Notes under the pieces: model-generated
The model's input: the letters and a program-made list of their open reading frames with translations, nothing else
Databases searched by the model: none
What the model was told of the DNA's origin: nothing
Position numbers and translations under genes: made by a program
In this document: positions 1 through 64,000 of the stretch, piece by piece
Layout: each line of letters opens with the position of its first letter
Numbering within the stretch: the stretch's first letter is position 1
Source: Symbiobacteriaceae bacterium
GTDB taxonomy: Bacteria; Bacillota; Sulfobacillia; Symbiobacteriales; Symbiobacteriaceae
DNA length: 64,000 bases
NCBI GenBank assembly: GCA_029239785.1
Contig: JARBUG010000007.1
Span: forward strand, 1-64,000
Direction of reading: 5' to 3'

Positions 1-2
1 AG

Positions 3-269
3 ACTAGGATCGAGCGCGAATTCGATCCTGATGCGATCCGGAGGCTGAAGGAGTCTTCAAGAGCCGACATTTCGATTGGCGGCTCCGAGTTTGCTGGGCA
101 GGCGATGAGTGCGGGACTGATCGATGAGTGTCATCTGCTGCTTAATCCGATTGTACTGGGTGGAGGAAAGCGATCATTGCCGGAGAACCTCCGTATGCAG
201 CTCGAGCTCCTTGGTGAGCGCCGCTTCCGAAGCGGCGTTGTTCATCTCCACTACCGCGTGATCGTCTGA
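3..269 (+). CDS. RibD C-terminal/dihydrofolate reductase-like protein, 3' end only
   Basis: This is the last 88 codons of a gene whose start lies outside the window; it ends at TGA 267-269. The readable protein contains DISIGGSEFAGQAMSAGLID and NPIVLGGGKRS, the end of the nucleotide-binding fold typical of the RibD C-terminal domain/dihydrofolate reductase superfamily. Many such proteins are stand-alone NADPH-dependent reductases of unknown substrate, so the sequence does not prove a role in riboflavin or folate synthesis. It has no visible operon link to the next gene. Confidence 0.8.
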   Translation, partial: TRIEREFDPDAIRRLKESSRADISIGGSEFAGQAMSAGLIDECHLLLNPIVLGGGKRSLPENLRMQLELLGERRFRSGVVHLHYRVIV

Positions 270-365
270 CCGCTAATGTCCGAGGATCCGCCGCTGCTGT
301 GTCCGTTTTCTTCCCGGGTTGAGTTCCGAAAAACCTGTCCACAATGAGGAAGAGCGCCCGCCGTA

Positions 366-740
366 ATGGACGCTCTGGAGCCCGCTGTTGCCGCCTCAGT
401 CCGCGATGTTCCTCAGACCATTGAGGTTGGCGGAGCCACACTGTATTTTATTGGCTATGACCCCGCAACCAAAGAGGCGCTGTACGCAAAGGCTGAGTCG
501 GTGTCCATGCTCTCAGACGACGACCCATCGCTGTGTGAAGCGGTCAGCAACTGGCCCATCGACATGCGGGATATTCTCACTGTCGGTAAGCAGGAGACGA
601 TAAGCTGGTACTATTACAGCCTAACTGTGTGGTGGACGTTTGACTACTGCGATACTTCGGTAGCGACCGTAATCAGCGAAAGCGCTCAAACAGATACCTT
701 GTGTTATGAGGGCACGGCCGTTGGATCCGCGCAACCGTAG
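366..740 (+). CDS. Hypothetical protein, 124 aa
   Basis: I do not recognise this protein. It is acidic, has no signal peptide or membrane segment, and contains an aromatic-rich stretch (WYYYSLTVWWTFDYCD) near residues 81-96. An in-frame ATG at 342 could add eight residues; neither start has a convincing ribosome binding site. The surrounding first kilobase is visibly less G+C rich than the rest of the window. The ORF may therefore be a recently acquired gene or a fragment of one. Coding status is only moderately certain. Confidence 0.4.
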   Translation: MDALEPAVAASVRDVPQTIEVGGATLYFIGYDPATKEALYAKAESVSMLSDDDPSLCEAVSNWPIDMRDILTVGKQETISWYYYSLTVWWTFDYCDTSVATVISESAQTDTLCYEGTAVGSAQP

Positions 741-1007
741 AGGGATACTCGATCACTTGGGAGACGCTCAATTTCGCGAGAATGCAGCGGGCATGGTGGG
801 CCTGTAGCAGTCTCATAGCAATGCCCCCTTCGGTTTGCCGGTCGGTATTACAGCAGAAACTGCAATCCCGACCGTGAGAGCAGGGTCCCCGTTACACTAC
901 GGTGGTCAAATTGCAAAGGCGTTGCAAGGGACTTTTGCACTGCCATAGAATAGCTAACGTGCACCACGCCGCTGGTCTCTGCCGATTTGCCGGCGAGAAA
1001 AGCGAAC
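741..1007. other. Intergenic region without a recognisable gene
   Basis: No supported coding sequence was found on either strand. The only notable structure is an imperfect inverted repeat at 840-853/860-873 (14-bp arms, two non-matching positions, 6-nt loop) with no T-tract. It is probably not a terminator. Confidence 0.5.
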
Positions 1008-1043
1008 AGCGCCCCCCGGGAGGTAGGAGTCCCGGGGGGCGCT
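1008..1043 (-). terminator. Intrinsic terminator of the secreted-protein gene
   Basis: Perfect 14-bp inverted repeat (arms 1008-1021 and 1030-1043, 8-nt loop). It lies 48 bp downstream of the stop codon of the minus-strand gene ending at 1092. On the minus strand a T-rich stretch (TTCGCTTTT) follows within a few bases. Confidence 0.75.
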
Positions 1044-1091
1044 GCTGTCTACTTCAGAATCCAGATCGCCACTGCAATGGCCTCCAACCGT

Positions 1092-4000
1092 TTAGCGCAG
1101 CAGGTACGGGTCCAGGTAATACTCGCCGGCCCGCATCCGCAGGTAGCCGCCGTCATCATCCGGGTAAGCGCTCAGATGGTCGTTGCACACCTGGCCCTCG
1201 CTGGTGCCGTCGGTCGTGCAAATCGGTTCGGCGTTGAACACCCCATCGCCCCGGCTGTCGAAATGCGTGGAGTTGTTATCGTCGCCGCTGCCGAAGAGCA
1301 GGCCCACAATCCCCACCTTGGCCAGTTCCTCAATGTGGTCAAAGAAGTACTCCGCCCGGTTGTCCTGGTAATGACGATGCGTGTTATTCATGGTCGCGAA
1401 GTACTGGTTGCCCAGCGGAATCTGCCAGATCACCGCCGGCTTCTGCACCGTCTGCACCACGCCGCTCAGGAACTCCTCCCAGCGGTGGAAGTTCGGGAAC
1501 GACTGGTTCGTCTTGTCCCAGAACGCATGCTGCCGGCCCAGCACGTACTTGTAGAAACCGGCGTCACGGTCCGCCACATCGTTGAAGATCAAATCGTAGG
1601 TCGAAACGCCCTCCGGCGAGTCGGTCACGCCGCTGGCCCCCGCAAAGGCGCCAATCTCCTCACCGATGGCCCAGGCGTTCATGTACGGATCGGTGCTGCC
1701 GCCCACGTCCTGCATGGTGCCCCAGCCGCTGACATGGAAGCCCAGCAGCACGTTCGGCGCATACAGGTCCCGGAGATGCAGCAGCGCCCAGTTAAAGCCC
1801 TGCCAAGTGTTGGGGAAGTCCGCCACCTCAGGCACGCCCGAGTTCGCCACCGCCGCCCGCAGCAGCGACGGATCATGCCCCACGCCGTCGCAGTAGCCGA
1901 AGCAGCGGTCGGCCCGCATCACGGCGTGCTGGGCGTAGCCCGACAGGTCGGGCTCCACATGAATGATCGCCGTGCCGCCGTAGCCTTCCACGCCGTCGTA
2001 GGTCTCGGCGGAGAGCCGCTTCAGCAGCAGGATGAAATCCTGGAAGTACTGCTCCATCACCTGCGGGTTGTTCAGGTTGGCCAGGTCACGCCGGGGCTCC
2101 TCGCAGTAGTCGCAGTCGCCATAGCTGTGGAGCATCTGGTAGTAGGTGAAGACGGGAATGGCGCCCTGCTCTCCGGCCAGTTTCGCGTAGTTGGAGGCGA
2201 AGGTGCCGTTCCGGTTCCAGTGCGCCCAGCCGCCGCCCGTGTTGACGCCGCCGGCCAGGTACTGGTAGGCGTAGTCCCAGGGGACGCCGCTCTCAGGCAT
2301 CCAGCCCGTCAGGCCGTTCTGGCTCGGGTAGGCAGCCAGGCCGATGCCCAGGTGGGCGGGCAGGCGGGGGTCCTGGGGGGGCGGGGGCAGGGGCTCATCG
2401 GGCTTCTCTGCGCCGCCTTCCACCACGAACTCGGCGCCGTCGTTCTCCCACCAGTAAAGGATGCCCCAGCCCGGGTTGAAGACGCCCAGCCGGACCTTGT
2501 ATGTGCCGGATGCCGCACTCCTGGGCACGGCCCAAGTAGTGGGGAAGGTGACCGGCTGGCCGGGCGCCAGGTGCTGGTTGTCGATGAAGTCATAGTAGAC
2601 CCGGGCGCCGCTCGGGTTCCGCACCTCGGCGTAGAGGAGTACATCCACGGCGCCCTCCGAGGCGAAGGTGGCGGCGATGTCGATCGTCTCGCCCGCCTGC
2701 ACGGTCCCGGCCGAGACCGTGACGTCAGCGCTGTACTCGACGGGCGAATCGACGGTGAACGTGGCGGCAATATCCTGCCAGAAGTAGAGAATCCCCCAGC
2801 CGGGGTTGAAGACGCCAATTTTCACCGTGTACTCGCCGCCCTGCACACCGGCGGTCGGCGTCCACGAAACGCTCCACTCCTGGGGCGTCATCGCCTCCAG
2901 GTGCTGGTTATCAAAAACCTCCTGGAGCACCCGGTGGTTCCGCTCATCATAGATTTCGATGTCGATCAGCGCATCGACCGTCTCCTTGGCCCGCACGCTG
3001 GCGACGACCTGCACGGTCTCGCCGGGGCGAATGACAGCAGGCGCTACGGTCGCCGAGGCGACGTACGGATCGATCCGATCGACATAGAAGGTGGCCGCCT
3101 CGTTGTTGGCCAGATACATATGCGCCCGGTCCGTGGCGTGCAGGCTGATGCGGACCTGATAATCGCCCTTCGGCGAGTCGTCCTCGTGCGATGCCCAGGT
3201 GACCGGGAACTGCCGGGGCACGCCCGCCAGCACCATCTCGCCGTCGAAGCGCCGCTCCTGGACCTGCTGCCCGTAGGGGTCGTACAGCCCGACAACCACG
3301 TTCATTTCACGGTCGACGAGGCTGCTCACTTCGGCGGTGGCCGTCACCGTCTCACCCGCGAGGATTTTCGCCGCCGAAACGGTGGCCGTGGCGGTATAGA
3401 GGTTGCGGTCGGTCACCGTAAACTGGGCGGCGCTGTTGTTCCAGTCGAGCATGGTGGACATACCCGCCCCGAACAGCCCGACCTTCACGGTGTAGGTGCC
3501 CTTCAACGCATCCAGCGGCAGGGTGAAGGCGGTGCTGTAATCCTTGGTTTCCCCCGCCTCGAAGACCTGGTTGTCCATCATCTCCTGATGCACCCGCCGG
3601 CCGACGGAGTCGTACACCTCCACATCGACCAGCATGGTCTTGGCGACGGCGCTCTTGACCGTCGCTGTAACTGTGACCGTATCGCCTGCAACCGCCGTGT
3701 TGGTGCTGACTGCGGCGGTCGAAAGATGGAGGGGGCCGACCGGTTCGGTCACCCGAAATTTACCGGCCTCACCGTTCCAATGGTACAGCGCCCCCATGGT
3801 CTCGCTGAAGAGCAGGACCCGTACAGTGTAGTCGCCCTTCAGGGCATCCAGCGCCGGTGTGTAGGCAACGTCATAGGTTTTGGTCTCACCGGCGGCAAAG
3901 GATTGACCTTTGTGCTCCGTGTGATGGACCTGCCGGCCGATCCAGTCGAACACATCGACCCAAACGATCATCGTATTGGTTACCTGGCTGGTGACTTCGG

Positions 4001-4166
4001 CGGCAATATCCACCGACTCACCCGCCGCCACTGACCCGGGCTCGATGGTGGCCCGGCTCGCATAGGTCGGCGCTTCCGCCGCCCGGGCCTGTCCCGCCGG
4101 CAATAGACCGAGCAGCAACAGGCAGACCATCAAGACTCTTGCATACTGATACAATCGCTCTCTCAT
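1092..4166 (-). CDS. Secreted multidomain protein: five Ig-like repeats plus C-terminal glycosidase-like domain
   Basis: The 1024-residue protein starts at the ATG at 4166, preceded by GGGAGG. It begins with a signal peptide (hydrophobic VLMVCLLLLGLLP, cleavage near ARA-AEA). Five tandem repeats of about 110 residues follow (roughly 33-590). Each has AGETV near its start, a YD..GR.V core, DNQ...AG, and a K/GxYxVK.G..NPGW-like end. A proline-rich linker (PLPPPPQDP, about 595-605) leads to a C-terminal domain of about 420 residues. That domain is rich in Trp, His and acidic residues, contains AIIHVEPDLSGYAQH and HVSGWGTM, and reads like a TIM-barrel glycoside hydrolase. The repeats resemble CARDB/fibronectin-like spacers. 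The substrate is unknown and the hydrolase assignment is an inference. The gene is divergent from the regulator at 4255 and probably controlled by it. Confidence 0.7.
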   Translation of the reverse strand: MRERLYQYARVLMVCLLLLGLLPAGQARAAEAPTYASRATIEPGSVAAGESVDIAAEVTSQVTNTMIVWVDVFDWIGRQVHHTEHKGQSFAAGETKTYDVAYTPALDALKGDYTVRVLLFSETMGALYHWNGEAGKFRVTEPVGPLHLSTAAVSTNTAVAGDTVTVTATVKSAVAKTMLVDVEVYDSVGRRVHQEMMDNQVFEAGETKDYSTAFTLPLDALKGTYTVKVGLFGAGMSTMLDWNNSAAQFTVTDRNLYTATATVSAAKILAGETVTATAEVSSLVDREMNVVVGLYDPYGQQVQERRFDGEMVLAGVPRQFPVTWASHEDDSPKGDYQVRISLHATDRAHMYLANNEAATFYVDRIDPYVASATVAPAVIRPGETVQVVASVRAKETVDALIDIEIYDERNHRVLQEVFDNQHLEAMTPQEWSVSWTPTAGVQGGEYTVKIGVFNPGWGILYFWQDIAATFTVDSPVEYSADVTVSAGTVQAGETIDIAATFASEGAVDVLLYAEVRNPSGARVYYDFIDNQHLAPGQPVTFPTTWAVPRSAASGTYKVRLGVFNPGWGILYWWENDGAEFVVEGGAEKPDEPLPPPPQDPRLPAHLGIGLAAYPSQNGLTGWMPESGVPWDYAYQYLAGGVNTGGGWAHWNRNGTFASNYAKLAGEQGAIPVFTYYQMLHSYGDCDYCEEPRRDLANLNNPQVMEQYFQDFILLLKRLSAETYDGVEGYGGTAIIHVEPDLSGYAQHAVMRADRCFGYCDGVGHDPSLLRAAVANSGVPEVADFPNTWQGFNWALLHLRDLYAPNVLLGFHVSGWGTMQDVGGSTDPYMNAWAIGEEIGAFAGASGVTDSPEGVSTYDLIFNDVADRDAGFYKYVLGRQHAFWDKTNQSFPNFHRWEEFLSGVVQTVQKPAVIWQIPLGNQYFATMNNTHRHYQDNRAEYFFDHIEELAKVGIVGLLFGSGDDNNSTHFDSRGDGVFNAEPICTTDGTSEGQVCNDHLSAYPDDDGGYLRMRAGEYYLDPYLLR

Positions 4167-4191
4167 ATCTGCATCCCTCCCATACATGCGA

Positions 4192-4237
4192 AGATAACAG
4201 ACAGTCCATTTCAAAAGCGTTTCATGGACCGTTCACA
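4192..4237. promoter_or_regulatory. Candidate SARP operator: three heptamers at 11-bp spacing
   Basis: TTTCAAA (4209-4215), TTTCATG (4220-4226) and GTTCACA (4231-4237) recur at exactly 11 bp, with 4-bp gaps. This is the geometry of SARP binding sites. A weak -10 candidate for the minus-strand gene (TGTTAT, plus positions 4194-4199) lies 9 bp from the nearest heptamer. The similarity to SARP-activated promoters is established knowledge; use at this locus is inferred. Confidence 0.5.
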
Positions 4238-4254
4238 GGGGAGGGTTTTCACGG

Positions 4255-7200
4255 TTGCAGATGCGTATCCACCTGTTCGGCCGGTTTCGCGTGCTCGACC
4301 GGTCAGGAGCGGAAATCGAGTTCCCCACACATAGCAGTGCGGCGCTGCTGGCCATGCTGGCGCTCCAGGTCGGTCAACGGTCGGCCCGGCAGGCGCTGTC
4401 GCAGAAGCTCTGGCCGGATAAGGACCCGCAGTCGGCGGCAGGCAACTTTCGCCTGTCGCTGTGGCGGGCACGCAAGGCGCTGGGCGATGCGGAAGATGCG
4501 ATTCAGACCTACCGGGACAAGGTCTGGCTGGACCCGGAGGCCGTGTGGATCGACCTGGACGTCTACCGGGCCAACGGCCACGCGGGGCTGCTGACGGGCA
4601 CGCTGCTGGATGGCTGGGACGATGAGTGGGCGTTGGAGGAGCGGGCCCGGTTTCAGGCGCAGGTGGACCGCTCGCTCTGGCAGCAGGCGGCGGTTGCGTT
4701 TGAGGCCGGGCAGTATCGGAAAGCGCTGACCCTGGCGGGTCGGGTCGCCGCCGACGACCCGTTGCGGGAAGATGCGCACCGCATGGTGATGGCCGCCTAT
4801 CTGGCGCTTGGGGAAGCGACGGCTGCCATTCAGCAGTACCTTGCCTGCGCCTCGGCGCTGGAGACCGAGTTGGGCGTGGAACCGAGCCCCGAGACTAAGG
4901 GCCTCGCGGCCCGGGCCGGGCGAGCGGCCGCATCCTCTGCCACAGGCGCCCCCGAGGCCGCACCGCCGGCGCCCGGTCTCTTCGTCGGCCGCCGGGCCGA
5001 AGTGACGGCCCTATCTGCACTGGTGCAGGGCGCCGGCCCACACCAGGCACTGGTGGTGGGCGAGCCGGGCATTGGCAAAACCACGCTGATGAACACTGTC
5101 CTTGCCGTCTGCCGACCGGTGACCGTGCTCTCCGTGGCCTGCCACGACAGCGGCTCGCCGCCGCCGTATCAGTTGCTGGCCGAGATCATGCGCAGCCTGA
5201 GCCCCGAGTTTCTGCGGGCGGCGGGCGACGGGGTGCAGAACGCCCTCCGCTTGCTGCTGCCCGAGCTGGGGGCGCCCGTGCGCACCACCCCGGGCGAAGA
5301 CCGCCATCGCCTGATTACGGCCTGCACCGAGCTGCTGCGCGAGGCATCGGCGGTGACCCGGCTGGTGGTCGCCATCGATGATTTGCAGTGGTCGGACCCG
5401 GCCAGCCTGGCGGCGCTGGAGTCGATCTGGCCCAGGCTTTCCGGGGCTGTGCTGCTGGGCACCTGCCGGAGCGATGCCTTCGCCGAGCGGGATGATATCG
5501 CCGGCTGGGTCGACCGGGGCGCCGCCGCGGGGCGCCTGGTGCTGATCCCGCTGAAGGGGCTCTCGGAGGCGGAAACTGCTGAGTTGGGCGAAGCGCTCTG
5601 CCGCACCGGGGCGCCGCCGTCGTCCGGCCCCTGGCCCTGGCTCTACCAAGAATCCGGCGGCAATCCGCTGCTGATCACTGAGCTGGTGCGGACCGGCGAC
5701 CCGGGCCAAATGGCGCCGCCCGCGACAACGCCCCCGGTCATCGTACGCACGATGCGGGGGCGGCTGGTCGGCCTTTCCGACGAGGCCCGCGAGGTCCTGC
5801 GGGCGGCCGCCGTGCTGGGCCAGTCGTTTCAGGTGCCGGACCTGTGCGCCATGGTGGGCCTGCCTGAGTTCGAAGCGCTGTCAGCGATCGAAGAGCTGAC
5901 CGTGCGCGGCCTGCTGGTGGAGGAGGCACTCGGCTACCGGTTCTACCATGCCAAGTTCCGTGAAGTCGTGCTGGGGGAGATGAGTCTGGCGCGGCGCCAG
6001 GCCCTGCACCGGGCGGCGGCCCGGGTTGTCAGGAATCCTTCGTTGGTCGCGCACCACGCCGAGCAGGGACTCGACTGGCGTCTGGCCGCCGATGCCCTGG
6101 TGCGTGCCGGGGACGATGCCACCAAGCTTGCCGCCAAGGATGACGCCATCGCACTCTTCTCCCGCGCCGTGCAGGCGGCCAGCCATGACCGGCTGGCGCT
6201 CTACGACGACCTGACGGCGGCGCTCTGGGGTCGGGCCGAAGTCCTCTCGGCCGTGGGCCGCCTGCGGGAGATGGCCGATGACCTGGACGCCCTGGAGCAA
6301 CTGGCCAACCTGCGGGGCGACCGCACGCTGCTGGTGCGGGTGGCCGGGTCACGCACCCAGCTGGTCGGGCGCATGGGCGACCCCGAGGCCGGTCTGGCCG
6401 AGGGGCGGCGGGCGATTCTGCTGTGTGACCACCCAGATGTGCCGCCCCACGAGGTGGCCCGGGTCCACCTGATCGTCGCCCGCCTCTACTGGCGCCTGGG
6501 CCGTGACCGGCGATACCGCCAGGAGGTGGAGACGGCGCTGGCATGGGCGCAGCGCTCGGATCATCAGCTCACCCAGGCCTGGTGCCTCATCGAGCTGGCC
6601 ACCCTGCAACTTCAGCGGGGCCGCTACGAGCAGCTGCTCCGGTATGCCAAGGAGGCCTGCCGCATTACCCTGCGCCTGGGCGAATTGGGCTGGCATGTCT
6701 CCGCGCAGACCCTGGTCTGCCGCTACCACCTGGCGGCGGGGAACTTCCAGGAGGCGCTGACGCTTCACCAGGCGGGAGTGGACCAGGCCCGACGCTGGGG
6801 GAACCGGAGCCTGGTGGGCTTCGAACTGAGCACCCTGGCCATGTCCTACCGGCGGGCCGGGCGGCTCCGGGAGGCAGCGGCCCCGGCCCGGGAATCGTGC
6901 ATGCTCGCCGCGGAGATCGGCGACACGAAGATGTTGGTTTGGGCGAAACGGGAACTCGCCTTTGTAACACTGGACGAAGGCGACCCGGGGGGCGCCCTGG
7001 CCCTGGCCGACGAAGCGCTGGCGTACGCCGCACTGACTGGTGACGCGACCGACCGTGATTCGGTCCAGGAGGCGCGCATCAGGGCGCTGCTGGCGCTGGG
7101 CCGCCTGGATGAGGCGGTCGCATGGGCCCGGGCACAGCGGCCCTGGCATCCGCGGCGCATTCCGGTCTCCAGCTTTGCGATTTGCACGCTGGCGGCGGAG

Positions 7201-7404
7201 GTCCTGGTGCGGGCGGGGCTTTTCACGGAGGCGCACCGGTGGCTGCGGCCCATGCGAAAGTGGCGCCTGCGGCTGAACCGGTTCGCCCCACGTATTGTCT
7301 TGATCAGGTCGTTGATGGTGGAGGCGGAGGTCACCGGGGATGACGCGGTGCGGGAGCAGGCGGTGCAGATTGCTGAGGCCTGCGGACTGGGGGATCGTTG
7401 GTAG
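4255..7404 (+). CDS. SARP-type transcriptional regulator with AAA ATPase and TPR domains
   Basis: A 1049-residue regulator of the AfsR/SARP type. Residues 1-100 form an OmpR-like winged-helix domain, followed by the bacterial transcriptional activator domain (to about 215, ending ELGVEPSPET). A linker rich in Ala and Pro precedes an AAA/STAND-type ATPase domain. Walker A is GEPGIGKTT (269-277) and Walker B is VVAIDD followed by LQWSD (about 371-381). The C-terminal half consists of TPR-like helical repeats that probably bind a ligand or partner. The TTG start at 4255 is chosen because GGGGAGGG lies 9 bp upstream; an in-frame ATG at 4261 is possible but too far from it. Divergent placement suggests it controls the secreted protein gene and perhaps itself. 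A perfect hairpin terminator follows at 7581. Confidence 0.85.
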   Translation: MQMRIHLFGRFRVLDRSGAEIEFPTHSSAALLAMLALQVGQRSARQALSQKLWPDKDPQSAAGNFRLSLWRARKALGDAEDAIQTYRDKVWLDPEAVWIDLDVYRANGHAGLLTGTLLDGWDDEWALEERARFQAQVDRSLWQQAAVAFEAGQYRKALTLAGRVAADDPLREDAHRMVMAAYLALGEATAAIQQYLACASALETELGVEPSPETKGLAARAGRAAASSATGAPEAAPPAPGLFVGRRAEVTALSALVQGAGPHQALVVGEPGIGKTTLMNTVLAVCRPVTVLSVACHDSGSPPPYQLLAEIMRSLSPEFLRAAGDGVQNALRLLLPELGAPVRTTPGEDRHRLITACTELLREASAVTRLVVAIDDLQWSDPASLAALESIWPRLSGAVLLGTCRSDAFAERDDIAGWVDRGAAAGRLVLIPLKGLSEAETAELGEALCRTGAPPSSGPWPWLYQESGGNPLLITELVRTGDPGQMAPPATTPPVIVRTMRGRLVGLSDEAREVLRAAAVLGQSFQVPDLCAMVGLPEFEALSAIEELTVRGLLVEEALGYRFYHAKFREVVLGEMSLARRQALHRAAARVVRNPSLVAHHAEQGLDWRLAADALVRAGDDATKLAAKDDAIALFSRAVQAASHDRLALYDDLTAALWGRAEVLSAVGRLREMADDLDALEQLANLRGDRTLLVRVAGSRTQLVGRMGDPEAGLAEGRRAILLCDHPDVPPHEVARVHLIVARLYWRLGRDRRYRQEVETALAWAQRSDHQLTQAWCLIELATLQLQRGRYEQLLRYAKEACRITLRLGELGWHVSAQTLVCRYHLAAGNFQEALTLHQAGVDQARRWGNRSLVGFELSTLAMSYRRAGRLREAAAPARESCMLAAEIGDTKMLVWAKRELAFVTLDEGDPGGALALADEALAYAALTGDATDRDSVQEARIRALLALGRLDEAVAWARAQRPWHPRRIPVSSFAICTLAAEVLVRAGLFTEAHRWLRPMRKWRLRLNRFAPRIVLIRSLMVEAEVTGDDAVREQAVQIAEACGLGDRW

Positions 7405-7727
7405 GCGGTGGGGGGCGGCCCGGGTCCGGCCAGGGGCGCTCGTCGCGGCGGGGCGACTTATACAGATGTATGATCCGTGCTGCCGCACGGAATCTTGAAC
7501 TACCCGCTCCCGATGCTCCTCAACCCCTGGCCAGACCCAGCCCGCCTGACGCATCGCCACCACCAAAGGGTCTAACTAGGCGCCCAGGCGGACCATCGAG
7601 GTCCGCCTGGGCGTTGGTTTACATCTTGTTGTTTACGCCCGCTGCCTGGGTCTCTAGGGCGCCCCGGACGCCAGCCCACGTGTCGCCGTGGCTCTCGGGT
7701 AGGAACGGACCGAACTGCAGTTGGAAC
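7405..7727. other. Intergenic region between converging genes
   Basis: The SARP gene and the dehydrogenase gene converge here. Apart from the terminator hairpin at 7581-7613 no gene, repeat or RNA was recognised. Confidence 0.5.
7581..7620 (+). terminator. Intrinsic terminator after the SARP gene
   Basis: Perfect 13-bp stem (7581-7593 with 7601-7613, 7-nt loop) followed by TTGGTTT on the plus strand. The minus-strand side has no T-tract, so it mainly serves the plus-strand gene. Confidence 0.75.
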
Positions 7728-8858
7728 CTAGCTCCACCGGGCGCTGGCGTAGGCCGCCTCCAGCACTTCCTGGGCAGCCAGCCCGTCTTCCATGGTCGCG
7801 GCCAGGGGCGGGAGGCCCGCGGCCCAGGCCGGGTCGGCGATCCGCCGCAGCCACCAGTGCAGCGACGCCGTATGCGCATCGACAAAGGCGCCCATGGTCA
7901 TGCGGGCGGGCGGCAAGACCCGCAGCAGCGCCGCCAGGTACGGGCCGGGCTTCTCGGCGTTGCGCTCACGCAGGGCGCCGGCCGACCGCTCAAACCACTG
8001 CGGGAAGATGTTGCCCAGGTTCGAGCTAATGCGCAGCGATCCCTCGGTCCCGAAAATCTCAAGCACGGTCTCTTCCTGACCGTCCCCGGCCCGGGTCGCC
8101 TCAATCGTGCCCACGGCGCCCGACCCGAGCGTGCAGGTCAACTCGGCCCAGTCGTCCACCTCGACCCGGGCCCGGCCCCCGGGCCGGTCCGGCGCCGGGC
8201 GCTCGGGCACGAAGGTCCGCATGCGGGCCTCGACCCCGGCCACCGGGCCGAGCAGGAAATGCACCAAGTCGATCACGTGGATACCCAGGTCGGCCAGCGC
8301 CCCGCCCCCGGCCAGGGCCTTGTCGAGGCGCCATGAGTAGGCCCGGTTGGGGTCCAGGTAGCCGCCGTGGACCATGCGGCCCCGGAAGGAGAGTATCCGC
8401 CCCAGGCGCCCCTCGGCCAGCAGGTCCTTGGCCCGGGCCACGGCCGGCCAGAAGCGCAGGGTGAAGGCGACCTGCGAGGCACTGGCCCCCGCCGCCTCCC
8501 GCCACGCCTCCACCATCCGGCGGGCCGCAGCCAGGTTCTCCGCCAGCGGCTTCTCGCAGTAGACCGCCTTCCCCGCCCGCCAGGCGGCAATCGCCGTCTC
8601 CGTATGCAAAGCATTCGGCGTGCAAATATCAATCGCATCCACAGCCGGACCATTCACCAACTCCAGCGCACTGCCAACCACACCACCGAACCCGGCCTGC
8701 CTGACCCACGCCTCATTCTTCGCCGGGTTCCGAGTCGCAACCGCCGCCAGTACCGGCCGGAACGGCAGGTCCGGGAAAAGCACCGGCAGCGCCCGCAGCC
8801 CCACCACATGGGTCCGCCCAATCGAACCCCACGCATCGAAACCAATCCGTATCTCCAT
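7728..8858 (-). CDS. Gfo/Idh/MocA-family oxidoreductase
   Basis: A 376-residue cytoplasmic NAD(P)-dependent sugar or sugar-phosphate dehydrogenase. The N-terminal Rossmann fold is followed by the family catalytic motif EKPL (near residue 99) and a C-terminal domain with GGGALADLGIHVIDLVHF, containing the conserved Asp and His. The usual GxGxxG dinucleotide motif reads AWGSIG (residues 9-14), so its first glycine is alanine. It is the last gene of the PTS/NagA locus, 9 bp after the SIS gene, with GGGGG ahead of its ATG. It may oxidise or epimerise the sugar released by the upstream enzymes. Substrate unknown. Confidence 0.85.
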   Translation of the reverse strand: MEIRIGFDAWGSIGRTHVVGLRALPVLFPDLPFRPVLAAVATRNPAKNEAWVRQAGFGGVVGSALELVNGPAVDAIDICTPNALHTETAIAAWRAGKAVYCEKPLAENLAAARRMVEAWREAAGASASQVAFTLRFWPAVARAKDLLAEGRLGRILSFRGRMVHGGYLDPNRAYSWRLDKALAGGGALADLGIHVIDLVHFLLGPVAGVEARMRTFVPERPAPDRPGGRARVEVDDWAELTCTLGSGAVGTIEATRAGDGQEETVLEIFGTEGSLRISSNLGNIFPQWFERSAGALRERNAEKPGPYLAALLRVLPPARMTMGAFVDAHTASLHWWLRRIADPAWAAGLPPLAATMEDGLAAQEVLEAAYASARWS

Positions 8859-8867
8859 AATGGCCCC

Positions 8868-9617
8868 CTAACCTAAATAGGCCCGCATTTTCGCGATCCG
8901 ATCCATGTACGCCGCCCGCACCCGCCGATTGTGGTCGGATGCGCCCTCAAGGTTGCCGCTGCGCAGCACGGGCAGGGGGTTCATGCCTGCCGCCGCCAAC
9001 CGCTCCACCACAGCCGCCGTAATCGCCTGCATGATGAAGGCGCCGACGACTGTCGAAGTGGCGCAGGCCATCACGGCGGGCCCCCCCACCGGCAGCACCG
9101 CATCACCGGGCACGCCGCAGTTATCGATCACCACATCCGCCACCTCATACAGGCGCTTCCCGCTCGCGTGGTTCGGCGGCTGGCTGGCCGAATGCGCAAC
9201 CGAGGTTATGGCCGCCACCCGCAGGCCCCGTTCCCGACCATACAAGGCGGCCTCCACCGGCACCGCATTCCGCCCCGAATTCGAAATCACAATCAGCAAA
9301 TCGCCCGGCGAAAGCGGCTCCAACTCCATCAACCGCTGGACATACCCCGGCAGCCGCTCCAGCGAGCTGGACCGCTGCACGCCCTCATGCAACATCAGCG
9401 ACGGCTCCAAAATCGCATTCGCCAGCACCAGGCCGCCGGCCCGGTCGAACATCTCCTCGGCAATCATGTGCGAATGGCCCGTGCCAATGGCATGCATCAG
9501 GCCACCGCCCAAAATCGCCTCCGCCCCCAGGCGCCCGGCCTCGGCGATTGCCGCGCCCTGCGTCTCCATCACCTTTGACAGCATGCCGGTGACGGCGGTG
9601 TAGTATGCGCCAATCAT
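8868..9617 (-). CDS. SIS-domain protein (UPF0309-type), first-listed of a tandem pair
   Basis: A 249-residue SIS (sugar isomerase) domain protein. The conserved core is visible as IGTGHSHMIAEE (phosphosugar contact) and ISNSGRNAVPVEAA. The residues DNCGVPGDA and the C-terminal NLEGASDHN match the UPF0309 group, whose members resemble phosphosugar isomerases but lack a general assigned substrate. Its ATG overlaps the stop of the neighbouring SIS gene by 4 bp, so the two are translationally coupled. It may perform the isomerase or deaminase step that NagB would normally supply, since no NagB is present in the locus. Confidence 0.8.
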   Translation of the reverse strand: MIGAYYTAVTGMLSKVMETQGAAIAEAGRLGAEAILGGGLMHAIGTGHSHMIAEEMFDRAGGLVLANAILEPSLMLHEGVQRSSSLERLPGYVQRLMELEPLSPGDLLIVISNSGRNAVPVEAALYGRERGLRVAAITSVAHSASQPPNHASGKRLYEVADVVIDNCGVPGDAVLPVGGPAVMACATSTVVGAFIMQAITAAVVERLAAAGMNPLPVLRSGNLEGASDHNRRVRAAYMDRIAKMRAYLG

Positions 9618-10375
9618 GCGCCCACCCCACCGCCGATGCGGCCCGCATACTTCTTCCGCAGCGCCTCATTATGCGCATCGCCGCCATCGACGTTGGCGCT
9701 GATCAGCACGGGAATCTCGGCGCCCGCACGCTGCAGGCACCCGATGATCTCCGCCGTCAGCCCCTGGGCGATCAGGGCGCCCGTAATCGACGACACGGCG
9801 CAAACCTGATAATCCTGACCCTCAACGGCCAGTGCCGCGTCCCCGTACGGACCGCAATTGTCGATGACGATATCGGCAATCTCATACAGCTTCTTCCCGC
9901 TGGGATGCCGCGACGTCACCTGCGTCGTATGCGCCAGCGACGTGACGACGATCAGGGGATGGCCGTGCCGCTTCACCCGCATCGCCATCTCCACGGTGGA
10001 CCCGTTCCGGCCGGAGTTCGACACGATGATAAACGCATCCGTCGGGCGGATGTCGTACTGGGCCAACACCAGCTTGGCGGTCTCCGGGTCACGCTCCAGC
10101 TCAGGGCTGTGCCACAGCGACATGGGCAGCACCTGGCGCAGGAAGAGCAACTCCATATCGATGGCGTTCGCCGGCACGAGGCCGCCCGCCCGGCTGGCCA
10201 TCTCCATGGCGAAGGCCTTCGAGTGCCCGGTGCCAAAGACCTGAATCACACCATCTTGCATGATGGCGTTGGCAAGCAGTTCGCCCGCCTTGCGGATCTG
10301 CTCCATCTGGGTTGCTTCGAGCTTGGCAATCGCGGCCTGTGCTTCTGCAAAGAGAGCCGGTGCGGAAATTGGCAT
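9614..10375 (-). CDS. SIS-domain protein (UPF0309-type), paralogue of the neighbouring gene
   Basis: A 253-residue SIS-domain protein with FGTGHSKAFAMEM, VSNSGRNGSTVEMAM, SLAHTTQVTSRHPSGKK and DNCGPYGDAAL, the same layout as the gene at 8868. The two proteins clearly derive from one ancestor but have diverged, so they may form a heteromer or act on different intermediates. GAGAGGAG precedes its ATG; nagA ends 27 bp upstream. A role in phosphorylated amino-sugar isomerisation is inferred from domain and context. Confidence 0.8.
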   Translation of the reverse strand: MPISAPALFAEAQAAIAKLEATQMEQIRKAGELLANAIMQDGVIQVFGTGHSKAFAMEMASRAGGLVPANAIDMELLFLRQVLPMSLWHSPELERDPETAKLVLAQYDIRPTDAFIIVSNSGRNGSTVEMAMRVKRHGHPLIVVTSLAHTTQVTSRHPSGKKLYEIADIVIDNCGPYGDAALAVEGQDYQVCAVSSITGALIAQGLTAEIIGCLQRAGAEIPVLISANVDGGDAHNEALRKKYAGRIGGGVGA

Positions 10376-10402
10376 GGTGCTTGGCTCCTCTCTCGTGCTT
10401 GC

Positions 10403-11605
10403 TTAGTGGCAGATGCGTGCAGCCAGGAAGGCCGGGTTCAGCACCGGGGCCGGGTCCTCGGGCCGGCGCACAATCTCCCCGCCGATGACGGTGTAGCGCA
10501 CCTGCCAGTCAGCGCTCAGGACAACCAGGTCGGCATCCTTGCCCGGCGCCAGGCTGCCCTTGCGGGCGCCCAGCCCAATCGCCCGGGCCGCAGTCTGCGA
10601 CGTCATGTGAAGCGCGTCCGCCCAGGCGACTCCGAGCCCCTCCACCAAGTTGCGCAGGCCGTCCAACATCAGCTTGGTCGACCCGGCAATCGTCCCGTTG
10701 GCCAGCTTGGAGAAGCCCTGCTCGTCAATGCGTACATCGCGCCCCAGCAGGTGATAATCGCCGGGCGGCATGCCTGCCGCCGGAATCGCGTCCGATATGA
10801 CCGCGACCCGGTCGTACCCCGCCACCCGCAGCAGCACCTTCAGCGCCGCCGGGTGGACGTGCAGGAAGTCGCAAATGACTTCACAGAGCACCCGGTCGTC
10901 GGTCATGTAAGCGCCCAGTGCGCCGGGCTCCCGGTGGTGCAGACCCTTCATGGCGTTGTAGGTGTGATTCGCAATCCGCACCCCGCCGTCGATGGCGTCC
11001 GTGGTCTGGTCGTAGGTCGCATCGGTATGCCCGCCGGCCACGGCCACGCCCCGGGCCACCAGGTGGGCCGACACCTCCAGCGCCCCCGGCAGCTCCGGCG
11101 CCAGCGTCACCCGGCGAATGGTGCCGCCCGACAACGCGATGAGATGATCGACCTCGGCCAAGGACGGCGCCCGGAAGACGCTGGCGTTCATGGCACCTTT
11201 CATGGCGGTGCTGAGATACGGCCCCTCCAGGTGGGCGCCCAGAATACTCGGCGCCGCTGCCATCGCGTCACGAATGGCAACCACGGTCTGCTCCAGCACC
11301 TCGGGCGCCCGGGCCGATGCCGAGGGCAGGAATCCCGTCACGCCAAAGGCGGCCAGGTACGCGGCCAGACTGCCCAACTCAGCGGCCCCCACGCCCTCCA
11401 CCGGCCACCCCCCGGCCCCGTGAATATGCAAATCGATCATCCCAGGGATGATCCGGTCCTCGCCCACGTCGATGCGGGGCACGCCCGACAGCGCTTCCGG
11501 GACGGGACCCTCGCCAATCTCCACAATCCGCCCGTCTTTCACCAGGACAAACCCGTCCACGAGACCCGTTTCACACTGAATCCGTCGACTTACAAAGAGC
11601 TGCAA
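10403..11605 (-). CDS. nagA: N-acetylglucosamine-6-phosphate deacetylase
   Basis: A 400-residue amidohydrolase that removes the acetyl group from N-acetylglucosamine 6-phosphate or a close relative. Diagnostic motifs are GMIDLHIHG (metal-binding HxH), LGAHLEGPY, GHTDATYDQ, NAM.GLHHREPG and the catalytic VISDAI. The TTG at 11605 is favoured because GAGGTGG lies 6 bp upstream; this RBS is inside the end of the ceramidase-like gene, which stops at 11607. A longer start at 11620 is possible. The locus encodes an uptake PTS but no NagB, so the product probably goes to the SIS proteins. The exact N-acyl hexosamine cannot be decided from sequence. Confidence 0.9.
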   Translation of the reverse strand: MQLFVSRRIQCETGLVDGFVLVKDGRIVEIGEGPVPEALSGVPRIDVGEDRIIPGMIDLHIHGAGGWPVEGVGAAELGSLAAYLAAFGVTGFLPSASARAPEVLEQTVVAIRDAMAAAPSILGAHLEGPYLSTAMKGAMNASVFRAPSLAEVDHLIALSGGTIRRVTLAPELPGALEVSAHLVARGVAVAGGHTDATYDQTTDAIDGGVRIANHTYNAMKGLHHREPGALGAYMTDDRVLCEVICDFLHVHPAALKVLLRVAGYDRVAVISDAIPAAGMPPGDYHLLGRDVRIDEQGFSKLANGTIAGSTKLMLDGLRNLVEGLGVAWADALHMTSQTAARAIGLGARKGSLAPGKDADLVVLSADWQVRYTVIGGEIVRRPEDPAPVLNPAFLAARICH

Positions 11606-11606
11606 A

Positions 11607-12887
11607 TCAGCCCACCTCAACTTTCAGTTCACCCAGCAGGGCCAGGGCCGTTTCGACCAGCCGCTCGCCGGACCCCGGCGCCGTGAAGGCCGACAGCGCC
11701 TCGTACCCGCCCCGGGCGAACGACCCCTGGTCGGGCATATAGCCGCAGTAGCCGTTGGCATAGCCGATGACCAGGGTGGTGGCAAACGGCGACCGGCGCC
11801 GAATCTCCATGCCCAGGGCGGAGAACGGCTCGCAGGCGAGCCCGACCAGCGCCACGTCCCGCCCGAGGCGGGCCACCTGGACTTCGGCATCAAGTTCGAG
11901 CTTATCCTGCCAGCCGGCCCGGTCCCGGGCAATGCGGGCGCCCTGCAGCGCAGTCTCGGCAATGCGAACCTCCCCGGGCGAAGCGCCGGCCGCGCGCACC
12001 GCAGCCAGCCGGGCTTCGGCCGCGGCAATCGCCGCCTCCGCCTCGGCCTGCGCAGGCATGGCCTGCGGCTCCAACCTCACCACCCGGCTCCTGACCCCGA
12101 CAGCGTCGGCGCCAGCCTCACCCGACGGCAAGTTCCCCAGCAACTCCAACGCCTTCCCGGCCAGTAGCGAACCAAACCGCTCCACCTCAGCAAACGACTG
12201 CTCCCGCCGCACAAACCGGGCGCTCACATCGCCCGCGGCGCCCTGCGCAAACCCAATCCAGACCGGGTACCCCAGCGCCCGCCCCAACATCGCGACCGCT
12301 GCCCCCGGCCAATCCGCACTGACCAGCAAGTTCTCCGGCCCCATCACCGTGGGATGGCACCCGTAGTTTAGCAACACGGCCTTCAGCCGCCCGCCGCCCC
12401 GCACGGCCAACAGCCGCACCGACGGATCATGCGGCAGCAAAGGATCCGTCCGGTTCGCCCCCAGCCCGGCAACCTCACCTACGGCCCCCGCCACCTCGGC
12501 CTCACCCAGGTCGGCGCACGCCTGAATCACGCTGCTGGCCAGTTGCAGCGGCAGCCACGCCACATACTCCGCAGGCGGCTCGCCAAACATCAGAATCCGG
12601 GTCGAAGGCCCCGAGTGCGTATGCGACGCCGCCAGCATCAGCCGCTCCGGTGCGATCCCCGTCGCGGCCGCCACCAGCCCCCGCACCCGCTCCACCACGT
12701 GTCGGTCGAAATTCAGCAAATCACACGTAATCAGCCCAAACCTTTCCCCATGCGCCTCAAACACCAGCGACCGGACATACAGGTCATCGTGCACCCCGAC
12801 TGCCGGCCCTTTGCGCGCGCCATACCCGCCCATCGCCGTCGGGATGGGCGGGGTAACCACGCCAATATGGCAACCAACTTTCAGCAC
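11607..12887 (-). CDS. Neutral/alkaline ceramidase-like N-acyl hydrolase, cytoplasmic
   Basis: A 426-residue protein with hallmarks of the neutral ceramidase N-terminal (zinc amidase) domain: AASHTHSGP (about 96-104), NYGCHPTVMGPEN, SADWPGAA and GFAQGAAGDVSA. There is no signal peptide, unlike secreted true ceramidases, and it is shorter because the C-terminal Ig-like domain is missing. The GTG start shares its G with the TAG stop of the IIB gene (TAGTG) and has AGAAGGGG 5-6 bp upstream, so the two are tightly coupled. In a PTS/NagA locus it more probably cleaves an N-acyl group from a phosphorylated amino sugar than a sphingolipid. That substrate is an inference. Confidence 0.75.
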   Translation of the reverse strand: MLKVGCHIGVVTPPIPTAMGGYGARKGPAVGVHDDLYVRSLVFEAHGERFGLITCDLLNFDRHVVERVRGLVAAATGIAPERLMLAASHTHSGPSTRILMFGEPPAEYVAWLPLQLASSVIQACADLGEAEVAGAVGEVAGLGANRTDPLLPHDPSVRLLAVRGGGRLKAVLLNYGCHPTVMGPENLLVSADWPGAAVAMLGRALGYPVWIGFAQGAAGDVSARFVRREQSFAEVERFGSLLAGKALELLGNLPSGEAGADAVGVRSRVVRLEPQAMPAQAEAEAAIAAAEARLAAVRAAGASPGEVRIAETALQGARIARDRAGWQDKLELDAEVQVARLGRDVALVGLACEPFSALGMEIRRRSPFATTLVIGYANGYCGYMPDQGSFARGGYEALSAFTAPGSGERLVETALALLGELKVEVG

Positions 12888-13378
12888 TATAGCCCCTTCT
12901 TTGTCAGGAGGTCGAGGAAGTTCGACTTGCCTTCCGAGGGCACCATGCGATACGTCAAAAAGTAGCCCCGCCCGGCGATGTCCCGGTACATGACCGCATC
13001 CTGCTTCGTCACAGCACAGCTCTTCGTTACCATCTGAAACTCGGTGCCGGGAATCGGCGCCTGGTTGCCCACGTTGATCTCGTCGGGCTTCAGCCCGCCG
13101 TCCAGCAGGGCGACGGCATCCGCCGGGAACTTCGCGATCACGAATATGCGCTCCTGCGCCGCCTCCGGCGACATGCAGGCCGCCAGCGTATCCGCCACCG
13201 AAAGCACCGAGCACTTCACGCCCCGGGCGGCGGCCGGCAGCATGATCTTCTGAATCGGGTCCACCGAAACCTTATCATTACAGACGATCATATGATCAGC
13301 GTTCAGGTTGCTCGCCCACGTAACAGTGACCTGACCGTGAATCAGTCGATTATCGATGCGCATATGCACAACCGGCAC
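12887..13378 (-). CDS. PTS mannose-family IIB component
   Basis: A 163-residue cytoplasmic phosphocarrier that takes phosphate from IIA and passes it to the sugar during transport. The N-terminal RIDNRLIHGQV contains the active-site histidine (His14) typical of the mannose/fructose/sorbose IIB family. The GTG start at 13378 has AGGAGGGG 7 bp upstream. It follows IIA by 11 bp and overlaps the ceramidase-like gene by one base. Family membership is clear; sugar specificity (an N-acyl hexosamine) is inferred from nagA downstream. Confidence 0.9.
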   Translation of the reverse strand: MPVVHMRIDNRLIHGQVTVTWASNLNADHMIVCNDKVSVDPIQKIMLPAAARGVKCSVLSVADTLAACMSPEAAQERIFVIAKFPADAVALLDGGLKPDEINVGNQAPIPGTEFQMVTKSCAVTKQDAVMYRDIAGRGYFLTYRMVPSEGKSNFLDLLTKKGL

Positions 13379-13389
13379 AACAACCCCTC

Positions 13390-13785
13390 CTAGTTCGAGA
13401 TCATATCCGCCAACCGGAGCGGTGCCGCGGCACCCGCCTGCATGGCGGTCGCCACCAGCGCAGGCAAGTCGCTGTCCGCCCGGAAGCTAAGCACCTCAAG
13501 TACCATGGGCAGGCTGGCGCCGCAAACCACCTCAACCGTCGGCCCCAGCACATACGCCGCCGTATTGGCCGGGCTCCCGCCGAACAGGTCGGCCAGCACC
13601 AACACGCCCTGCCCCTGATCAACCGCCTGGACCAACCGCTTCAGTTCATCACAAAAGCGATCCATGTCCTGCGCCGGTTCCAGCCCCAGCACGGCCAGGG
13701 CCGCCTGGGGTCCCATAATCATCTCCGCGGCCTGCCTGAGGCCGTCTGCCAGGGGTCCGTGGCTGACCAGAACGAGGCCAATCAC
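13390..13785 (-). CDS. PTS mannose-family IIA component
   Basis: A 131-residue EIIA-Man domain that accepts phosphate from HPr. VIGLVLVSHGPLADGL holds the active-site histidine (His9), and LADLFGGSPANTA is the second conserved segment. The GTG at 13785 is preferred to an upstream ATG at 13806. It has GGGGGAGG 5 bp ahead and gives the usual short EIIA-Man N-terminus. IIA is a separate protein here, not fused to IIB. It lies 65 bp after IID. Confidence 0.9.
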   Translation of the reverse strand: MIGLVLVSHGPLADGLRQAAEMIMGPQAALAVLGLEPAQDMDRFCDELKRLVQAVDQGQGVLVLADLFGGSPANTAAYVLGPTVEVVCGASLPMVLEVLSFRADSDLPALVATAMQAGAAAPLRLADMISN

Positions 13786-13850
13786 CAGGACCTCCCCCTC
13801 TCCCATGTGGTAGAAGGGCGGGAGCTTTTCTGGCCCCCGCCCCGCAGCAG

Positions 13851-14702
13851 CTACATGATCTTCAGGAAGCTCAGCGCAAACGCCAGGATGGTCAAATAGA
13901 GCAGGACCATCATCGGCGACTGCTTCCGGCTCTTCAGCAGCCAGTAAGCAAAGCCGACCACCAGCAGCGGAATCATGTACGGCAGCAACTGATCGAGGGC
14001 GGGCTGCAGTTCGACGACCTTCTCGGTCGCCTTGCCGTCCACCGTAACGGACTGGGCGAACTTTACGGTCGTAACCAGCCTGGACATGATGCTGGGCACG
14101 AAGCCGCCCACCACGACCAGACCCATAATCGTCGCACCTTCGGTCAGCTTGTCCAGTGCGCCGCCGGCCACCTGATGCACCAGGCCGACGCCCTGCTTAT
14201 AGCCCCACCAGAACTCGGGGAACTTCTGCCAGAACCAGAAGAGGCCGAAGGCCAGCATAATGAAGAATCCGGCCCAGCTCCCGCTCAAAGCAAACGAGGC
14301 TGCCAGCACGGCGATGATCGGGCGGAGCAGAATCGCCATAATCGTATCGCCGATGCCGGCGAACGGGCCCATCAGGGCGACCTTCAGGCTGTCGCCCATT
14401 TCGCCCTGGGTCTGCTCTTCCATGGCGCACGAGGCGCCGAAGATGACCGGCGAGCCCACGGCGGGGTTGGTGTTGTAGAAGACCAGATGCCGCTGCATCG
14501 AGGCGACCAGCTCTTCCTGGGTCTTCGCCCGGCGCTGCAGAATGGGCATAATCGACCACAGGTAGCCCAGCGCCTGCATCCGTTCGTAGTTCCAGGACCA
14601 CTGCAGGGTCACGTTATGCCGCCACGCCGCCTTGGACAGATCCGCCTTGGTAACCGGGCCGTACTCGGGCAGTACCTTCTCCGTCTTCTGCGGGCTAGCC
14701 AC
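13851..14702 (-). CDS. PTS mannose-family IID membrane component
   Basis: A 283-residue membrane subunit that forms the sugar channel together with IIC. The N-terminus has the family features WNYERMQALGY and RHLVFYNTNP; GPFAGIGDTI and several hydrophobic helices follow, the last ending the protein. The GTG start at 14702 overlaps the end of IIC by 8 bp and has AAGGGAG upstream. Confidence 0.92.
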   Translation of the reverse strand: MASPQKTEKVLPEYGPVTKADLSKAAWRHNVTLQWSWNYERMQALGYLWSIMPILQRRAKTQEELVASMQRHLVFYNTNPAVGSPVIFGASCAMEEQTQGEMGDSLKVALMGPFAGIGDTIMAILLRPIIAVLAASFALSGSWAGFFIMLAFGLFWFWQKFPEFWWGYKQGVGLVHQVAGGALDKLTEGATIMGLVVVGGFVPSIMSRLVTTVKFAQSVTVDGKATEKVVELQPALDQLLPYMIPLLVVGFAYWLLKSRKQSPMMVLLYLTILAFALSFLKIM

Positions 14703-15438
14703 GGTTCGCCACTCCCTTCACATTGATGTAAAGGAAGCCGACAGCAGCCGCCATCAGGGCGATGCCGACCATCGGCATCTTCAGGTACGCAAAGAGCACG
14801 TAACCGATGACCGCGAACGGCCAGTACTTCTTGACGGGCATCATGGTCAGCAGGAGGGCAAAGCCCAGGGCCGGCAGCATCGCGCCGGTCAGCCGCATCG
14901 CCTTCATGAAGGCGTCGGGCATCCACTCGATAAACTTCGTGACCGGCTCGGCGCCCAGCCAGATGGCCAGGAAGACAGGCACAGCACGGGTCAGGCCCCA
15001 GGGCAGATGGCCCCACAGGTGCCAGCGGGTCACGGCCTTCACATCGCCACGGGCGACGGCCTTGTCGGCGCCGTGAATGAACAGGGTCGTGGTCGCACGG
15101 CCCAGCACGTCGAGCTGCGTCATCAGCAGGGCGGCCGGCACGGCAACCGCGAGACCGCCTTCCAGGCCAACGCCGGGCAGGGCGCCGAACGCGGTGCCCA
15201 AAATGGCGCCGGTCATAAAGTCAGGAATTGTCGCTCCACCATACGTCCACATGCCAAGAGACATCAATGTGAGTGTCGCGCCGATGGTAAAGCCCATCTG
15301 CACGTCGCCGACAATCAAACCCGTGATCGTACCGACGATAATCGATTCATGCCACATCAGGCTTGGACCAAGGTTCGCAAGGATGCATACATAGGCCAAG
15401 ATGGCTAGCACGAGTGCCATTCCGATCCCGTACGACAA
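14695..15438 (-). CDS. PTS mannose-family IIC membrane component
   Basis: A 247-residue integral membrane protein that binds and translocates the sugar with IID. It is almost entirely hydrophobic helices, with the family segment GLIVGDVQMGFTIGATLTLM near residues 40-60. The TTG start at 15438 has AGGAGG about 6 bp upstream. It is the first transport gene after the GntR regulator; a 7-bp inverted repeat lies just ahead of its ribosome binding site and may control it. Confidence 0.92.
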   Translation of the reverse strand: MSYGIGMALVLAILAYVCILANLGPSLMWHESIIVGTITGLIVGDVQMGFTIGATLTLMSLGMWTYGGATIPDFMTGAILGTAFGALPGVGLEGGLAVAVPAALLMTQLDVLGRATTTLFIHGADKAVARGDVKAVTRWHLWGHLPWGLTRAVPVFLAIWLGAEPVTKFIEWMPDAFMKAMRLTGAMLPALGFALLLTMMPVKKYWPFAVIGYVLFAYLKMPMVGIALMAAAVGFLYINVKGVANRG

Positions 15439-15451
15439 AGCAATCCTCCTC

Positions 15452-15472
15452 TTTCAATGGACAGGATTGAAA
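15452..15472. promoter_or_regulatory. Inverted repeat in the leader of the PTS operon
   Basis: TTTCAAT (15452-15458) and ATTGAAA (15466-15472) form a perfect 7-bp inverted repeat with a 7-bp spacer. It lies immediately upstream of the AGGAGG of the IIC gene. It could be an operator or an RNA hairpin near the ribosome binding site; the sequence does not decide. Confidence 0.4.
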
Positions 15473-15569
15473 TCGTCTCATCCGGGTCGAATCCCTTGCG
15501 CGAGTGGAGCGCTACCCTCCTTTCATCCCCCATGGCGATATGGCAACAGGGCAGTTGCGGGGCCCTGTG

Positions 15570-16325
15570 TTACCCGTTCTTCCGGTCCCGAACCACCAGC
15601 ACCTCAATGCGGTCTGTCCGATAGTAGTCACGGGCCAGCACGACCGGCCGGTCCTTGCGGTCGTACACCGTCTCCTCGCACAGGAGCAGCGGTGCGCCGG
15701 GAGCCACGTCCAGCCGCTTCGCCGCCTCCCGGGGCGCCCCCACGGCATACAGCCGGGTGTGGGTATAATCGACCTCGGCGCCGGCCTCCCGCAACAGGTC
15801 AAACAGCGAACCGTCGGTGAGCCGCTCCTCCCAGTGCAGTTGGTCGAGCAGACGCAGCGGTACGGCGTCAAGCGTATAGGCGACGGGGTGACCGTCGGCC
15901 CGGCGGGTGCGTTCAATAACGGCCACGGGCTCCTCCGCCGGGAGGGAGGCGCCCGGGCGGCCCGGGCCGATCGCCTCACCAAGCCGCGACCGGGAGAGCC
16001 GCACCTCCGTAGTGCTGGGCGTATAGCCCTGTTTGCGAATCGCTTCCGTAATGCTGTAGAGGGTATTGATGCCAACATGGGGCAGCGCCTCGCCCGCCCG
16101 CACAAAGGTCCCCTGACCCCGGATGGCGACCACGATGCCGTCCTGCTCCAGCACCCGCAAGGCTTCCCGCACCGTCGCCCGGCTCACGGCGTGGCGCCGC
16201 GCCAGGTCTGGCTCCGAAGGCAAGCGCTCGCCCGGGGGCCATACGCCGCTCAACACCGCCTGGCGAATCTCCTCAGCCACTTGCCGATACAAGGGTTGCC
16301 GGTTGCGAGTGGCCGTTGCCATCAT
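15570..16325 (-). CDS. GntR/HutC-family regulator with UTRA domain (NagR/DasR-like)
   Basis: A 251-residue regulator. The N-terminal GntR winged helix (PLYRQVAEEIRQAV...GERLPSEPDLARRHAVSR) is followed by a UTRA ligand-binding domain. That domain has the usual late segments PLLLCEETVYDR and VLARDYYRTDR. UTRA domains of the NagR/DasR branch bind amino-sugar phosphates, which fits nagA and the PTS downstream. Two ATGs are adjacent at 16325 and 16322. The promoter region has a near-match to the DasR/NagR operator, suggesting autoregulation and control of the locus. Whether it represses or activates cannot be read from sequence. Confidence 0.85.
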   Translation of the reverse strand: MMATATRNRQPLYRQVAEEIRQAVLSGVWPPGERLPSEPDLARRHAVSRATVREALRVLEQDGIVVAIRGQGTFVRAGEALPHVGINTLYSITEAIRKQGYTPSTTEVRLSRSRLGEAIGPGRPGASLPAEEPVAVIERTRRADGHPVAYTLDAVPLRLLDQLHWEERLTDGSLFDLLREAGAEVDYTHTRLYAVGAPREAAKRLDVAPGAPLLLCEETVYDRKDRPVVLARDYYRTDRIEVLVVRDRKNG

Positions 16326-16335
16326 GCATCCCTCT

Positions 16336-16409
16336 TGTCAGACATCTGAGTTGTCTAGACCAGCGAATTCTACGGCAATCTGAAGATTCCCTTCTAGATA
16401 AGTCTGACT
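16336..16409 (-). promoter_or_regulatory. Operator cluster upstream of the GntR gene, including a dre-like site
   Basis: TTGTCTAGACCAG (16351-16363) differs by one base from the core of the DasR/NagR-type operator TGGTCTAGACCA. A second, weaker site CTTCTAGATAAG lies at 16391-16402. Odd-centred palindromes TGTCAGACA (16336-16344) and AGTCTGACT (16401-16409) flank them. All lie within 90 bp of the GntR start codon. Binding by the GntR protein is inferred. Confidence 0.5.
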
Positions 16410-16448
16410 GTAATGTTATTGTTAATATTTTGTTGCCGTTATCACATG

Positions 16449-16491
16449 GATCAAGCGCCAGAAGCCCCTTGGGGGCTCCTGACGCTTGATC
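16449..16491 (-). terminator. Stem-loop after the osmoprotectant operon
   Basis: Outer 9-bp stem (16449-16457 with 16483-16491) continues into an inner stem closed by AGCCCC/GGGGCT, with one internal mismatch. It lies 21 bp after the stop of the binding-protein gene. There is no clear T-tract, so it could be an mRNA-stabilising hairpin instead of a strong terminator. Confidence 0.5.
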
Positions 16492-16511
16492 ATTGATGCA
16501 GCCGTATGGTT

Positions 16512-17417
16512 TTACTTCACCAGCCCCTTAGACGTCAGGAAATCCTTCGCGACCGCCTCCACGGCCTCTTCCTTCACCTCGACCCGGTAATTCAGCTCCT
16601 GCATAATCTCATCCGTCATCGTCCCGCCTAACTTGTTCAGCACGTCGAGCAGGCCCGGGTTCTTCTCCAGCGTCTCCATCCGTACCAACACGGCGCCGTT
16701 GTAGGGCGGGAAGAACTTCTTATCATCCTCCAGAATCACCATGTCAAACTCCTTCAGCTTGCCATCGGTCGCGTAGGCGTCCATCACCTGAATCTCGTTC
16801 TGCTCAATCGCCGGATACCGCAGGCCGGCGGTCATCGTCTTCACATCTTTGAACTTGAACCCATACTTCGCGACCATCGGGTCGTACCCGTCAGCCGCCC
16901 GGCCCATAAACTCGTTGGTCGTGCCAAACACGAACTTACCCGAGTGGGCCGCCAGGTCCGAATACGTTTTGATGCCATACTGCTCGGCCAGCGCCCGGGG
17001 CATGGCCAGCGCATACGTATTGTTGAAGCCGAACGGCGCCGACCAGGTCAGCTTGAACTTCTCCTCCGTCTCCCGCTTCACCTGATCAAAAATCGCGTCC
17101 GGGTTCGTAATCGGCTCAGTATGACCCAGGTGGATGCCGTACGCCGTGCCATCATAATCGACGTACATATCCAGGTCGCCGCTCTTCAGACCGTCAAAGT
17201 TCACCTTGGTGCCGCCCAGGTTCAGCTTGCGCGTCACCTTCATCGACGAGTTGCCCTCGATCAGCTGCGCCACCAGTTCCCCCAGCAGAATCGACTCCGT
17301 AAAATCCTTCGAGCCGATGGTCACAGCCCCGGCCTTGCTCCCCTTGCCGCAGCCAGCCAGCACCGCCATCACCATCACCAGGGCCACCATGATCATCGCC
17401 AATCGCCTGCTACGCAT
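16512..17417 (-). CDS. Osmoprotectant ABC transporter substrate-binding lipoprotein (OpuCC/OsmF-type)
   Basis: A 301-residue lipoprotein with a hydrophobic signal segment ending in the lipobox VLAGC (Cys23). The mature part starts VTIGSKDFTESILLGELVAQ, the signature of the OpuAC/OpuCC glycine-betaine, choline and carnitine binding family. It also has DLDMYVDYDGTAYG and, later, YPAIEQNEIQVMDAYATDG. It captures compatible solutes outside the membrane for the two permeases and ATPase encoded upstream. AAGGAGG precedes the ATG, 17 bp after the permease stop. Ligand identity is not determined. Confidence 0.9.
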   Translation of the reverse strand: MRSRRLAMIMVALVMVMAVLAGCGKGSKAGAVTIGSKDFTESILLGELVAQLIEGNSSMKVTRKLNLGGTKVNFDGLKSGDLDMYVDYDGTAYGIHLGHTEPITNPDAIFDQVKRETEEKFKLTWSAPFGFNNTYALAMPRALAEQYGIKTYSDLAAHSGKFVFGTTNEFMGRAADGYDPMVAKYGFKFKDVKTMTAGLRYPAIEQNEIQVMDAYATDGKLKEFDMVILEDDKKFFPPYNGAVLVRMETLEKNPGLLDVLNKLGGTMTDEIMQELNYRVEVKEEAVEAVAKDFLTSKGLVK

Positions 17418-17434
17418 AAACTACCTCCTTATCC

Positions 17435-18046
17435 TCAGCGCAGGCCCCGGGGAATCAGCCGCTTCTCCAGCGCCCCGATGCCCAACTCAGCCGCGACCGC
17501 CAGCAAAACCGCGGGCAGCGCACCTGCCAGAATCATCTTGTCCTGGACCCGGTCGATGCCGGCAAAGATCAGCTGCCCCAGGCCCCCGGCGCCCGCCAGC
17601 GACATAATGCTGGCCGTGCCGATGCCAATCACCATCGCCACCCGGAACCCCACCAGAATCACCGACACCGCCAGCGGCACCTGCACCATGCACAGAATCT
17701 GCCACCGGGTCATCCCCATGCCCCGGGCGGCCTCAATCGTGGCCGGGTCAACGCCGGTGATGCCGGTGTAGGTGGACCGAATGATCGGCATCAAACTGTA
17801 CAGGAAGAGCACGATGATGCCGGTGGAGCGGGTCAGGCCCGTCAGCAGCATGACGAAACCCATCAGCGCCAAGGCCGGCACGGTCTGAATGGCGTTCGCC
17901 AGCCACAGCATCGGGTCGACCAGCCACTTGTACCGGCTGATCAAAATCCCGATTGGCACGCCAACCAGCAGGGCGTAGCAGACGCCGACCAGGGCCAGCT
18001 GCAAATGCTCCAGCGTCAGCCCGAAGACCCGGTCCCCGTTCTGCAT
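17435..18046 (-). CDS. Osmoprotectant ABC transporter permease (OpuCB-type)
   Basis: A 203-residue inner-membrane permease with about six helices. It carries the EAA loop EAARGMGMTRWQILCMVQVPLA (about 105-126), where the ATPase docks. The ATG at 18046 lacks a close ribosome binding site. GGGGGGG follows the preceding stop and would suit a start about 8 codons upstream at a non-standard codon, so the true N-terminus may be slightly longer. It pairs with the paralogous permease at 18083. Confidence 0.88.
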   Translation of the reverse strand: MQNGDRVFGLTLEHLQLALVGVCYALLVGVPIGILISRYKWLVDPMLWLANAIQTVPALALMGFVMLLTGLTRSTGIIVLFLYSLMPIIRSTYTGITGVDPATIEAARGMGMTRWQILCMVQVPLAVSVILVGFRVAMVIGIGTASIMSLAGAGGLGQLIFAGIDRVQDKMILAGALPAVLLAVAAELGIGALEKRLIPRGLR

Positions 18047-18082
18047 GATGTACTGAATCGTCTCGATAGGCCATTCCCCCCC

Positions 18083-18727
18083 TTACACCCGGATGCCCCG
18101 GGGCGTCACCACTTTTTCCAGGCGGCCCAGGACGAAGTCGGCGCACAAAGCCATCAGCGTTACGGGAATGCCACCGGCCAGAATGTGACCGGTCGATACC
18201 ATCGCAAAGCCGGTCATAATCGTGTCGCCCAGGCCGCCGCCGCCCACAAAGGCCGCCAGCGTCGCCCAGCCGATGATCAGCACCGTGCTGACCCGAATGC
18301 CGCTCATCATCACCCGGAAGGCCAGGGGCAGTTCGACCATCACGAGCATCTGCCAGGAGGTCATGCCCATGCCGCGCCCCGCTTCCTTCGCCGCCGGGTC
18401 CACCTCGCGAATGCCGATGTAGGTATTGCGCAGAATCGGCAGCAGCGCATACAGGAAGAGCGCCAACAGGGCGGGCGGCGTGCCAATGCCGACCAGGGGA
18501 ATCATGAACGCCAGTAGCGCCACGCTGGGAATCGTCTGGAGCAGGCCGACGGCGGTCATGACTGGCTCGGCCAGCCGGGGCGCCCGGGTCAGCCAGATGC
18601 CTGCCGGTACCGCCACCAGAATCGCCAGCGCTACGGCCGCGCCGGACAGGCTCAGATGGATCAGGGTCTGCTGCAGCAGCTTGTCCACGAACGATGGGTT
18701 CGCGATGACACGAATCAGTTCGCCCAT
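18083..18727 (-). CDS. Osmoprotectant ABC transporter permease (OpuCD-type)
   Basis: A 214-residue permease homologous to the one at 17435, with the coupling loop EAGRGMGMTSWQMLVMVELPLA and about six hydrophobic helices. The ATG shares its A with the stop of the ATPase gene (TAATG), so synthesis is coupled. Together with the other permease it forms a heterodimeric channel, as in OpuC systems. Confidence 0.88.
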   Translation of the reverse strand: MGELIRVIANPSFVDKLLQQTLIHLSLSGAAVALAILVAVPAGIWLTRAPRLAEPVMTAVGLLQTIPSVALLAFMIPLVGIGTPPALLALFLYALLPILRNTYIGIREVDPAAKEAGRGMGMTSWQMLVMVELPLAFRVMMSGIRVSTVLIIGWATLAAFVGGGGLGDTIMTGFAMVSTGHILAGGIPVTLMALCADFVLGRLEKVVTPRGIRV

Positions 18728-19851
18728 TATGCTGCACCACCGTCCTGCCAGGCCGACCGCGAGAGCACCTCCGCCACCGACGACCGGGTGATCAGGCCAA
18801 CCAGCACCCGCTGCTCATCGACCACGGGCAGGTGATCCAGCCCGTCCAGGTACATCCGGCCAATCGCATCCCGGGCGTGGGCATCGGGCAGTACGGTCGG
18901 CACATCGGTCCGCATCACGTCGGCCACGGTGCCTCGCTTCACTTCCTCGATCTCCTTGGCGGTCACAATGCCCAGCAGCCGGTCCTGCTCGTCGGTGACC
19001 AGCACCGAGTTGACGTGCCGCTGCCGCATGGTGACAACCGCCTCGGCGATGCCGTGCTTCGGATCAACGGTGACCAGGCGCCTGTGCATGATCTCCCGCA
19101 CCAGCAGCGTGGACGGGTTCTCGGAGAGCCGGTCACGGCCGATGAACTGCGCCACAAACTCATCCTTGGGGCTGCGCAGCAGCTCCTCGGGCGTCGCCAC
19201 CTGGTGCGCCCGGCCTTCCTTCATGACGACGATGCGGTCGGCCAGCTTCAGCGCCTCATCCATATCGTGCGTGACGAAGATGATCGTCTTCTTCAGCTTG
19301 GCCTGGAGCCGCTTCAGCTCGTCCTGGAGCGTCTCCCGGGTAATGGGGTCCAGGGCGCCGAAGGGCTCATCCATCAAAATCAGGTCCGGCTCCGCCGCCA
19401 GCGCCCGAATGACGCCGACCCGCTGCTGCTGCCCGCCCGACAGCTCTTTGGGATACCGGTCCCGGTAGATGGCCGGGTCGAGGCCGACCATGGGCATCAG
19501 CTCGTTGATGCGCTGTTGCCGGCGGGCGGCGTCCCAGCCCAGGAGGCGGGGGACCAGCTCGACGTTCTGGGCGATGGTCATGTGCGGGAAGAGGCCAATT
19601 TGCTGGATGACGTAGCCAATGGAGCGGCGCAGTTCCACGGGGTCCATCTGCATGATGTCCTGGCCGTTCACGGAGATGGTGCCGGCGGTCGGCTCGTGCA
19701 GGCGGTTGATCATTTTCATGGTGGTGGTTTTGCCACAGCCCGACGGGCCGATGAAGCAGACAAACTCTCCACGCTCGATCGTGAGGGACAGGTCATCGAC
19801 CGCCTTCTGACCCCCGGCGTATACCTTGCTGACGTGTTCAAATCGAACCAT
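18727..19851 (-). CDS. Osmoprotectant ABC transporter ATPase with tandem CBS domains (OpuCA-type)
   Basis: A 374-residue ATPase. Walker A is GPSGCGKTTT (35-44). The Q-loop, the signature ELSGGQQQRVG and Walker B LILMDEPFGALD follow in order. From about residue 255 to the end come two CBS domains (STLLVREIMHRRLVTVDP... and ...VADVMRTDVPTVLP), which sense ionic strength or nucleotides in this family. The ATG at 19851 is chosen over one 33 bp upstream because GAGGAGG lies right ahead of it. It is the first gene of the four-gene transporter operon. Confidence 0.92.
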   Translation of the reverse strand: MVRFEHVSKVYAGGQKAVDDLSLTIERGEFVCFIGPSGCGKTTTMKMINRLHEPTAGTISVNGQDIMQMDPVELRRSIGYVIQQIGLFPHMTIAQNVELVPRLLGWDAARRQQRINELMPMVGLDPAIYRDRYPKELSGGQQQRVGVIRALAAEPDLILMDEPFGALDPITRETLQDELKRLQAKLKKTIIFVTHDMDEALKLADRIVVMKEGRAHQVATPEELLRSPKDEFVAQFIGRDRLSENPSTLLVREIMHRRLVTVDPKHGIAEAVVTMRQRHVNSVLVTDEQDRLLGIVTAKEIEEVKRGTVADVMRTDVPTVLPDAHARDAIGRMYLDGLDHLPVVDEQRVLVGLITRSSVAEVLSRSAWQDGGAA

Positions 19852-19878
19852 GGGCTTCCTCCTCTTCGATGGCCAAAT

Positions 19879-19924
19879 CGACAACCGACAACTTTACTTT
19901 ATGTGTTGGGTTGTCTGTTTGTCA
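19879..19924 (-). promoter_or_regulatory. Promoter and candidate operator of the osmoprotectant operon
   Basis: On the minus strand TTGACA (19924-19919) is followed after 16 bp by CATAAA (19902-19897). The region is framed by an inverted repeat of paired hexamers. GACAAC occurs at 19879-19884 and 19886-19891; GTTGTC occurs at 19909-19914, followed by TTTGTC at 19917-19922. A repressor bound to both arms would cover the -35 and the -10. The BusR-like protein encoded nearby is the obvious candidate, by inference. Confidence 0.55.
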
Positions 19925-19997
19925 ACCACCCCGGGGTGGGGGATGGGGGTGGTTGGCGGCCCGCCAGCCCGCACCGATCAAGGGATGAGTCGGTCTC

Positions 19998-20034
19998 CAA
20001 AAAAGATAAACCCGACAACCTGCCGGTTGTCGGG
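19998..20034 (-). terminator. Intrinsic terminator facing the osmoprotectant operon
   Basis: Perfect 10-bp stem (20011-20020 with 20025-20034, TGCC loop) followed on the minus strand by TTTATCTTTTTT. No minus-strand gene ends here. It lies upstream of the transporter operon and next to the start of the plus-strand gene at 20102. It could stop antisense transcription or be part of a longer leader. Confidence 0.6.
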
Positions 20035-20101
20035 TCGTTGTCGGTTGGCCGAGGAGGATTGGCGCTGGTTCCTGGTGAAAGCCGTCAGTGGAGGTTGAAA
20101 A

Positions 20102-21319
20102 ATGCGAACCTACATACGTTCTGAACTGCAGCGGTACCGATCGCGCCAACAGTGCCTGTCCACCCCCGCCGACAGCGTCGAGCAGGCTGTGACCCGCATG
20201 CTCGGCTGCCGGGGCGCCGAAGGGTCAACGCCCTACCTGTCCTTGTTCTGGCGGGTGAACGGGTTTGCGCCTGCCCAGTTCGACAAGGCGGTCCATGAAG
20301 CCCGCAGCCTCCTGCGTGTCCGGGGGCCGCGGGGAACCTATTACTGGGTTACCCCGGAACTGGCACCGCTGTTTCTTGCCGCAGCCCGAACCGAGTCCCA
20401 CGCCGAGTTCCTGTGCGCCTGGGGCGTGCCGGAGGGCGAGTACCAGGCGATCGCAGCCGAGATTGCTGCAGCGGTTGCGGGGCAGCCCCCGGCAGTGGGC
20501 GAACTGAAGCGGCGGCTCCCGGCTGGGCTGCAGCGCCCGGTGCACCGGAAGGGGTTTCCGGTGGGCACCGCGCTGGCTGTGGCGTTGGAGGCCATGCAGC
20601 TCTCCGGTCAGGTGACCCTCATCAAGGAGCCGGGGTTTGCGCGCCACCGGAGCAGCGAGTATTACGGTGATGCCCGGGACGTGACCCGCCCAAACCTGGT
20701 CGCCCTGGTGTCGGAGTGGTATCCGGGGGTGCCTTTGGAGCCCCGCGACCCTGCTGAGTTGCGACGCGACCTGGTGCGGGCGTACATCCAGACATTTGGT
20801 CCCGTCACCGTGGATGATATCGTCTGGTGGACAGGCTGGACCAAGCGGGAGGTGCGGGACCATTTGCGGTCTTGCGCCGGGGAGCTTGCCGAGGTAAGCG
20901 TCGAGGGGCTGGCTGGCACCTTCCTGGTGCATGGACCTACGTGGGACCCGACCGACGCCCCGGGCGCCCCCCCGGCTCTATGCCTCTTGCCCGGCGGCGA
21001 TTCACTCATGAAAGGCTACAGCGGGTTTGACCGTTTTCTCGGGGAGACGGCGCACGACCACAACGTGCTCCGCTTCATGCCCCCGGTGCTGGCCGACGGC
21101 CTGGGACTTGGCAACTGGGGGTACCGATACACCGGCGATACAGCCGAGGTTGTGGTTGAACTGTTCGACCAGCCGGACGGGGTCCTGGCGGAACGAATCA
21201 CGGCGGCGGCCGCGCGCGTCGGCCAACTGATCACGGGGACCTCGGCCCCGGTACGGGTTCGCATGCAGCAGCGGACCGACCGCTGGAACCCACGCGCCTC
21301 ATTCCCGACGCCGCCCTAG
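20102..21319 (+). CDS. Winged-helix DNA-binding protein of the AlkZ/YcaQ (HTH_42) family
   Basis: A 405-residue protein. Family features visible are AYIQTFGPVTVDDIVWWTGW in the middle (a winged-helix segment) and LLPGGDSLMKGYSGFDRFL near residue 300, followed by a DNA-facing C-terminal domain. Characterised members include AlkZ-like DNA glycosylases, but others have no proven activity, so glycosylase function here is only possible. GGAGG lies 6-7 bp before the ATG. It is convergent with the GntR-RCK_C gene and divergent from the osmoprotectant transporter. Confidence 0.75.
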   Translation: MRTYIRSELQRYRSRQQCLSTPADSVEQAVTRMLGCRGAEGSTPYLSLFWRVNGFAPAQFDKAVHEARSLLRVRGPRGTYYWVTPELAPLFLAAARTESHAEFLCAWGVPEGEYQAIAAEIAAAVAGQPPAVGELKRRLPAGLQRPVHRKGFPVGTALAVALEAMQLSGQVTLIKEPGFARHRSSEYYGDARDVTRPNLVALVSEWYPGVPLEPRDPAELRRDLVRAYIQTFGPVTVDDIVWWTGWTKREVRDHLRSCAGELAEVSVEGLAGTFLVHGPTWDPTDAPGAPPALCLLPGGDSLMKGYSGFDRFLGETAHDHNVLRFMPPVLADGLGLGNWGYRYTGDTAEVVVELFDQPDGVLAERITAAAARVGQLITGTSAPVRVRMQQRTDRWNPRASFPTPP

Positions 21320-21388
21320 CCATCGATCCAAAATGGTCCAGCCGGGCGTTGCCCCTCGACCGCAAACGGGGTTTTCAGCCCCCCACGC

Positions 21389-22027
21389 TTACTCCTCGGC
21401 CGGCGGTTCCGTCGCGGTCAGAATCTCCCGGGCCCGGGCCCGCTGGGCCTCGGCGCCCACGAGCGTGACCACGTCACCGGGCTTCAACTCCATATCGACC
21501 GGCGGCGAGAAGTAGTCCACCTCGCCCCGGGTCAGGGCCGCGACCGTGGCGCCGGTGCAGGTGCGCAGGCGGATATCCACCAGCGACCGGCCCGCCACCC
21601 AGGCGCCCTTCTTGATGACGACCTCCTCGACGTTGCGGGTCGAAAGGGCGCCGGTCGCCTGGCTCATGACCCGGTCCAGGGCCGCCTCGATGCGGGCGTT
21701 GATTTCGTCGCGCTGGCGCAGCAGCGCCCGCAGTTCCCGGGCGCCTTCCTCCAGCGTGGTGCGGGTGTGCTGTGAATCGAGGTACTCGACCGCAGCGTAG
21801 CGTGACAGCACCCGAATGCCGCTGCCCGCCACCGACTGCACAATGGAGCGCTCGGCCAGAATTGCCACAGCCCGTCGGATCGTCTCCGGCGATACCTGGT
21901 ACTGCCCGGCCAGGGCGGAGCGGCCCAGCACCCGGCTGCCTTCTGCCAGGTCCCCATCGGCAATCCGCTGTGCGATGTCCTGCGCAATCTCCTCATACCG
22001 AGCCCGCCCCACGGCATCCCGCTTCAC
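21389..22027 (-). CDS. GntR-family regulator with RCK_C (TrkA_C) domain, BusR-like
   Basis: A 212-residue regulator. Residues 8-75 form a GntR winged helix (RYEEIAQDIAQRIADGDLAE... and SPETIRRAVAILAE). Residues 85-125 look like a coiled coil. Residues 130-205 are an RCK_C domain, with GRSLVDIRLRTCTGATVAAL, a proline-containing loop and ELKPGDVVTLVG. This architecture is that of BusR, which represses compatible-solute transporters and is released or stabilised by cyclic di-AMP. The GTG start has AGGAG 9 bp upstream. With the OpuC-type operon 1.5 kb away, the same role is likely but not proven. Confidence 0.8.
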   Translation of the reverse strand: MKRDAVGRARYEEIAQDIAQRIADGDLAEGSRVLGRSALAGQYQVSPETIRRAVAILAERSIVQSVAGSGIRVLSRYAAVEYLDSQHTRTTLEEGARELRALLRQRDEINARIEAALDRVMSQATGALSTRNVEEVVIKKGAWVAGRSLVDIRLRTCTGATVAALTRGEVDYFSPPVDMELKPGDVVTLVGAEAQRARAREILTATEPPAEE

Positions 22028-22153
22028 TTGGCCCCACTCCTGTCACCCCGGGTATTACCGCAAGTATGGTAACACATCCCAGTGCGGGCCGCCACTGCCC
22101 CCCGGGCTCATCAACGGTGTGTTGCTGCTGCGGGCCCCGAAGCGGACGCTTGC

Positions 22154-22570
22154 CTAAATGCCCGCCGTGTTCTGCAGCACCACCCGCCAGCCGTCGGGGT
22201 CCTCGAAGGTGACGCCCCGCCGGCCCCAGTAGGGGTTCTCAGGCTCCACCGGCCTGTGGCCCATGGCGCCCAGGCGCTCCACCATCGCATCCAGCGCGAT
22301 CTTGTCGGGTATGTAAAAGACCAGCAGGTTGTCCCGGCTCGGCGCCGGGCACGGGCTGCCATGCTCGTGCCGGGTGAATTCCAGGTGGTACGCCCGCCCG
22401 GGCAGCCCCAGCATCACCCCATCGTACCCGTCGTGCCCCTCAAAGCCGCCGATTACCTCCAGCCCCAGCCCCTCCTGGTAAAAGCGCACGACCTCCGCCA
22501 ACTTGTCCGTCGGGCGGGCCACTCGTACCTGCACCACCGGCAGATGCGCCGGCCAGTTCGTCGTCATCAT
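22154..22570 (-). CDS. Glyoxalase/bleomycin-resistance (VOC) family protein
   Basis: A 138-residue VOC-fold protein with paired beta-alpha-beta-beta-beta modules. VVRFYQEGLGLEVIGG is the first helix-strand motif, YHLEFTRHE contributes a metal-site Glu/His region, and GVTFEDPDGWRVVLQN is the typical C-terminal DPDG strand. Such proteins include metalloenzymes and binding proteins, so no reaction can be assigned. Two ATGs are adjacent (22570 and 22567), with GGGAGG 6 bp upstream. The gene stands alone. Confidence 0.8.
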   Translation of the reverse strand: MMTTNWPAHLPVVQVRVARPTDKLAEVVRFYQEGLGLEVIGGFEGHDGYDGVMLGLPGRAYHLEFTRHEHGSPCPAPSRDNLLVFYIPDKIALDAMVERLGAMGHRPVEPENPYWGRRGVTFEDPDGWRVVLQNTAGI

Positions 22571-22921
22571 CTGATCCCTCCCAACCCTTAGACGGTTCAC
22601 GTCCGAAGGAAGGGATGTGGATCGCTAATCCCGGACATATCTTTGGCAGATAATGCTCCGTCCCGCCAGCAAGCTGCCATTGAGTTACCCATATCATTTC
22701 CTTACCCTTCCACTGTGTTATCCACTTTTTTACCTATCGTCTACTTGTGGCGGCCTTATTTTTAGAAAACCAAACACACTGTCAAAGTGAGGGGTCAATT
22801 TCCAAAGATAAGGTCACAATAAGCGACTGATTACGATCACACCACGACGGCACATTGCATGAAATCGGCAAACTCCAGACAAAAAACCCACATGGTAAGG
22901 AAAAGACAAGAACATGGAAAG
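22571..22921. other. A+T-rich intergenic region
   Basis: This stretch is visibly richer in A+T than its neighbours and has no supported gene. It separates the VOC gene from the small gene pair ending at 22967 and presumably holds the VOC promoter, which I could not place with confidence. Confidence 0.5.
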
Positions 22922-22952
22922 GGCCGCCGCACCAGCGAACGGTGCGGCGGCC
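22922..22952 (-). terminator. Terminator of the small gene pair
   Basis: Perfect 12-bp stem (22922-22933 with 22941-22952, 7-nt loop) 14 bp after the stop at 22967. A short pyrimidine tail (CTTTCC) follows on the minus strand. Confidence 0.7.
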
Positions 22953-22966
22953 TCCCCTCTATCCGA

Positions 22967-23215
22967 TTACGCTTCGTTTTCCTCTTCATCCCGGGACTTT
23001 ACCGCCCGCTGCTCGCCCTTGAGCAACATGACCTCCACCTTCAGAACGCCCTCATCCAGCACCAGCGCCACCGGCACGTCCAGGCACATACCCGTCGGCA
23101 CGTCAATGCCCTCATCCTTCAGCGCCGGCAGCACGTTAAAGGTCGGTCGGCTGCTCCCGGTGGGGTAGCTCAGTTGCACCACCCCGTTCCCCTTTCGATA
23201 CGCTACCCGGAACAA
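22967..23215 (-). CDS. Small acidic hypothetical protein, 82 aa
   Basis: Not recognised. The protein is soluble with alternating strand-like segments and a charged, Glu-rich tail (KSRDEEENEA). The TTG start at 23215 is supported by GGGGG a few bases upstream and overlaps the end of the preceding small gene by 13 bp, so the two are translated together. A strong terminator follows. Coupling and the terminator make it a convincing gene despite its size. Confidence 0.6.
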   Translation of the reverse strand: MFRVAYRKGNGVVQLSYPTGSSRPTFNVLPALKDEGIDVPTGMCLDVPVALVLDEGVLKVEVMLLKGEQRAVKSRDEEENEA

Positions 23216-23490
23216 AAGCGCCCCCTGGCCGACCAGATGCTCAATCGTTCAGCGACCTGCTCCTTCGTCCACGCATCCTCATCGGGGATGCCGGCAGCGA
23301 AGTTGATCACCTTATCACGCATCACCCTGTCGTTCGCCCCGGTCATCGCTACGAGTTCCGTGCAGCGCACGGAGAGCTGCCCGATACCGTCTGCATTAAC
23401 CGTAAGGACGGGGTTCTTCACGTTGGTCTGCCGGTCGCCATGCAGGTTCGCCAGTACCTTCGTACCCGAAATCGTTCGAATGCCCATCAT
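23203..23490 (-). CDS. Small hypothetical protein, 95 aa
   Basis: Not recognised. Begins MMGIRTISGTKVLANLHGD; no membrane segment. Paired ATGs at 23490/23487 follow AAGGAAAGG by about 10 bp; a TTG one codon earlier is also possible. Its overlap with the 82-aa gene suggests the two products act together. Small overlapping gene pairs in spore formers are often strain- or lineage-specific, but I cannot assign a family. Confidence 0.55.
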   Translation of the reverse strand: MMGIRTISGTKVLANLHGDRQTNVKNPVLTVNADGIGQLSVRCTELVAMTGANDRVMRDKVINFAAGIPDEDAWTKEQVAERLSIWSARGRFCSG

Positions 23491-23602
23491 CAAACACGGC
23501 CTTTCCTTCGATTTCCACACATATGGGTATACGAAGACCTCGATTGTTTGGTTCGAAACCCGGGGTCATCCCGGCAGGGCGTTTTCCGATTGAGAAAGGC
23601 AG

Positions 23603-24235
23603 TCAAGCCCGGCGGCGCCGCTTCACAAGCACCCACAACAGCCCAGCTGCCAACAACCCGGCACCCGTCCACATCATGACCGGCACCAGCATCCTCCTGG
23701 CGGCACCAGGGCTCACAATCGCTCCGGTCGTCACATCAAAGACATAGGTCGTGCCCGGGATGGTCGCCACCGTCAGGCGCCGCTGGTCGGCATCAAACGA
23801 AACCTCATCATGCCATGCATAGTGCGAGACAGATTGCGGAAGCAGCGCCGGCCGTCGCACCAGATCACGAACTCGGTATGTCTTCGTGGTCTTCCCGTTG
23901 CGGTAAAAGACCACGGCCAACTCGTCATAGTTGCCGGTCGACGGCCATGGGCCCATCTGGGCAAGGTATTGGCCATCCTCTGTGAGGAAGACATGCCCAC
24001 CACCGGTCACCAAATTGATCGTCCAGATCGGCTCTGGCTCACCATCGGCCCAGTACAGCCCCGATGCCGGGTACTGCTTCCCCGACGGCAGCGGTGTCGG
24101 ATCACTTGGCACCAGCACGACCAATCGGTAGGGACCAACCTCCCGCTCCCACGAGACCGGGACAGCCGGCGAATCGGCAAAGGCGCTTTCCGTCCAGAGC
24201 AGCAGCAAGATCAAGGCAGCGAACAGTCGACGCAT
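23603..24235 (-). CDS. Exported protein with C-terminal membrane anchor, unknown function
   Basis: A 210-residue protein with a signal peptide (LFAALILLLLWTESAFA) and a C-terminal transmembrane helix (MLVPVMMWTGAGLLAAGLLW) followed by the positively charged KRRRRA. The extracytoplasmic middle is strand-rich with many Tyr, Trp and Gly. The protein is therefore probably a type I membrane protein facing outside. GGGAGGG precedes the ATG. It is divergent from the histidine kinase gene. No family recognised. Confidence 0.7.
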   Translation of the reverse strand: MRRLFAALILLLLWTESAFADSPAVPVSWEREVGPYRLVVLVPSDPTPLPSGKQYPASGLYWADGEPEPIWTINLVTGGGHVFLTEDGQYLAQMGPWPSTGNYDELAVVFYRNGKTTKTYRVRDLVRRPALLPQSVSHYAWHDEVSFDADQRRLTVATIPGTTYVFDVTTGAIVSPGAARRMLVPVMMWTGAGLLAAGLLWVLVKRRRRA

Positions 24236-24406
24236 GCAAGATCCCTCCCTCGCTCTCTTGACGTTTGAAGCACCCTCTCCGTTTCAGGCAGTTCATTTAA
24301 CAGCAGACCCACCGGCCACCGGGCAAGGTTCTGACATGAGAAACCAGCTTCTTATGACGTTACACATCAGTTACTATATATGTATTACCAACCAGGTGGT
24401 GGGCCT

Positions 24407-26923
24407 ATGCAGTGGCTCAGGAATCTCCCCCTTCATTTCAAGATCGCATCGGTAGGCGGTCTGGTCATCCTCCTCATGCTGCTGGCCCTGACCTTCTCCA
24501 CATCCAGCGTCAATGCGCTGACCGCGAGCCAAAAAGAGCAACAGGTCACCGTCGAAGTGGTTCACCACATCGAACAACTCCTGACCGACCTCGTCGATAT
24601 GGAGACGGGCGTGCGTGGCTACGTCATCGCCGGAAACCGTGAGTTTCTTGAGCCGTTTGAGGTCGGCATGATGCAGCACTCCGAGCATCTCACGCAGCTC
24701 GAGGAGCTGATGAGCGACGATTCGTCCCAACTCGACCGGCTGGCCCGCATCCGCACCCTGATTGGCCGCTGGCACGACGAAGTGCTGCTCCCCGAGATCG
24801 CCCTGGTCGAGGGGCAGCAGAAGGAAGCCGCCGTCGCCATGGTGCAGTCCAAGGCCGGCAAGGCGATCATGGACCAGATTCGCAGCCTGATTGGCGAAGT
24901 GAACGCGGTCAAACAGCGGCAGGCCGCTGACCTGGCCGCGCAGGTGACGCGCACCGCCGAACAGAGCCGGAACCGCACCTTTGGTGCGGCCCTGGGCGCG
25001 GTTCTCCTCAGCACGCTCGCCGCCTATGCGCTGGCACGCTCCATCACCCGGCCCATCCTTGGCCTCATGGATGCAGCCGAGCAGGTGGCCACGGGCGGCG
25101 CCGGCTACCAGGTCCCCGTCGGCGCCCAGGACGAGGTGGGCCGCCTTGCCACCGCCTTCAACCGCATGAGCGACTCACTCATGCACCAGCAGGTCGAAAT
25201 GTCGGCCCAGAATGAAGAGCTCCATGCCCAGCAGGAGATGCTCACCCACACCATGGCCCAGCTGGAACGCGACAGCGACCGGCTGCGGCGCCTGAACCAG
25301 TTTTCCCGGTCGATGGTCAGCACCGACATTCCCTCGCTCTCCCGGCGGCTCCTGGCCGATCTGCTGGCCGCCTCCGGCGCCCAAGTGGGCGCCCTTGCCC
25401 TGCTGGACTCCACCGGCGATTTGAAGATCCAGGCGCAGGTCGGGCTTACGGAAGCGGCTGCGGCGGCGCCCCGGGTAACCGGCCTCTTCCAGGAGGCGCT
25501 CACTGCCGACGAGCCGCTGGCTGTCACCTACCCGAACGGCGCGCTCCTCCGCCCGGTCTACCATACCGACCTGCCGGTGGAGCACGAACTCTACGTGCCT
25601 ATTCGCTTCGGCGGCGAGACGCTGGCGGTGGCCGCCCTGGGCCGCACCGGCCCGGCGCCCTTTCCGCAGGAAGATATCCACTGGCTGACGATTATGGCGG
25701 CCCAGGCGGCGGCCACGCTCAGCAACACCCTGGGCTATGAGAAACTCAGCGAAGCCTTCACCGATTTGCAGGACAGCGCCGCCCACATTGAAGAGCTGAG
25801 CGCCCAGATCGAAGAGGAGCGGGACCGGGTGCGGGCCCAGCGCGATAACCTGCGGGCCATCCTCCAATCCACGTCCGAAGGCGTCTGCCTCGTCAGCCTC
25901 TCCGGCCTGCCCATTCTGGTCAACGACCAGTTCTGGCACCTGTTCGGCGCCGACTCCCGGCAGGAACTGACGATGGATGAACTGGGCGAGCTGATTCGCC
26001 CCCGCCTGAAGCACCCCAAGGCGGCCGGCAGCTTCATTCAGGCCATGCTCAGCCAGACCACCAGCACCGATGTGCTGGAGTTCGCCGAACCGGAGTACCG
26101 TGTGCTCCACCGTTTCACCACGCCGGTCTTTGCCGAAGATGGCAAGCTGCTGGGCAGCCTCTTCGTCCTGCGCGACGTGACCCGTGAGGCCGAAATCGAC
26201 CGCATGAAAACCGAGTTCATCTCCACGGTCTCCCATGAGCTGCGCACGCCGCTCACCGCCATTCGCGGCTACGTCGACCTGATTTTAGATGGCGACGTCG
26301 GCCCGATCTCTGATGAGCAGCGTGAGTTCCTGGACCTGGTCTCCCGCAGCACCGTACGGCTCGCCAACCTGATCAACGACCTGCTTGATGTTGAAAAGAT
26401 CGAGCAGGGGCGGATTCACATCAGGCAGGAAGAAGTGAACGCGGCCGCACTGCTGCGTGACGTCGTGGAGACCTTCCGGGTCAGCGCCGCCGACAAGGGG
26501 CTTACCTGCGACGTGACCGTCGAAGGGGCGCTGCCGCCCGTGTACGGCGACCCGGATCGGATCACCCAGGTCTTCAGCAACCTGCTCTCCAACGCCGTCA
26601 AGTACACCAAGGCCGGGGGCATTACCATCCGGGCCGCTGCCGATGCCGACCGGCTGACCTTTACCTTCGCCGACACGGGGATCGGTGTGGCGCCGGATCA
26701 TCTGCCCAGCCTGTTTGAGAAGTTCTACCGGGTGGACAACCAGTACACGCGCGAGGTCGGCGGCACAGGCCTGGGCCTGGCCATCACCAAAGCGATTGTG
26801 GAACACCACGGCGGCACCATCGAAGTCCAGAGCGAAGTTGGCACGGGAACCACGTTTGTGGTCACGCTCCCCGCCCACCGCGGCATTACGTCCCCCTCGG
26901 CCGGCAACCCGGCCCATTCGTAG
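24407..26923 (+). CDS. Sensor histidine kinase (CHASE3-HAMP-GAF-PAS-HisKA-HATPase)
   Basis: An 838-residue membrane kinase. TM1 lies near residues 10-30 and an extracytoplasmic CHASE3-type domain (EVVHHIEQLLTDLVDMETGV) follows. Next are TM2 (about 190-210), a HAMP domain and a coiled coil, then a GAF-like domain (about 300-440), another coiled coil and a PAS domain (AILQSTSEGVCLV). The kinase core has the H-box FISTVSHELRTPL with His610, the N-box NLLSNAVKYTK, DTGIGV and GTGLGLAI. The ATG at 24407 is preferred to one 27 bp upstream because GGTGGTGGG precedes it. It probably phosphorylates the receiver protein 23 bp downstream. The CHASE3 signal is unknown. Confidence 0.9.
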   Translation: MQWLRNLPLHFKIASVGGLVILLMLLALTFSTSSVNALTASQKEQQVTVEVVHHIEQLLTDLVDMETGVRGYVIAGNREFLEPFEVGMMQHSEHLTQLEELMSDDSSQLDRLARIRTLIGRWHDEVLLPEIALVEGQQKEAAVAMVQSKAGKAIMDQIRSLIGEVNAVKQRQAADLAAQVTRTAEQSRNRTFGAALGAVLLSTLAAYALARSITRPILGLMDAAEQVATGGAGYQVPVGAQDEVGRLATAFNRMSDSLMHQQVEMSAQNEELHAQQEMLTHTMAQLERDSDRLRRLNQFSRSMVSTDIPSLSRRLLADLLAASGAQVGALALLDSTGDLKIQAQVGLTEAAAAAPRVTGLFQEALTADEPLAVTYPNGALLRPVYHTDLPVEHELYVPIRFGGETLAVAALGRTGPAPFPQEDIHWLTIMAAQAAATLSNTLGYEKLSEAFTDLQDSAAHIEELSAQIEEERDRVRAQRDNLRAILQSTSEGVCLVSLSGLPILVNDQFWHLFGADSRQELTMDELGELIRPRLKHPKAAGSFIQAMLSQTTSTDVLEFAEPEYRVLHRFTTPVFAEDGKLLGSLFVLRDVTREAEIDRMKTEFISTVSHELRTPLTAIRGYVDLILDGDVGPISDEQREFLDLVSRSTVRLANLINDLLDVEKIEQGRIHIRQEEVNAAALLRDVVETFRVSAADKGLTCDVTVEGALPPVYGDPDRITQVFSNLLSNAVKYTKAGGITIRAAADADRLTFTFADTGIGVAPDHLPSLFEKFYRVDNQYTREVGGTGLGLAITKAIVEHHGGTIEVQSEVGTGTTFVVTLPAHRGITSPSAGNPAHS

Positions 26924-26946
26924 CACACCCCCAAGGAGGCCTTCCC

Positions 26947-27309
26947 ATGCCAAAGGTGCTCATCGTCGAAGATGACCCGCAGATCGCCCGCATCGTCCAA
27001 ATCAAGCTGACCAACAACGGCTTTACCGTCATCCATGCGCCGGACGGGGGCGCCGGCCTGGCTGCCGTCAGGGAGCATCGGCCCGACCTGGTCCTGCTCG
27101 ACGTCATGATGCCTGTGATGGACGGCTACCAGGTCCTCCGGTCTCTCCGTGCGGAGCCGGAGTTTGCCAAGCTGCCGGTGATCATGCTGACGGCCAAGGG
27201 CCAGGAGCGCGATATCCTCCACGGCTTCAAGGATGGCGCCACGGACTACGTGGTCAAGCCGTTCAGCCCCGCCGAGGTGGTCGCGCGGGTCCAGCGGGCG
27301 CTCCGTTAG
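26947..27309 (+). CDS. Receiver-only response regulator
   Basis: A 120-residue CheY-like receiver with no output domain. The acidic pocket is VEDD (7-10), the phosphoacceptor is Asp52 in LVLLDVMMP, and the conserved Thr and Lys are in MLTAK and VVKPFS. CAAGGAGG precedes the ATG. Lying between the kinase and the HEAT-repeat gene, it most likely signals by protein contact, perhaps with the HEAT scaffold, instead of binding DNA. Confidence 0.9.
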   Translation: MPKVLIVEDDPQIARIVQIKLTNNGFTVIHAPDGGAGLAAVREHRPDLVLLDVMMPVMDGYQVLRSLRAEPEFAKLPVIMLTAKGQERDILHGFKDGATDYVVKPFSPAEVVARVQRALR

Positions 27310-27319
27310 TTGCGCAGCC

Positions 27320-28423
27320 ATGGCAGATAACACCCCTGTTGCCCTGGAGGTCGCTCTGCTCGCCGTATATAGCCTGGCGATTCTCCTGCTGATCATGGTG
27401 GCCTATACGATCCTGCACCGCTTTCTGTCGCTCTGGCAGGAGGGCTACGCGGCCCGGCGCCGGGCCCGCCTGGAGGAGGCGGTCGCCATGCTGGTAGCCG
27501 AAGAGACCGACCCAGTCCGCTTCCTGCGGCAGCTTCCCCGGGCGGACTACACCTACGCCGAGGAGCTGTTGCTGGAGTACGCGGCCAAGTTCGGCCCCGA
27601 AGTCCGGTCACGGCTGGCACCGGTCTTTGACGCTACTGGTGCGCTGCAGCGGAACCGGCGGCGGACCCGCTCCCGCAAGTGGTGGCGCCGGGCTGACGGC
27701 GCCCGGCGCTTCGGCCTGATGGGCGACGCGAACGTCTCCCGCTTTCTGCGGCCCCTGCTCAGGGATGGGAATGTGGAAGTGCGCATGGCCGCAGGCCGCT
27801 CCCTGCTTGAACTGGGCGCCACCGACTGGATCGATGACCTGGTGCAGACCCTGGCCGACCCCAACCTGCTGAGCACCCTGCGCATCGCTGATGTGATCCT
27901 GGGCGCCGGCGCCCAGGCGGTGCCCAGCCTGGTCGATTTCATCAGCGCCAACCCGGGCGCCCGGGGCGTGACCACCGCCCTGGAAATCCTGGGCGATATG
28001 CGGGCCGTGGCTGCCAGCCCGGTCATCGCCGGCCCGCTCCAGACCTCCTCCAGTGCCGATGTGCGTGCCGCGGCCTGCCGTGCCCTGGGCCGCCTGGAAA
28101 CCCCGGACGCCGTGGAACTGCTGGTATCCGCCCTCGATGATGAGGCCTGGGAAGTGCGCGCACAGGCGCTGCGGGCGTTGGGGCGCATTGGTGACCCCAC
28201 CGCCGCACCGGCGGTCTTCCGACTCCTCGCAGGTGAGAACCCCTGGGTCATCTTCAACGCTGCCACTGCCCTCGCCGCCATGGGCCCCGACGTCCACCTG
28301 CAACTTGAGGAAGCGTACCGGCGCCGCCTGGCGACCGAGGCCGGCGCCCCCTCCATGCTGACCCGGGTGCTGGGTGAGGTGCTCAGCCCATATCTCCCGG
28401 AGGGGCAGGTGACGGTCGTATGA
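27320..28423 (+). CDS. Membrane-anchored HEAT-repeat protein
   Basis: A 367-residue protein with one N-terminal transmembrane helix (LEVALLAVYSLAILLLIMVAYTIL). A basic linker (RNRRRTRSRKWWRR) follows. The rest is at least five HEAT/PBS-lyase-like repeats, seen in VEVRMAAGRSLLELGATD, DVRAAACRALGRLETPDA and EVRAQALRALGRIGDPTA. HEAT arrays are protein-binding scaffolds. Its stop overlaps the start of the glycosyltransferase gene by 4 bp (ATGA), implying equal production and probably a complex. No clear ribosome binding site precedes the ATG at 27320, so its translation may depend on the receiver gene 11 bp upstream. Confidence 0.85.
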   Translation: MADNTPVALEVALLAVYSLAILLLIMVAYTILHRFLSLWQEGYAARRRARLEEAVAMLVAEETDPVRFLRQLPRADYTYAEELLLEYAAKFGPEVRSRLAPVFDATGALQRNRRRTRSRKWWRRADGARRFGLMGDANVSRFLRPLLRDGNVEVRMAAGRSLLELGATDWIDDLVQTLADPNLLSTLRIADVILGAGAQAVPSLVDFISANPGARGVTTALEILGDMRAVAASPVIAGPLQTSSSADVRAAACRALGRLETPDAVELLVSALDDEAWEVRAQALRALGRIGDPTAAPAVFRLLAGENPWVIFNAATALAAMGPDVHLQLEEAYRRRLATEAGAPSMLTRVLGEVLSPYLPEGQVTVV

Positions 28424-29829
28424 CCTGGTGGAGCACCATCGTCCTGGGCTACAACGGCCTGATCTTCAGCTACTTTATCTTCGTGGACACGTTCTACGTC
28501 GTCATGACGCTCCTGGCGTTCAAGGCGATTCTCACGCACCTTATCCATACCCGGCACGTGACCCCGTACCGTCTCTACCAGTCGGGTATGACCCCGCCCA
28601 TCTCCATTCTCATGCCCGCCTACAACGAGGCCGCCACCATTGTCGAGTGTGTGCGGTCCATGAGCCTGGTCCGCTACCCGGAGACCGAAATCATCGTCAT
28701 CAACGACGGCTCCAAGGACGCCACGCTCCAAACCCTGGTCGACACTTTCGGCCTGAAACCCGTGCAGCGGACGCCCCTGCGTCCGCTGTCGCACAAACCG
28801 ATTCGCGGCACCTACGCCTCGCCGAACTACCCGAACCTGCTGGTGGTCGACAAGGTGAACGGCGGCAAGGCCGATGCCCTGAATGTAGGTATCTCCCTCT
28901 CCCGCTGCCCCCTCTTTTGCGCGGTGGACGCCGACTCGCTCCTCCAGGAAGACGCCCTGGAGCGGGTGGTGCAGCCCTTCCTCCAGAACCCCAGAACGGT
29001 GGCAACCGGCGGCTTCATCCGGGTGGTGAACGGGTGTGCCGTTCACGCCGGCCGGGTGATCAAGGTCGGCCTGCCGCGCAACCTGGTCGCCCTCTTTCAG
29101 ATCGTGGAGTACCTGCGGGCCTTCTACCTGGGCCGCATGGGCTGGAACCCCACCGGTGGCCTGCTGATCATCTCCGGCGCCTTCGGCCTCTTCAAGACCC
29201 AGGCCGTGGCCGAAGTGGGCGGCTACCTGACCAGCAGCGTCGGGGAGGATATGGAACTCGTCGTCCGCCTCCACCGGCAGATGGCCGAGCGGGGGCAGGA
29301 GTACGAGGTCGCCTTCGTGCCCGACCCGGTCTGCTGGACCGAAGTGCCCGAGTCAACCAAGGTGCTGGGGCGCCAGCGCGACCGCTGGCACCGGGGCCTG
29401 CTCGACACCCTCATTCGCCACCGGGGCATGCTCTTCCGGCGCCGCTACAAGGCCGCGGGTATGGCTGCCATGCCGTACTTCTGGCTGGTGGAGGTCTTCG
29501 GGCCGGTCATTGAGCTGTCGGGCTATGTACTAATTCCCGTTGCCGCCTGGCTCGGGCTGATTAACTGGTTCGCCTTCCAGGTCTTCCTGGCGCTGTCGAT
29601 CCTCTTTGGCATCCTGCTCTCTGTCTCGGCGGTTCTGGCCGAGGAGCTGAGCTTCCGGCGGTACCGGTCGTACGGGCAGCTGCTGGCGCTGTTCGGCATC
29701 GCGGTGCTGGAGAACCTCGGCTACCGGCAGCTGACGGGCTGGTGGCGCCTGCGGGGCATTTACACCTTCCTCAAGGGCGGCCACCAGTGGGGCGAAATGA
29801 CCCGCAAGGGCTTCTCCAAGGCCAGCTGA
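28420..29829 (+). CDS. Membrane family-2 glycosyltransferase (PgaC/IcaA-like, processive)
   Basis: A 469-residue membrane enzyme with one or two N-terminal helices and about four C-terminal helices around a cytoplasmic GT-A domain. Nucleotide-sugar motifs are ILMPAYNEA, VINDGSKD and FCAVDADS. The base region is GEDMELVV, and QRDRWHRG is the QxxRW motif of processive beta-glycan synthases such as poly-N-acetylglucosamine or cellulose synthase. The polymer cannot be named from sequence; no deacetylase, export or PilZ partner lies nearby. Coupling to the HEAT gene and linkage to the kinase pair suggest that synthesis is switched on by the sensed signal. Confidence 0.88.
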   Translation: MTWWSTIVLGYNGLIFSYFIFVDTFYVVMTLLAFKAILTHLIHTRHVTPYRLYQSGMTPPISILMPAYNEAATIVECVRSMSLVRYPETEIIVINDGSKDATLQTLVDTFGLKPVQRTPLRPLSHKPIRGTYASPNYPNLLVVDKVNGGKADALNVGISLSRCPLFCAVDADSLLQEDALERVVQPFLQNPRTVATGGFIRVVNGCAVHAGRVIKVGLPRNLVALFQIVEYLRAFYLGRMGWNPTGGLLIISGAFGLFKTQAVAEVGGYLTSSVGEDMELVVRLHRQMAERGQEYEVAFVPDPVCWTEVPESTKVLGRQRDRWHRGLLDTLIRHRGMLFRRRYKAAGMAAMPYFWLVEVFGPVIELSGYVLIPVAAWLGLINWFAFQVFLALSILFGILLSVSAVLAEELSFRRYRSYGQLLALFGIAVLENLGYRQLTGWWRLRGIYTFLKGGHQWGEMTRKGFSKAS

Positions 29830-29871
29830 ATCCCCGGCTGCCCTGGCCCCGGCCCCAGCCTCGCCCCCGTC

Positions 29872-30459
29872 TCACCCGGGCTGGCAGGACCCGGAAGGGC
29901 TGGCGCCCGCGAACGCCCAGTCCCGCCGCAGCAGGCCATACAGAGCTGTATCGGTCACTTCGCCGTTTACAATCCATCGCTCCCGCAAGAAGCCCTCTTC
30001 TTGAAACCCCAGACGCCGGAGGGTCCGTGCGGATGCTTCATTGCGCGGGTCGATGTCGGCTTCAATACGATTGAGGCCAACGTCAGAGAAGGCCCAGTCC
30101 AGCAAGGCAGACAGCGCCTCATGCATAAACCCATGGCCCCAAGCCGCATGTGCCAGCGCATACCCCACCTCGGCCCGTTTGCACTGCTCGCTGAAACTGA
30201 AGAGACTGCACGTGCCAATGATCCGTCCATCAGTCTGGCGCTCAATGCCGATCTGAAGATACTCACCACTTGCCAGCGCTGCATTGGTCCTGGCAATAAA
30301 ATGGTTCGCCATCTCCGCGCTGCTCCACGGTGGCGTTGACCAGAAGCGCATCACGGCGGGATCCGAGAAAATCTCGAACAGGTCGGAGGCGTCATCCTCC
30401 CGAAGCGGGCGGAGAACTAGGCGAGCGGTACGGAGGGTCACCTGATCAAAAGACCGCAT
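29872..30459 (-). CDS. GNAT N-acetyltransferase (RimJ/RimL-like)
   Basis: A 195-residue acetyltransferase. The N-terminal TLRTARLVLRPLREDDASDL is the classic start of the RimJ-type GNAT fold. The acetyl-CoA region reads VGYALAHAAWGHGFMHEAL, and NEASARTLRRLGFQEEG forms the last helix-strand. Family members acetylate ribosomal proteins, amino acids or antibiotics; no substrate is evident. The ATG at 30459 follows GGGGTG by about 9 bp. The gene is convergent with the glycosyltransferase operon. Confidence 0.82.
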   Translation of the reverse strand: MRSFDQVTLRTARLVLRPLREDDASDLFEIFSDPAVMRFWSTPPWSSAEMANHFIARTNAALASGEYLQIGIERQTDGRIIGTCSLFSFSEQCKRAEVGYALAHAAWGHGFMHEALSALLDWAFSDVGLNRIEADIDPRNEASARTLRRLGFQEEGFLRERWIVNGEVTDTALYGLLRRDWAFAGASPSGSCQPG

Positions 30460-30635
30460 TACATTCACACCCCACAGGCAGAAGCGTAACATCCTTCGCA
30501 CTACTTCATGACCGGCGCCAGGATCTCCTTTGCCGCTCCGAGGCAGCACACTTGCTGCACCAACTCCGGTTTACCCTCGCGCACATCCACATGCCCGCGG
30601 CCACAAGCAAGCAGTCTGCCCGGGCTTCTAGAGGA
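30460..30635. other. Gap between the GNAT gene and the tRNA terminator
   Basis: No supported gene. On the minus strand about 40 codons ending at TAG 30501-30503 look protein-like (ending GAAKEILAPVMK) but have no plausible start. They could be the remnant of a decayed gene. Confidence 0.3.
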
Positions 30636-30686
30636 CCAAAGAAGAGAAGGGCTGTAGGGATAAAACCCTACAGCCCTTCTCTTCTT

Positions 30687-30689
<3 letters not shown>
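30636..30689. terminator. Bidirectional terminator directly attached to tRNA-Leu
   Basis: A perfect 24-bp inverted repeat (30636-30659 with 30666-30689, 6-nt loop). Each strand reads as a G+C-rich inner stem followed by a pyrimidine-rich tail (TTCTCTTCTTT). The arm nearest the tRNA includes the encoded CCA end at 30687-30689. Confidence 0.8.
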
Positions 30690-30774
<85 letters not shown>

Positions 30775-30854
30775 GAGCAGCGAAATCAATGATACGACCT
30801 GGCGCCCTGAAAAGCAAGCACACAAAAAGCGGGCGCCCAGGGCGCCCGCTCCAT

Positions 30855-31229
30855 TTAATTCCCCTTCGGATCGCCCTTCTGGTACACCGTTTCATTCGGG
30901 TACACGTAGCCCATGGTCTTGGCCAGGTACTCCAGGTATTGGTCGCTCGTCATCTGTGACATCTTGTCGTCCAGCGCCTTTACCTGGCGCTGCTTCGTTT
31001 CAATTTCCTGGTCCAGCTGCGCGGCCCGGGCGTTAACCGCCTCAAGCTGCTGTTCAGTCGCGTAGAAACTCTTGAGGCTCACCACACTCACCGCGCCCAG
31101 GGCAATAATTAGCGCGCCAGACAGCCAGTGCCGCTTGAGCGCGTTGCGCTTGGGGCGGCGTACTGGTCCGGGCGCGCCTGAGTCAGCCTGATGATCATCA
31201 ATATGGCGTTTCAATCTTACAGAACTCAT
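30855..31229 (-). CDS. divIC: Septum formation initiator DivIC/FtsB-family protein
   Basis: A 124-residue bitopic division protein. A basic cytoplasmic tail precedes a single transmembrane helix (WLSGALIIALGAVSVVSL, about 35-53). An external coiled coil (ATEQQLEAVNARAAQLDQE...) and the short family end domain (YLEYLAKTMGYVYPNE) follow. It works with FtsL and DivIB at the septum. Its ATG overlaps the stop of the upstream HTH gene by 4 bp. The position after yabQ matches Bacillus, apart from the inserted regulator. Confidence 0.88.
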   Translation of the reverse strand: MSSVRLKRHIDDHQADSGAPGPVRRPKRNALKRHWLSGALIIALGAVSVVSLKSFYATEQQLEAVNARAAQLDQEIETKQRQVKALDDKMSQMTSDQYLEYLAKTMGYVYPNETVYQKGDPKGN

Positions 31230-31459
31230 TCCTCTTCCTCCCTGTCGGCGGAGTCAAAGAGTCCGAGCGTGTCGCCGGGCAGGACGATAACGACCTGATA
31301 CCCCTTTGTTTTCGCCCGGTTGTACAAGGTCGCGACGGTGCCTGACGCCAGGGATAGGCGCTTTGCAACAGCATCGTTGCTCATGCCCATTTCTTTCAGA
31401 ACGACGACCTGCCGTTCGCGAAAGCTGAGCTTTTCGGCACCGCGAATTTCGATATTCAC
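31226..31459 (-). CDS. Small GerE/LuxR-type helix-turn-helix protein
   Basis: A 77-residue protein consisting almost only of a LuxR/GerE-type HTH. LSFRERQVVVLKEMGMSNDAVAKRLSLASGTVATLYNRAK aligns with the family pattern from LTxREREVL to TV..H. A short acidic tail ends DREEEE. The length is similar to GerE, but sequence does not show orthology. The start is GTG at 31459. It is co-transcribed and coupled with divIC. Seven 11-bp repeats lie directly upstream, suggesting autoregulation and so control of divIC. Confidence 0.75.
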   Translation of the reverse strand: MNIEIRGAEKLSFRERQVVVLKEMGMSNDAVAKRLSLASGTVATLYNRAKTKGYQVVIVLPGDTLGLFDSADREEEE

Positions 31460-31481
31460 AGCAGCGACCCGCCTTCATCGT

Positions 31482-31558
31482 TGTGCACAGCCTGTGGATA
31501 TACTGTGTACAAAGTGAGTACAACCTGTGTACATCCTTGATACAGTTTTTATACGTTT
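31482..31558. repeat. Seven tandem 11-bp repeats, consensus TGTGTACAncc
   Basis: Starting at 31482 successive 11-mers begin TGTGCACA, TGTGGATA, TGTGTACA, TGAGTACA, TGTGTACA, TTGATACA and TTTATACG. The five central units match best. The period is one DNA helical turn, so all sites face the same side. The array lies 23-100 bp upstream of the GTG of the small HTH gene, over a possible promoter (TTGTAC, 15 bp, TATATC on the minus strand). Confidence 0.75.
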
Positions 31559-31646
31559 CTCGGGCAACGCCGAAAATCCTTCTCACGCGCTGTAAAAATC
31601 TACAGCAGTGCGCGCTGGAAGGATTGTCAGACTCCTTTATGAGACA

Positions 31647-32243
31647 CTACCGCCGTTTTCGGCCCCCCGGCGGGCCCAACAGCCAGTGTCGCAGCCGCCG
31701 CTTCAGGCGGCGTTTCGTCAGCAAGTAGTGCAGCCTTAAGAACCGGTAAGGCCCGTTCAACGGCGCCAGCAGCCAGCCGCCCAGGCGGACCAGCAGGCCC
31801 CACACGCCCATGCCCAGGTCGGCCACCCAGTCGGCGATCGTTAGAACCGCCGCCCAGAGCACGCCCGCCACCCAGAGCACCGGCGCCACCAACAGCCGCA
31901 TTATTAGTGTGGCGATCAGATCCGCCACCCATTCCAACACCCCGATAATCGCCTGGTAGATCGCCCGCACCACCGGGCTTGCCAGCCAGTAGTACAGCCC
32001 AATCCCCAGAAGCAGCGCGACCACCACATACCCCCGCCGGTCGCCCCAGTTCCCGAAGAACAGGGCGCCCGAGAGCGCCAGCGTCGCCACCGCCCAGAAC
32101 AGCAAATCGGCGGCCGCCGCCAGCCAGGCGTTAGGCCGGTAATGGCCCCGGGCTACCCTGAGCAGGTCGAAGAGCGTGCCCAGTACGGCGCCGCACAGCG
32201 TAATCATGAAAAAGCCATAGAACTGCAGGTCCAGCCGCTGCAA
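31647..32243 (-). CDS. yabQ: Spore cortex biosynthesis protein YabQ
   Basis: A 198-residue membrane protein with four to six hydrophobic segments and a strongly basic C-terminus (KRRLKRRLRHWLLGPPGGRKRR region). The N-terminal LDLQFYGFFMITLCGAVLG and LFDLLR match YabQ, which is needed for spore cortex formation. The TTG at 32243 is chosen because GGGAGGGGGA lies 6 bp upstream; a GTG 21 bp earlier is less likely. Position between yabP and divIC is as in Bacillus. Confidence 0.8.
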   Translation of the reverse strand: MQRLDLQFYGFFMITLCGAVLGTLFDLLRVARGHYRPNAWLAAAADLLFWAVATLALSGALFFGNWGDRRGYVVVALLLGIGLYYWLASPVVRAIYQAIIGVLEWVADLIATLIMRLLVAPVLWVAGVLWAAVLTIADWVADLGMGVWGLLVRLGGWLLAPLNGPYRFLRLHYLLTKRRLKRRLRHWLLGPPGGRKRR

Positions 32244-32384
32244 GACTCGTCCCCCTCCCGGCACCGCAGGCGCCTCAGGAGAAAGGTATGCGACAAGCCC
32301 TGTGGACAGACCGGTCCGAATGGCGAGTATTACGTGGCCCTACATTTCTTCGCGGTGAGTTCGCGAACTCCTCCGCGCCCGCAG

Positions 32385-32414
32385 CAAAAAAGCACGAGGA
32401 AATCACCCCGTGCT
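32385..32414 (-). terminator. Intrinsic terminator after yabP
   Basis: Stem of nine pairs with one non-matching position (32391-32399 with 32406-32414), followed on the minus strand by TTTTTT (32390-32385). It lies between yabP and yabQ and should separate their transcripts. Confidence 0.75.
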
Positions 32415-32451
32415 CCACTACAAACTTTGTACAAAATCCACGCGCCTGACC

Positions 32452-32733
32452 TCACCGCAGGAGACGCTCCAGGAAGCTGCGCGTCCGCCCCTGTCTTACC
32501 TTGCCTGCCCGGGTGGTGGCGTACGCAAGCGAGTTCACGTACCCTTCCACGGCAAAGCGGCCGGTCTCCAAATCCAACTGCTTGATATTCAAATCCTCGC
32601 CCTTGAGGGTCAGCGTCCCCAGATGCGTCTCCATAATAATCTGCTCGTCATCATAGCTCTCCACCGCGGTGACCCCGGTCACCGTCATCTGCTCGCGGTC
32701 GAAAATCTGCAGGCCGTGCCGGCTGTTCTCCAT
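32452..32733 (-). CDS. yabP: Sporulation protein YabP
   Basis: A 93-residue soluble protein with the YabP pattern: RHGLQIFDREQMTVTGV at the start, followed by VESYDDEQIIMET, LTLKGEDLNIKQLDLE and GRFAVEGYVNSLAY. YabP is produced in the mother cell and is needed for cortex assembly in Bacillus. Two GAGG-like stretches precede the ATG. It is followed by its own terminator and is divergent from prkA. Confidence 0.88.
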   Translation of the reverse strand: MENSRHGLQIFDREQMTVTGVTAVESYDDEQIIMETHLGTLTLKGEDLNIKQLDLETGRFAVEGYVNSLAYATTRAGKVRQGRTRSFLERLLR

Positions 32734-33001
32734 ACCTCGCGACTACCTCCTCGAAGAGAGAACCCGGGCGTCACTCCCATGCCTATTCACCCGCCGCGAT
32801 GATTAGGACGCCGACCCACACGCCTCTCCAAACCTTTTCGTACAAATCGCGCGTTCAGTACCGAACCGACCTCCACGCGTTCACGTATTGGGATATAAAT
32901 ACACAGTTCTTCGCCCAGTCATTTCAGCACTGAACATTAACCCGTGTGTCCAGGATTTCGCCCCGAGCGCGAAACCAAGCATGCCAGGAGGAGGCGGTCG
33001 A

Positions 33002-34915
33002 ATGCATAGTCTCTTGAAGCGCCTGGAAGAGCACCGACTGAGTGAGAGTAAGCTCACCTGGGAGGGCACCTTCGCCGACTACCTGGAGCTAGTCGCGAAG
33101 AACCCTCATGTCGCCCAGTTCGCCCACTCGCGCATCTACCACATGATCGTGTCGGCCGGTGTCAAGGAAGTCAACGGAATCCGCCGCTACAACTTCTTCG
33201 AAAAGGAACTCTTCGGCCTTGACAAGTCCCTCGAACGCCTCGTGGAGGAGTACTTCCACCCCGCCGCCCGCCGGTTGGATGTGCGCAAGCGCATCCTGCT
33301 GCTTATGGGCCCCGTCAGCGGCGGCAAGTCCACACTCGTCATGATGCTCAAGCGTGGCCTTGAAGCCTTCAGCCGCACCGAGGCCGGCGCCATGTACGGC
33401 ATCAAGGACTGCCCCATGCACGAAGAGCCCCTGCACCTGGTTCCCAAGGAGCTGCGGGCCGAGGTTGAGCAGCAGCTGGGCGTCGTCATTGAAGGCGAAC
33501 TCTGCCCGTCGTGCCGGCTCATGCTTAAGGAAAAGTACAACGGCCAGGTGGACAAGGTCCCCGTCGAGCGGGTCGTCCTTTCCGAGTCGGAACGCGTTGG
33601 CATTGGCACCTTCAGCCCGTCCGACCCCAAGTCGCAGGATATTGCCGACCTGACCGGCTCCATCGACTTCTCCACCATCGGGGAGTACGGCTCCGAATCT
33701 GACCCCCGCGCCTACCGGTTTGACGGCGAACTGAACAAGGCGAACCGCGGCATCATGGAGTTCCAGGAAATGCTCAAGCTCGACGAAAAGTTCCTTTGGA
33801 ACCTGCTCAGCCTCAGCCAGGAAGGCAACTTCAAGGCCGGGCGCTTCGCCCTCATCTCCGCCGACGAAATGGTCGTCGCCCACACGAACGAAACCGAGTA
33901 CCGCCAGTTCATCGCCAACAAGAAAAACGAAGCGCTCCAGAGCCGCATCATCGTCATGCCGGTTCCCTACAACCTGAAGGTGAGCGAAGAGGTCAAGATT
34001 TACGATAAGCTGATCGGTCAGTCCGACTCCCGGAACGTCCATATTGCCCCGCACGCCCTGTACTCGGCCGCCGTCTTCAGCGTCATGAGCCGTCTCAGGG
34101 AGTCCAAAAAGGCCGGCATGGACCCGGTCAAAAAGATGAAGCTGTACGACGGCATTGAGGTCGAAGGGTTCAAGCTGAAGGACGTTTACGAGCTGCAGCA
34201 GGAGTTCGACGGCATCGAAGGCATGAACGGCGTCGACCCCCGGTACGTCATCAACCGCATCTCGTCCGCCATCATCCAGAAGGGCGAGAACAGCGAGAAG
34301 TCCTGCATTAACGCCCTGGACGTGCTCCGGGCCCTGAAGGACGGGCTGGACCAGCATCCCTCCATCACCCGTGAAGAGAAGGAGCGGCTGCTCGCCTTCA
34401 TCGCCCTGGCCCGTCAGGAGTACGACGAACTGGCCAAGAAGGAAGTCCAGAAGGCCTTCGTCTACGCCTACGAGGAGAGCGCCCGCAACCTGCTCAACAA
34501 CTACCTCGACAACGTCGAGAACTTCTGCAACGGCAGCAAAATCAAGGATCCTATTACCGACGAACTGCATGAGCCCGATGAAAAGCTGATGCGCTCGATC
34601 GAAGAGCAGATCGGCATCTCCGAAAACGCCAAAAAGGCCTTCCGCGAGGAGATTCTGATCCGCATCTCCACCTACGCCCGCCGCGGCATCGGTTTTGCGT
34701 ACGACAGCCATGAGCGGCTGAAGGAAGCGATCGAAAAGAAGCTCTTCGCCGACCTGAAGGACGTGGTCAAAATCACCACCTCCGCCAAAACACCCGACGC
34801 CGAGCAACTGCGCCGCATCAACGAGGTCGTCGCCCGCCTCATGAAGGAGCACGGCTACTGCGCTTCGTGCGCCAACGAGCTGCTCAGGTACACGGGCTCG
34901 CTGCTCAACCGGTAA
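33002..34915 (+). CDS. prkA: PrkA serine protein kinase/AAA protein
   Basis: A 637-residue protein close to the usual PrkA length. An N-terminal AAA domain contains Walker A GPVSGGKST (103-111). CxxC (LCPSCRLM) is also visible. The C-terminal PrkA domain includes CINALDVLRALKDGLDQHP and ends with CASCANELLRYTGSLLNR. PrkA is expressed in sporulating cells and acts with YhbH and SpoVR, whose genes follow. The ATG at 33002 has CAGGAGGAGG upstream; longer in-frame extensions lack support. Confidence 0.93.
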   Translation: MHSLLKRLEEHRLSESKLTWEGTFADYLELVAKNPHVAQFAHSRIYHMIVSAGVKEVNGIRRYNFFEKELFGLDKSLERLVEEYFHPAARRLDVRKRILLLMGPVSGGKSTLVMMLKRGLEAFSRTEAGAMYGIKDCPMHEEPLHLVPKELRAEVEQQLGVVIEGELCPSCRLMLKEKYNGQVDKVPVERVVLSESERVGIGTFSPSDPKSQDIADLTGSIDFSTIGEYGSESDPRAYRFDGELNKANRGIMEFQEMLKLDEKFLWNLLSLSQEGNFKAGRFALISADEMVVAHTNETEYRQFIANKKNEALQSRIIVMPVPYNLKVSEEVKIYDKLIGQSDSRNVHIAPHALYSAAVFSVMSRLRESKKAGMDPVKKMKLYDGIEVEGFKLKDVYELQQEFDGIEGMNGVDPRYVINRISSAIIQKGENSEKSCINALDVLRALKDGLDQHPSITREEKERLLAFIALARQEYDELAKKEVQKAFVYAYEESARNLLNNYLDNVENFCNGSKIKDPITDELHEPDEKLMRSIEEQIGISENAKKAFREEILIRISTYARRGIGFAYDSHERLKEAIEKKLFADLKDVVKITTSAKTPDAEQLRRINEVVARLMKEHGYCASCANELLRYTGSLLNR

Positions 34916-34929
34916 CGACAGGCAAAAAG

Positions 34930-34957
34930 GGGGCGGGCAGGCTCGGCCGCCCGCCCC
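34930..34957 (+). other. Stem-loop between prkA and yhbH
   Basis: Perfect 9-bp stem (34930-34938 with 34949-34957, 10-nt loop) 14 bp after prkA. There is no T-tract, so it more likely stabilises or processes the mRNA than terminates it. Confidence 0.45.
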
Positions 34958-34991
34958 TGAACGCCTCTAGCCAAGGAGGGACGACGGTCGT

Positions 34992-36182
34992 ATGGCATCA
35001 TCCCGCTTCAGCATCTCCCGTGAAGACTGGTCCCTGCACCGCCAGGGGCAGATGGATCAGGAGCGCCACCTGGAGAAGGTGCGCGAGGCGATCAAGCGCA
35101 ACCTGGCCGACATCATCGCCGACGAATCGATCATCACCAGCGATGGCAAGCGCATGGTCAAGGTACCCATCCGTTCCATGAACGAGTACCGCTTCCGCTA
35201 CAGCTGGGAGAAGCAGGAGCGGGCCGGCCAGGGCAACGGTAACAGCCAGGAAGGCCAGGTGATCGCAAAGGACGGCTCGGCCCAGCAGAAAGGCCCCGGC
35301 AAGGGGCCGGGCGCCGGCGAAGATGCTGGCGAGGACTACTACGAAGCGCTCATGTCCGTCGACGAGCTCGGGGAGTTGCTCTTCGAAGACCTCGGTCTGC
35401 CCCACCTCGACCCGAAGAAGCAGCCCGACCTGACGGCCAAAAAGTATCAGTGGGAAGATGTCCGCAAAACGGGCCTCCAGGCCAATATCGACAAAAAGCG
35501 CACCATCATGGAAGCGATGAAGCGAAACCTCCTGCACGGCCGGGCGCCCCTGGAGGGCTTCAGCCGCCAGGACCTGCGCTACAAGACCTGGGAAGAGAAG
35601 TTCGAGCCGCAGACCAGCGCGGTGGTCCTCGCGATGATGGACACCTCCGGCTCGATGGGCGAGTTTGAGAAGTACATCGCCCGCGGCTTCTTTTTCTGGA
35701 TGGTCCGGTTTTTGCGGACCAAGTACGACAACGTGATCATCCACTTCCTGGCCCACTCCACGGAGGCGAGGGAGGTCACCGAAGAGGAGTTCTTCACAAA
35801 GGGCGAGAGCGGCGGCACCCGCTGTTCGTCGGTCTACGATCTGGCCCTGCGGATCATCAAGGAGAAGTACCCGCCCGACCTGTACAATCTCTACCCGTTC
35901 CATTTCAGTGACGGCGACAACCTGTCGTCGGATAACGCCAAGTCGGTTGAGCTGGTTGGGAAATTGCTCGAAGCCTGCGCCATGTTCGGCTACGGCGAAA
36001 TCGACGCCACCGCCGGCGGGCCGGCCTACTACCGCAGCAGCACGCTGCACGCCCTGTTCCAGCGGGAGGTGCACCACCCGCGCTTCTCGTCGTGCATTAT
36101 CAAGGACAAGAGCGAGGTGTTCAAGGCGCTGCGGACTTTCTTCGGGCCGGACGCCATGGCCGCCGTGCAGGGGGTGAGTTAG
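34992..36182 (+). CDS. yhbH: YhbH/DUF444 protein with von Willebrand A domain
   Basis: A 396-residue protein. A low-complexity Gly/Gln/Lys segment (about 75-108) separates the N-terminal SRFSISREDWSLHRQG region from a VWA-like domain. The metal-site motif is MDTSGSM (Asp217), and PFHFSDGDNLSSDN also belongs to it. YeaH/YhbH proteins are produced with PrkA and SpoVR in stress or sporulation. AAGGAGGG precedes the start. It lies 2 bp ahead of spoVR. Confidence 0.92.
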   Translation: MASSRFSISREDWSLHRQGQMDQERHLEKVREAIKRNLADIIADESIITSDGKRMVKVPIRSMNEYRFRYSWEKQERAGQGNGNSQEGQVIAKDGSAQQKGPGKGPGAGEDAGEDYYEALMSVDELGELLFEDLGLPHLDPKKQPDLTAKKYQWEDVRKTGLQANIDKKRTIMEAMKRNLLHGRAPLEGFSRQDLRYKTWEEKFEPQTSAVVLAMMDTSGSMGEFEKYIARGFFFWMVRFLRTKYDNVIIHFLAHSTEAREVTEEEFFTKGESGGTRCSSVYDLALRIIKEKYPPDLYNLYPFHFSDGDNLSSDNAKSVELVGKLLEACAMFGYGEIDATAGGPAYYRSSTLHALFQREVHHPRFSSCIIKDKSEVFKALRTFFGPDAMAAVQGVS

Positions 36183-36184
36183 CC

Positions 36185-37588
36185 GTGCAGCTTTCGCCAA
36201 AAGGTCACAGCGAACGACAGCCCATGTCAGATGATGAGATGGGTCTGCTCCAGGAAGCGATCGACCGGATCGTCGAAAAGGCCCAGGCCTTTGGCCTGGA
36301 CTTTTACGAAATGCGTTACGAGGTCTGCCCGGCGGACATCATTTACACCTTCGGGGCCTACGCCATGCCGACCCGGTTCTCCCACTGGTCGTTCGGCAAG
36401 TCGTTCCACCAGATGAAGACCCAGTACGACTACGGCATGTCGAAAATCTACGAGCTGGTGATCAACTCCGACCCGTGCTACGCCTTCCTGCTGGATAGCA
36501 ACTCGCTGCTGCAGAATAAGCTGATCGCCGCGCACGTGCTGGCGCACTGCGACTTTTTTAAGAACAACTACCGCTTCCGCCAGACGAACCGGCAGATGGT
36601 GCACGCCATGGCCTCGTTCGCCAACCGGGTGCTCCAGTACGAGCAGGACCTGGGCCGGGCGAAGGTCGAGCGGTTCCTCGATGCGGTGCTCGCCATTCAT
36701 GAGCACGTTGACCCGCATCCCGGGAGCGGGGGGGTTGCTTCAGAAGCGAAGGCGCCGTCTAGGCCCGCCTTCCGGGAGGAGTCGCCGTACGATGATCTCT
36801 GGTCGCTGGACAGTATCGGCAAGGTGACGGCGCCGGCCCCGGCGGTGGAGCAGTATGCAAAGCCCGCGGCGAGCCGCGACCTGCTCCTGTTCATCATGGA
36901 GCGGTGCCCGGATTTGCAGGACTGGCAGCGGGACATTCTCTCCTCGCTGCGCAATGAAATGCTCTACTTCCGCCCGCAAATGGAGACGAAGATCATGAAC
37001 GAGGGCTGGGCGTCCATCTGGCATGCCCGCATTATGCGGGAGTTGGACCTCACCCCCGACGAGAGCCTGGAGTTCGCCCGCATGCATGCCGGTGTGCTGG
37101 CGCCGAGCCGGTTCCAGCTCAACCCATATCATTTGGGATTTCACATGTTCGAAGATATCGAGCGGCGGTACGGTCGCGAGAAGATCTTTGAGGTGCGCGA
37201 GGTTGACAGTGACGTGTCGTTCATTCGTAACTACCTGACCAAGGAGTTGGTGGAGCGGCTGGACCTGTTCCTGTTCGCCAAGCAGGGCGACGAGTGGCGC
37301 ATTACCGCCACGGGCTGGGAGAAGGTGCGCGACGGTATCGTGCAGCAGATCACTAACTGCGGGTTCCCATACATTTACGCCGAGGACAACGACTACAACC
37401 GGCGCGGGGAGTTGTACTTGCGCCATGCGTTCGAAGGTGTCGAGCTTGACAACATCTACGTGAAGAAGACGCTGCCCCATGTGTATCACCTGTGGCAGCG
37501 CCCGGTTCACTTGGAGACGGTGGAAGATAACCACCGGGTTGTCTACAACTTCAACGGCCAGGACGTGGAGCGCAAGATGCTGTCCTAG
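36185..37588 (+). CDS. spoVR: Stage V sporulation protein SpoVR
   Basis: A 467-residue protein. Near the N-terminus EVCPADIIYTFGAYAMPTRF and SHWSFGKSFHQMKTQYDYG are the SpoVR hallmarks; NKLIAAHVLAHCDFFKNN and NPYHLGFHMFEDIERRYG follow. SpoVR affects cortex formation; its biochemical activity is not settled. The GTG at 36185 is preferred over ATG 36224. It has GGGGGTGA 7 bp upstream inside the end of yhbH and gives the full family length. Confidence 0.93.
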   Translation: MQLSPKGHSERQPMSDDEMGLLQEAIDRIVEKAQAFGLDFYEMRYEVCPADIIYTFGAYAMPTRFSHWSFGKSFHQMKTQYDYGMSKIYELVINSDPCYAFLLDSNSLLQNKLIAAHVLAHCDFFKNNYRFRQTNRQMVHAMASFANRVLQYEQDLGRAKVERFLDAVLAIHEHVDPHPGSGGVASEAKAPSRPAFREESPYDDLWSLDSIGKVTAPAPAVEQYAKPAASRDLLLFIMERCPDLQDWQRDILSSLRNEMLYFRPQMETKIMNEGWASIWHARIMRELDLTPDESLEFARMHAGVLAPSRFQLNPYHLGFHMFEDIERRYGREKIFEVREVDSDVSFIRNYLTKELVERLDLFLFAKQGDEWRITATGWEKVRDGIVQQITNCGFPYIYAEDNDYNRRGELYLRHAFEGVELDNIYVKKTLPHVYHLWQRPVHLETVEDNHRVVYNFNGQDVERKMLS

Positions 37589-37596
37589 TGTGGAAC

Positions 37597-37630
37597 GGGG
37601 CCCCCCGCTGATGACGGGGAGCCCCATTTT
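37597..37630 (+). terminator. Terminator of the prkA-yhbH-spoVR operon
   Basis: An 11-bp stem with one mismatch (37597-37607 with 37615-37625) followed by ATTTT. It lies 8 bp after spoVR and reaches the stop codon of the convergent MFS gene. Confidence 0.8.
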
Positions 37631-38889
37631 CATGCTTCTGCGGCGGCTGAGTCCGGGTGGTGTTGGATCTCACGAACGGGCGAGAACCAGAGCCACACCA
37701 CGGCGAGCAGTTTGCCCAGGCAGGCGACCACCAGGGCGCCCCGCAGGCCGATGGCCTCGCCAAGTACGCCGCCAACCAGCGTGCCTACCAGCATGAAGGT
37801 CCAGTCTGATACCCGCAGCGTGGCGTTGACCCGGCCCAGGAAGCGCTCGGGTGTAATCGCCTGCCGCAGGCTGGTGTTGTTGATGGCGAAGACCATCATG
37901 GCACCGTCGCCAAAGAGCTGCTGGGCGATGAGCATGGCAATAATGATCGGCATGGGGCCGGTGGCGCCAGCCAGAAAGGCCACGGACGCCCCCGACATGA
38001 AGGCTGCGACGATCAGGGACCTGCCGAGGCCGAAGCGCCGGACGACCGGGGCCGCCAGCAGGGCGCCAAAGAACGCGCTCACCCCGCCGAACCCGAAAAT
38101 CACCCCGGCGAGCGACGGCGACACCTGCAGTTCCTTCAGAACAAAGAGCATGATCACCGTACCGATGATATTGCCAAACAGGTTGCTGAGGCCGTCGGCA
38201 GCGACCAGCGCCCGCAGTACAGGGTGGCTGAAGAGCACTTGCATGCCCGCTTTGATTTCTGACCACATGCCCTCCCGGGTTTCGGGGAGCGGGGGCGCTG
38301 CCTCGGGTGTGCGAATGCGCAGCAGGAAGATGGCGGATGCCACAAACGAGATCGCATCGATCAGAATCGTGATGGGTGCGGTCAGGATTTGAACCAGGAA
38401 GCCCGACAGCCCGAAGCCGGTGATCTCCGCGATGGAGGCGGTTGCCTCCAGTTTGCTGTTCGCTTCAACCAGGTGCGCTGACTGGACCAGGGTCGGCATG
38501 TATGACTGATACGCGACATCGAAGAAGATGGTCAGAATCGAAATGAAGAAGGCGATGGCATAGACGTAACCCATGGTGAGGCTGCCCAGCAGGAAGAGCA
38601 GGGGAATCAGCCCCATGAGCACGGCGCGGCCCATATCGGCCACGATCATGATGGGGCGCCGCCGCAGGCGGTCGACCCAGACGCCGGCAAAGAGGCCGGC
38701 GACCAGGCCCGGGGCGACTTCCACCGCCCGCAGCAGGCTGACCTGCATGGGGGTGGCGTCGAGCACGAGCACGACCATCATGGGCAGGGCGATACGGCCG
38801 ATTAGCGAGCCAAACAGGGAGATGGTCTGGCCCGTCCATAGTTTCAGAAATTCCGGGTGGCCCCACAGGCCGGATAAGCGCCGGGACAT
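37630..38889 (-). CDS. MFS transporter (macrolide-efflux-like)
   Basis: A 419-residue 12-helix transporter with LKLWTGQTISLFGSLIGRIA at the N-terminus and the loop DRLRRRPIMIVADMGRA between helices 2 and 3. The C-terminal half contains PERFLGRVNATLRV. These are features of the MefE/enterobactin-exporter-like MFS group, which exports drugs or siderophores. Substrate unknown. GGAGG lies 8 bp before the ATG at 38889. The gene stands alone between two terminators, inserted between rqcP and the spoVR operon. Confidence 0.85.
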   Translation of the reverse strand: MSRRLSGLWGHPEFLKLWTGQTISLFGSLIGRIALPMMVVLVLDATPMQVSLLRAVEVAPGLVAGLFAGVWVDRLRRRPIMIVADMGRAVLMGLIPLLFLLGSLTMGYVYAIAFFISILTIFFDVAYQSYMPTLVQSAHLVEANSKLEATASIAEITGFGLSGFLVQILTAPITILIDAISFVASAIFLLRIRTPEAAPPLPETREGMWSEIKAGMQVLFSHPVLRALVAADGLSNLFGNIIGTVIMLFVLKELQVSPSLAGVIFGFGGVSAFFGALLAAPVVRRFGLGRSLIVAAFMSGASVAFLAGATGPMPIIIAMLIAQQLFGDGAMMVFAINNTSLRQAITPERFLGRVNATLRVSDWTFMLVGTLVGGVLGEAIGLRGALVVACLGKLLAVVWLWFSPVREIQHHPDSAAAEA

Positions 38890-38993
38890 AAAGGTTTCCT
38901 CCGAGTTAAGATTTGGAGGAGGCAACGCAGTCAGGCCGGTTGAATCCACCGAATGTAGAAGACGAGATTCGCGACAAAATTGTTCCATAAGGA

Positions 38994-39033
38994 TGTGAAA
39001 AAGCCATGCCCATTTTTCGCGGGCATGGCTTTT
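38994..39033 (-). terminator. Terminator after rqcP
   Basis: Perfect 13-bp stem (38999-39011 with 39021-39033, 9-nt loop). The minus strand continues GGCTTTTTC; the plus strand also has GGCTTTT, so it may work both ways. Confidence 0.8.
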
Positions 39034-39059
39034 GGTTAGGGGCCTATCTGGGGCGAGCC

Positions 39060-39353
39060 CTACTCGGGATCGTCTTCAAGGTGGGGCAGTTCACTTTCGG
39101 TCTTGAAGGTCTCAGCCTTCACTTCGTAGAGTTCCTTGGCCTCCGCGGCCCGGACGTTCTCCCGTACCTCGATGATCTGCACGGTCAGCTGCCGGCGGCC
39201 AAAATCGATGGCGACCACGTCGCCGGGCTTGACTTCGGTGCCGGCCTTGGCCCGGCGCCCGTTGATCATGACCCGGTCGCCGTCGCAGACTTCCTTGGCC
39301 AGGGTGCGCCGCTTGATAATCCGGGAGACCTTGAGAAACTTGTCAATGCGCAT
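39060..39353 (-). CDS. rqcP: RqcP (YabO), S4-domain ribosome quality control factor
   Basis: A 97-residue protein made of one S4 RNA-binding domain (MRIDKFLKVSRIIKRRTLAKEV, then VNINGR-like VMINGRRAKAGTEVKPGD) and a charged tail. RqcP stabilises the P-site tRNA on stalled 50S subunits during RqcH-directed alanine tailing. The gene lies between HU and, in Bacillus, yabP, in the conserved yabN-yabO order. Confidence 0.92.
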   Translation of the reverse strand: MRIDKFLKVSRIIKRRTLAKEVCDGDRVMINGRRAKAGTEVKPGDVVAIDFGRRQLTVQIIEVRENVRAAEAKELYEVKAETFKTESELPHLEDDPE

Positions 39354-39469
39354 TATGTATTCACCTCTCGCCGGGGGGAAACCCAGTTACGTTTATTCTT
39401 AGTCACTGTGCACAGGGCCGGAGCCCACCAGGGAGTTAAACCGGTTTCCGGTGACGCCGCCCCACCACA

Positions 39470-39508
39470 AACAAGAAACCGGACCCCCCAAGAGAGGGCC
39501 CGGTCCGG
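39470..39508 (-). terminator. Terminator after the HU gene
   Basis: A 7-bp outer stem (CCGGACC 39479-39485 with GGTCCGG 39502-39508) plus an inner CCC/GGG stem is followed on the minus strand by TTTCTTGT. It lies 10 bp after the HU stop. Confidence 0.75.
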
Positions 39509-39518
39509 GTGCGTGAAC

Positions 39519-39788
39519 TTACACGCTCTCCTTGAGCTCCTTGCCGGGACGGAAGGCGGGGACCTTGCCGGCGGGGATCTTAATGGTGTCGCCGGTCTGC
39601 GGGTTGCGGCCCGAGCGGGCAGCGCGGGTGCGGACTTCGAAAGTGCCGAAGCCAACCAAGGAAACCTTGTCGCCCTGGTTCAGCGCGGTCTTGATGCTCT
39701 CGATAACGGCGTTGATGGCCTTCTCGGCGTCCTTCTTCGTAAGGTCGGACTTTTCTGCGACGCTAGCGACCAATTCCTGCTTGTTCAA
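39519..39788 (-). CDS. hup: HU-family DNA-binding protein
   Basis: An 89-residue histone-like protein with the standard HU pattern: [36 protein letters not shown], and the DNA-binding arm [19 protein letters not shown]. It bends and compacts DNA as a dimer. The TTG start at 39788 follows AAAGGGGAG. HU is adjacent to mazG in many Clostridia. Own terminator present. Confidence 0.95.
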
Positions 39789-39891
39789 GATTCAAACTCC
39801 CCTTTCGGTAGCTTGTGTGGTGAGGTAGAACCCGCTGAGCCGTATTCGGCAAGGCTTTCACGAATTCCTCCTGTACTTTCTAGTGCTGACT

Positions 39892-41376
39892 CTATTTTTT
39901 CCCGTATTTTTGAGTCATTTCTGCCTGCTTCGCTTCCTCCCAGAGGGAATCCATCTCGGAGAGGGTCATTTCCGACAAAATCCGACCTTGTTCGGCCGCC
40001 CGGCGCTCAATGTGCTGAAACCTGCGCATGAATTTGGCCGTTGTCCCCGTCAGCGCGACCTCGGCATCAACCTTGAGCATGCGGGCCAAATTGACCACTG
40101 CAAATAGCAGATCGCCAACCTCGCCCTCCACCTGCTCCGGCGCTGCGCTCAGAACCTCCGCCAGTTCCTCCCGCACCTTGGACACAGGCCCCTCAATATC
40201 GTCCCAGTCAAACCCAACCTTGGCCGCTTTCTTCTGGGCCTCATTGGCCCGTGAAAGCGCCGGCAGGGCCCCTGAAATCCCCTTCATCAGCGAGACCGGC
40301 GCCGCCGCGGCGCCCTTCTCCTGCTGCTTAATGGCTGCCCAGTTGCGGGTCACGTCGTCCGCCGTCTCCACCTTGACGTCGCCAAACACGTGTGGATGCC
40401 GCCGAACCAACTTTTCGGTGATCGTCTGCACGATATCATGCATGTCGAACGTGCCGTTCTCCCGGGCGACCTGGGCGTGAAAAGCCACCTGGAGGAGCAC
40501 GTCGCCAAGTTCCTCACAAATCGCGTCGGGGTCGCCGCTGTCGATGGCTTCTACGACCTCGTAAGCTTCCTCCAGCAGGTACTTGCGGAGGCTCTCATGG
40601 GTCTGCTCCAGATCCCACGGACAACCGCCTTCGGGGCTCCGCAGGCGGGCCATGACCTCCACGAGGGGGTCGACCGGCCACCGGGCCGGCGCCCAGCGCC
40701 GCGGGTTGGCCTCAATGGGCTCCGATTGCTTGAGCGGCGGGAGATACAGGGTTGTGAGGTAGTCTACCCAATCGTAATGATCTAACTCATGCAACGGCGC
40801 CTCCACCCGGCGCTCCTCGCCCGGCACGCCGGCCGCCCGCACGATTATGACCGGATGATCGTCGGGATAGCGCTCCATCAGGGCCAGCTTCGCATCCGAT
40901 GCGACGGCCCGGCTATGTACCTGCATGACCACCGCCGGCAGATCGCCCGCAGGCAGCCGCCGGTCGAGTTGGAGGGCGTCCAGCAACTCCAGGCCGTCCA
41001 CCGGGTCCAGCCCCAGCGTAATCAGCAGCGTGTCGAGAAATGACGGGCCAGTGATGAACTCCACCCGCTCCGGCGACCGGGCCTGAATCAGCTTGACGCT
41101 GCTCTCGCCCACCAGCGGGTGGCCAGGTACGGCGAAGACCACATCATCCATCTGTAGAACCCGTTCGGCCACGGCCTGATAGACAGCTTCGAAGGAGTGT
41201 GCCCGCTCGTACAGGTCGTCACAGCTCGTAAAGGTAACGCCCATCGCCCGCAGGGCATCGACGGTCGGATGAATCGCCGTGCGGAGCAAAACGGGGCGGC
41301 CGGACCTGAGCGCCTCCAGGGCGCCCATGGTCAGGTGCCCGGGGCTGCCGGGGCCGAGGCCGACAATTGTAATCAT
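39892..41376 (-). CDS. mazG: YabN: tetrapyrrole-methylase domain fused to MazG pyrophosphohydrolase
   Basis: A 494-residue fusion. Residues 1-215 form a SAM-dependent tetrapyrrole methylase-like domain (MITIVGLGPGSPGHLTMGAL, VVFAVPGHPLVGE). Residues 240-480 hold two MazG modules. The first has PWDLEQTHESLRKYLLEEAYE and EELGDVLLQV; the second repeats EELAEVLSAA and GEVGDLLFAVVNLAR. MazG removes pyrophosphate from non-canonical nucleotides. The fusion and its position downstream of the flippase genes match Bacillus YabN. Confidence 0.93.
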   Translation of the reverse strand: MITIVGLGPGSPGHLTMGALEALRSGRPVLLRTAIHPTVDALRAMGVTFTSCDDLYERAHSFEAVYQAVAERVLQMDDVVFAVPGHPLVGESSVKLIQARSPERVEFITGPSFLDTLLITLGLDPVDGLELLDALQLDRRLPAGDLPAVVMQVHSRAVASDAKLALMERYPDDHPVIIVRAAGVPGEERRVEAPLHELDHYDWVDYLTTLYLPPLKQSEPIEANPRRWAPARWPVDPLVEVMARLRSPEGGCPWDLEQTHESLRKYLLEEAYEVVEAIDSGDPDAICEELGDVLLQVAFHAQVARENGTFDMHDIVQTITEKLVRRHPHVFGDVKVETADDVTRNWAAIKQQEKGAAAAPVSLMKGISGALPALSRANEAQKKAAKVGFDWDDIEGPVSKVREELAEVLSAAPEQVEGEVGDLLFAVVNLARMLKVDAEVALTGTTAKFMRRFQHIERRAAEQGRILSEMTLSEMDSLWEEAKQAEMTQKYGKK

Positions 41377-41433
41377 GACAGGTTTTCCCCCTTGGCTACA
41401 GTCATCACAACGCCTTTATGGCCGGCGGACCGT

Positions 41434-43041
41434 TCAGTCACGCAAAAGGCGATACCGACGGAGCAGATCAACCCCACGCTGGGGGAAGCCCGGAATCAGG
41501 CCAATGTCGGCCATAGTCACGCCACCAACCGCCAGAATCGCCAGCCCGTAGGTGGCAGCCCCAACAAGCACGACCAGCAGCCCCGAGAGGCGGCCGTAGC
41601 CGATTACGGCGTGCAGCGCCAGCCCCGTCAGCCAGAGCACCACGCCCATAATGCCCGACGCCAGCAGCGGCTTGAGGGCATCGGCGCGCAGGTTAAGCTT
41701 GAAGCCCATGTACTTCCACAGCGCCCAGAGCTGCAGTGCAGCGGCCACCAAGAATCCAACGTCCGTACCGTAGGCAGCGCCGCGCTCGGCGAGGGCGGGA
41801 ATACCTGTCCACCAGTAGCTCAGGGCGATCTTCACCCCGACACCGATCAACATGTTTCGCACGCTGACCCAGATCATTCCCATGCCCTGCAGGGCGCCCG
41901 AGGCGGTCTGCTGCAGCATCATGAACAGGCAGCTGAGCGCCAGCGGCGACATGACAATCCACCCGTTGCCTCTGTACAAGACGTTGTATACGTCGCGTCC
42001 GGCGACCAGCAGGGCAACCGTTGCCGGCAGGCCGATCATGAACGTGAGCCGGAAGGCGGTCGCAGTCCGGTAGCGGGCCTGCTCGATCTGGCGGGTCATA
42101 AAGGATTCGGCAATCGCCGGCACCAGGCTGACATACAGGGCCGTCGTCAGGATGGTCGGCAGGTCACGGAGGGCGCCTGCGTTGGCCAGCCAGGCCTGCG
42201 CCTCCTTGGCCACGCTCTCGAGAACGCCCATGGAAAGCAGCCGGCTGATGACGATTTTGCTGTCGGCCAGGCTCATGATGGGCAGCACGGCGCCCATGAG
42301 CGCCAGCGGCGCAGCGATGGACAGGATCTTGCGCAGCAGCAGGCCCACCGGCGCATGGTCATAGCTTTCAACACCGGGCGCCGTCGTAGTCCAGTGTTCG
42401 GTGGGGCGCTCTTTCATATAGACCCATAGGAAGTAGAGAACGGCCATGCCAATGCCAATCGTATTGCCAGCGTTGAACGCCGCGGCGCCCCACGCCAGTT
42501 GGTGGGAGACGATGGCGATCAAGACCAGGCTGATACCAACCCGCGCAATCTGCTCCACCACCTGCGACATGGCACTGGGCTGCATTTGCTGCATGCCCTG
42601 GTAGAGCCCCCGGAAAATACAGAGCGCCGACACCAGGAAAAGGGCCGGGGCAAGTACGGCAAAGCCCAGCCATGACTCAGGCATGTGGAAATAGGCCGCC
42701 AGCGGCTTGGCCATGAACGCAAAGAGTATGCTGAACACAGCCCCGCTGACCAGCAGCATGCGGGAGGCAACCTGAAAAACCCGGCGGGCGCCACGGTAGT
42801 CTTCCAGCGCCAGGCGCTCGGAGACCAGGCGGGAAATGGCTACGTTCAGCCCCACCGATGATATCGCCAGCATGATGTAGTACGCGTTACTAGGAGGGGT
42901 AGCCAGGGCCAGCCCCTCGTCGCCGATCATCGACTGTGCCACCGGCCGGTGGACCGCGCCAAGAGCCTTGGTGACAAGTTGGGCCAGCGTAATCAGCATG
43001 GCCCCCCGCATAAAGCTCTGCGCCTGGGAATTTGCCTGCAA
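41434..43041 (-). CDS. SpoVB/MurJ-like polysaccharide flippase (second copy)
   Basis: A 535-residue membrane protein with about 14 helices of the MOP/MVF superfamily. The N-terminal SFMRGAMLITLAQLVTKALGA and later SALCIFRGLYQGMQQMQP are typical of SpoVB/YabM-type lipid-linked oligosaccharide flippases. It is paralogous to the gene at 43093. The TTG at 43041 aligns with the paralogue's N-terminus but lies in the U-tract of the preceding terminator. An ATG at 43011 is the alternative. Probably moves a cell-wall or cortex precursor across the membrane. Confidence 0.85.
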   Translation of the reverse strand: MQANSQAQSFMRGAMLITLAQLVTKALGAVHRPVAQSMIGDEGLALATPPSNAYYIMLAISSVGLNVAISRLVSERLALEDYRGARRVFQVASRMLLVSGAVFSILFAFMAKPLAAYFHMPESWLGFAVLAPALFLVSALCIFRGLYQGMQQMQPSAMSQVVEQIARVGISLVLIAIVSHQLAWGAAAFNAGNTIGIGMAVLYFLWVYMKERPTEHWTTTAPGVESYDHAPVGLLLRKILSIAAPLALMGAVLPIMSLADSKIVISRLLSMGVLESVAKEAQAWLANAGALRDLPTILTTALYVSLVPAIAESFMTRQIEQARYRTATAFRLTFMIGLPATVALLVAGRDVYNVLYRGNGWIVMSPLALSCLFMMLQQTASGALQGMGMIWVSVRNMLIGVGVKIALSYWWTGIPALAERGAAYGTDVGFLVAAALQLWALWKYMGFKLNLRADALKPLLASGIMGVVLWLTGLALHAVIGYGRLSGLLVVLVGAATYGLAILAVGGVTMADIGLIPGFPQRGVDLLRRYRLLRD

Positions 43042-43084
43042 AAATAAAGCCCCCTTGCCTCATCCAATCATAAGGCAAGGGGGC
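43041..43084 (-). terminator. Terminator between the two flippase genes
   Basis: Perfect 12-bp stem (43049-43060 with 43073-43084, 12-nt loop) followed on the minus strand by TTTATTTTTG. It starts 9 bp after one flippase gene and its T-tract runs into the TTG start of the next. Confidence 0.85.
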
Positions 43085-43092
43085 GTCCAAGT

Positions 43093-44742
43093 CTAGCCAC
43101 GCATGCGCTTGCGCCCCCGCAGGGCGCCCAGAATCCGACCTGCGCCGGGCAGCCCCTGCAGGTCCTGCGGCTTCACCCCGCCGACCAGCAGGAGCAGCAC
43201 CCCGTAGACCACCCCGCCGACGGCGACCAGCGTTACCGTGTGGAGGGGCGCCCAGGTGATCAGCCGGCCCAGCGGCCCCCGCACCAGGGCGATAGCCCCG
43301 GCCATGCCCAGGGCGGCGGCAAGGGGCTTGAAGATCATATTCCGGGTCTTCAGGGTCCGGCCCAGCAGCCGCTCCACGTTCACCAGGTTGAGCAGGGCAG
43401 CCACCCCGAAACCCACGGCCGTGGCCCAGGCGGCGCCCTGAATGCCGTACGGCACCGTCCACCAGGCCGTCAGCGCCGCTTTCAGAACAGCGCCGATGAC
43501 GAAGTTCAGAACCGGCTGGGCAATCCGCCCGGCGCCCTGCTGCACGCCTGAGGTCGTCTGCTGCAGCATAATCGGCACCACCGCCCATGACATGGCGGCC
43601 ATGGCCTGTCCACCGGCCACATCTTCAAACAGCAAGGCGTAAACGCCGGTCGCCAGGACATAGAGCCCCACCTGGGCCGGAATCGCGGCCAGGAAAGTCA
43701 TGCGGTAGGCCTGGCTCGCCCGGCGCCGGGCCACATCCGTGTTGCCCAGGGTCATCGCATGCGTAATCGACGGCAGCAGGCTGGTGTAAATGGCCGCCGT
43801 GAAGACGGCAGGCAGGTAGGCAATCATAAAGGCGTTGGTCAGAACGCCATACAGGGCAGTGGCATCGTCCGGCGCCATGCCGACCCGGTTGAAGGCCCGG
43901 AATACGAAGAACGTATCGGCCTGCATCATCAGCGGAACTACGGCGCCGGAGATCGCGATGGGCGTGGCCACGCTGAGAATCCGCCGAATGAGCACCCCGG
44001 CGCGCTCTGCCGGCTGTGCCCGCAGGCGAACCTCGGCAGCGTCCTCCGACTCGGCCCCGGGCGACAGCTCCCACATGCTTCCGCTCCGCCGGTTCGCCAG
44101 GTACACCAGGTAGAGCAGCCCCGCCAGGGCGCCCACCACATCGCCGAAGTTAAAGCCTGCGGCGCCCAGCGGCACGCTCTTCCGCACCCAGAAATAGGTG
44201 AGCACCGTGCCAGAGCCTACCCGCACGATTTGCTCGATGATCTGCGATGTAGCGTTGGGGCTCATTTGCTGGAAGCCCTGGAACAGGCCCCGGAAGGCCG
44301 CCATGACCGACGTGATGAACAGGGCCGGGGCCGTCGCCCGGAAGCCGGGAATGGTCTCCTCCAGGTTCTCGGAGAGGAAGCCGGCAATCCAGGGGGCGCC
44401 GAACCACATCACCAGCGAGGCGGCAAATCCCAGAATGGCCATCATCAGCAGCGAGAACCGGAAGACCCGCCGGGCGCCCCGGGCGTCGCCCAGGGCCATT
44501 CGCTCCGCCACCAGCCGGGAAATGCCCACGTTCAGGCCGACCGAGGTAAAGGAAAGAATCACCTGATATGTAGTGAGCGGAACCTGGGTAAGGCCTATGC
44601 CCACGGCGCCCATCGCCCCGTCGAACGGGGCAAACATCCGGGCAATGACCGGCTTGTACAGGGCGCCCAGCAGGCGGGAAACCAGTGCCGCCAGGGTGAG
44701 CAAAAGCGCACCGCGCATGAAGCTTTCAGTTTTTCGACTCAT
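43093..44742 (-). CDS. SpoVB/MurJ-like polysaccharide flippase (first copy)
   Basis: A 549-residue, about 14-helix flippase-like protein. SFMRGALLLTLAALVSRLLGA is at the N-terminus, VMAAFRGLFQGFQQMSPNATS in the middle, and a basic end ALRGRKRMRG follows. In Bacillus one such gene (yabM) stands between spoVT and yabN; here there are two in tandem that have diverged. The ATG at 44742 has only a distant GGAG. Substrate specificity (lipid II or another lipid-linked glycan) cannot be judged. Confidence 0.87.
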   Translation of the reverse strand: MSRKTESFMRGALLLTLAALVSRLLGALYKPVIARMFAPFDGAMGAVGIGLTQVPLTTYQVILSFTSVGLNVGISRLVAERMALGDARGARRVFRFSLLMMAILGFAASLVMWFGAPWIAGFLSENLEETIPGFRATAPALFITSVMAAFRGLFQGFQQMSPNATSQIIEQIVRVGSGTVLTYFWVRKSVPLGAAGFNFGDVVGALAGLLYLVYLANRRSGSMWELSPGAESEDAAEVRLRAQPAERAGVLIRRILSVATPIAISGAVVPLMMQADTFFVFRAFNRVGMAPDDATALYGVLTNAFMIAYLPAVFTAAIYTSLLPSITHAMTLGNTDVARRRASQAYRMTFLAAIPAQVGLYVLATGVYALLFEDVAGGQAMAAMSWAVVPIMLQQTTSGVQQGAGRIAQPVLNFVIGAVLKAALTAWWTVPYGIQGAAWATAVGFGVAALLNLVNVERLLGRTLKTRNMIFKPLAAALGMAGAIALVRGPLGRLITWAPLHTVTLVAVGGVVYGVLLLLVGGVKPQDLQGLPGAGRILGALRGRKRMRG

Positions 44743-44840
44743 GTAGATCTGACAACTCCGGCCCTTTTACTCCCACCCACACGGGGAGGGGCAACGTGCA
44801 CCGCTACAATCGTACGCCGAACGAAAGTGCGCGTAAAGCC

Positions 44841-44884
44841 CAACAACAAAAATGGTGCGAGGGGGCAACCAGCCCGCCTCGCAC
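44841..44884 (-). terminator. Terminator after spoVT
   Basis: Hairpin GTGCGAGG.../...CCTCGCAC (44855-44884, small internal mismatch), followed on the minus strand by ATTTTTGTTGTTG. A second short perfect hairpin (44913-44931, 8-bp stem) lies between it and spoVT. Confidence 0.8.
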
Positions 44885-44976
44885 GGCAAGGAAGCACTAT
44901 ACCGGGTCTCTCGTGGGTTCTTTGAACCCACTGCCGCCTTCCGCCGACTTACGTCAGCTAGAGGTCCGAGTCTAAC

Positions 44977-45537
44977 TTACTGTTCCATCTGCTTGGCTAG
45001 AAACCCAGCGGCAGTCTCAGCGAGCTTGATCTCGGTCTCGGTCATTTGCGACTCGGGCTCCCGTGAGCAGATGATCACCGCTCCGATGGGATCCCCGCCC
45101 GACACGATCGGCGCTACCACATAGGCAGAGAAGCGAGTATCGTCCTCTTCGTCGCCGATGAGCGACCCGCGAGCCTTGTTGTCGCCAGGCTTGTTCACCA
45201 CGAGCGTTTTACGGTCCTCCATAACACGCTCCACCAGTGAGCCAACCGCTTTGTTCAGGAATTCCTTCTTTGGTGCGCCAGCGACAGCTATGATGGTATC
45301 GCGGTCGGCAATCAGTGCAGTGTGCCCGATAGCCTCGTAGAGAGAGTCGGCGTACTCCTTCGCGAATTCTCCCAGTTCCCCGATAGGCGAGTACTTTTTG
45401 AGAATCACTTCACCATCGCGATCGACGAAGATCTCGAGAGGGTCGCCTTCCCGGATCCGCAAAGTCCGGCGAATCTCCTTGGGGATAACGACCCGGCCAA
45501 GGTCGTCAATTCTCCTGACTATTCCCGTGGCCTTCAA
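44977..45537 (-). CDS. spoVT: Stage V sporulation protein T, AbrB-family regulator
   Basis: A 186-residue regulator of forespore genes. The AbrB-type DNA-binding N-terminus LKATGIVRRIDDLGRVVIPK (residues 1-20) is almost invariant in spore formers. A GAF-like C-terminal domain ends with ETAAGFLAKQMEQ. The TTG at 45537 is chosen because it gives exactly the family N-terminus and has GGAGGG about 7 bp upstream; longer starts add unrelated residues. A sigma-G-like promoter precedes it. Confidence 0.95.
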   Translation of the reverse strand: MKATGIVRRIDDLGRVVIPKEIRRTLRIREGDPLEIFVDRDGEVILKKYSPIGELGEFAKEYADSLYEAIGHTALIADRDTIIAVAGAPKKEFLNKAVGSLVERVMEDRKTLVVNKPGDNKARGSLIGDEEDDTRFSAYVVAPIVSGGDPIGAVIICSREPESQMTETEIKLAETAAGFLAKQMEQ

Positions 45538-45582
45538 GTACAACCCTCCTCTTCTAGGCTGCGACTTCGGCTCGGTTGATGA

Positions 45583-45614
45583 TAGTATACGGCAGGGCTT
45601 ACAACTTCTATTCA
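45583..45614 (-). promoter_or_regulatory. Possible sigma-G promoter of spoVT
   Basis: On the minus strand TGAATA (45614-45609) and TATACTA (45589-45583) match the sigma-G -35 and -10 elements, but the 19-bp spacing is one or two bases long. Bacillus spoVT is sigma-G dependent. Confidence 0.5.
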
Positions 45615-45669
45615 TTTTTGCCAGCACCGTTTGATCATCCCGAGGCCGCCGGAGGGTGGTACTTTGGGC

Positions 45670-46617
45670 CTAGCCGGTAATGGTAGCCTTCTGAATCCTG
45701 GCGTTCTGCTCCAACTGGGCCAGCCACTGGTCGTAGGCCTTCTCTTGCTTCTCCGCCAGCACACGGTTCACCAGGTCATCGTGCGCCTTATCGAAGTCGA
45801 GCAGGCCCGCTGAACGCCGGTCCTTCACCAGAATGATATGCCAGCCAAACTCGGTCTGAACCGGGTCGCTCGTTTCGCCGGGCTCGATGCTGAAGGCCGC
45901 CTCGGCAAACTCCTCCACCATGTCAGTGCGGGTGAAGTATCCCAGGTCGCCGCCAAGCTTGGCAGTCCCCGGATCAACGCTGTAGAGCTTGGCCAGTTCG
46001 GCAAAGTCACCGCCGGACTCAGCCTTCGCCGCGATCTCCTCCGCCTTGTCTGGCTGGTCCAGCGGCACCAGAATATGGGCCGCCCGCGTAACATCCTCCG
46101 TATAAGTGTATAGCGTGTCCTTCTTTGCCTCGTAGAATGCGCGCAGTTCATCATCGGTCACCTGCACTTCGGCCTTCTTCTTCTCGACCATGCCCTGTCC
46201 GATCAGGAAGTCCTTGAGGAATGTGGCAATCTGGTCGTTGGTCAGGCCCAGTTCGCCCAGCCGCTTGTTCACCTCGTCGCGGCCGGCATACTGGTTCTCC
46301 AGGGCGCCCAGGAACCGGCCCATTTCAGCCTCCACCTGCTCGTCAGTCACGGTCACGCCGGCCTGGGTAGCCTGGTCACGAATCAGCCGGTCCCGCACCA
46401 TCTGGTCCAAAACCTGCTGCTTGCTGGCGGTATCGGTCATCGGCTGCTTGAAGAACAGCTCAAAGATCTTCACCCGGGTGTTCAGATCATCCTGGGTAAC
46501 GGTGCGGCCGTTCACGACCGCCACGGTCCCTTCGCTCAGCTTCGGCTGCCCGCAGCCGGCGAGCACGGCGCCCAGCATCATGACCATCAGGACCGCCGCC
46601 ACGAAACGCTTTGCCAC
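45670..46617 (-). CDS. PpiC-type peptidyl-prolyl isomerase lipoprotein (PrsA-like)
   Basis: A 315-residue lipoprotein. A signal peptide ends in VLAGC, followed by a SurA/PrsA-like N-domain (VAVVNGRTVTQDDLNTRV). A parvulin domain (about 175-270) carries RAAHILVPLD, KLGGDLGYFTRTDMVEEF and TEFGWHIILVKDRR. It helps exported proteins fold outside the membrane. GTG at 46617 is favoured over the longer ATG because AAGGAGGG lies 7 bp upstream. It is inserted between mfd and spoVT, where Bacillus has no such gene. Confidence 0.9.
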   Translation of the reverse strand: MAKRFVAAVLMVMMLGAVLAGCGQPKLSEGTVAVVNGRTVTQDDLNTRVKIFELFFKQPMTDTASKQQVLDQMVRDRLIRDQATQAGVTVTDEQVEAEMGRFLGALENQYAGRDEVNKRLGELGLTNDQIATFLKDFLIGQGMVEKKKAEVQVTDDELRAFYEAKKDTLYTYTEDVTRAAHILVPLDQPDKAEEIAAKAESGGDFAELAKLYSVDPGTAKLGGDLGYFTRTDMVEEFAEAAFSIEPGETSDPVQTEFGWHIILVKDRRSAGLLDFDKAHDDLVNRVLAEKQEKAYDQWLAQLEQNARIQKATITG

Positions 46618-46640
46618 TGCAGTACCCTCCTTTGTTAAGC

Positions 46641-46669
46641 GCAAAAGCGTCCCGTTAAGCGGGACGCTT
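46641..46669 (-). terminator. Terminator after mfd
   Basis: Perfect 10-bp stem (46645-46654 with 46660-46669, 5-nt loop) followed on the minus strand by CTTTTGC. It lies between mfd and the PpiC gene, only 24-28 bp ahead of the GTG of the latter. Confidence 0.8.
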
Positions 46670-46691
46670 CTTGCACGTTAAGGGTATTTTA

Positions 46692-49600
46692 TCATCGAAC
46701 CGTTTCGAGCATCAACGACTGCAAACTGGCAATCAGCTCACGCAGCACCCTCAACAGGGAACGTTGGTCCAACTGGGCTACATTCACGGAGAACTGGTTT
46801 ACCTTGGTGCCGCGCGGCACCGTGATGCGGCCCTTGAACTCGGGCTTCCGGTTGAGCAGAATCAACCGGTCAAGCGGCACCTTGCCTGCCGCCCCAGGCA
46901 AAAACTTCACCGTGACGAGATCCTTCATCTGCGTAAGCGCCGTTACGCCAAGCGCGCCGCACTGGACCTTCAGCGCTGCGATATCGAGCAGGTTTTTGAC
47001 CGGGTCCGGCAGCGTCCCGAAGCGGTCCACCAGCTCGGTCGCCACGTCCTCCATGTCCTCCAGGCTCCGAATGGCGATGATCCGCTTATAGGCATCAATC
47101 TTCTGCCGGGCGTCAGATACATACTGGTCGGAGACGAACGCATCCACATGCAGTTCGATGGACGGCTGAATCTCTTTGACGGGCGGCGCCTCGCCTTTCA
47201 GCTCACGCACCGCTTCCTCCAGCAGCTGCGTGTACAGGTCAAAGCCCACAGTCACGATGAAACCGTGCTGCTCTGGCCCGAGAATGTTGCCGGCGCCCCG
47301 TATTTCCAGGTCGCGCATGGCAATCTTGAAGCCGGCGCCCAGCTCCGTAAAGTCCTTGATGGCCGACAGCCGTTTCTCGGCGACCTCGGTCAACACCTTG
47401 TCCCGCTTGTACAGGAAGTAGGCGTAAGCCAGCCGGTTGGACCGGCCCACCCGGCCCCGCAGCTGGTAGAGCTGGGACAGGCCCAGGTGGTCGGCATCAT
47501 CAACGATGATCGTGTTCACCTGCGGAATGTCGATACCATTTTCGATAATGGTAGTCGCGACCAGCACGTCGTATTCGCCTTCGAGGAAGTCCAGCACGAT
47601 CTGCTCAAGGCGGTCTTCCTTCATCTGCCCGTGACCGATGGCAATGCGGGCCTCGGGCACGAGTTTTTGGATGCGCGCCGCCACCTTGTCGATATCCTGC
47701 ACCCGGTTGTGGACGAAGAAGACCTGGCCGCCCCGGGAGAGTTCCCGCCCGATGGCGTCACGAATCAGCTCCTCGTCATACTCGGCCACGAAAGTCTCCA
47801 CGGGGTACCGGTCCTCGGGCGGGCTGGTGATGACCGACATGTCCCGCATGCCCACCATGGCCATGTGCAGGGTGCGCGGAATCGGCGTGGCCGATAGCGT
47901 GAGCACGTCAACGTTGGCCTTCAGCTTCTTGATGCGTTCCTTGTGCTGCACGCCAAAGCGTTGTTCCTCGTCGACGACCAGCAGGCCGAGGTCCTTGAAC
48001 TTGACGTCTTCGCCCAGGAGGCGGTGGGTGCCAACGACCACTTCGATGGTGCCGTCGGCCAGGCCCTTGAGGGTCTCGGCCTGCTCCTTGGCGCTCTTGA
48101 AGCGGTTCAGCACCGCCATGTTGAGCGGGAAGCCCTCCATGCGGCTCTTGCAGGTCCCGTAGTGCTGCTGCGCGAGAATTGTCGTCGGTACCAAAATGGC
48201 GACCTGCTTGCCGTCCGAAGCGGCCTTGAACGCCGCCCGCAGGGCGACTTCGGTCTTGCCGTAGCCCACATCGCCCAGCAGAAGCCGGTCCATGGCCAGC
48301 GGCGACTGCATGTCGCGCTTGATCTCCTCGACCGCCTTGAGCTGGTCGGGCGTCTCCTCGTAGGGGAAGGCGTCCTCGAACTCCTTCTGCCAGACCGTGT
48401 CGGGCGGGAACGTGTACCCCGGCGATGCCTGACGCATGGCGGCGAGCCGGAGCAGTTCGGCTGCCATTTCCCTGATCGATTCCTTGACGCGGCTCTTGAC
48501 CTTGGCCCACTCGGAGCCGCCCAGCTTGTTGAGCCGTGGCTCGTGACCTTCGGCGCCCACGTACTTCTGAATCTGATCGATCTGCTCAGTGGGAATCTTG
48601 AGCCGGTCGGTGCCTTCATATCGGATGACCAGGTAGTCGCGGGTGCTGCCGAGAATGGTCTCCGACTGGACGCCCAGGTATTTGCCAATGCCGTGAGTGG
48701 CATGCACAACGTAGTCGCCAATCTTCAGGTCCTGGTAGCTGACGACCCGGGCCACTTCCCGGCTGGACGGGCCGGCGCCCGAACTGGTCTGCCCGGCTGG
48801 TCCGGCCAGGGCCCGGCGGCGTTTCTTGACGCGCCCGAACACCTCGCCGTCGGTGACGACGACGAGCCGCAGCCCCGGCCACTGAAAGCCGCCCTCCAGC
48901 GACCCGACCCCGACCCAGGTGGCGCCCTGCATGGGCGCCGGAATCACGCCCCCGGCGCCTGACCCGCTGAGAATGTCGGCGTCGCTCATGAGGTCACGCA
49001 GCCGCTGCTGGCGGTCGGCCGTGGCCGTCATGACGACGACGCGGTAGGCCTGCTTCCGCCAGCGCTGCAGTTCCTCCTGGAACAGCGGCCACTGCCCGTG
49101 GAACTCCTGCATGGGTGTGGCGGAAATGCCCACTTCGTTCTGCGGGTGGATGCCGGGCACACCCCGGCCCAGGGCGCTGAAGTGAATAGCCGTGTGCTGC
49201 CGGAAGCGCTGGAACAGCTCCGTGAAGCCAAGGTACAGGCCTAGTTGTCCGGGTAGCAGGCCGCCCTTCTCCATCATGGCGGTCTGGCGGTCTGCGTCAC
49301 GCAGTTCGCTCTCGGAGCTTATGTCCTTGATGCGTGCGGGTTCGTCGACCAGCACCAGCACCCGGCCCGAGAAGTAGTCCAGCAGGCTCTCCAGGTGGTC
49401 GTAGAAGAAGTTGGCGTACTGCTCCAGCCCTTCAAAGTAGATGCCCTCGTCCAGCTTCGCCAGATGGGCCTCGACCCGTTCCTGCAGTTTGGATGAAGCA
49501 TCGCCGGCATCAAAGAGCGCCGTGGGGAGCTCCTTCTTCCTGCCCCGCCCTTTCTTGGGCGCATCCTCGGTCGCCAGCGCCGCCGGGTCCGGCGCTTCGG

Positions 49601-50396
49601 CTGCCTCCTGTTTTGCCCGTAGCCGCCGCAGGCGGGCCACAGTCTGGTCAAGGTCATGCCGAATCCGCTCGGCGGCGGCCGTCAGGTCGCCGGGCGGCAG
49701 AATAAACTCCCGGGCCGGCCCGACTGAGACCGCATTCACCTTATCGATCGTCCGCTGGCTGGCCGGGTCGAACTGGCGAATCTCGTCCACCTCGTCGCCC
49801 CAGAAGGCCACCCGCAGCGGGTAATCCGATGAAAGCGGAAAGACGTCAACGATTTCGCCCCGAACTGCCACGTGCCCCTTACTCTCCACCATGTCGACCC
49901 GCTCGTAGCCCTGACGCACCAGGCGGGCCACCAGCCCGTCCCGCCCGATGTTCAAGCCGGGCTTCAGCGTCAGCAGTGCGCCGCCGAACACATCGCGGGG
50001 CGTCAGTGAGCGGTAGAGCGCCGTGGCGGGCGCGACAACAATCGGGGTTTCGCCCCGGGCGAGCCGTTCCAGCACGTAAAGCCGTTGCCCCACCACTTCG
50101 GGCGAGTGGGCAACGACCTCGAAAGGCATGTATTCCATAGGCGGGAACGAAACCACGTCGGCGTCGGGCAGCCAGGTGGTCAGGTCCTCCCGAATGCGCT
50201 CCGCCTGCTGAATCGTATTGGTTACGACCAAGCAGGGGCGCTTGGTTTGGCTATGTAATGCGGCCATAAGAAACGACTTGAGCGAGGCTGATACCCCGTA
50301 AACCATCTGGTCCGGAAAACCGCGCTTGACCCCGTCTATTAGCGAGGCGAACTCCGGAGCACCTGTCAGCAACGAGATCAAGCTTTCAGAAGCCAT
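46692..50396 (-). CDS. mfd: Transcription-repair coupling factor Mfd
   Basis: A 1234-residue SF2 translocase that removes stalled RNA polymerase at DNA lesions and recruits UvrA. A UvrB-homology N-terminus is followed by an RNA polymerase-interacting CarD-like domain (KIGDYVVHATHGIGKYLGV, about 555-575). The helicase core has Walker A LLGDVGYGKTEVALRAA (about 705-720) and the DEEQ box LLVVDEEQRFG. The C-terminal TRCF domain is present. A basic, Pro/Ala-rich insert near residues 260-300 and a Ser/Gly-rich linker near 540 look lineage-specific. CAGGAGG precedes the ATG. Confidence 0.96.
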   Translation of the reverse strand: MASESLISLLTGAPEFASLIDGVKRGFPDQMVYGVSASLKSFLMAALHSQTKRPCLVVTNTIQQAERIREDLTTWLPDADVVSFPPMEYMPFEVVAHSPEVVGQRLYVLERLARGETPIVVAPATALYRSLTPRDVFGGALLTLKPGLNIGRDGLVARLVRQGYERVDMVESKGHVAVRGEIVDVFPLSSDYPLRVAFWGDEVDEIRQFDPASQRTIDKVNAVSVGPAREFILPPGDLTAAAERIRHDLDQTVARLRRLRAKQEAAEAPDPAALATEDAPKKGRGRKKELPTALFDAGDASSKLQERVEAHLAKLDEGIYFEGLEQYANFFYDHLESLLDYFSGRVLVLVDEPARIKDISSESELRDADRQTAMMEKGGLLPGQLGLYLGFTELFQRFRQHTAIHFSALGRGVPGIHPQNEVGISATPMQEFHGQWPLFQEELQRWRKQAYRVVVMTATADRQQRLRDLMSDADILSGSGAGGVIPAPMQGATWVGVGSLEGGFQWPGLRLVVVTDGEVFGRVKKRRRALAGPAGQTSSGAGPSSREVARVVSYQDLKIGDYVVHATHGIGKYLGVQSETILGSTRDYLVIRYEGTDRLKIPTEQIDQIQKYVGAEGHEPRLNKLGGSEWAKVKSRVKESIREMAAELLRLAAMRQASPGYTFPPDTVWQKEFEDAFPYEETPDQLKAVEEIKRDMQSPLAMDRLLLGDVGYGKTEVALRAAFKAASDGKQVAILVPTTILAQQHYGTCKSRMEGFPLNMAVLNRFKSAKEQAETLKGLADGTIEVVVGTHRLLGEDVKFKDLGLLVVDEEQRFGVQHKERIKKLKANVDVLTLSATPIPRTLHMAMVGMRDMSVITSPPEDRYPVETFVAEYDEELIRDAIGRELSRGGQVFFVHNRVQDIDKVAARIQKLVPEARIAIGHGQMKEDRLEQIVLDFLEGEYDVLVATTIIENGIDIPQVNTIIVDDADHLGLSQLYQLRGRVGRSNRLAYAYFLYKRDKVLTEVAEKRLSAIKDFTELGAGFKIAMRDLEIRGAGNILGPEQHGFIVTVGFDLYTQLLEEAVRELKGEAPPVKEIQPSIELHVDAFVSDQYVSDARQKIDAYKRIIAIRSLEDMEDVATELVDRFGTLPDPVKNLLDIAALKVQCGALGVTALTQMKDLVTVKFLPGAAGKVPLDRLILLNRKPEFKGRITVPRGTKVNQFSVNVAQLDQRSLLRVLRELIASLQSLMLETVR

Positions 50397-50420
50397 TGAC
50401 CCAGCCTCCTGTCGGGAAAC

Positions 50421-50470
50421 GGCGCAAAGGGCTCTAGCCCCGAAACAGGGGGGCTACAGCCCACAGCGCC
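50421..50470 (-). ncRNA. Highly structured leader of mfd mRNA
   Basis: Three nested stems with symmetric small internal loops: GGCGC/GCGCC (50421-50425 with 50466-50470), GGGCT/AGCCC (50429-50433 with 50458-50462) and AGCCCC/GGGGCT (50436-50441 with 50450-50455). The structure lies between the mfd promoter and its ribosome binding site. No known riboswitch class was recognised. Confidence 0.5.
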
Positions 50471-50512
50471 TTTAGCCAATTGGCGTTTGTTGGAAATGAC
50501 GCATCTGCGCCC

Positions 50513-50542
50513 ATTATACTGGTCGCGATCCGGCATGGTCAA
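50513..50542 (-). promoter_or_regulatory. Sigma-A promoter of mfd
   Basis: On the minus strand TTGACC (50542-50537), 18-bp spacer, TATAAT (50518-50513). It would give a 5' leader of about 110 nt containing the nested hairpin. Confidence 0.75.
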
Positions 50543-50610
50543 CATCCCCCCGACCGGCGCCTGAAAACCAGCGGCCACACTCCTGTCATATGTGGCGGCA
50601 GCCCGGCGCA

Positions 50611-51039
50611 TCACCGACGGGCGTTCATGCCGGCGCCCAGGGTCGGCAGAACCAGGTACAAAACGCCTGCCATATACAGCGTGTGCGTCAGGCCTGCGGC
50701 AAGGTATGCCCACCACAGCCCGCCAAGGCCGTCGGCCGCGAGCATCGCCACCCCACCGGCGAGACCATGTCCGGCAAAGGTGAGCAGGCCCAGAAAGAGC
50801 GCATCGTTCTCCCCGCGCCGCAGGTCATACGCAAACTCCAGGGCGCCGAACAACACATGCACGAACAGCATGGGCACGCCCGGCACCGCCGCCGCAGCGG
50901 CCAATTTAAGCGCCTCTTCCCACCAGGGCACCACGGTCAAGGCGGCCCGGGCGCCCCGGGCCCGGTACAGGGCACGATTGCCCAGGTACGCCGCAGCGGC
51001 GGCGCCCAGGCTTACAGCGAACAGCAAGAGTAACGTCAT
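50611..51039 (-). CDS. Small membrane protein, possible PrsW-type protease
   Basis: A 142-residue protein, almost entirely hydrophobic with about four or five helices. Polar residues are spaced as in PrsW-family membrane proteases: WWEEALKL, VLFGALEFAYD, FAGHGLAGG and THTLYMAG. These give an EExxK pair, a later Glu and two His within helices. This assignment is tentative, because the protein is shorter than PrsW. The ATG at 51039 is chosen; a TTG 18 bp earlier is possible. It is followed by the mfd promoter region. Confidence 0.55.
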   Translation of the reverse strand: MTLLLLFAVSLGAAAAAYLGNRALYRARGARAALTVVPWWEEALKLAAAAAVPGVPMLFVHVLFGALEFAYDLRRGENDALFLGLLTFAGHGLAGGVAMLAADGLGGLWWAYLAAGLTHTLYMAGVLYLVLPTLGAGMNARR

Positions 51040-51071
51040 GGGAAAAAGTCTTCCCAAGAATCGCGCCCATG

Positions 51072-51509
51072 TTACCGTTTCGGCAGCAAGATTCGGCTGG
51101 CGCCCAGCGCCACCACCAGCCCCGTCACCGCCCGAATGGAAACCAGCAGCAGCCCGTTGGCTCCCGCTGCGCTGAAGAGAATTGTCTCCTCGATCACCGC
51201 ATGACAGATGCCCAGGAAGACGCAGGTTACGGTCAGCTCGGCGCGGGTCAGCTTACCTTCCTCACCAACCTGGAGAATCACGCCGGCCCCATAAGTCAAG
51301 CCAATGGCCATGCCCGCCACCATGGGCAGACCGGCATCGCCGGGCAGGCGAAGGGGTGCAAGCAGCGGGCGCATCCAGCCAGCCATTTTGGCCAGCCAGC
51401 CTGTGTCCTTCAGCACCTGGATCGCAATCATGAGCGGCACCAGCCACCAGAGCGCGGCGATCTTCAAGACACCGGTCACAAATCCGTCCCAGATCCATTC
51501 CAAGATCAT
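51072..51509 (-). CDS. Small Gate-domain membrane protein (SpmB/nucleoside-recognition type)
   Basis: A 145-residue membrane protein of the nucleoside recognition (Gate) family. LWWLVPLMIAIQVLKDTGWLAK, then GMAIGLTYGAGVI and CHAVIEETILF. Only one Gate-like unit is present. It pairs with the related gene at 51523, 13 bp upstream, resembling the two-gene spmA-spmB arrangement linked to spore core dehydration. Orthology to SpmB is not certain. Confidence 0.7.
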   Translation of the reverse strand: MILEWIWDGFVTGVLKIAALWWLVPLMIAIQVLKDTGWLAKMAGWMRPLLAPLRLPGDAGLPMVAGMAIGLTYGAGVILQVGEEGKLTRAELTVTCVFLGICHAVIEETILFSAAGANGLLLVSIRAVTGLVVALGASRILLPKR

Positions 51510-51522
51510 GATCCGCCCTCCT

Positions 51523-51945
51523 TTATGGCAGCAGCCAGTTCAGCAGCGCCGCGACGACCACCATGGACACGAGCCGGGTCCATAACACCCAACCGGCCCG
51601 GGCGCCGGCCTTGGCCACAATCGCCGTCTCGGAAACCGCCGCGTGGCAAATCATCATCATGGCCGACAGAATCGTAATCTGCTTGGCGGTCAGCGACAGT
51701 GCCATCATGGTGGCGAGCCCCGCGAAAATACTCATAAAGTTGGCTGAAACAAGCACGAGGGCTGCCTCTCCGGGCAGCCCGATCAGCGCCATGGCAGGGC
51801 CCAACGCCTGGCTCAGGTAGGGCAGCGCCCCGGCCTTGTCGAGCACGTTCACCACCACCATCGCCGGAATCATCACTTTTGACATTTCCCACAGGACTTT
51901 GAGCCCGGCCCGGGTCCCCTTGGTAATAGAAGCGGTTAGCTGCAT
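51523..51945 (-). CDS. Small Gate-domain membrane protein (SpmA/nucleoside-recognition type)
   Basis: A 140-residue membrane protein with TRAGLKVLWEMSKVMIPAMV at the start, SANFMSIFAGLATMMA in the middle and MMMICHAAVSETAIVAKAG near the end. It shares the CHA..E signature with the following gene, indicating two halves of one membrane unit. It follows pth by 30 bp. The transported molecule is unknown; a role in spores is suggested only by similarity to SpmA/SpmB and the neighbours. Confidence 0.7.
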   Translation of the reverse strand: MQLTASITKGTRAGLKVLWEMSKVMIPAMVVVNVLDKAGALPYLSQALGPAMALIGLPGEAALVLVSANFMSIFAGLATMMALSLTAKQITILSAMMMICHAAVSETAIVAKAGARAGWVLWTRLVSMVVVAALLNWLLP

Positions 51946-51975
51946 AGAGGGGTCCCTCTCTTTACGGTTTTTGCT

Positions 51976-52545
51976 TTACCCGTTGAACTTGGTCCCGGCC
52001 TTCACGGCGCCCTCGGTCAAAAAGGCCTCAATCGCCTCCACCGCCCGGGGAATCACCTGGGCGACGGTCGCTGCATCATCCGCCCCGAAGGGGGCCAGCA
52101 CCCAGTCGGGCACCTCCCACCCGGGCAGCGGGCGGCCAATGCCAATCCGCAGCCGCGCAAAATCCTGCGACCCCAGTTCCTGAATCGTCGACTTCATCCC
52201 GTTGTGCCCGCCGGCACTGCCCTTCTCCCGAATCCGCAGCTTCCCCGGCGGCAGGTCCAACTCGTCGTACACGACAAACAAATCGGATGGCGCGATTTTG
52301 TAAAAGTGAACGGCAGGGGCAATCGATCTGCCGCTCAGGTTCATAAACGTCAGGGGCTTGAGCAGAATCACCTTCTCGGCGGCGCTGCCCCAGCGCATCT
52401 CGCCATAGACGCCGTGAAACCCGCTCTTTTCGATGACCACGCCATGCTTGCGGGCAAAGGCATCCAGGGCCATCCAGCCCACATTATGACGGGTCGCGGC
52501 ATACTTCGCCCCCGGATTCCCCAGACCCACAATCAACTTCGGCAT
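51976..52545 (-). CDS. pth: Peptidyl-tRNA hydrolase
   Basis: A 189-residue enzyme that frees tRNA from prematurely released peptides. LIVGLGNPGAKYAATRHNVG carries Asn10 and the catalytic His20. FMNLSGRSI, YDELDLPPGKLRIREKGSAG and GHNGMKSTI complete the active site. GAGG lies 8 bp before the ATG. The ctc-pth order is conserved in Firmicutes. Confidence 0.96.
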   Translation of the reverse strand: MPKLIVGLGNPGAKYAATRHNVGWMALDAFARKHGVVIEKSGFHGVYGEMRWGSAAEKVILLKPLTFMNLSGRSIAPAVHFYKIAPSDLFVVYDELDLPPGKLRIREKGSAGGHNGMKSTIQELGSQDFARLRIGIGRPLPGWEVPDWVLAPFGADDAATVAQVIPRAVEAIEAFLTEGAVKAGTKFNG

Positions 52546-52595
52546 GGCTATATCCTCAACTCCGGCAAGGTAATGCTAAATCCCTACGGACTAGG

Positions 52596-52624
52596 ATATT
52601 ACACGAATCCACCGACCGTATCAA
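52596..52624 (-). promoter_or_regulatory. Possible sigma-A promoter of pth
   Basis: On the minus strand TTGATA (52624-52619), 17-bp spacer, TAATAT (52601-52596), right after the ctc terminator. Confidence 0.5.
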
Positions 52625-52625
52625 T

Positions 52626-52662
52626 TGGAAAGGCTCCCGCCCGAAGGATTCGAGCGGGAGCC
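52626..52662 (-). terminator. Terminator after ctc
   Basis: Perfect 9-bp stem (GGCTCCCGC 52632-52640 with GCGGGAGCC 52654-52662), 10 bp after the ctc stop. A short TTTCC tail follows on the minus strand. Confidence 0.7.
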
Positions 52663-52672
52663 AAGTTATGAG

Positions 52673-53266
52673 TTAACCCCCGGCAGTCGTCACATCAGCA
52701 GCCACTTCGCCGGGAACCATCGTCACCAGCGGCACATCGATGTTCAGCACAACAGCGTCAGGGTTCGACATCACCCGTACGCCGCCCGGCACACTCAGGT
52801 CCGCCACACTAATGTGGTCACCCTCGGTCCGGCTCGCGAGGTCCACGGTCAGGGCCGCCGGAATATGATCCGGTTCGCACTCCACTTCGACCTCGTTCAG
52901 TTGATGCGTCATGATCAGACCCCGCTTGGTCACCGAGTCCTCCCCATAGAACCGCACCGGCACCCGCACCCGGACCTTCCGGCCCTTGGCGGGCTCCATG
53001 AAGTCCACGTGCACGAGGTCCTGGAACTTGTGATCGAGCTGGAGTTCCTTGATCAGCACCGTATGCGTCTGGCCCAGGCCCTCGAGCCGAATCAACTGAT
53101 TCCGGGCGCCCGTCTTCAGGGCGTCCCGCAAAGCCACGCCAGGCACCATAATCGGGGTGGATTCCACGCCCTTGCCGTAAATCACGGCGGGCACATACCC
53201 CCGCCGGCGGGCATCATTCCGGGCGCTCTTCGTCAGCCCCCGGGGTTCGCATGAGAGTGTTACCAA
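52673..53266 (-). CDS. ctc: Ribosomal protein L25/general stress protein Ctc
   Basis: A 197-residue L25 of the long TL5/Ctc type, which binds 5S rRNA. The N-terminal domain starts LVTLSCEPRGLTKSARNDAR and includes PAVIYGKG. The C-terminal beta domain includes LNEVEVECEPDHIPAALTVDL and ends VPLVTMVPGEV. The TTG at 53266 is chosen because it gives the family N-terminus and AAGGAGG lies 11 bp upstream. The upstream hairpin GGCCCGC/GCGGGCC (53287-53307) lies close to this ribosome binding site. Confidence 0.92.
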   Translation of the reverse strand: MVTLSCEPRGLTKSARNDARRRGYVPAVIYGKGVESTPIMVPGVALRDALKTGARNQLIRLEGLGQTHTVLIKELQLDHKFQDLVHVDFMEPAKGRKVRVRVPVRFYGEDSVTKRGLIMTHQLNEVEVECEPDHIPAALTVDLASRTEGDHISVADLSVPGGVRVMSNPDAVVLNIDVPLVTMVPGEVAADVTTAGG

Positions 53267-53358
53267 CGCAAACCGGACCTCCTTGGCGGCCCGCCCTGAT
53301 CGCGGGCCTTTGCCTTCAGTCTGCCCGGAATGCAGGCAAAATAGTCCAGGAATTAGCA

Positions 53359-53386
53359 AGGGGAGGTGGCGCAATGCCCCTCCCCT
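53359..53386 (-). terminator. Hairpin after prs
   Basis: Stem AGGGGAGG/CCTCCCCT (53359-53366 with 53379-53386) extended by GGC/GCC. There is no strong T-tract on the minus strand. It could be a weak terminator or attenuator between prs and ctc. Confidence 0.4.
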
Positions 53387-53396
53387 GTGGATTCAA

Positions 53397-54374
53397 TTAG
53401 TCCTCGCTCGGCAGCTTGGTGTCTTCATCGAAAATCTTGGAGACGCTCAGATCCTCATGAATGCGGATCATCGCCTTCGCCATGACCGACGCCACCGAAA
53501 CGACCTTCAGCCGATCGCCCAGCAGTTCCTTCTTCACAGGAATCGTATCCGTCACGACGATCTCCTTGAACGGGCTCTCAGCCAGCCGCTCGTAGGCGGC
53601 CCCGCTGAAGACCGGGTGCGTGCAGGCGGCGTACACTTCGGTCGCACCAAACTTCAGCAGTGCGTTGGCGCCCTGCACAATGGTGCCGGCAGTGTCGATC
53701 AGGTCATCGATCATGATCGCCTGCTTGCCCTGCACGTGACCGATGATATTCATAACCTCAACGGCGTTGGGCTCGGGCCGGCGCTTATCAATAATGGCAA
53801 GGCCTACGCCAAGGCGTTCAGCCAGGTCACGGGCCCGGGGCACACCACCGCTATCCGGCGAGACGACGACCGCGTTGGACAGATCCTTCTTCTTGAAGTA
53901 CTCCGCCAGAATCGGGCCGGCGTTCAAATGATCGACCGGCGTATCAAAGAACCCCTGAATCTGCGCCGCATGCAGGTCGATCGTCAGCAGCCGACGGAAA
54001 CCGGCCGTGGTGATCAGGTTCGCCACCAACTTGGCCGTAATCGGCTCACGGCCGCGCGACTTGCGGTCCTGGCGGGCGTACATGTAATGCGGAACCACTG
54101 CCGTAATCCGGCGGGCGCTGGCACGGCGCAGTGCGTCGCCGATGATCAGCAGTTCCATCAGGTTCTCGTTCACCGGATCAACGCCTGACTGCAGAACATA
54201 GCAGTCAGCGCCGCGAACGCTCTCGTTAATGTCCACCCGAATTTCGCCGTTGGAGAACCGAGACACGTTCATGTCGCCGAGGCTGATTCCCATGTGCTCT
54301 ACGATGGCCTTGGCGAGGGGAAGGTTCGACCTGCCCGAGAAGATCTTTAACTTACGGTCCGGATAGGGTACCAC
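53397..54374 (-). CDS. prs: Ribose-phosphate pyrophosphokinase
   Basis: A 325-residue enzyme that makes PRPP from ribose 5-phosphate and [59 protein letters not shown] and the PRPP loop [13 protein letters not shown] (about 220-232) are all intact. GTG start with GGGGAGGG 8 bp upstream, 15 bp after glmU. PRPP feeds nucleotide synthesis and is the ligand of PurR encoded nearby. Confidence 0.96.
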
Positions 54375-54389
54375 TTGACGAGCCCTCCC

Positions 54390-55802
54390 CTACTTGCTCT
54401 GCTGCTGCTGCGCTTTGCGGGCCCGATACTTCTCCCGGAGGGCAGCGGCGCCGCCTTCCTTCACGACCGGCTGCGCCCGCTCTAACGCCAGGGCGTCGGC
54501 GGGAACACTCAGGGTCATGGTAGACCCAGCTGCGACCAGTGCGCCATCGCCGACCGTGATCGGGGCAACCAAATTCACATTGGTGCCAACAAAAGCCTGC
54601 TTACCAATCTCGGTGCGGAACTTCTCGATGCCGTTATAGTTAGCGGTAATAACGCCCGCCCCAATGTTGGCCTTTTCGCCAATCACAACATCGCCCAGGT
54701 AAGAATGATGGTGGCACTTTACGCCGCGGCCCACTTTGGCCTTCTTCATTTCGGCATAGTTACCCACCTCAACATCGCCCTCAAGCTCACAGCCCGGGCG
54801 GAGGTGAGCCATCGGCCCGATGCGGCAGCCAGCACCCACGTATGACTCTTCCACTACCGACTGTTCGACGCGAACGTTGTCGGCAATGTGAGACGCAACA
54901 ATCGTGGAACTGGGGCCGATCTTACAATCAGCACCAATCACCGTCTTGCCCTGCAAGAAGGTGAACGGCCAGATCACGGTGTCCTGTCCGATCTCGACTT
55001 CGTCGTCGATAAAGGTCGACTTCGGATCGATAATGGTGACGCCGTTTAGCATGTGCCGCTCCAAAATGGCGCGCCGGAACCGCTCTTCCGCCTCGGCCAG
55101 GGCAATCCGGTCGTTGGGTCCGGTCGCCTCGTACTCGGTCGCCTCCATGGCGACCTCCACAATCTTGCCCTGTTCGAGCAGAATGGAGAACGCCCGCGGC
55201 AGATAGTACTCCTTTTGGGCGTTGTTGTTGTCAATCTGACGCAGGACATCGGTCAGACCCTCGCGCTGGAAAATGACCATGCCTGGCCAAATCTCGCGAA
55301 GCTGCTTCTGTTCAGGGGTTGCGTCCTTCTCTTCGACAATCTGCTGGAACCGGCCCGTAGCAGGGTCGCGCACAATGCGGCCCAGCCCAAAGGGGTTGGT
55401 GACCTCGGCTGTCAACAACGTGGCTGCTGCACCAGACTCGATATGGCGCTTCATCAGGCGCTCGATCACCGACGGCCCCAGGAACGGGTTATCGCCGAAC
55501 ATGACGAGCACATGTCCACCCTGATGCGCGTCAATAAACGGAGCTGCCTGGAGCACGGCATGGCCGGTGCCCAGTTGTTCCGCCTGGACCACGTACTTCA
55601 CGCGGTCACCCAGATACTCCCGGAGGCGCTCCTGCTGATACCCAACCACGGCGACGACATCGTCAAAGCCTAGTTTGTTGGCGCTGTCGACCACATGGCC
55701 AATCATGGGCTTACCAGCAATCGGGTGCATGATCTTGATCAGCTTGGACTTCATGCGGGTGCCCTTGCCGGCAGCCAGGACGACCACGGTTACATGCGAC
55801 AT
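54390..55802 (-). CDS. glmU: Bifunctional UDP-GlcNAc pyrophosphorylase/glucosamine-1-P acetyltransferase
   Basis: A 470-residue two-domain enzyme. The N-terminal uridyltransferase has LAAGKGTRMKS (9-19), EQLGTGHAVLQA and LVMFGDNPFL. The C-terminal left-handed beta helix of hexapeptide repeats includes YAEMKKAKVGRGVKCHHHSY and NIGAGVITANYNG. It supplies UDP-GlcNAc for peptidoglycan and probably for the glycosyltransferases in this window. CAGGAGGG precedes the ATG; it has its own promoter. Confidence 0.96.
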   Translation of the reverse strand: MSHVTVVVLAAGKGTRMKSKLIKIMHPIAGKPMIGHVVDSANKLGFDDVVAVVGYQQERLREYLGDRVKYVVQAEQLGTGHAVLQAAPFIDAHQGGHVLVMFGDNPFLGPSVIERLMKRHIESGAAATLLTAEVTNPFGLGRIVRDPATGRFQQIVEEKDATPEQKQLREIWPGMVIFQREGLTDVLRQIDNNNAQKEYYLPRAFSILLEQGKIVEVAMEATEYEATGPNDRIALAEAEERFRRAILERHMLNGVTIIDPKSTFIDDEVEIGQDTVIWPFTFLQGKTVIGADCKIGPSSTIVASHIADNVRVEQSVVEESYVGAGCRIGPMAHLRPGCELEGDVEVGNYAEMKKAKVGRGVKCHHHSYLGDVVIGEKANIGAGVITANYNGIEKFRTEIGKQAFVGTNVNLVAPITVGDGALVAAGSTMTLSVPADALALERAQPVVKEGGAAALREKYRARKAQQQQSK

Positions 55803-55832
55803 GGAAATCCCTCCTGGGCTTAGTCCGCAGAC

Positions 55833-55860
55833 ATTATACCACAGGCGTTAAGGTTGACAA
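55833..55860 (-). promoter_or_regulatory. Sigma-A promoter of glmU-prs
   Basis: On the minus strand TTGTCA (55860-55855), 16-bp spacer, TATAAT (55838-55833), between the spoVG terminator and the glmU start. Confidence 0.75.
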
Positions 55861-55892
55861 AGGAAAATGCCCCAGGCGAATTGCCCGGGGCA
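55861..55892 (-). terminator. Terminator after spoVG
   Basis: A 10-bp stem (55868-55877 with 55883-55892, one G-U pair on the transcript) followed on the minus strand by ATTTTCC. It lies 15 bp after spoVG. Confidence 0.8.
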
Positions 55893-55907
55893 CTGGTTTT
55901 GGACGAA

Positions 55908-56189
55908 CTAGGCCGAAACGGTCTCCTTGGCTTCCGCCTCACGGTAGGCTTCCAGGACAGCCTTTTGCACCATTTCGCGCGCTGCGGCTGTAATGGGGTG
56001 GGCCACGTCCTTGAATTCGCCCTGAGCCGTCTTGCGGCGTGGCATGGCAACAAACAGGCCGTTGGCACCCTCCACCACCCGTAGCTCGTGCACGACGAAC
56101 TGCTCGTCGAACACTACGGACACCAGGGCCTTCAACTTCTGCTCGCTCGGATTGGTGATCTTGTGGATACGTACGTCGGAAATCTGCAT
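55908..56189 (-). CDS. spoVG: Septation/sporulation regulator SpoVG
   Basis: A 93-residue regulator (RNA- and DNA-binding in several Firmicutes). MQISDVRIHKITNPSEQKLK, VVFDEQFVVHELRVVEG and NGLFVAMPRRKT are the SpoVG core. The ATG at 56189 has GAGGAGG 9 bp upstream; an ATG seven codons earlier would add residues not found in the family. A strong sigma-H promoter lies directly upstream and a terminator follows, so it is a single-gene unit. Confidence 0.96.
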   Translation of the reverse strand: MQISDVRIHKITNPSEQKLKALVSVVFDEQFVVHELRVVEGANGLFVAMPRRKTAQGEFKDVAHPITAAAREMVQKAVLEAYREAEAKETVSA

Positions 56190-56225
56190 GTCAGGAAACC
56201 TCCTCATCAAGTCTGTGATAAGGAG

Positions 56226-56253
56226 ATTCCATTTTCTTCCAGTATTTTCCTGC
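56226..56253 (-). promoter_or_regulatory. Sigma-H promoter of spoVG
   Basis: On the minus strand GCAGGAAAA (56253-56245), 12-bp spacer, ATGGAAT (56232-56226). Both elements fit the sigma-H consensus RnAGGAwww and RnnGAAT exactly, about 37 bp ahead of the ATG. spoVG is a classic sigma-H gene in Bacillus. Confidence 0.75.
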
Positions 56254-56318
56254 CAGGAGAAACCAAAATTTGTGTTTTTGTTCGCCCGATGTTCGGGCGG
56301 CGAAAGTAGCGCCTGCCG

Positions 56319-56537
56319 TTACTCCTGCGCTTCACGCGCCTGGCCTTCAACCAGCGTCAGACCGAACAGCGCCGCCCCGCCACCGATCAGCGTCAGCACA
56401 ATCACCGTCAGCGGTATGTGAAGCCACCACGACAAGTGTTCGTGCTGCAGCACCTCCATGGCCCATACCGCCAACAACGACACAACCAGCCCAAGGCCAC
56501 CCACGCCCCGGAACCACCACGCCGGCCGGTTCACCAT
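56319..56537 (-). CDS. Small two-helix membrane protein, 72 aa
   Basis: Two hydrophobic segments (GLGLVVSLLAVWAMEVL and IPLTVIVLTLIGGGAALFGL) are separated by a short polar, His-containing loop (QHEHLSWW). An acidic tail follows. No family recognised. It lies 20 bp downstream of the threonine dehydratase gene and is probably co-transcribed with it. Confidence 0.6.
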   Translation of the reverse strand: MVNRPAWWFRGVGGLGLVVSLLAVWAMEVLQHEHLSWWLHIPLTVIVLTLIGGGAALFGLTLVEGQAREAQE

Positions 56538-56557
56538 GCTCAGCCCTCCCCAAAGTC

Positions 56558-57790
56558 CTACCAGTCGTTCGGGCGGAACGGCGGGATCACCTGCACATGG
56601 TAGCCCTCCCGCTTCAGCACCGCCAAAATCAGCTCGACATGCCGGGCGTCACGCGTCTCCAGCGACAGGTCGATTTCGACCTCGCCAACCGTGACCTTAT
56701 CCAGCCAGCGCTCATGGTGGACATCAATCACGTTGGCGCCGGCCTCCGCAATCATGGCCAACAGCCGCTGCAGTCCGCCCGGCCGGTCCGGCACAAAGGT
56801 ACTCAGCCGCACATACCGACCCGCCTTTACAAGGCCCCGCTCGATCATGCGCGAGAGCACATTTGCATCAATGTTGCCGCCCGACAGCACAACGCAGACC
56901 GGCCCCTTCACCTGCGTCGCCTTGCCGCCCAACAGGGCCGCCAGCCCCACAGCGCCGGCCCCTTCCACCATCAACTTCGCCCGCTCCAGCAGTACCAGAA
57001 TTGACTCGGCAATCTCCTCTTCGTCCACGAGCACGATTTCGTCCACGTACTGCTGAATCAGGTCCCAGTTCAGCTTGCCGGGCCGCTTAATGGCAATGCC
57101 GTCGGCAATCGTGCGAACGGAGTCGGTATAGACAAGGTCACCCTTGTGCTTGCTCAAATATAATGCCGGGGCGCCCGAAGCCTGCACCCCAATAATCCGT
57201 ATGTCCGGCTTCAGCGACTTCAACGTGAGCGCAACACCCGCCACCAGTCCGCCACCACCGACCGGTACGAACACGGTCTCCACATCCGGCAGATCATCCA
57301 TGATCTCCAGCCCGATTGTCCCCTGGCCGGCAATCGTATAGGGGTCGTCAAACCCGTGGATGAACGTGTAGCCATGTGCCTGCTGGAGTTCAACTGCCTT
57401 CTGGTAGGCATCGTCGTAGCCCTGGCCGTGCAGCACCACTTTGGCCCCATAGTTCTCGGTCTGCGTCACCTTCGTGATGGGCGCCCCTTCAGGCATGCAA
57501 ATGGTCGCCGCAATGCCAAGCGCCTGGGCCGCCATCGCCACCCCCTGGGCGTGGTTCCCTGCTGACGCCGCGATCACCCCTCGCGCCTTCTCCTCACTGC
57601 TTAGCGACGAGATCTTGTAAAAGGCCCCGCGCACCTTGAACGAACCCGCACGCTGCAGATTCTCTGCCTTCAGATAGACGGGCAGGCCTGTCTGCATGCT
57701 CAGGTTGTACGAATGGTACAGCGGGGTCGGACGAACATGGCCGGAAATCGCTTGCTGGGCGTCCCGCACCGACTGAATGGTCACCGTCAA
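56558..57790 (-). CDS. ilvA: Threonine ammonia-lyase with C-terminal ACT domain
   Basis: A 410-residue PLP enzyme converting threonine to 2-oxobutyrate for isoleucine synthesis or threonine breakdown. The PLP lysine is Lys52 in QRAGSFKVRGA; ASAGNHAQGVA and VGGGGLVAG bind the cofactor. From about residue 325 a single ACT domain (STFVPDRPGGLQRLLAMIA) follows, as in the short IlvA/TdcB class. The TTG at 57790 has AGGAG about 10 bp upstream. Placement between purR and spoVG replaces the yabJ gene of Bacillus. YabJ/RidA removes the reactive product of this enzyme, so the swap is notable. Confidence 0.9.
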   Translation of the reverse strand: MTVTIQSVRDAQQAISGHVRPTPLYHSYNLSMQTGLPVYLKAENLQRAGSFKVRGAFYKISSLSSEEKARGVIAASAGNHAQGVAMAAQALGIAATICMPEGAPITKVTQTENYGAKVVLHGQGYDDAYQKAVELQQAHGYTFIHGFDDPYTIAGQGTIGLEIMDDLPDVETVFVPVGGGGLVAGVALTLKSLKPDIRIIGVQASGAPALYLSKHKGDLVYTDSVRTIADGIAIKRPGKLNWDLIQQYVDEIVLVDEEEIAESILVLLERAKLMVEGAGAVGLAALLGGKATQVKGPVCVVLSGGNIDANVLSRMIERGLVKAGRYVRLSTFVPDRPGGLQRLLAMIAEAGANVIDVHHERWLDKVTVGEVEIDLSLETRDARHVELILAVLKREGYHVQVIPPFRPNDW

Positions 57791-57813
57791 CCGCTCTTCA
57801 CTCCTCTTTCTCT

Positions 57814-58632
57814 CTACTGGGCCGGCTGAATTTTGACGACGCGTTCCTCCTCATCCACATCGAGGAGCGTCAGCAGGGTTGTGTACTCCTCCACCTGCTT
57901 CTTCTGGGGCTCTGCCGTGGTGACGAATATCCCCACACCCGCCACCGTCGCCCCCAATTCGGTCACCAGATCAACCATCGCCCGGGCTGTGGCCCCGGCC
58001 TTCATGAAATCATCAACAATCAGAACACGGCTCTCTCGCTGCAGCGCCCGCGAACCAACGGTCATCGTATTGATGCGGCGGGTTGAACCAGAAATGTAGT
58101 GGATGGAGAATGACGGCCCCTCCGTCACCCGTCCTTCGCGCCGTGCCACCACCATGGGTACACCCAGTGCCCTGGCCACCATCAATGCCAGGGGAATGCC
58201 TTTCGTTTCCACCGTCAGGATTGCGTCTGGCTGGGCCGCGTGAAACCGGGCCGCCAGCATGCTGCCAATGCGGGCGCTCCACATCGGGTGGGTGATAATG
58301 TCGGTCATGTAGACAAAACCACCCGGCAGAATCCGCCCCGGGTCGCGCAACAGGCGGCATAGCTCGGCAAGGGTCTCCTGCACCTCGTTAGACGACGGAA
58401 ACGGCCAATACTGTACGCCCCCGATGGCCCCGGCCTGCGTACGCACCAGACCGGAACCCTCTGCCTCCAACGTCTCCTTGATCAGCGCCAGATCCTCGGA
58501 GATGGTCGACTTGGCCGCATCAAAGCGCTCCATGAAGTAGCTCAGCGGGATTGCCTCGCCGGGCCGCTCCACAAGAATTCGGGTCATGTGAACTAAACGC
58601 TGGCTGCGGTTGAGCTTGTGCCCCTCACTCAC
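57814..58632 (-). CDS. purR: Pur operon repressor PurR
   Basis: A 272-residue repressor. An N-terminal winged helix (LNRSQRLVHMTRILVERPGE... FDAAKSTISEDLALIK) precedes a phosphoribosyltransferase fold. That fold has the PRPP site VLIVDDFMKAGAT (203-215) and TVETKGIPLALMVARALG. PRPP releases it from purine gene promoters. The GTG start lies only 19 bp after a terminator stem, with GGGGGTG as ribosome binding site. Confidence 0.94.
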   Translation of the reverse strand: MSEGHKLNRSQRLVHMTRILVERPGEAIPLSYFMERFDAAKSTISEDLALIKETLEAEGSGLVRTQAGAIGGVQYWPFPSSNEVQETLAELCRLLRDPGRILPGGFVYMTDIITHPMWSARIGSMLAARFHAAQPDAILTVETKGIPLALMVARALGVPMVVARREGRVTEGPSFSIHYISGSTRRINTMTVGSRALQRESRVLIVDDFMKAGATARAMVDLVTELGATVAGVGIFVTTAEPQKKQVEEYTTLLTLLDVDEEERVVKIQPAQ

Positions 58633-58650
58633 TCTTGGACACCCCCGAAC

Positions 58651-58675
58651 AAAAACCCCGGCCAGAGGGCCGGGG
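58651..58675 (-). terminator. Terminator upstream of purR
   Basis: Perfect 8-bp stem CCCCGGCC/GGCCGGGG (58656-58663 with 58668-58675, 4-nt loop), followed on the minus strand by TTTTTG. It is 11 bp after the nucleotidyltransferase gene and 19 bp before the purR GTG. Confidence 0.85.
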
Positions 58676-58686
58676 CGAACGCGCTG

Positions 58687-59442
58687 CTACAAAAGTACGG
58701 CCCGGGCTAACTGCAAATCGCTCGGTTTGTCGACATCGATGCCGACTTCGGGCCAGGGGCAGATTACGACCGCTCCGCGCAGCCCCCACATATCGGAAAT
58801 CTTCTTCTCCAGTTCCTTCAGGGTCAGGTTATGGAACAGAAGATACCGCAACAGGAATGAGATGCCCAGGAGCGTTACCATTTTCAGCGGAGCCTTCCGG
58901 AAATCAAGGAAAGCCCGTGCCTTTGGAGCTGTGGCCTCTACAACGGCAGGGTTCACCAGGAACAAGTTCCCGCCCGTGAAAATGCCTTCTTTGAGGTTGA
59001 CATAAGTACGCTTCACATAAGGATACTTTTGCTCGCCAATGCTCTTCTCAACAATGGGATAATAGATGTCGGCATCCTTCTGCCGGCACAGACCGATAAG
59101 GCCGTCTATGATCTCACCGTTTATCAGCGGAATATCGCAGGTTGCGATCAGGAGCTGGTCATCTTTCGGAAGCACGCGGTACGCATTGACAATGTTGTCA
59201 ATAATGTGCCCGGCGCTGGGGACGAACTCCAGGTTCTCACCGGTCACATGAGGCTCGATCTCACCGGGCGGGGCGACAATGGCGATCCGTTTCACTTCTT
59301 TGGATTGCCGGAGACCGTCGATCACGTACTGCACCATGGGCTTCCCGCCGATGTCGATCAACGCCTCGTTGGTGACAGGGCTGACATCCTTAAGCGGCCC
59401 GTTGTTGGCTGCACCGGCCAGTAGGATGACATTCACTGCCAT
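58687..59442 (-). CDS. MobA-like NTP transferase domain protein
   Basis: A 251-residue nucleotidyltransferase-fold protein. It starts VNVILLAGAANNG, followed by EALIDIGGKPMVQYVIDGLR and the metal-site region LLIATCDIPLIN. The family activates sugars or cofactors with NTPs; the usual GxGxR of MobA is replaced by GAANNG, so the substrate is open. AAAGGAG precedes the ATG. Upstream of purR, where Bacillus has ispE directly, it is an inserted gene. Confidence 0.8.
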   Translation of the reverse strand: MAVNVILLAGAANNGPLKDVSPVTNEALIDIGGKPMVQYVIDGLRQSKEVKRIAIVAPPGEIEPHVTGENLEFVPSAGHIIDNIVNAYRVLPKDDQLLIATCDIPLINGEIIDGLIGLCRQKDADIYYPIVEKSIGEQKYPYVKRTYVNLKEGIFTGGNLFLVNPAVVEATAPKARAFLDFRKAPLKMVTLLGISFLLRYLLFHNLTLKELEKKISDMWGLRGAVVICPWPEVGIDVDKPSDLQLARAVLL

Positions 59443-59670
59443 GCCCCGACCACTCCTTTGCTAAAGGGACAATAAGAGGCCTGAGAAAATCACCGGGGCC
59501 AAAACAAACAGATTTCTTCGAGGCGGCCCGCATAAACTCCTCTTTTATTCTGCCCTCGCAATACTATGTGCGGAATCCTGAACCTACCATACAAACAAAC
59601 GGCAGGTTCCCGGTTACGGTGCAGCGAATCTCATATGCCGAGAGTCTCGCTCTGCGACAGGGGGATTTGC

Positions 59671-60984
59671 TTGCTGAACAAAAGACACGTAATAGGAGGA
59701 ATGGCCGTTCTCATCTGGGTCCTGTCTGCGGTACCTGCGGCAGCCGGGACCTTTGAACCACGTGGACGGGCTTCCCTACTGTTGGATGCCACCTCTGGAC
59801 AAATATTATACCAGCAAAATGGTCAGGTAACGAACTATCCAGCCAGCACCACCAAGCTTCTTACGGCACTCGTGGCCGTAGAACACGGCAAGCTGGACCA
59901 GAAGATCAAAATCAGCGAAAAAGCCATAGACAAGGCCCCGGATTCTTCTTCCTGCTACCTGAACCTCGGCGAAGAGCAGCCGCTGGAATACCTACTGTAC
60001 GGCTTGCTTCTTCCATCCGGCAACGACTGCGCCGATGCCATTGCCGAAGGCGTTACGGGCGGCAACCCGGCACAATTTGTCACCTGGATGAACGAAACCG
60101 CGAAACGCATCGGCGCCACCGGCAGCCATTTCGTGAACCCCAGCGGTCTGCACCACCCGGACCACTACACCACCGCCCTCGACCTGGCACTCATCGCCCG
60201 GGAGGCCATCGCCAACCCCGTGGTGCGGCGAATCGCCGGTGCCAAGGAGTTTAACTGGCCCGGCAAGAGCTTCAGCGCCACCGGTGAAAAAATCAACGAC
60301 GTCTACTACAACCACAACCAGATGCTCTTCTACTACGATGGCATCGTAGCCGGAAAGACCGGCTACACCGAGGAAGCAGGGCTCACGCTGGTGAATGCGG
60401 CCCAACGCAACGGGCAACTGCTGGTTGGTGTGGTGATGGGCGAACCATTTCAGAGCACCCAGTATGAAGACATGGAAAACCTGCTGGACATGGGATTCAG
60501 CGACTTCGAACGCAAGGTCGCTGTGGCCAAGGGAACTGAAAGCGGGTCTGTGGCTGTTTCGGGCGGCGTAAACGAGAGCGTCATGGCTGTAACCGGCGGA
60601 GAGTTCTGGGTGTCTGCCCCCAAAGGGGCGGCGCCTCGTGTGACAGTCAAACCCGTTCTTAACGACACTACCGCCCCTGTAGAGCAGGGTCAGCCGCTCG
60701 GCACTCTTGAGGTGCGCGAAGGCGACCGCCTCCTCGGCACGGTGCCACTCCTTGCAAAGGAGTCGGTTGACGTGAAGGCCGCAGCTACCGCCAAAGTTCT
60801 TAGCATCGCCCTGACGGTTTTGAAATGGGTTGCCGGTATTCTGCTGGGCCTTTTCGCCGTCCGCACGATTGTCAAAACCACCCGGCGCATCCGACGCGGT
60901 TACCGCAAACGGTCGGGCGGCTTCCGCAGTTCCACCAACCGGAGCCGCACCAGCTCCATCACCATGTACCGCACACGCGACTAG
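59671..60984 (+). CDS. D-alanyl-D-alanine carboxypeptidase (DacF/PBP5 type)
   Basis: A 437-residue penicillin-binding protein that trims pentapeptides in peptidoglycan. A signal peptide (MAVLIWVLSAVPAAA region) is followed by the S11 catalytic domain with SxxK = STTK (59-62), SGN (116-118) and KTG (229-231). A beta domain follows. Instead of the usual amphipathic anchor, the C-terminus has a true transmembrane helix (LTVLKWVAGILLGLFAV) and a basic, Ser/Arg-rich tail. The TTG at 59671 has GGGGG 6 bp upstream. It converges on the methyltransferase gene with a 4-bp overlap. A spore-related role, as for DacF, is possible. Confidence 0.88.
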   Translation: MLNKRHVIGGMAVLIWVLSAVPAAAGTFEPRGRASLLLDATSGQILYQQNGQVTNYPASTTKLLTALVAVEHGKLDQKIKISEKAIDKAPDSSSCYLNLGEEQPLEYLLYGLLLPSGNDCADAIAEGVTGGNPAQFVTWMNETAKRIGATGSHFVNPSGLHHPDHYTTALDLALIAREAIANPVVRRIAGAKEFNWPGKSFSATGEKINDVYYNHNQMLFYYDGIVAGKTGYTEEAGLTLVNAAQRNGQLLVGVVMGEPFQSTQYEDMENLLDMGFSDFERKVAVAKGTESGSVAVSGGVNESVMAVTGGEFWVSAPKGAAPRVTVKPVLNDTTAPVEQGQPLGTLEVREGDRLLGTVPLLAKESVDVKAAATAKVLSIALTVLKWVAGILLGLFAVRTIVKTTRRIRRGYRKRSGGFRSSTNRSRTSSITMYRTRD

Positions 60985-62651
60985 AAAAGTCGATAGGCCT
61001 GTTTCACCAGGTCATTAATCAGGACCTCAACGTGCGCCGCTTCCGTCAGGGAGGCGGCGTTTTCACGCGCGTGCACCAGCCTCTCAAGCCTGCCCCACAA
61101 CTCTGCGCTCAGGGTGGGGAGCGGGAGCGCATCGAGAAGATCAAGATCAACCTGCGGGTAGAGCCGGCCCGTTTCCATGGTCATGGCCCGGTAGAAGCGG
61201 TCCATCGGTTCTGAGTTGATCAGCCCTAACAACCCCCGCAGCGGCATACCAGGTGACCGGGGAACCAGCAGGTGGATGTTATTGAGGCAGTAGAACCCCT
61301 GGTCATCATAGACCGCTCTGAGACAGTCTGACGTCTGCCTCAGAAGGATTTTCGGTTGTCGGTAGAAGCCATGCTCTCCCCCGCTTTTGATCAGGGCAGG
61401 GTCGAGACAGACCTCTTCTCCCGCCCAGGCGAGCCGATAACGATCAATCTCCCTGCCTGACCGCAGGAGTCGACCATAGGGTCCCTTTCCGTCTGGGTTG
61501 GTGCTTCTGAGCAAACTGCGCTGTCCAGCCCTGGCGATCAGGCCACTGTAACTGCGGCTGTACTCACCAAGGGTGCGGCCTTCCGCTGCCATCTCCATGG
61601 TGCGGGCCAACTGCCGTTCCTCCCGACCTACCAGTAAGGGAAAGCGCTTCAGGGGCCCCCAGGCCAGGTCAGCCAGCGGGATGGCGACCGGCTCGGTGTG
61701 CATGAGGTCGTTAACCCGCGGGCAGACCTTGACCAACACCTGGTGCCCTGGTGGGGCGCCGCCTCTCCGGACGAAGAGAATCACGCTCTGCCCTACCCGG
61801 CCGTGCTGCCAGAAATCCTCGCACACCAGCGTCAGTTCGAGAAGCGTATGTTCAAGCAAGAGGCGCCTGAGCCCCGCAAAGTACCGGCCCGAGAGGAACG
61901 AGTCCGGCACGATGTACCCGAGAACGCCGCCCGCACGCACCAACGCAAGTCCCCGCTCGATGAAGAGCGGGTAGGTGTTGATTTTGTAGTGAGCGGTGCG
62001 GGGAAAACGCACCTTTAGCTGGCGCTGCCGCTCGTGCTCTTGGGCGGCTGCTCCCCGAAGCCCCGAACTGATATAGGGCGGGTTGCCGATGCACAAGTCA
62101 TACTCCCCCGGCACGTCGGCGAGAAGGGCGTCTACTTCGTGCAACTCGGCCTCCGGGACAGTGCGGCGGCACATGGCGAGGGCGATAGGGTCCGCATCCA
62201 GCCCAGTCATGCGGTCAAAGCCGTGGGGAGACTCCATTAGTGCCCCGGCCAGGAACGCTCCGCCTCCGCAAGCAGGATCGATGATGCTGCGCACATCTGG
62301 CAGGTAGGTCCTGGCTCGCCGATACATATACCGGACCACATCGGTTATGGTGTAGTACGCGCCCGTAGCCCGGTGGGCGGCCCGCTCTTGCCGGACAGAC
62401 CTTGCCCCATCACTCCCGTAGTCGATCACCCTGCGCAGCATGGTTTGGTATAAGGCACCTGCCGGGTCGGCAGCCTGCCCGTACTCGGCCGACAGCCACA
62501 GACGGAGTTCAGCCGCCTCCGGAGCTGCAAGCCCTGGCGGGGTATTCCCGGCCAGTATGTCGAGCATGAGCGCCCGGGTAGCGGCGCCCAAGTCGGCCCG
62601 ACCCTCCGGGACCAAGTGCGCTACCACCCGCATGGCTCCGTCAAGATCCAT
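60981..62651 (-). CDS. Orphan N6-adenine DNA methyltransferase (TaqI/type IIG-like)
   Basis: A 556-residue gamma-class methyltransferase. SAM motif I is DPACGGGAFL (125-134) and the catalytic motif IV is GNPPY (189-193). The region YKINTYPLFIERGLALVRAGG typifies Eco57I/TaqI-like enzymes. The C-terminal 250 residues resemble a TaqI-type specificity domain. No N-terminal nuclease motif (PD..ExK) is seen, and no restriction gene lies nearby. TAGGAGG, overlapping the ispE stop, is its ribosome binding site, so it is coupled to ispE. It resembles the conserved sporulation-linked methyltransferase CamA of Clostridioides difficile in type and size; orthology is unproven. Confidence 0.85.
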   Translation of the reverse strand: MDLDGAMRVVAHLVPEGRADLGAATRALMLDILAGNTPPGLAAPEAAELRLWLSAEYGQAADPAGALYQTMLRRVIDYGSDGARSVRQERAAHRATGAYYTITDVVRYMYRRARTYLPDVRSIIDPACGGGAFLAGALMESPHGFDRMTGLDADPIALAMCRRTVPEAELHEVDALLADVPGEYDLCIGNPPYISSGLRGAAAQEHERQRQLKVRFPRTAHYKINTYPLFIERGLALVRAGGVLGYIVPDSFLSGRYFAGLRRLLLEHTLLELTLVCEDFWQHGRVGQSVILFVRRGGAPPGHQVLVKVCPRVNDLMHTEPVAIPLADLAWGPLKRFPLLVGREERQLARTMEMAAEGRTLGEYSRSYSGLIARAGQRSLLRSTNPDGKGPYGRLLRSGREIDRYRLAWAGEEVCLDPALIKSGGEHGFYRQPKILLRQTSDCLRAVYDDQGFYCLNNIHLLVPRSPGMPLRGLLGLINSEPMDRFYRAMTMETGRLYPQVDLDLLDALPLPTLSAELWGRLERLVHARENAASLTEAAHVEVLINDLVKQAYRLF

Positions 62652-62662
62652 GCGCCCGCCTC

Positions 62663-63517
62663 CTAGTTGACCGTATGGGCCAGCAGTGCCGGCTGGCCGG
62701 CCCGTGTGAGCTTGCGTACCAGCGCCCGGCCTGCCTCTTCGTCGGGCACCAGCCCAAAGACTGTGGGACCGGCGCCAGACATTAGGGCCCCCACTGCGCC
62801 TTCCCTGATCATAAGATCCTTTAACGCCGCGATCTCGGGGTGACGCGGCATCATAACCTGCTCAAATACATTCCCCAGGACCTCTGCAATTGCGGCAAGG
62901 TCGCCCTGAGCCAGGGCGTGCTCCATAGCCGCCACATCGGGCCTGTCAACGTGCTCGAGTTCATCAAACCACCGATAGACGTTACCCGTCGATTTCACAA
63001 CCGGTGGCGTAGCCAGCACCAGCCACAGGTTCGCATTTACCGGGATACGGCACAGTTGATCGCCAATGCCCTGCACCCTGGCCGGCCGCCCGGCGATAAA
63101 GAACGGCACGTCAGACCCCAGACGCATAGCGAGACGCTCCAGCTCTGTGTCGGTCAGCGACAGGTCCCACAACCGGTTCAGTCCTTTGAGCGCCGCCGCA
63201 CCATTGGTGCTGCCCCCGGCCATGCCGCCGGCCACAGGAATCACCTTGTCGATTTCAATCAGGGCGCCGCCCCGGTACCCGGTCTCGGACTTCAGGAGCT
63301 GCGCTGCTTTGAAGGCTAAGTTTGCCTCTGCCGGCCCCGCTATGTCGGGCCGGCATACGACCCTTACTGTGTCGGCCCGCTTAATGCGAACCGTATCGGC
63401 AACACTGACCGGAAGCATGACCATGTCAACGTCATGGTAGCCGTCCACGGGGCGCTTCCCCAGCACATTCAACGACAGATTCACTTTTCCAGGACTCGGG
63501 AGCACTAAGCTCTCCAT
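62663..63517 (-). CDS. ispE: 4-diphosphocytidyl-2-C-methyl-D-erythritol kinase
   Basis: A 284-residue GHMP kinase of the MEP isoprenoid pathway. SPGKVNLSLNVLGKRPDGYH-like start (here KRPVDGYHDVDMV), the ATP loop PVAGGMAGGSTNGAAALKGL and LGSDVPFFIAGRPA with the catalytic Asp are present. ATG 63517 is chosen because CAGGAG precedes it; a start 27 bp upstream would sit in the terminator tail. It is in the conserved veg-ispE-purR order. Confidence 0.94.
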   Translation of the reverse strand: MESLVLPSPGKVNLSLNVLGKRPVDGYHDVDMVMLPVSVADTVRIKRADTVRVVCRPDIAGPAEANLAFKAAQLLKSETGYRGGALIEIDKVIPVAGGMAGGSTNGAAALKGLNRLWDLSLTDTELERLAMRLGSDVPFFIAGRPARVQGIGDQLCRIPVNANLWLVLATPPVVKSTGNVYRWFDELEHVDRPDVAAMEHALAQGDLAAIAEVLGNVFEQVMMPRHPEIAALKDLMIREGAVGALMSGAGPTVFGLVPDEEAGRALVRKLTRAGQPALLAHTVN

Positions 63518-63543
63518 GCTATCGCTCCTGTTCATATGGTCCA

Positions 63544-63572
63544 CAAAACAGCCAGGGCTTGTCCCTGGCTGT
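63544..63572 (-). terminator. Terminator between veg and ispE
   Basis: Perfect 10-bp stem (63548-63557 with 63563-63572, 5-nt loop) followed on the minus strand by TTTTGTGG. It lies 15 bp after veg and about 30 bp before the ispE ATG. Confidence 0.8.
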
Positions 63573-63586
63573 TGGTTGTCTATATG

Positions 63587-63871
63587 TTAGCGGGAATGCG
63601 CCTCGATTCTGGTCTCCTGCCCGCCAAACGGGCAGCAAATGACCAGTTCGACGGCCTCCGTCAGCAAGTCGGCGTAGGTATAGCTGACACGGCGCTCACT
63701 CTTGTCGGCTTCCTCGATCTTTACCGTGAAAATATTGGGATATGCGCCCTCGAGCACCCCCTCCCGCTCCACGATCTTCCGGCGGCCCCTGTTAGCCTTC
63801 AGGCGGATTTTCGCTCCAACGTGGGATTCGAGGTCCTTCTTGATATCCGCAAGCATGCTCTTGGGAGCCAA
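63587..63871 (-). CDS. veg: Veg protein (biofilm/sporulation-associated small protein)
   Basis: A 94-residue protein with the Veg core ADIKKDLESHVGAKIRLKAN, RGRRKIVEREGVLEGAYPN and RVSYTYADLLTEAVEL. In Bacillus it stimulates biofilm genes. The TTG at 63871 aligns best with the family N-terminus; an ATG at 63856 is the alternative. A near-perfect sigma-A promoter lies about 80 bp upstream. Confidence 0.9.
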   Translation of the reverse strand: MAPKSMLADIKKDLESHVGAKIRLKANRGRRKIVEREGVLEGAYPNIFTVKIEEADKSERRVSYTYADLLTEAVELVICCPFGGQETRIEAHSR

Positions 63872-63948
63872 GTGAACACCACACCCTTCCAGCAGACTGG
63901 CACCGATGGGCGAAGTTTGTCCCACAGGAAAAACCTCGGCCAATGCTC

Positions 63949-63977
63949 ATTATACCAGCACCGCCGGTCACGGTCAA
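63949..63977 (-). promoter_or_regulatory. Sigma-A promoter of veg
   Basis: On the minus strand TTGACC (63977-63972), 17-bp spacer, TATAAT (63954-63949). It predicts a leader of about 70 nt. The veg promoter is also very strong in Bacillus. Confidence 0.85.
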
Positions 63978-64000
63978 GGAAACTTATTATTTTAAGGGTG

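Follow-up and report, generated by a model that had tools for sequence, protein, structure and literature searches.

The four genes analyzed here most likely encode a synthase-dependent polysaccharide machine in which a membrane glycosyltransferase has a HEAT-repeat protein as an obligate subunit facing the cytoplasm, and this machine is switched by a co-encoded receiver. We consider it reasonably probable that the product is a surface polysaccharide and that the switch is post-translational, driven by phosphorylation. The evidence comes from the gene organization in the window (the whole 64,000-nucleotide stretch of a Symbiobacteriaceae contig that was analyzed) and from a survey of related loci.

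The four-gene locus

Four plus-strand genes at 24380–29829 of the window, delineated from open reading frames and Pfam matches, code for a sensor kinase, a receiver, a HEAT protein and a family-2 transferase (Table 1). The kinase and receiver genes are separated by 23 bp, the receiver and HEAT genes by 10 bp, and the HEAT and transferase genes overlap by 4 bp (ATGA); a scan of the locus detected no terminator-like site on the plus strand inside the unit. An earlier, sequence-only reading had described four adjacent genes with the last two overlapping, in agreement with these coordinates, and its kinase start at 24407 is indeed an in-frame ATG, with an alternative ATG at 24380 in the same frame. 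Because both flanking genes lie on the opposite strand, the unit comprises exactly four genes, and because the same gene order recurs in many other genomes, the arrangement is not due to chance. The HEAT gene is present in a single copy in the host genome (5.5 Mb in 302 contigs).

Table 1. Features of the locus and its surroundings (positions in the window)
Feature	Position	Strand	Basis and remarks
GntR-type DNA-binding domain fused to TrkA_C (RCK-C)	21389..22027	-	unusual fusion
Predicted secreted or membrane protein, 210 residues	23603..24235	-	no Pfam match; flanking gene, just upstream of the kinase and divergent
Membrane sensor histidine kinase	24380 or 24407..26923	+	Pfam; variable signal input
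Receiver-only response regulator, PhoB-like, without DNA-binding domain	26947..27309	+	Pfam, residues
HEAT-repeat protein, one N-terminal transmembrane helix	27320..28423	+	Pfam, topology, AlphaFold2 model; start ATG 27320
Membrane family-2 glycosyltransferase, DAD and QRDRW, no PilZ	28420..29829	+	Pfam, motifs, fold
Flanking gene	29872..30549	-	
tRNA-Leu	30687..30774	-	about 860 bases past the transferase end

The domain composition of the GntR-TrkA_C fusion protein suggests a ligand- or ion-sensing regulator. The transferase is absent from the other sampled members of the family to which the organism belongs and, given the nearby tRNA-Leu gene, acquisition by transfer beside the tRNA is possible.

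The transferase and its HEAT partner

The transferase (469 aa; Glyco_tranf_2_3, E 1.3e-21) contains both motifs attributed to it by the sequence-only reading, DAD (residues 170-172) and QRDRW (residues 319-323), and D170/D172, E276-D277 and Q319/R322/W323 are invariant in 59 relatives. The AlphaFold2 model (mean pLDDT 93.8) shows the best match among solved folds to the Chlorella virus hyaluronan synthase (E 7e-17) and also matches cellulose and chitin synthases. With the DAD, ED and QxxRW motifs and a predicted GT-A fold, the protein can be assigned to the superfamily of hyaluronan synthases, BcsA and chitin synthases, and is predicted to be processive. No PilZ domain, the hallmark of c-di-GMP control of the BcsA and Alg44 type, was found in 59 transferases of the family, nor in three transferases with C-terminal extensions. 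One relative (L041:6965-8917, plus strand) carries a C-terminal bactofilin domain that links the synthase to a cytoskeletal polymer.

The best NCBIfam model for the window transferase is PgaC_IcaA, which matches all 59 relatives (best E 4.7e-47; window protein 9.7e-41). Identification as a PgaC/IcaA poly-GlcNAc synthase was nevertheless rejected, with a TIGR03937 score of 140 bits compared to the equivalog cut-off of 422, and neither a PgaD-type short membrane partner nor a PgaB deacetylase was found beside the transferase at the window locus.

The window HEAT protein (367 aa; HEAT_2, E 1.7e-39) contains one predicted N-terminal transmembrane helix (residues ~11-29), in line with the membrane anchoring proposed earlier, and the AlphaFold2 model (mean pLDDT 93.1) is closest to solved HEAT and alphaRep solenoids. 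A single predicted helix is typical of the family (94 of 108 proteins), and the positive-inside rule places the solenoid in the cytoplasm for 92 of 104. A protein in which a secreted domain of about 700 residues is fused ahead of the HEAT helix (L141) agrees with this topology. The HEAT sequences diverge fast (14–31% identity), such that a search of the class with the HEAT protein alone retrieved nothing except itself, and therefore the transferase was chosen as the search anchor.

The HEAT gene is located directly upstream of the transferase gene in every surveyed locus (86 + 29) where DNA is available there; among the five loci that the script scored as lacking HEAT, one is a truncated contig and the other four have the gene, with a longer or offset open reading frame. 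In two loci (L149 and L151), HEAT and transferase are fused in one protein, with a receiver-containing gene directly upstream. Given this linkage, the fusions and the cytoplasmic topology, the conclusion that the two proteins form one machine is well supported; they are presumably in direct contact.

Distribution and variants of the cassette

A close relative of the transferase was detected in 7 of the 154 genomes of the class, that of the window included. All six others carry a HEAT gene immediately before the transferase gene; one of them (L009) also encodes a receiver and a kinase, the latter being a hybrid kinase built unlike that of the window. Across 84,980 species scanned with the transferase, the best 80 loci (42–57% identity) span about a dozen bacterial phyla: they come from Gemmatimonadota, Bacteroidota, Neomarinimicrobiota, Actinomycetota, Bacillota, Pseudomonadota, Acidobacteriota, Cloacimonadota, Bdellovibrionota, Elusimicrobiota, Chloroflexota and Myxococcota as well as two archaeal bins, with the caveat that the assignment of bins can be wrong. 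Within the phylum of the window, sampled evenly, 29 of 399 genomes gave matches, and no relative of the transferase was found in viral contigs.

In many Gram-negative loci, a TPR/YaiO outer-membrane barrel, the part expected for export through the outer membrane, is encoded between the receiver and HEAT genes or just downstream. Many Bacillota loci encode a family of secreted proteins of about 700 residues without a Pfam match, namely L152 (7121-9262, minus strand), L024, L050, L078, L084, L126, L135, L139 and L141; in Paenibacillus (L084, L091), this protein is doubled. This partner was not detected in the host genome when a single, distantly related Bacillota member served as the query, which is a weak negative.

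In L152, genes for DUF4956 and CotH (9277-11433, minus strand) precede the row of secreted protein, HEAT and transferase genes, as in NELoc-2 of Clostridium perfringens, and a possible function of this CotH/VTC module is to modify or anchor a surface protein or the polymer. The NELoc-2 genes CP4_0466-0468 encode, in a row, a 685-aa protein, a 377-aa HEAT protein and a 466-aa family-2 transferase annotated as 'chitin synthase' (PMC2879425). The order and lengths, by which alone homology was judged, match the Bacillota branch represented by L152 (CotH, a 713-aa protein, HEAT, transferase); NELoc-2 is reported only as associated with certain strains, is uncharacterised and lacks a receiver (PMC2879425).

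The receiver and the kinase

The window receiver (120 aa) consists of a Response_reg domain alone (E 1.3e-30), with D9, D52, T82 and K104 all in place, and thus is the output-less regulator with an acceptor Asp52 that the sequence-only reading described. A receiver was scored as present when its gene lay no more than 3 kb upstream of the HEAT stop codon, in loci with at least 4 kb of upstream sequence. By this measure, the first set has a receiver in 56 of its 69 loci and the second in 16 of its 26, which makes 72 of the 95 testable loci. The third gene most often found in the cassette is thus a receiver competent for phosphorylation. The phosphorylation residues (acidic, Asp, Lys) are retained in 73 of 80 cassette receivers; the other seven are degenerate, some with a Glu in place of the acceptor Asp, so phosphorylation is not used in every cassette. 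The Glu-for-Asp receivers (L076, L093, L149) may be permanently set switches. The cassette receivers appear to be a largely coherent subfamily: their mean identity is 34% compared to 27–28% for the other receivers of the same loci, and the receiver tree requires 21 label changes against a mean of 55 (minimum 47) after shuffling.

The kinase, 847 aa long if translated from the ATG at 24380, comprises CHASE3 (E 7.6e-35), HAMP, GAF, PAS, HisKA and HATPase domains identified with Pfam; CHASE3 is flanked by two predicted helices, and the catalytic core resembles PhoR, WalK and PnpS at scores below the cut-offs for these names. A HisKA-HATPase kinase and a receiver with an acceptor Asp are thus encoded together, as in two-component systems, and phosphotransfer between the two can be predicted. 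Only 18 of the 78 cassettes with a receiver have a kinase nearby, which indicates that, of the two regulators, it is the receiver that is conserved, and that the kinase is exchangeable.

The notion of a conserved four-gene set accordingly had to be given up: HEAT-transferase pairs are common without the kinase, and some also stand apart from any receiver. The control of the synthase by the receiver through HEAT, the central claim of the sequence-only reading, survives without the kinase as part of the unit, on the strength of the HEAT-transferase pairing, the cytoplasmic location of HEAT and the frequency of the receiver. The inference of the sequence-only reading is thus partly supported, the regulated core being receiver, HEAT and transferase, with a kinase that is swappable and, in some lineages, a receiver that is swappable as well.

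Conservation of HEAT with and without a receiver

We compared, in an alignment of 93 loci, column conservation between receiver-bearing and receiver-less cassettes. Among the HEAT columns conserved in the receiver-bearing cassettes, those of residues 85–230 show a mean drop in conservation of 0.30 when the receiver is absent, compared to 0.05 for columns 231–367 and 0.10 for the transferase columns. The strongest HEAT column, a Gly at 93, falls from 0.91 to 0.18, whereas a conserved D–W–V–R stretch within 231–367 is kept with or without a receiver. In the window protein itself, the Gly is shifted forward by one position (G92), and the C-terminal stretch (GENPWVIF) differs from the consensus. 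The loss of the N-terminal columns combined with retention of the C-terminal ones suggests that the N-terminal half of HEAT faces the receiver and the C-terminal half faces the transferase. This assignment is suggestive only: the comparison was made post hoc, and descent, which the naive Fisher test (p 1e-9) ignores, is a confounder; a phylogeny-aware test gave only 5 independent pairs, 2.9 in agreement and 0 in disagreement, with a median p of 0.25, and single transferase columns also track receiver presence.

A model of regulation and its alternatives

We propose the following mechanism. The transferase, judging from its family and fold, would polymerise a polysaccharide and extrude it through the inner membrane. 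HEAT would be its obligate non-catalytic partner, anchored by the helix, with the solenoid in the cytoplasm, in physical contact with the synthase. The co-encoded kinase would phosphorylate the receiver at Asp52, and the phosphorylated receiver would dock directly on HEAT, probably on the N-terminal repeats (residues ~85-230), with the C-terminal repeats holding the transferase; docking would turn the synthase on or off. The input is modular, with other genomes swapping the kinase or replacing the receiver by GGDEF-receiver or GGDEF proteins, and also adding an export part, either the YaiO barrel or the ~700-aa secreted protein. Points against this mechanism include the 17 of the 93 analyzed loci that contain the HEAT-transferase pair without a receiver close by, the seven degenerate receivers and the possibility that a co-encoded receiver acts elsewhere.

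The latter possibility is the essence of a different explanation, namely that HEAT serves the synthase only in assembly or stability, in a role like that of PgaD or Alg44, whereas the receiver and kinase are merely co-transcribed and act elsewhere, for example, in a phosphorelay that ends at a transcription factor. The receiver-less pairs are compatible with this scenario, and receiver-only proteins often serve in phosphorelays (PMC12802240). We nevertheless consider it rather unlikely because, over about a dozen phyla, the receiver gene keeps its place ahead of HEAT (67/89 upstream vs 6/89 downstream where the locus has sequence to either side), the receivers are a coherent subfamily, and neither an Hpt domain (5 of 63 cassette receivers) nor a DNA-binding domain (Trans_reg_C, 1 of 63) is conserved with them.

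Alternatively, c-di-GMP could be the real ligand of the HEAT-transferase pair, the receiver modulating local c-di-GMP production upstream. The receiver slot is occupied in several Bacillota by a protein combining GGDEF and receiver domains or by a GGDEF protein alone, the latter with its motif intact; GGDEF domains are present on 9 of 63 cassette receivers, and the host genome encodes 19 of them. Thus, c-di-GMP may matter in some lineages, and the strict analogue of c-di-GMP control without c-di-GMP that the sequence-only reading envisaged was drawn too cleanly. As a general explanation, however, c-di-GMP control is distinctly unlikely: about half of the cassettes, that of the window included, have receivers that are receiver-only by length (at most 160 residues; 42 of 80) and carry no cyclase domain, the transferase family lacks PilZ, and the two loci with a HEAT-transferase fusion, L149 and L151, no longer have the GGDEF motif. 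From the variation in the receiver slot, which can hold a receiver, a GGDEF-receiver or a GGDEF protein, HEAT seems able to take different inputs.

Chance adjacency of a kinase-receiver pair and a HEAT-transferase pair, with which the usual absence of the kinase elsewhere would agree, is highly improbable and strongly disfavoured by the survey, given the tight 10-bp and 4-bp junctions in the window and the recurrence of receiver-HEAT-transferase in independent phyla.

Regulation by the receiver through HEAT thus remains our preferred reading. Whether it defines a phylum-spanning class, in which an obligate HEAT subunit is a regulatory port and a phosphorylated receiver or, in some lineages, a GGDEF-type protein binds its N-terminal repeats and gates the synthase, replacing PilZ and c-di-GMP, we regard as evenly balanced.

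Relation to known systems

In the textbook form of control of synthase-dependent exopolysaccharides, c-di-GMP acts on the synthase or its partner. PgaC/PgaD and IcaA are poly-N-acetylglucosamine synthases that are c-di-GMP controlled in Gram-negatives. They share with the window cassette a family-2 membrane synthase and a non-catalytic membrane partner, which is small in PgaC/PgaD; in the window, the partner is a HEAT protein, and the cassette has no cyclic-di-GMP module. BcsA/BcsB is similar in the synthase fold, the presence of a membrane partner and, in Gram-negatives, the outer-membrane TPR barrel (the BcsC role, YaiO in the relatives of the window cassette), and differs in that the window cassette has HEAT and a receiver instead of PilZ and BcsB.

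Full-text literature searches, with subscription papers outside their coverage, found no published receiver-HEAT-synthase system. The nearest precedent is EpsW of Myxococcus xanthus, a single-domain response regulator that, when phosphorylated, activates the initiating phosphoglycosyl transferase EpsZ (PMC12802240, mBio 2025); for synthase-dependent pathways, post-translational control frequently involves c-di-GMP (PMC12802240). The window cassette would resemble EpsW-EpsZ in that a receiver-only regulator exerts post-translational control of polysaccharide production at a membrane transferase. However, EpsZ, which is contacted directly, is a monotopic phosphoglycosyl transferase and belongs to a Wzx/Wzy pathway, whereas the putative target in the window is a family-2 synthase with a HEAT subunit between it and the receiver.

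Xanthomonas xagABCD was weighed as a possible characterised example of the cassette; the papers examined on this operon mention no HEAT protein and no receiver. The 'HEAT repeat' matches in the Xanthomonas literature pertain to the unrelated XopN effector.

Implications

If the proposed mechanism is correct, the window cassette would mean that receivers also control synthase-dependent systems, by way of a HEAT subunit, and the presence of receiver-HEAT-synthase cassettes in about a dozen phyla would amount to a second, phosphorylation-driven route of control. Such a route would explain many orphan receivers encoded beside transferases and would provide a role for a large set of genes that are currently named only 'HEAT repeat protein' and 'glycosyltransferase'.
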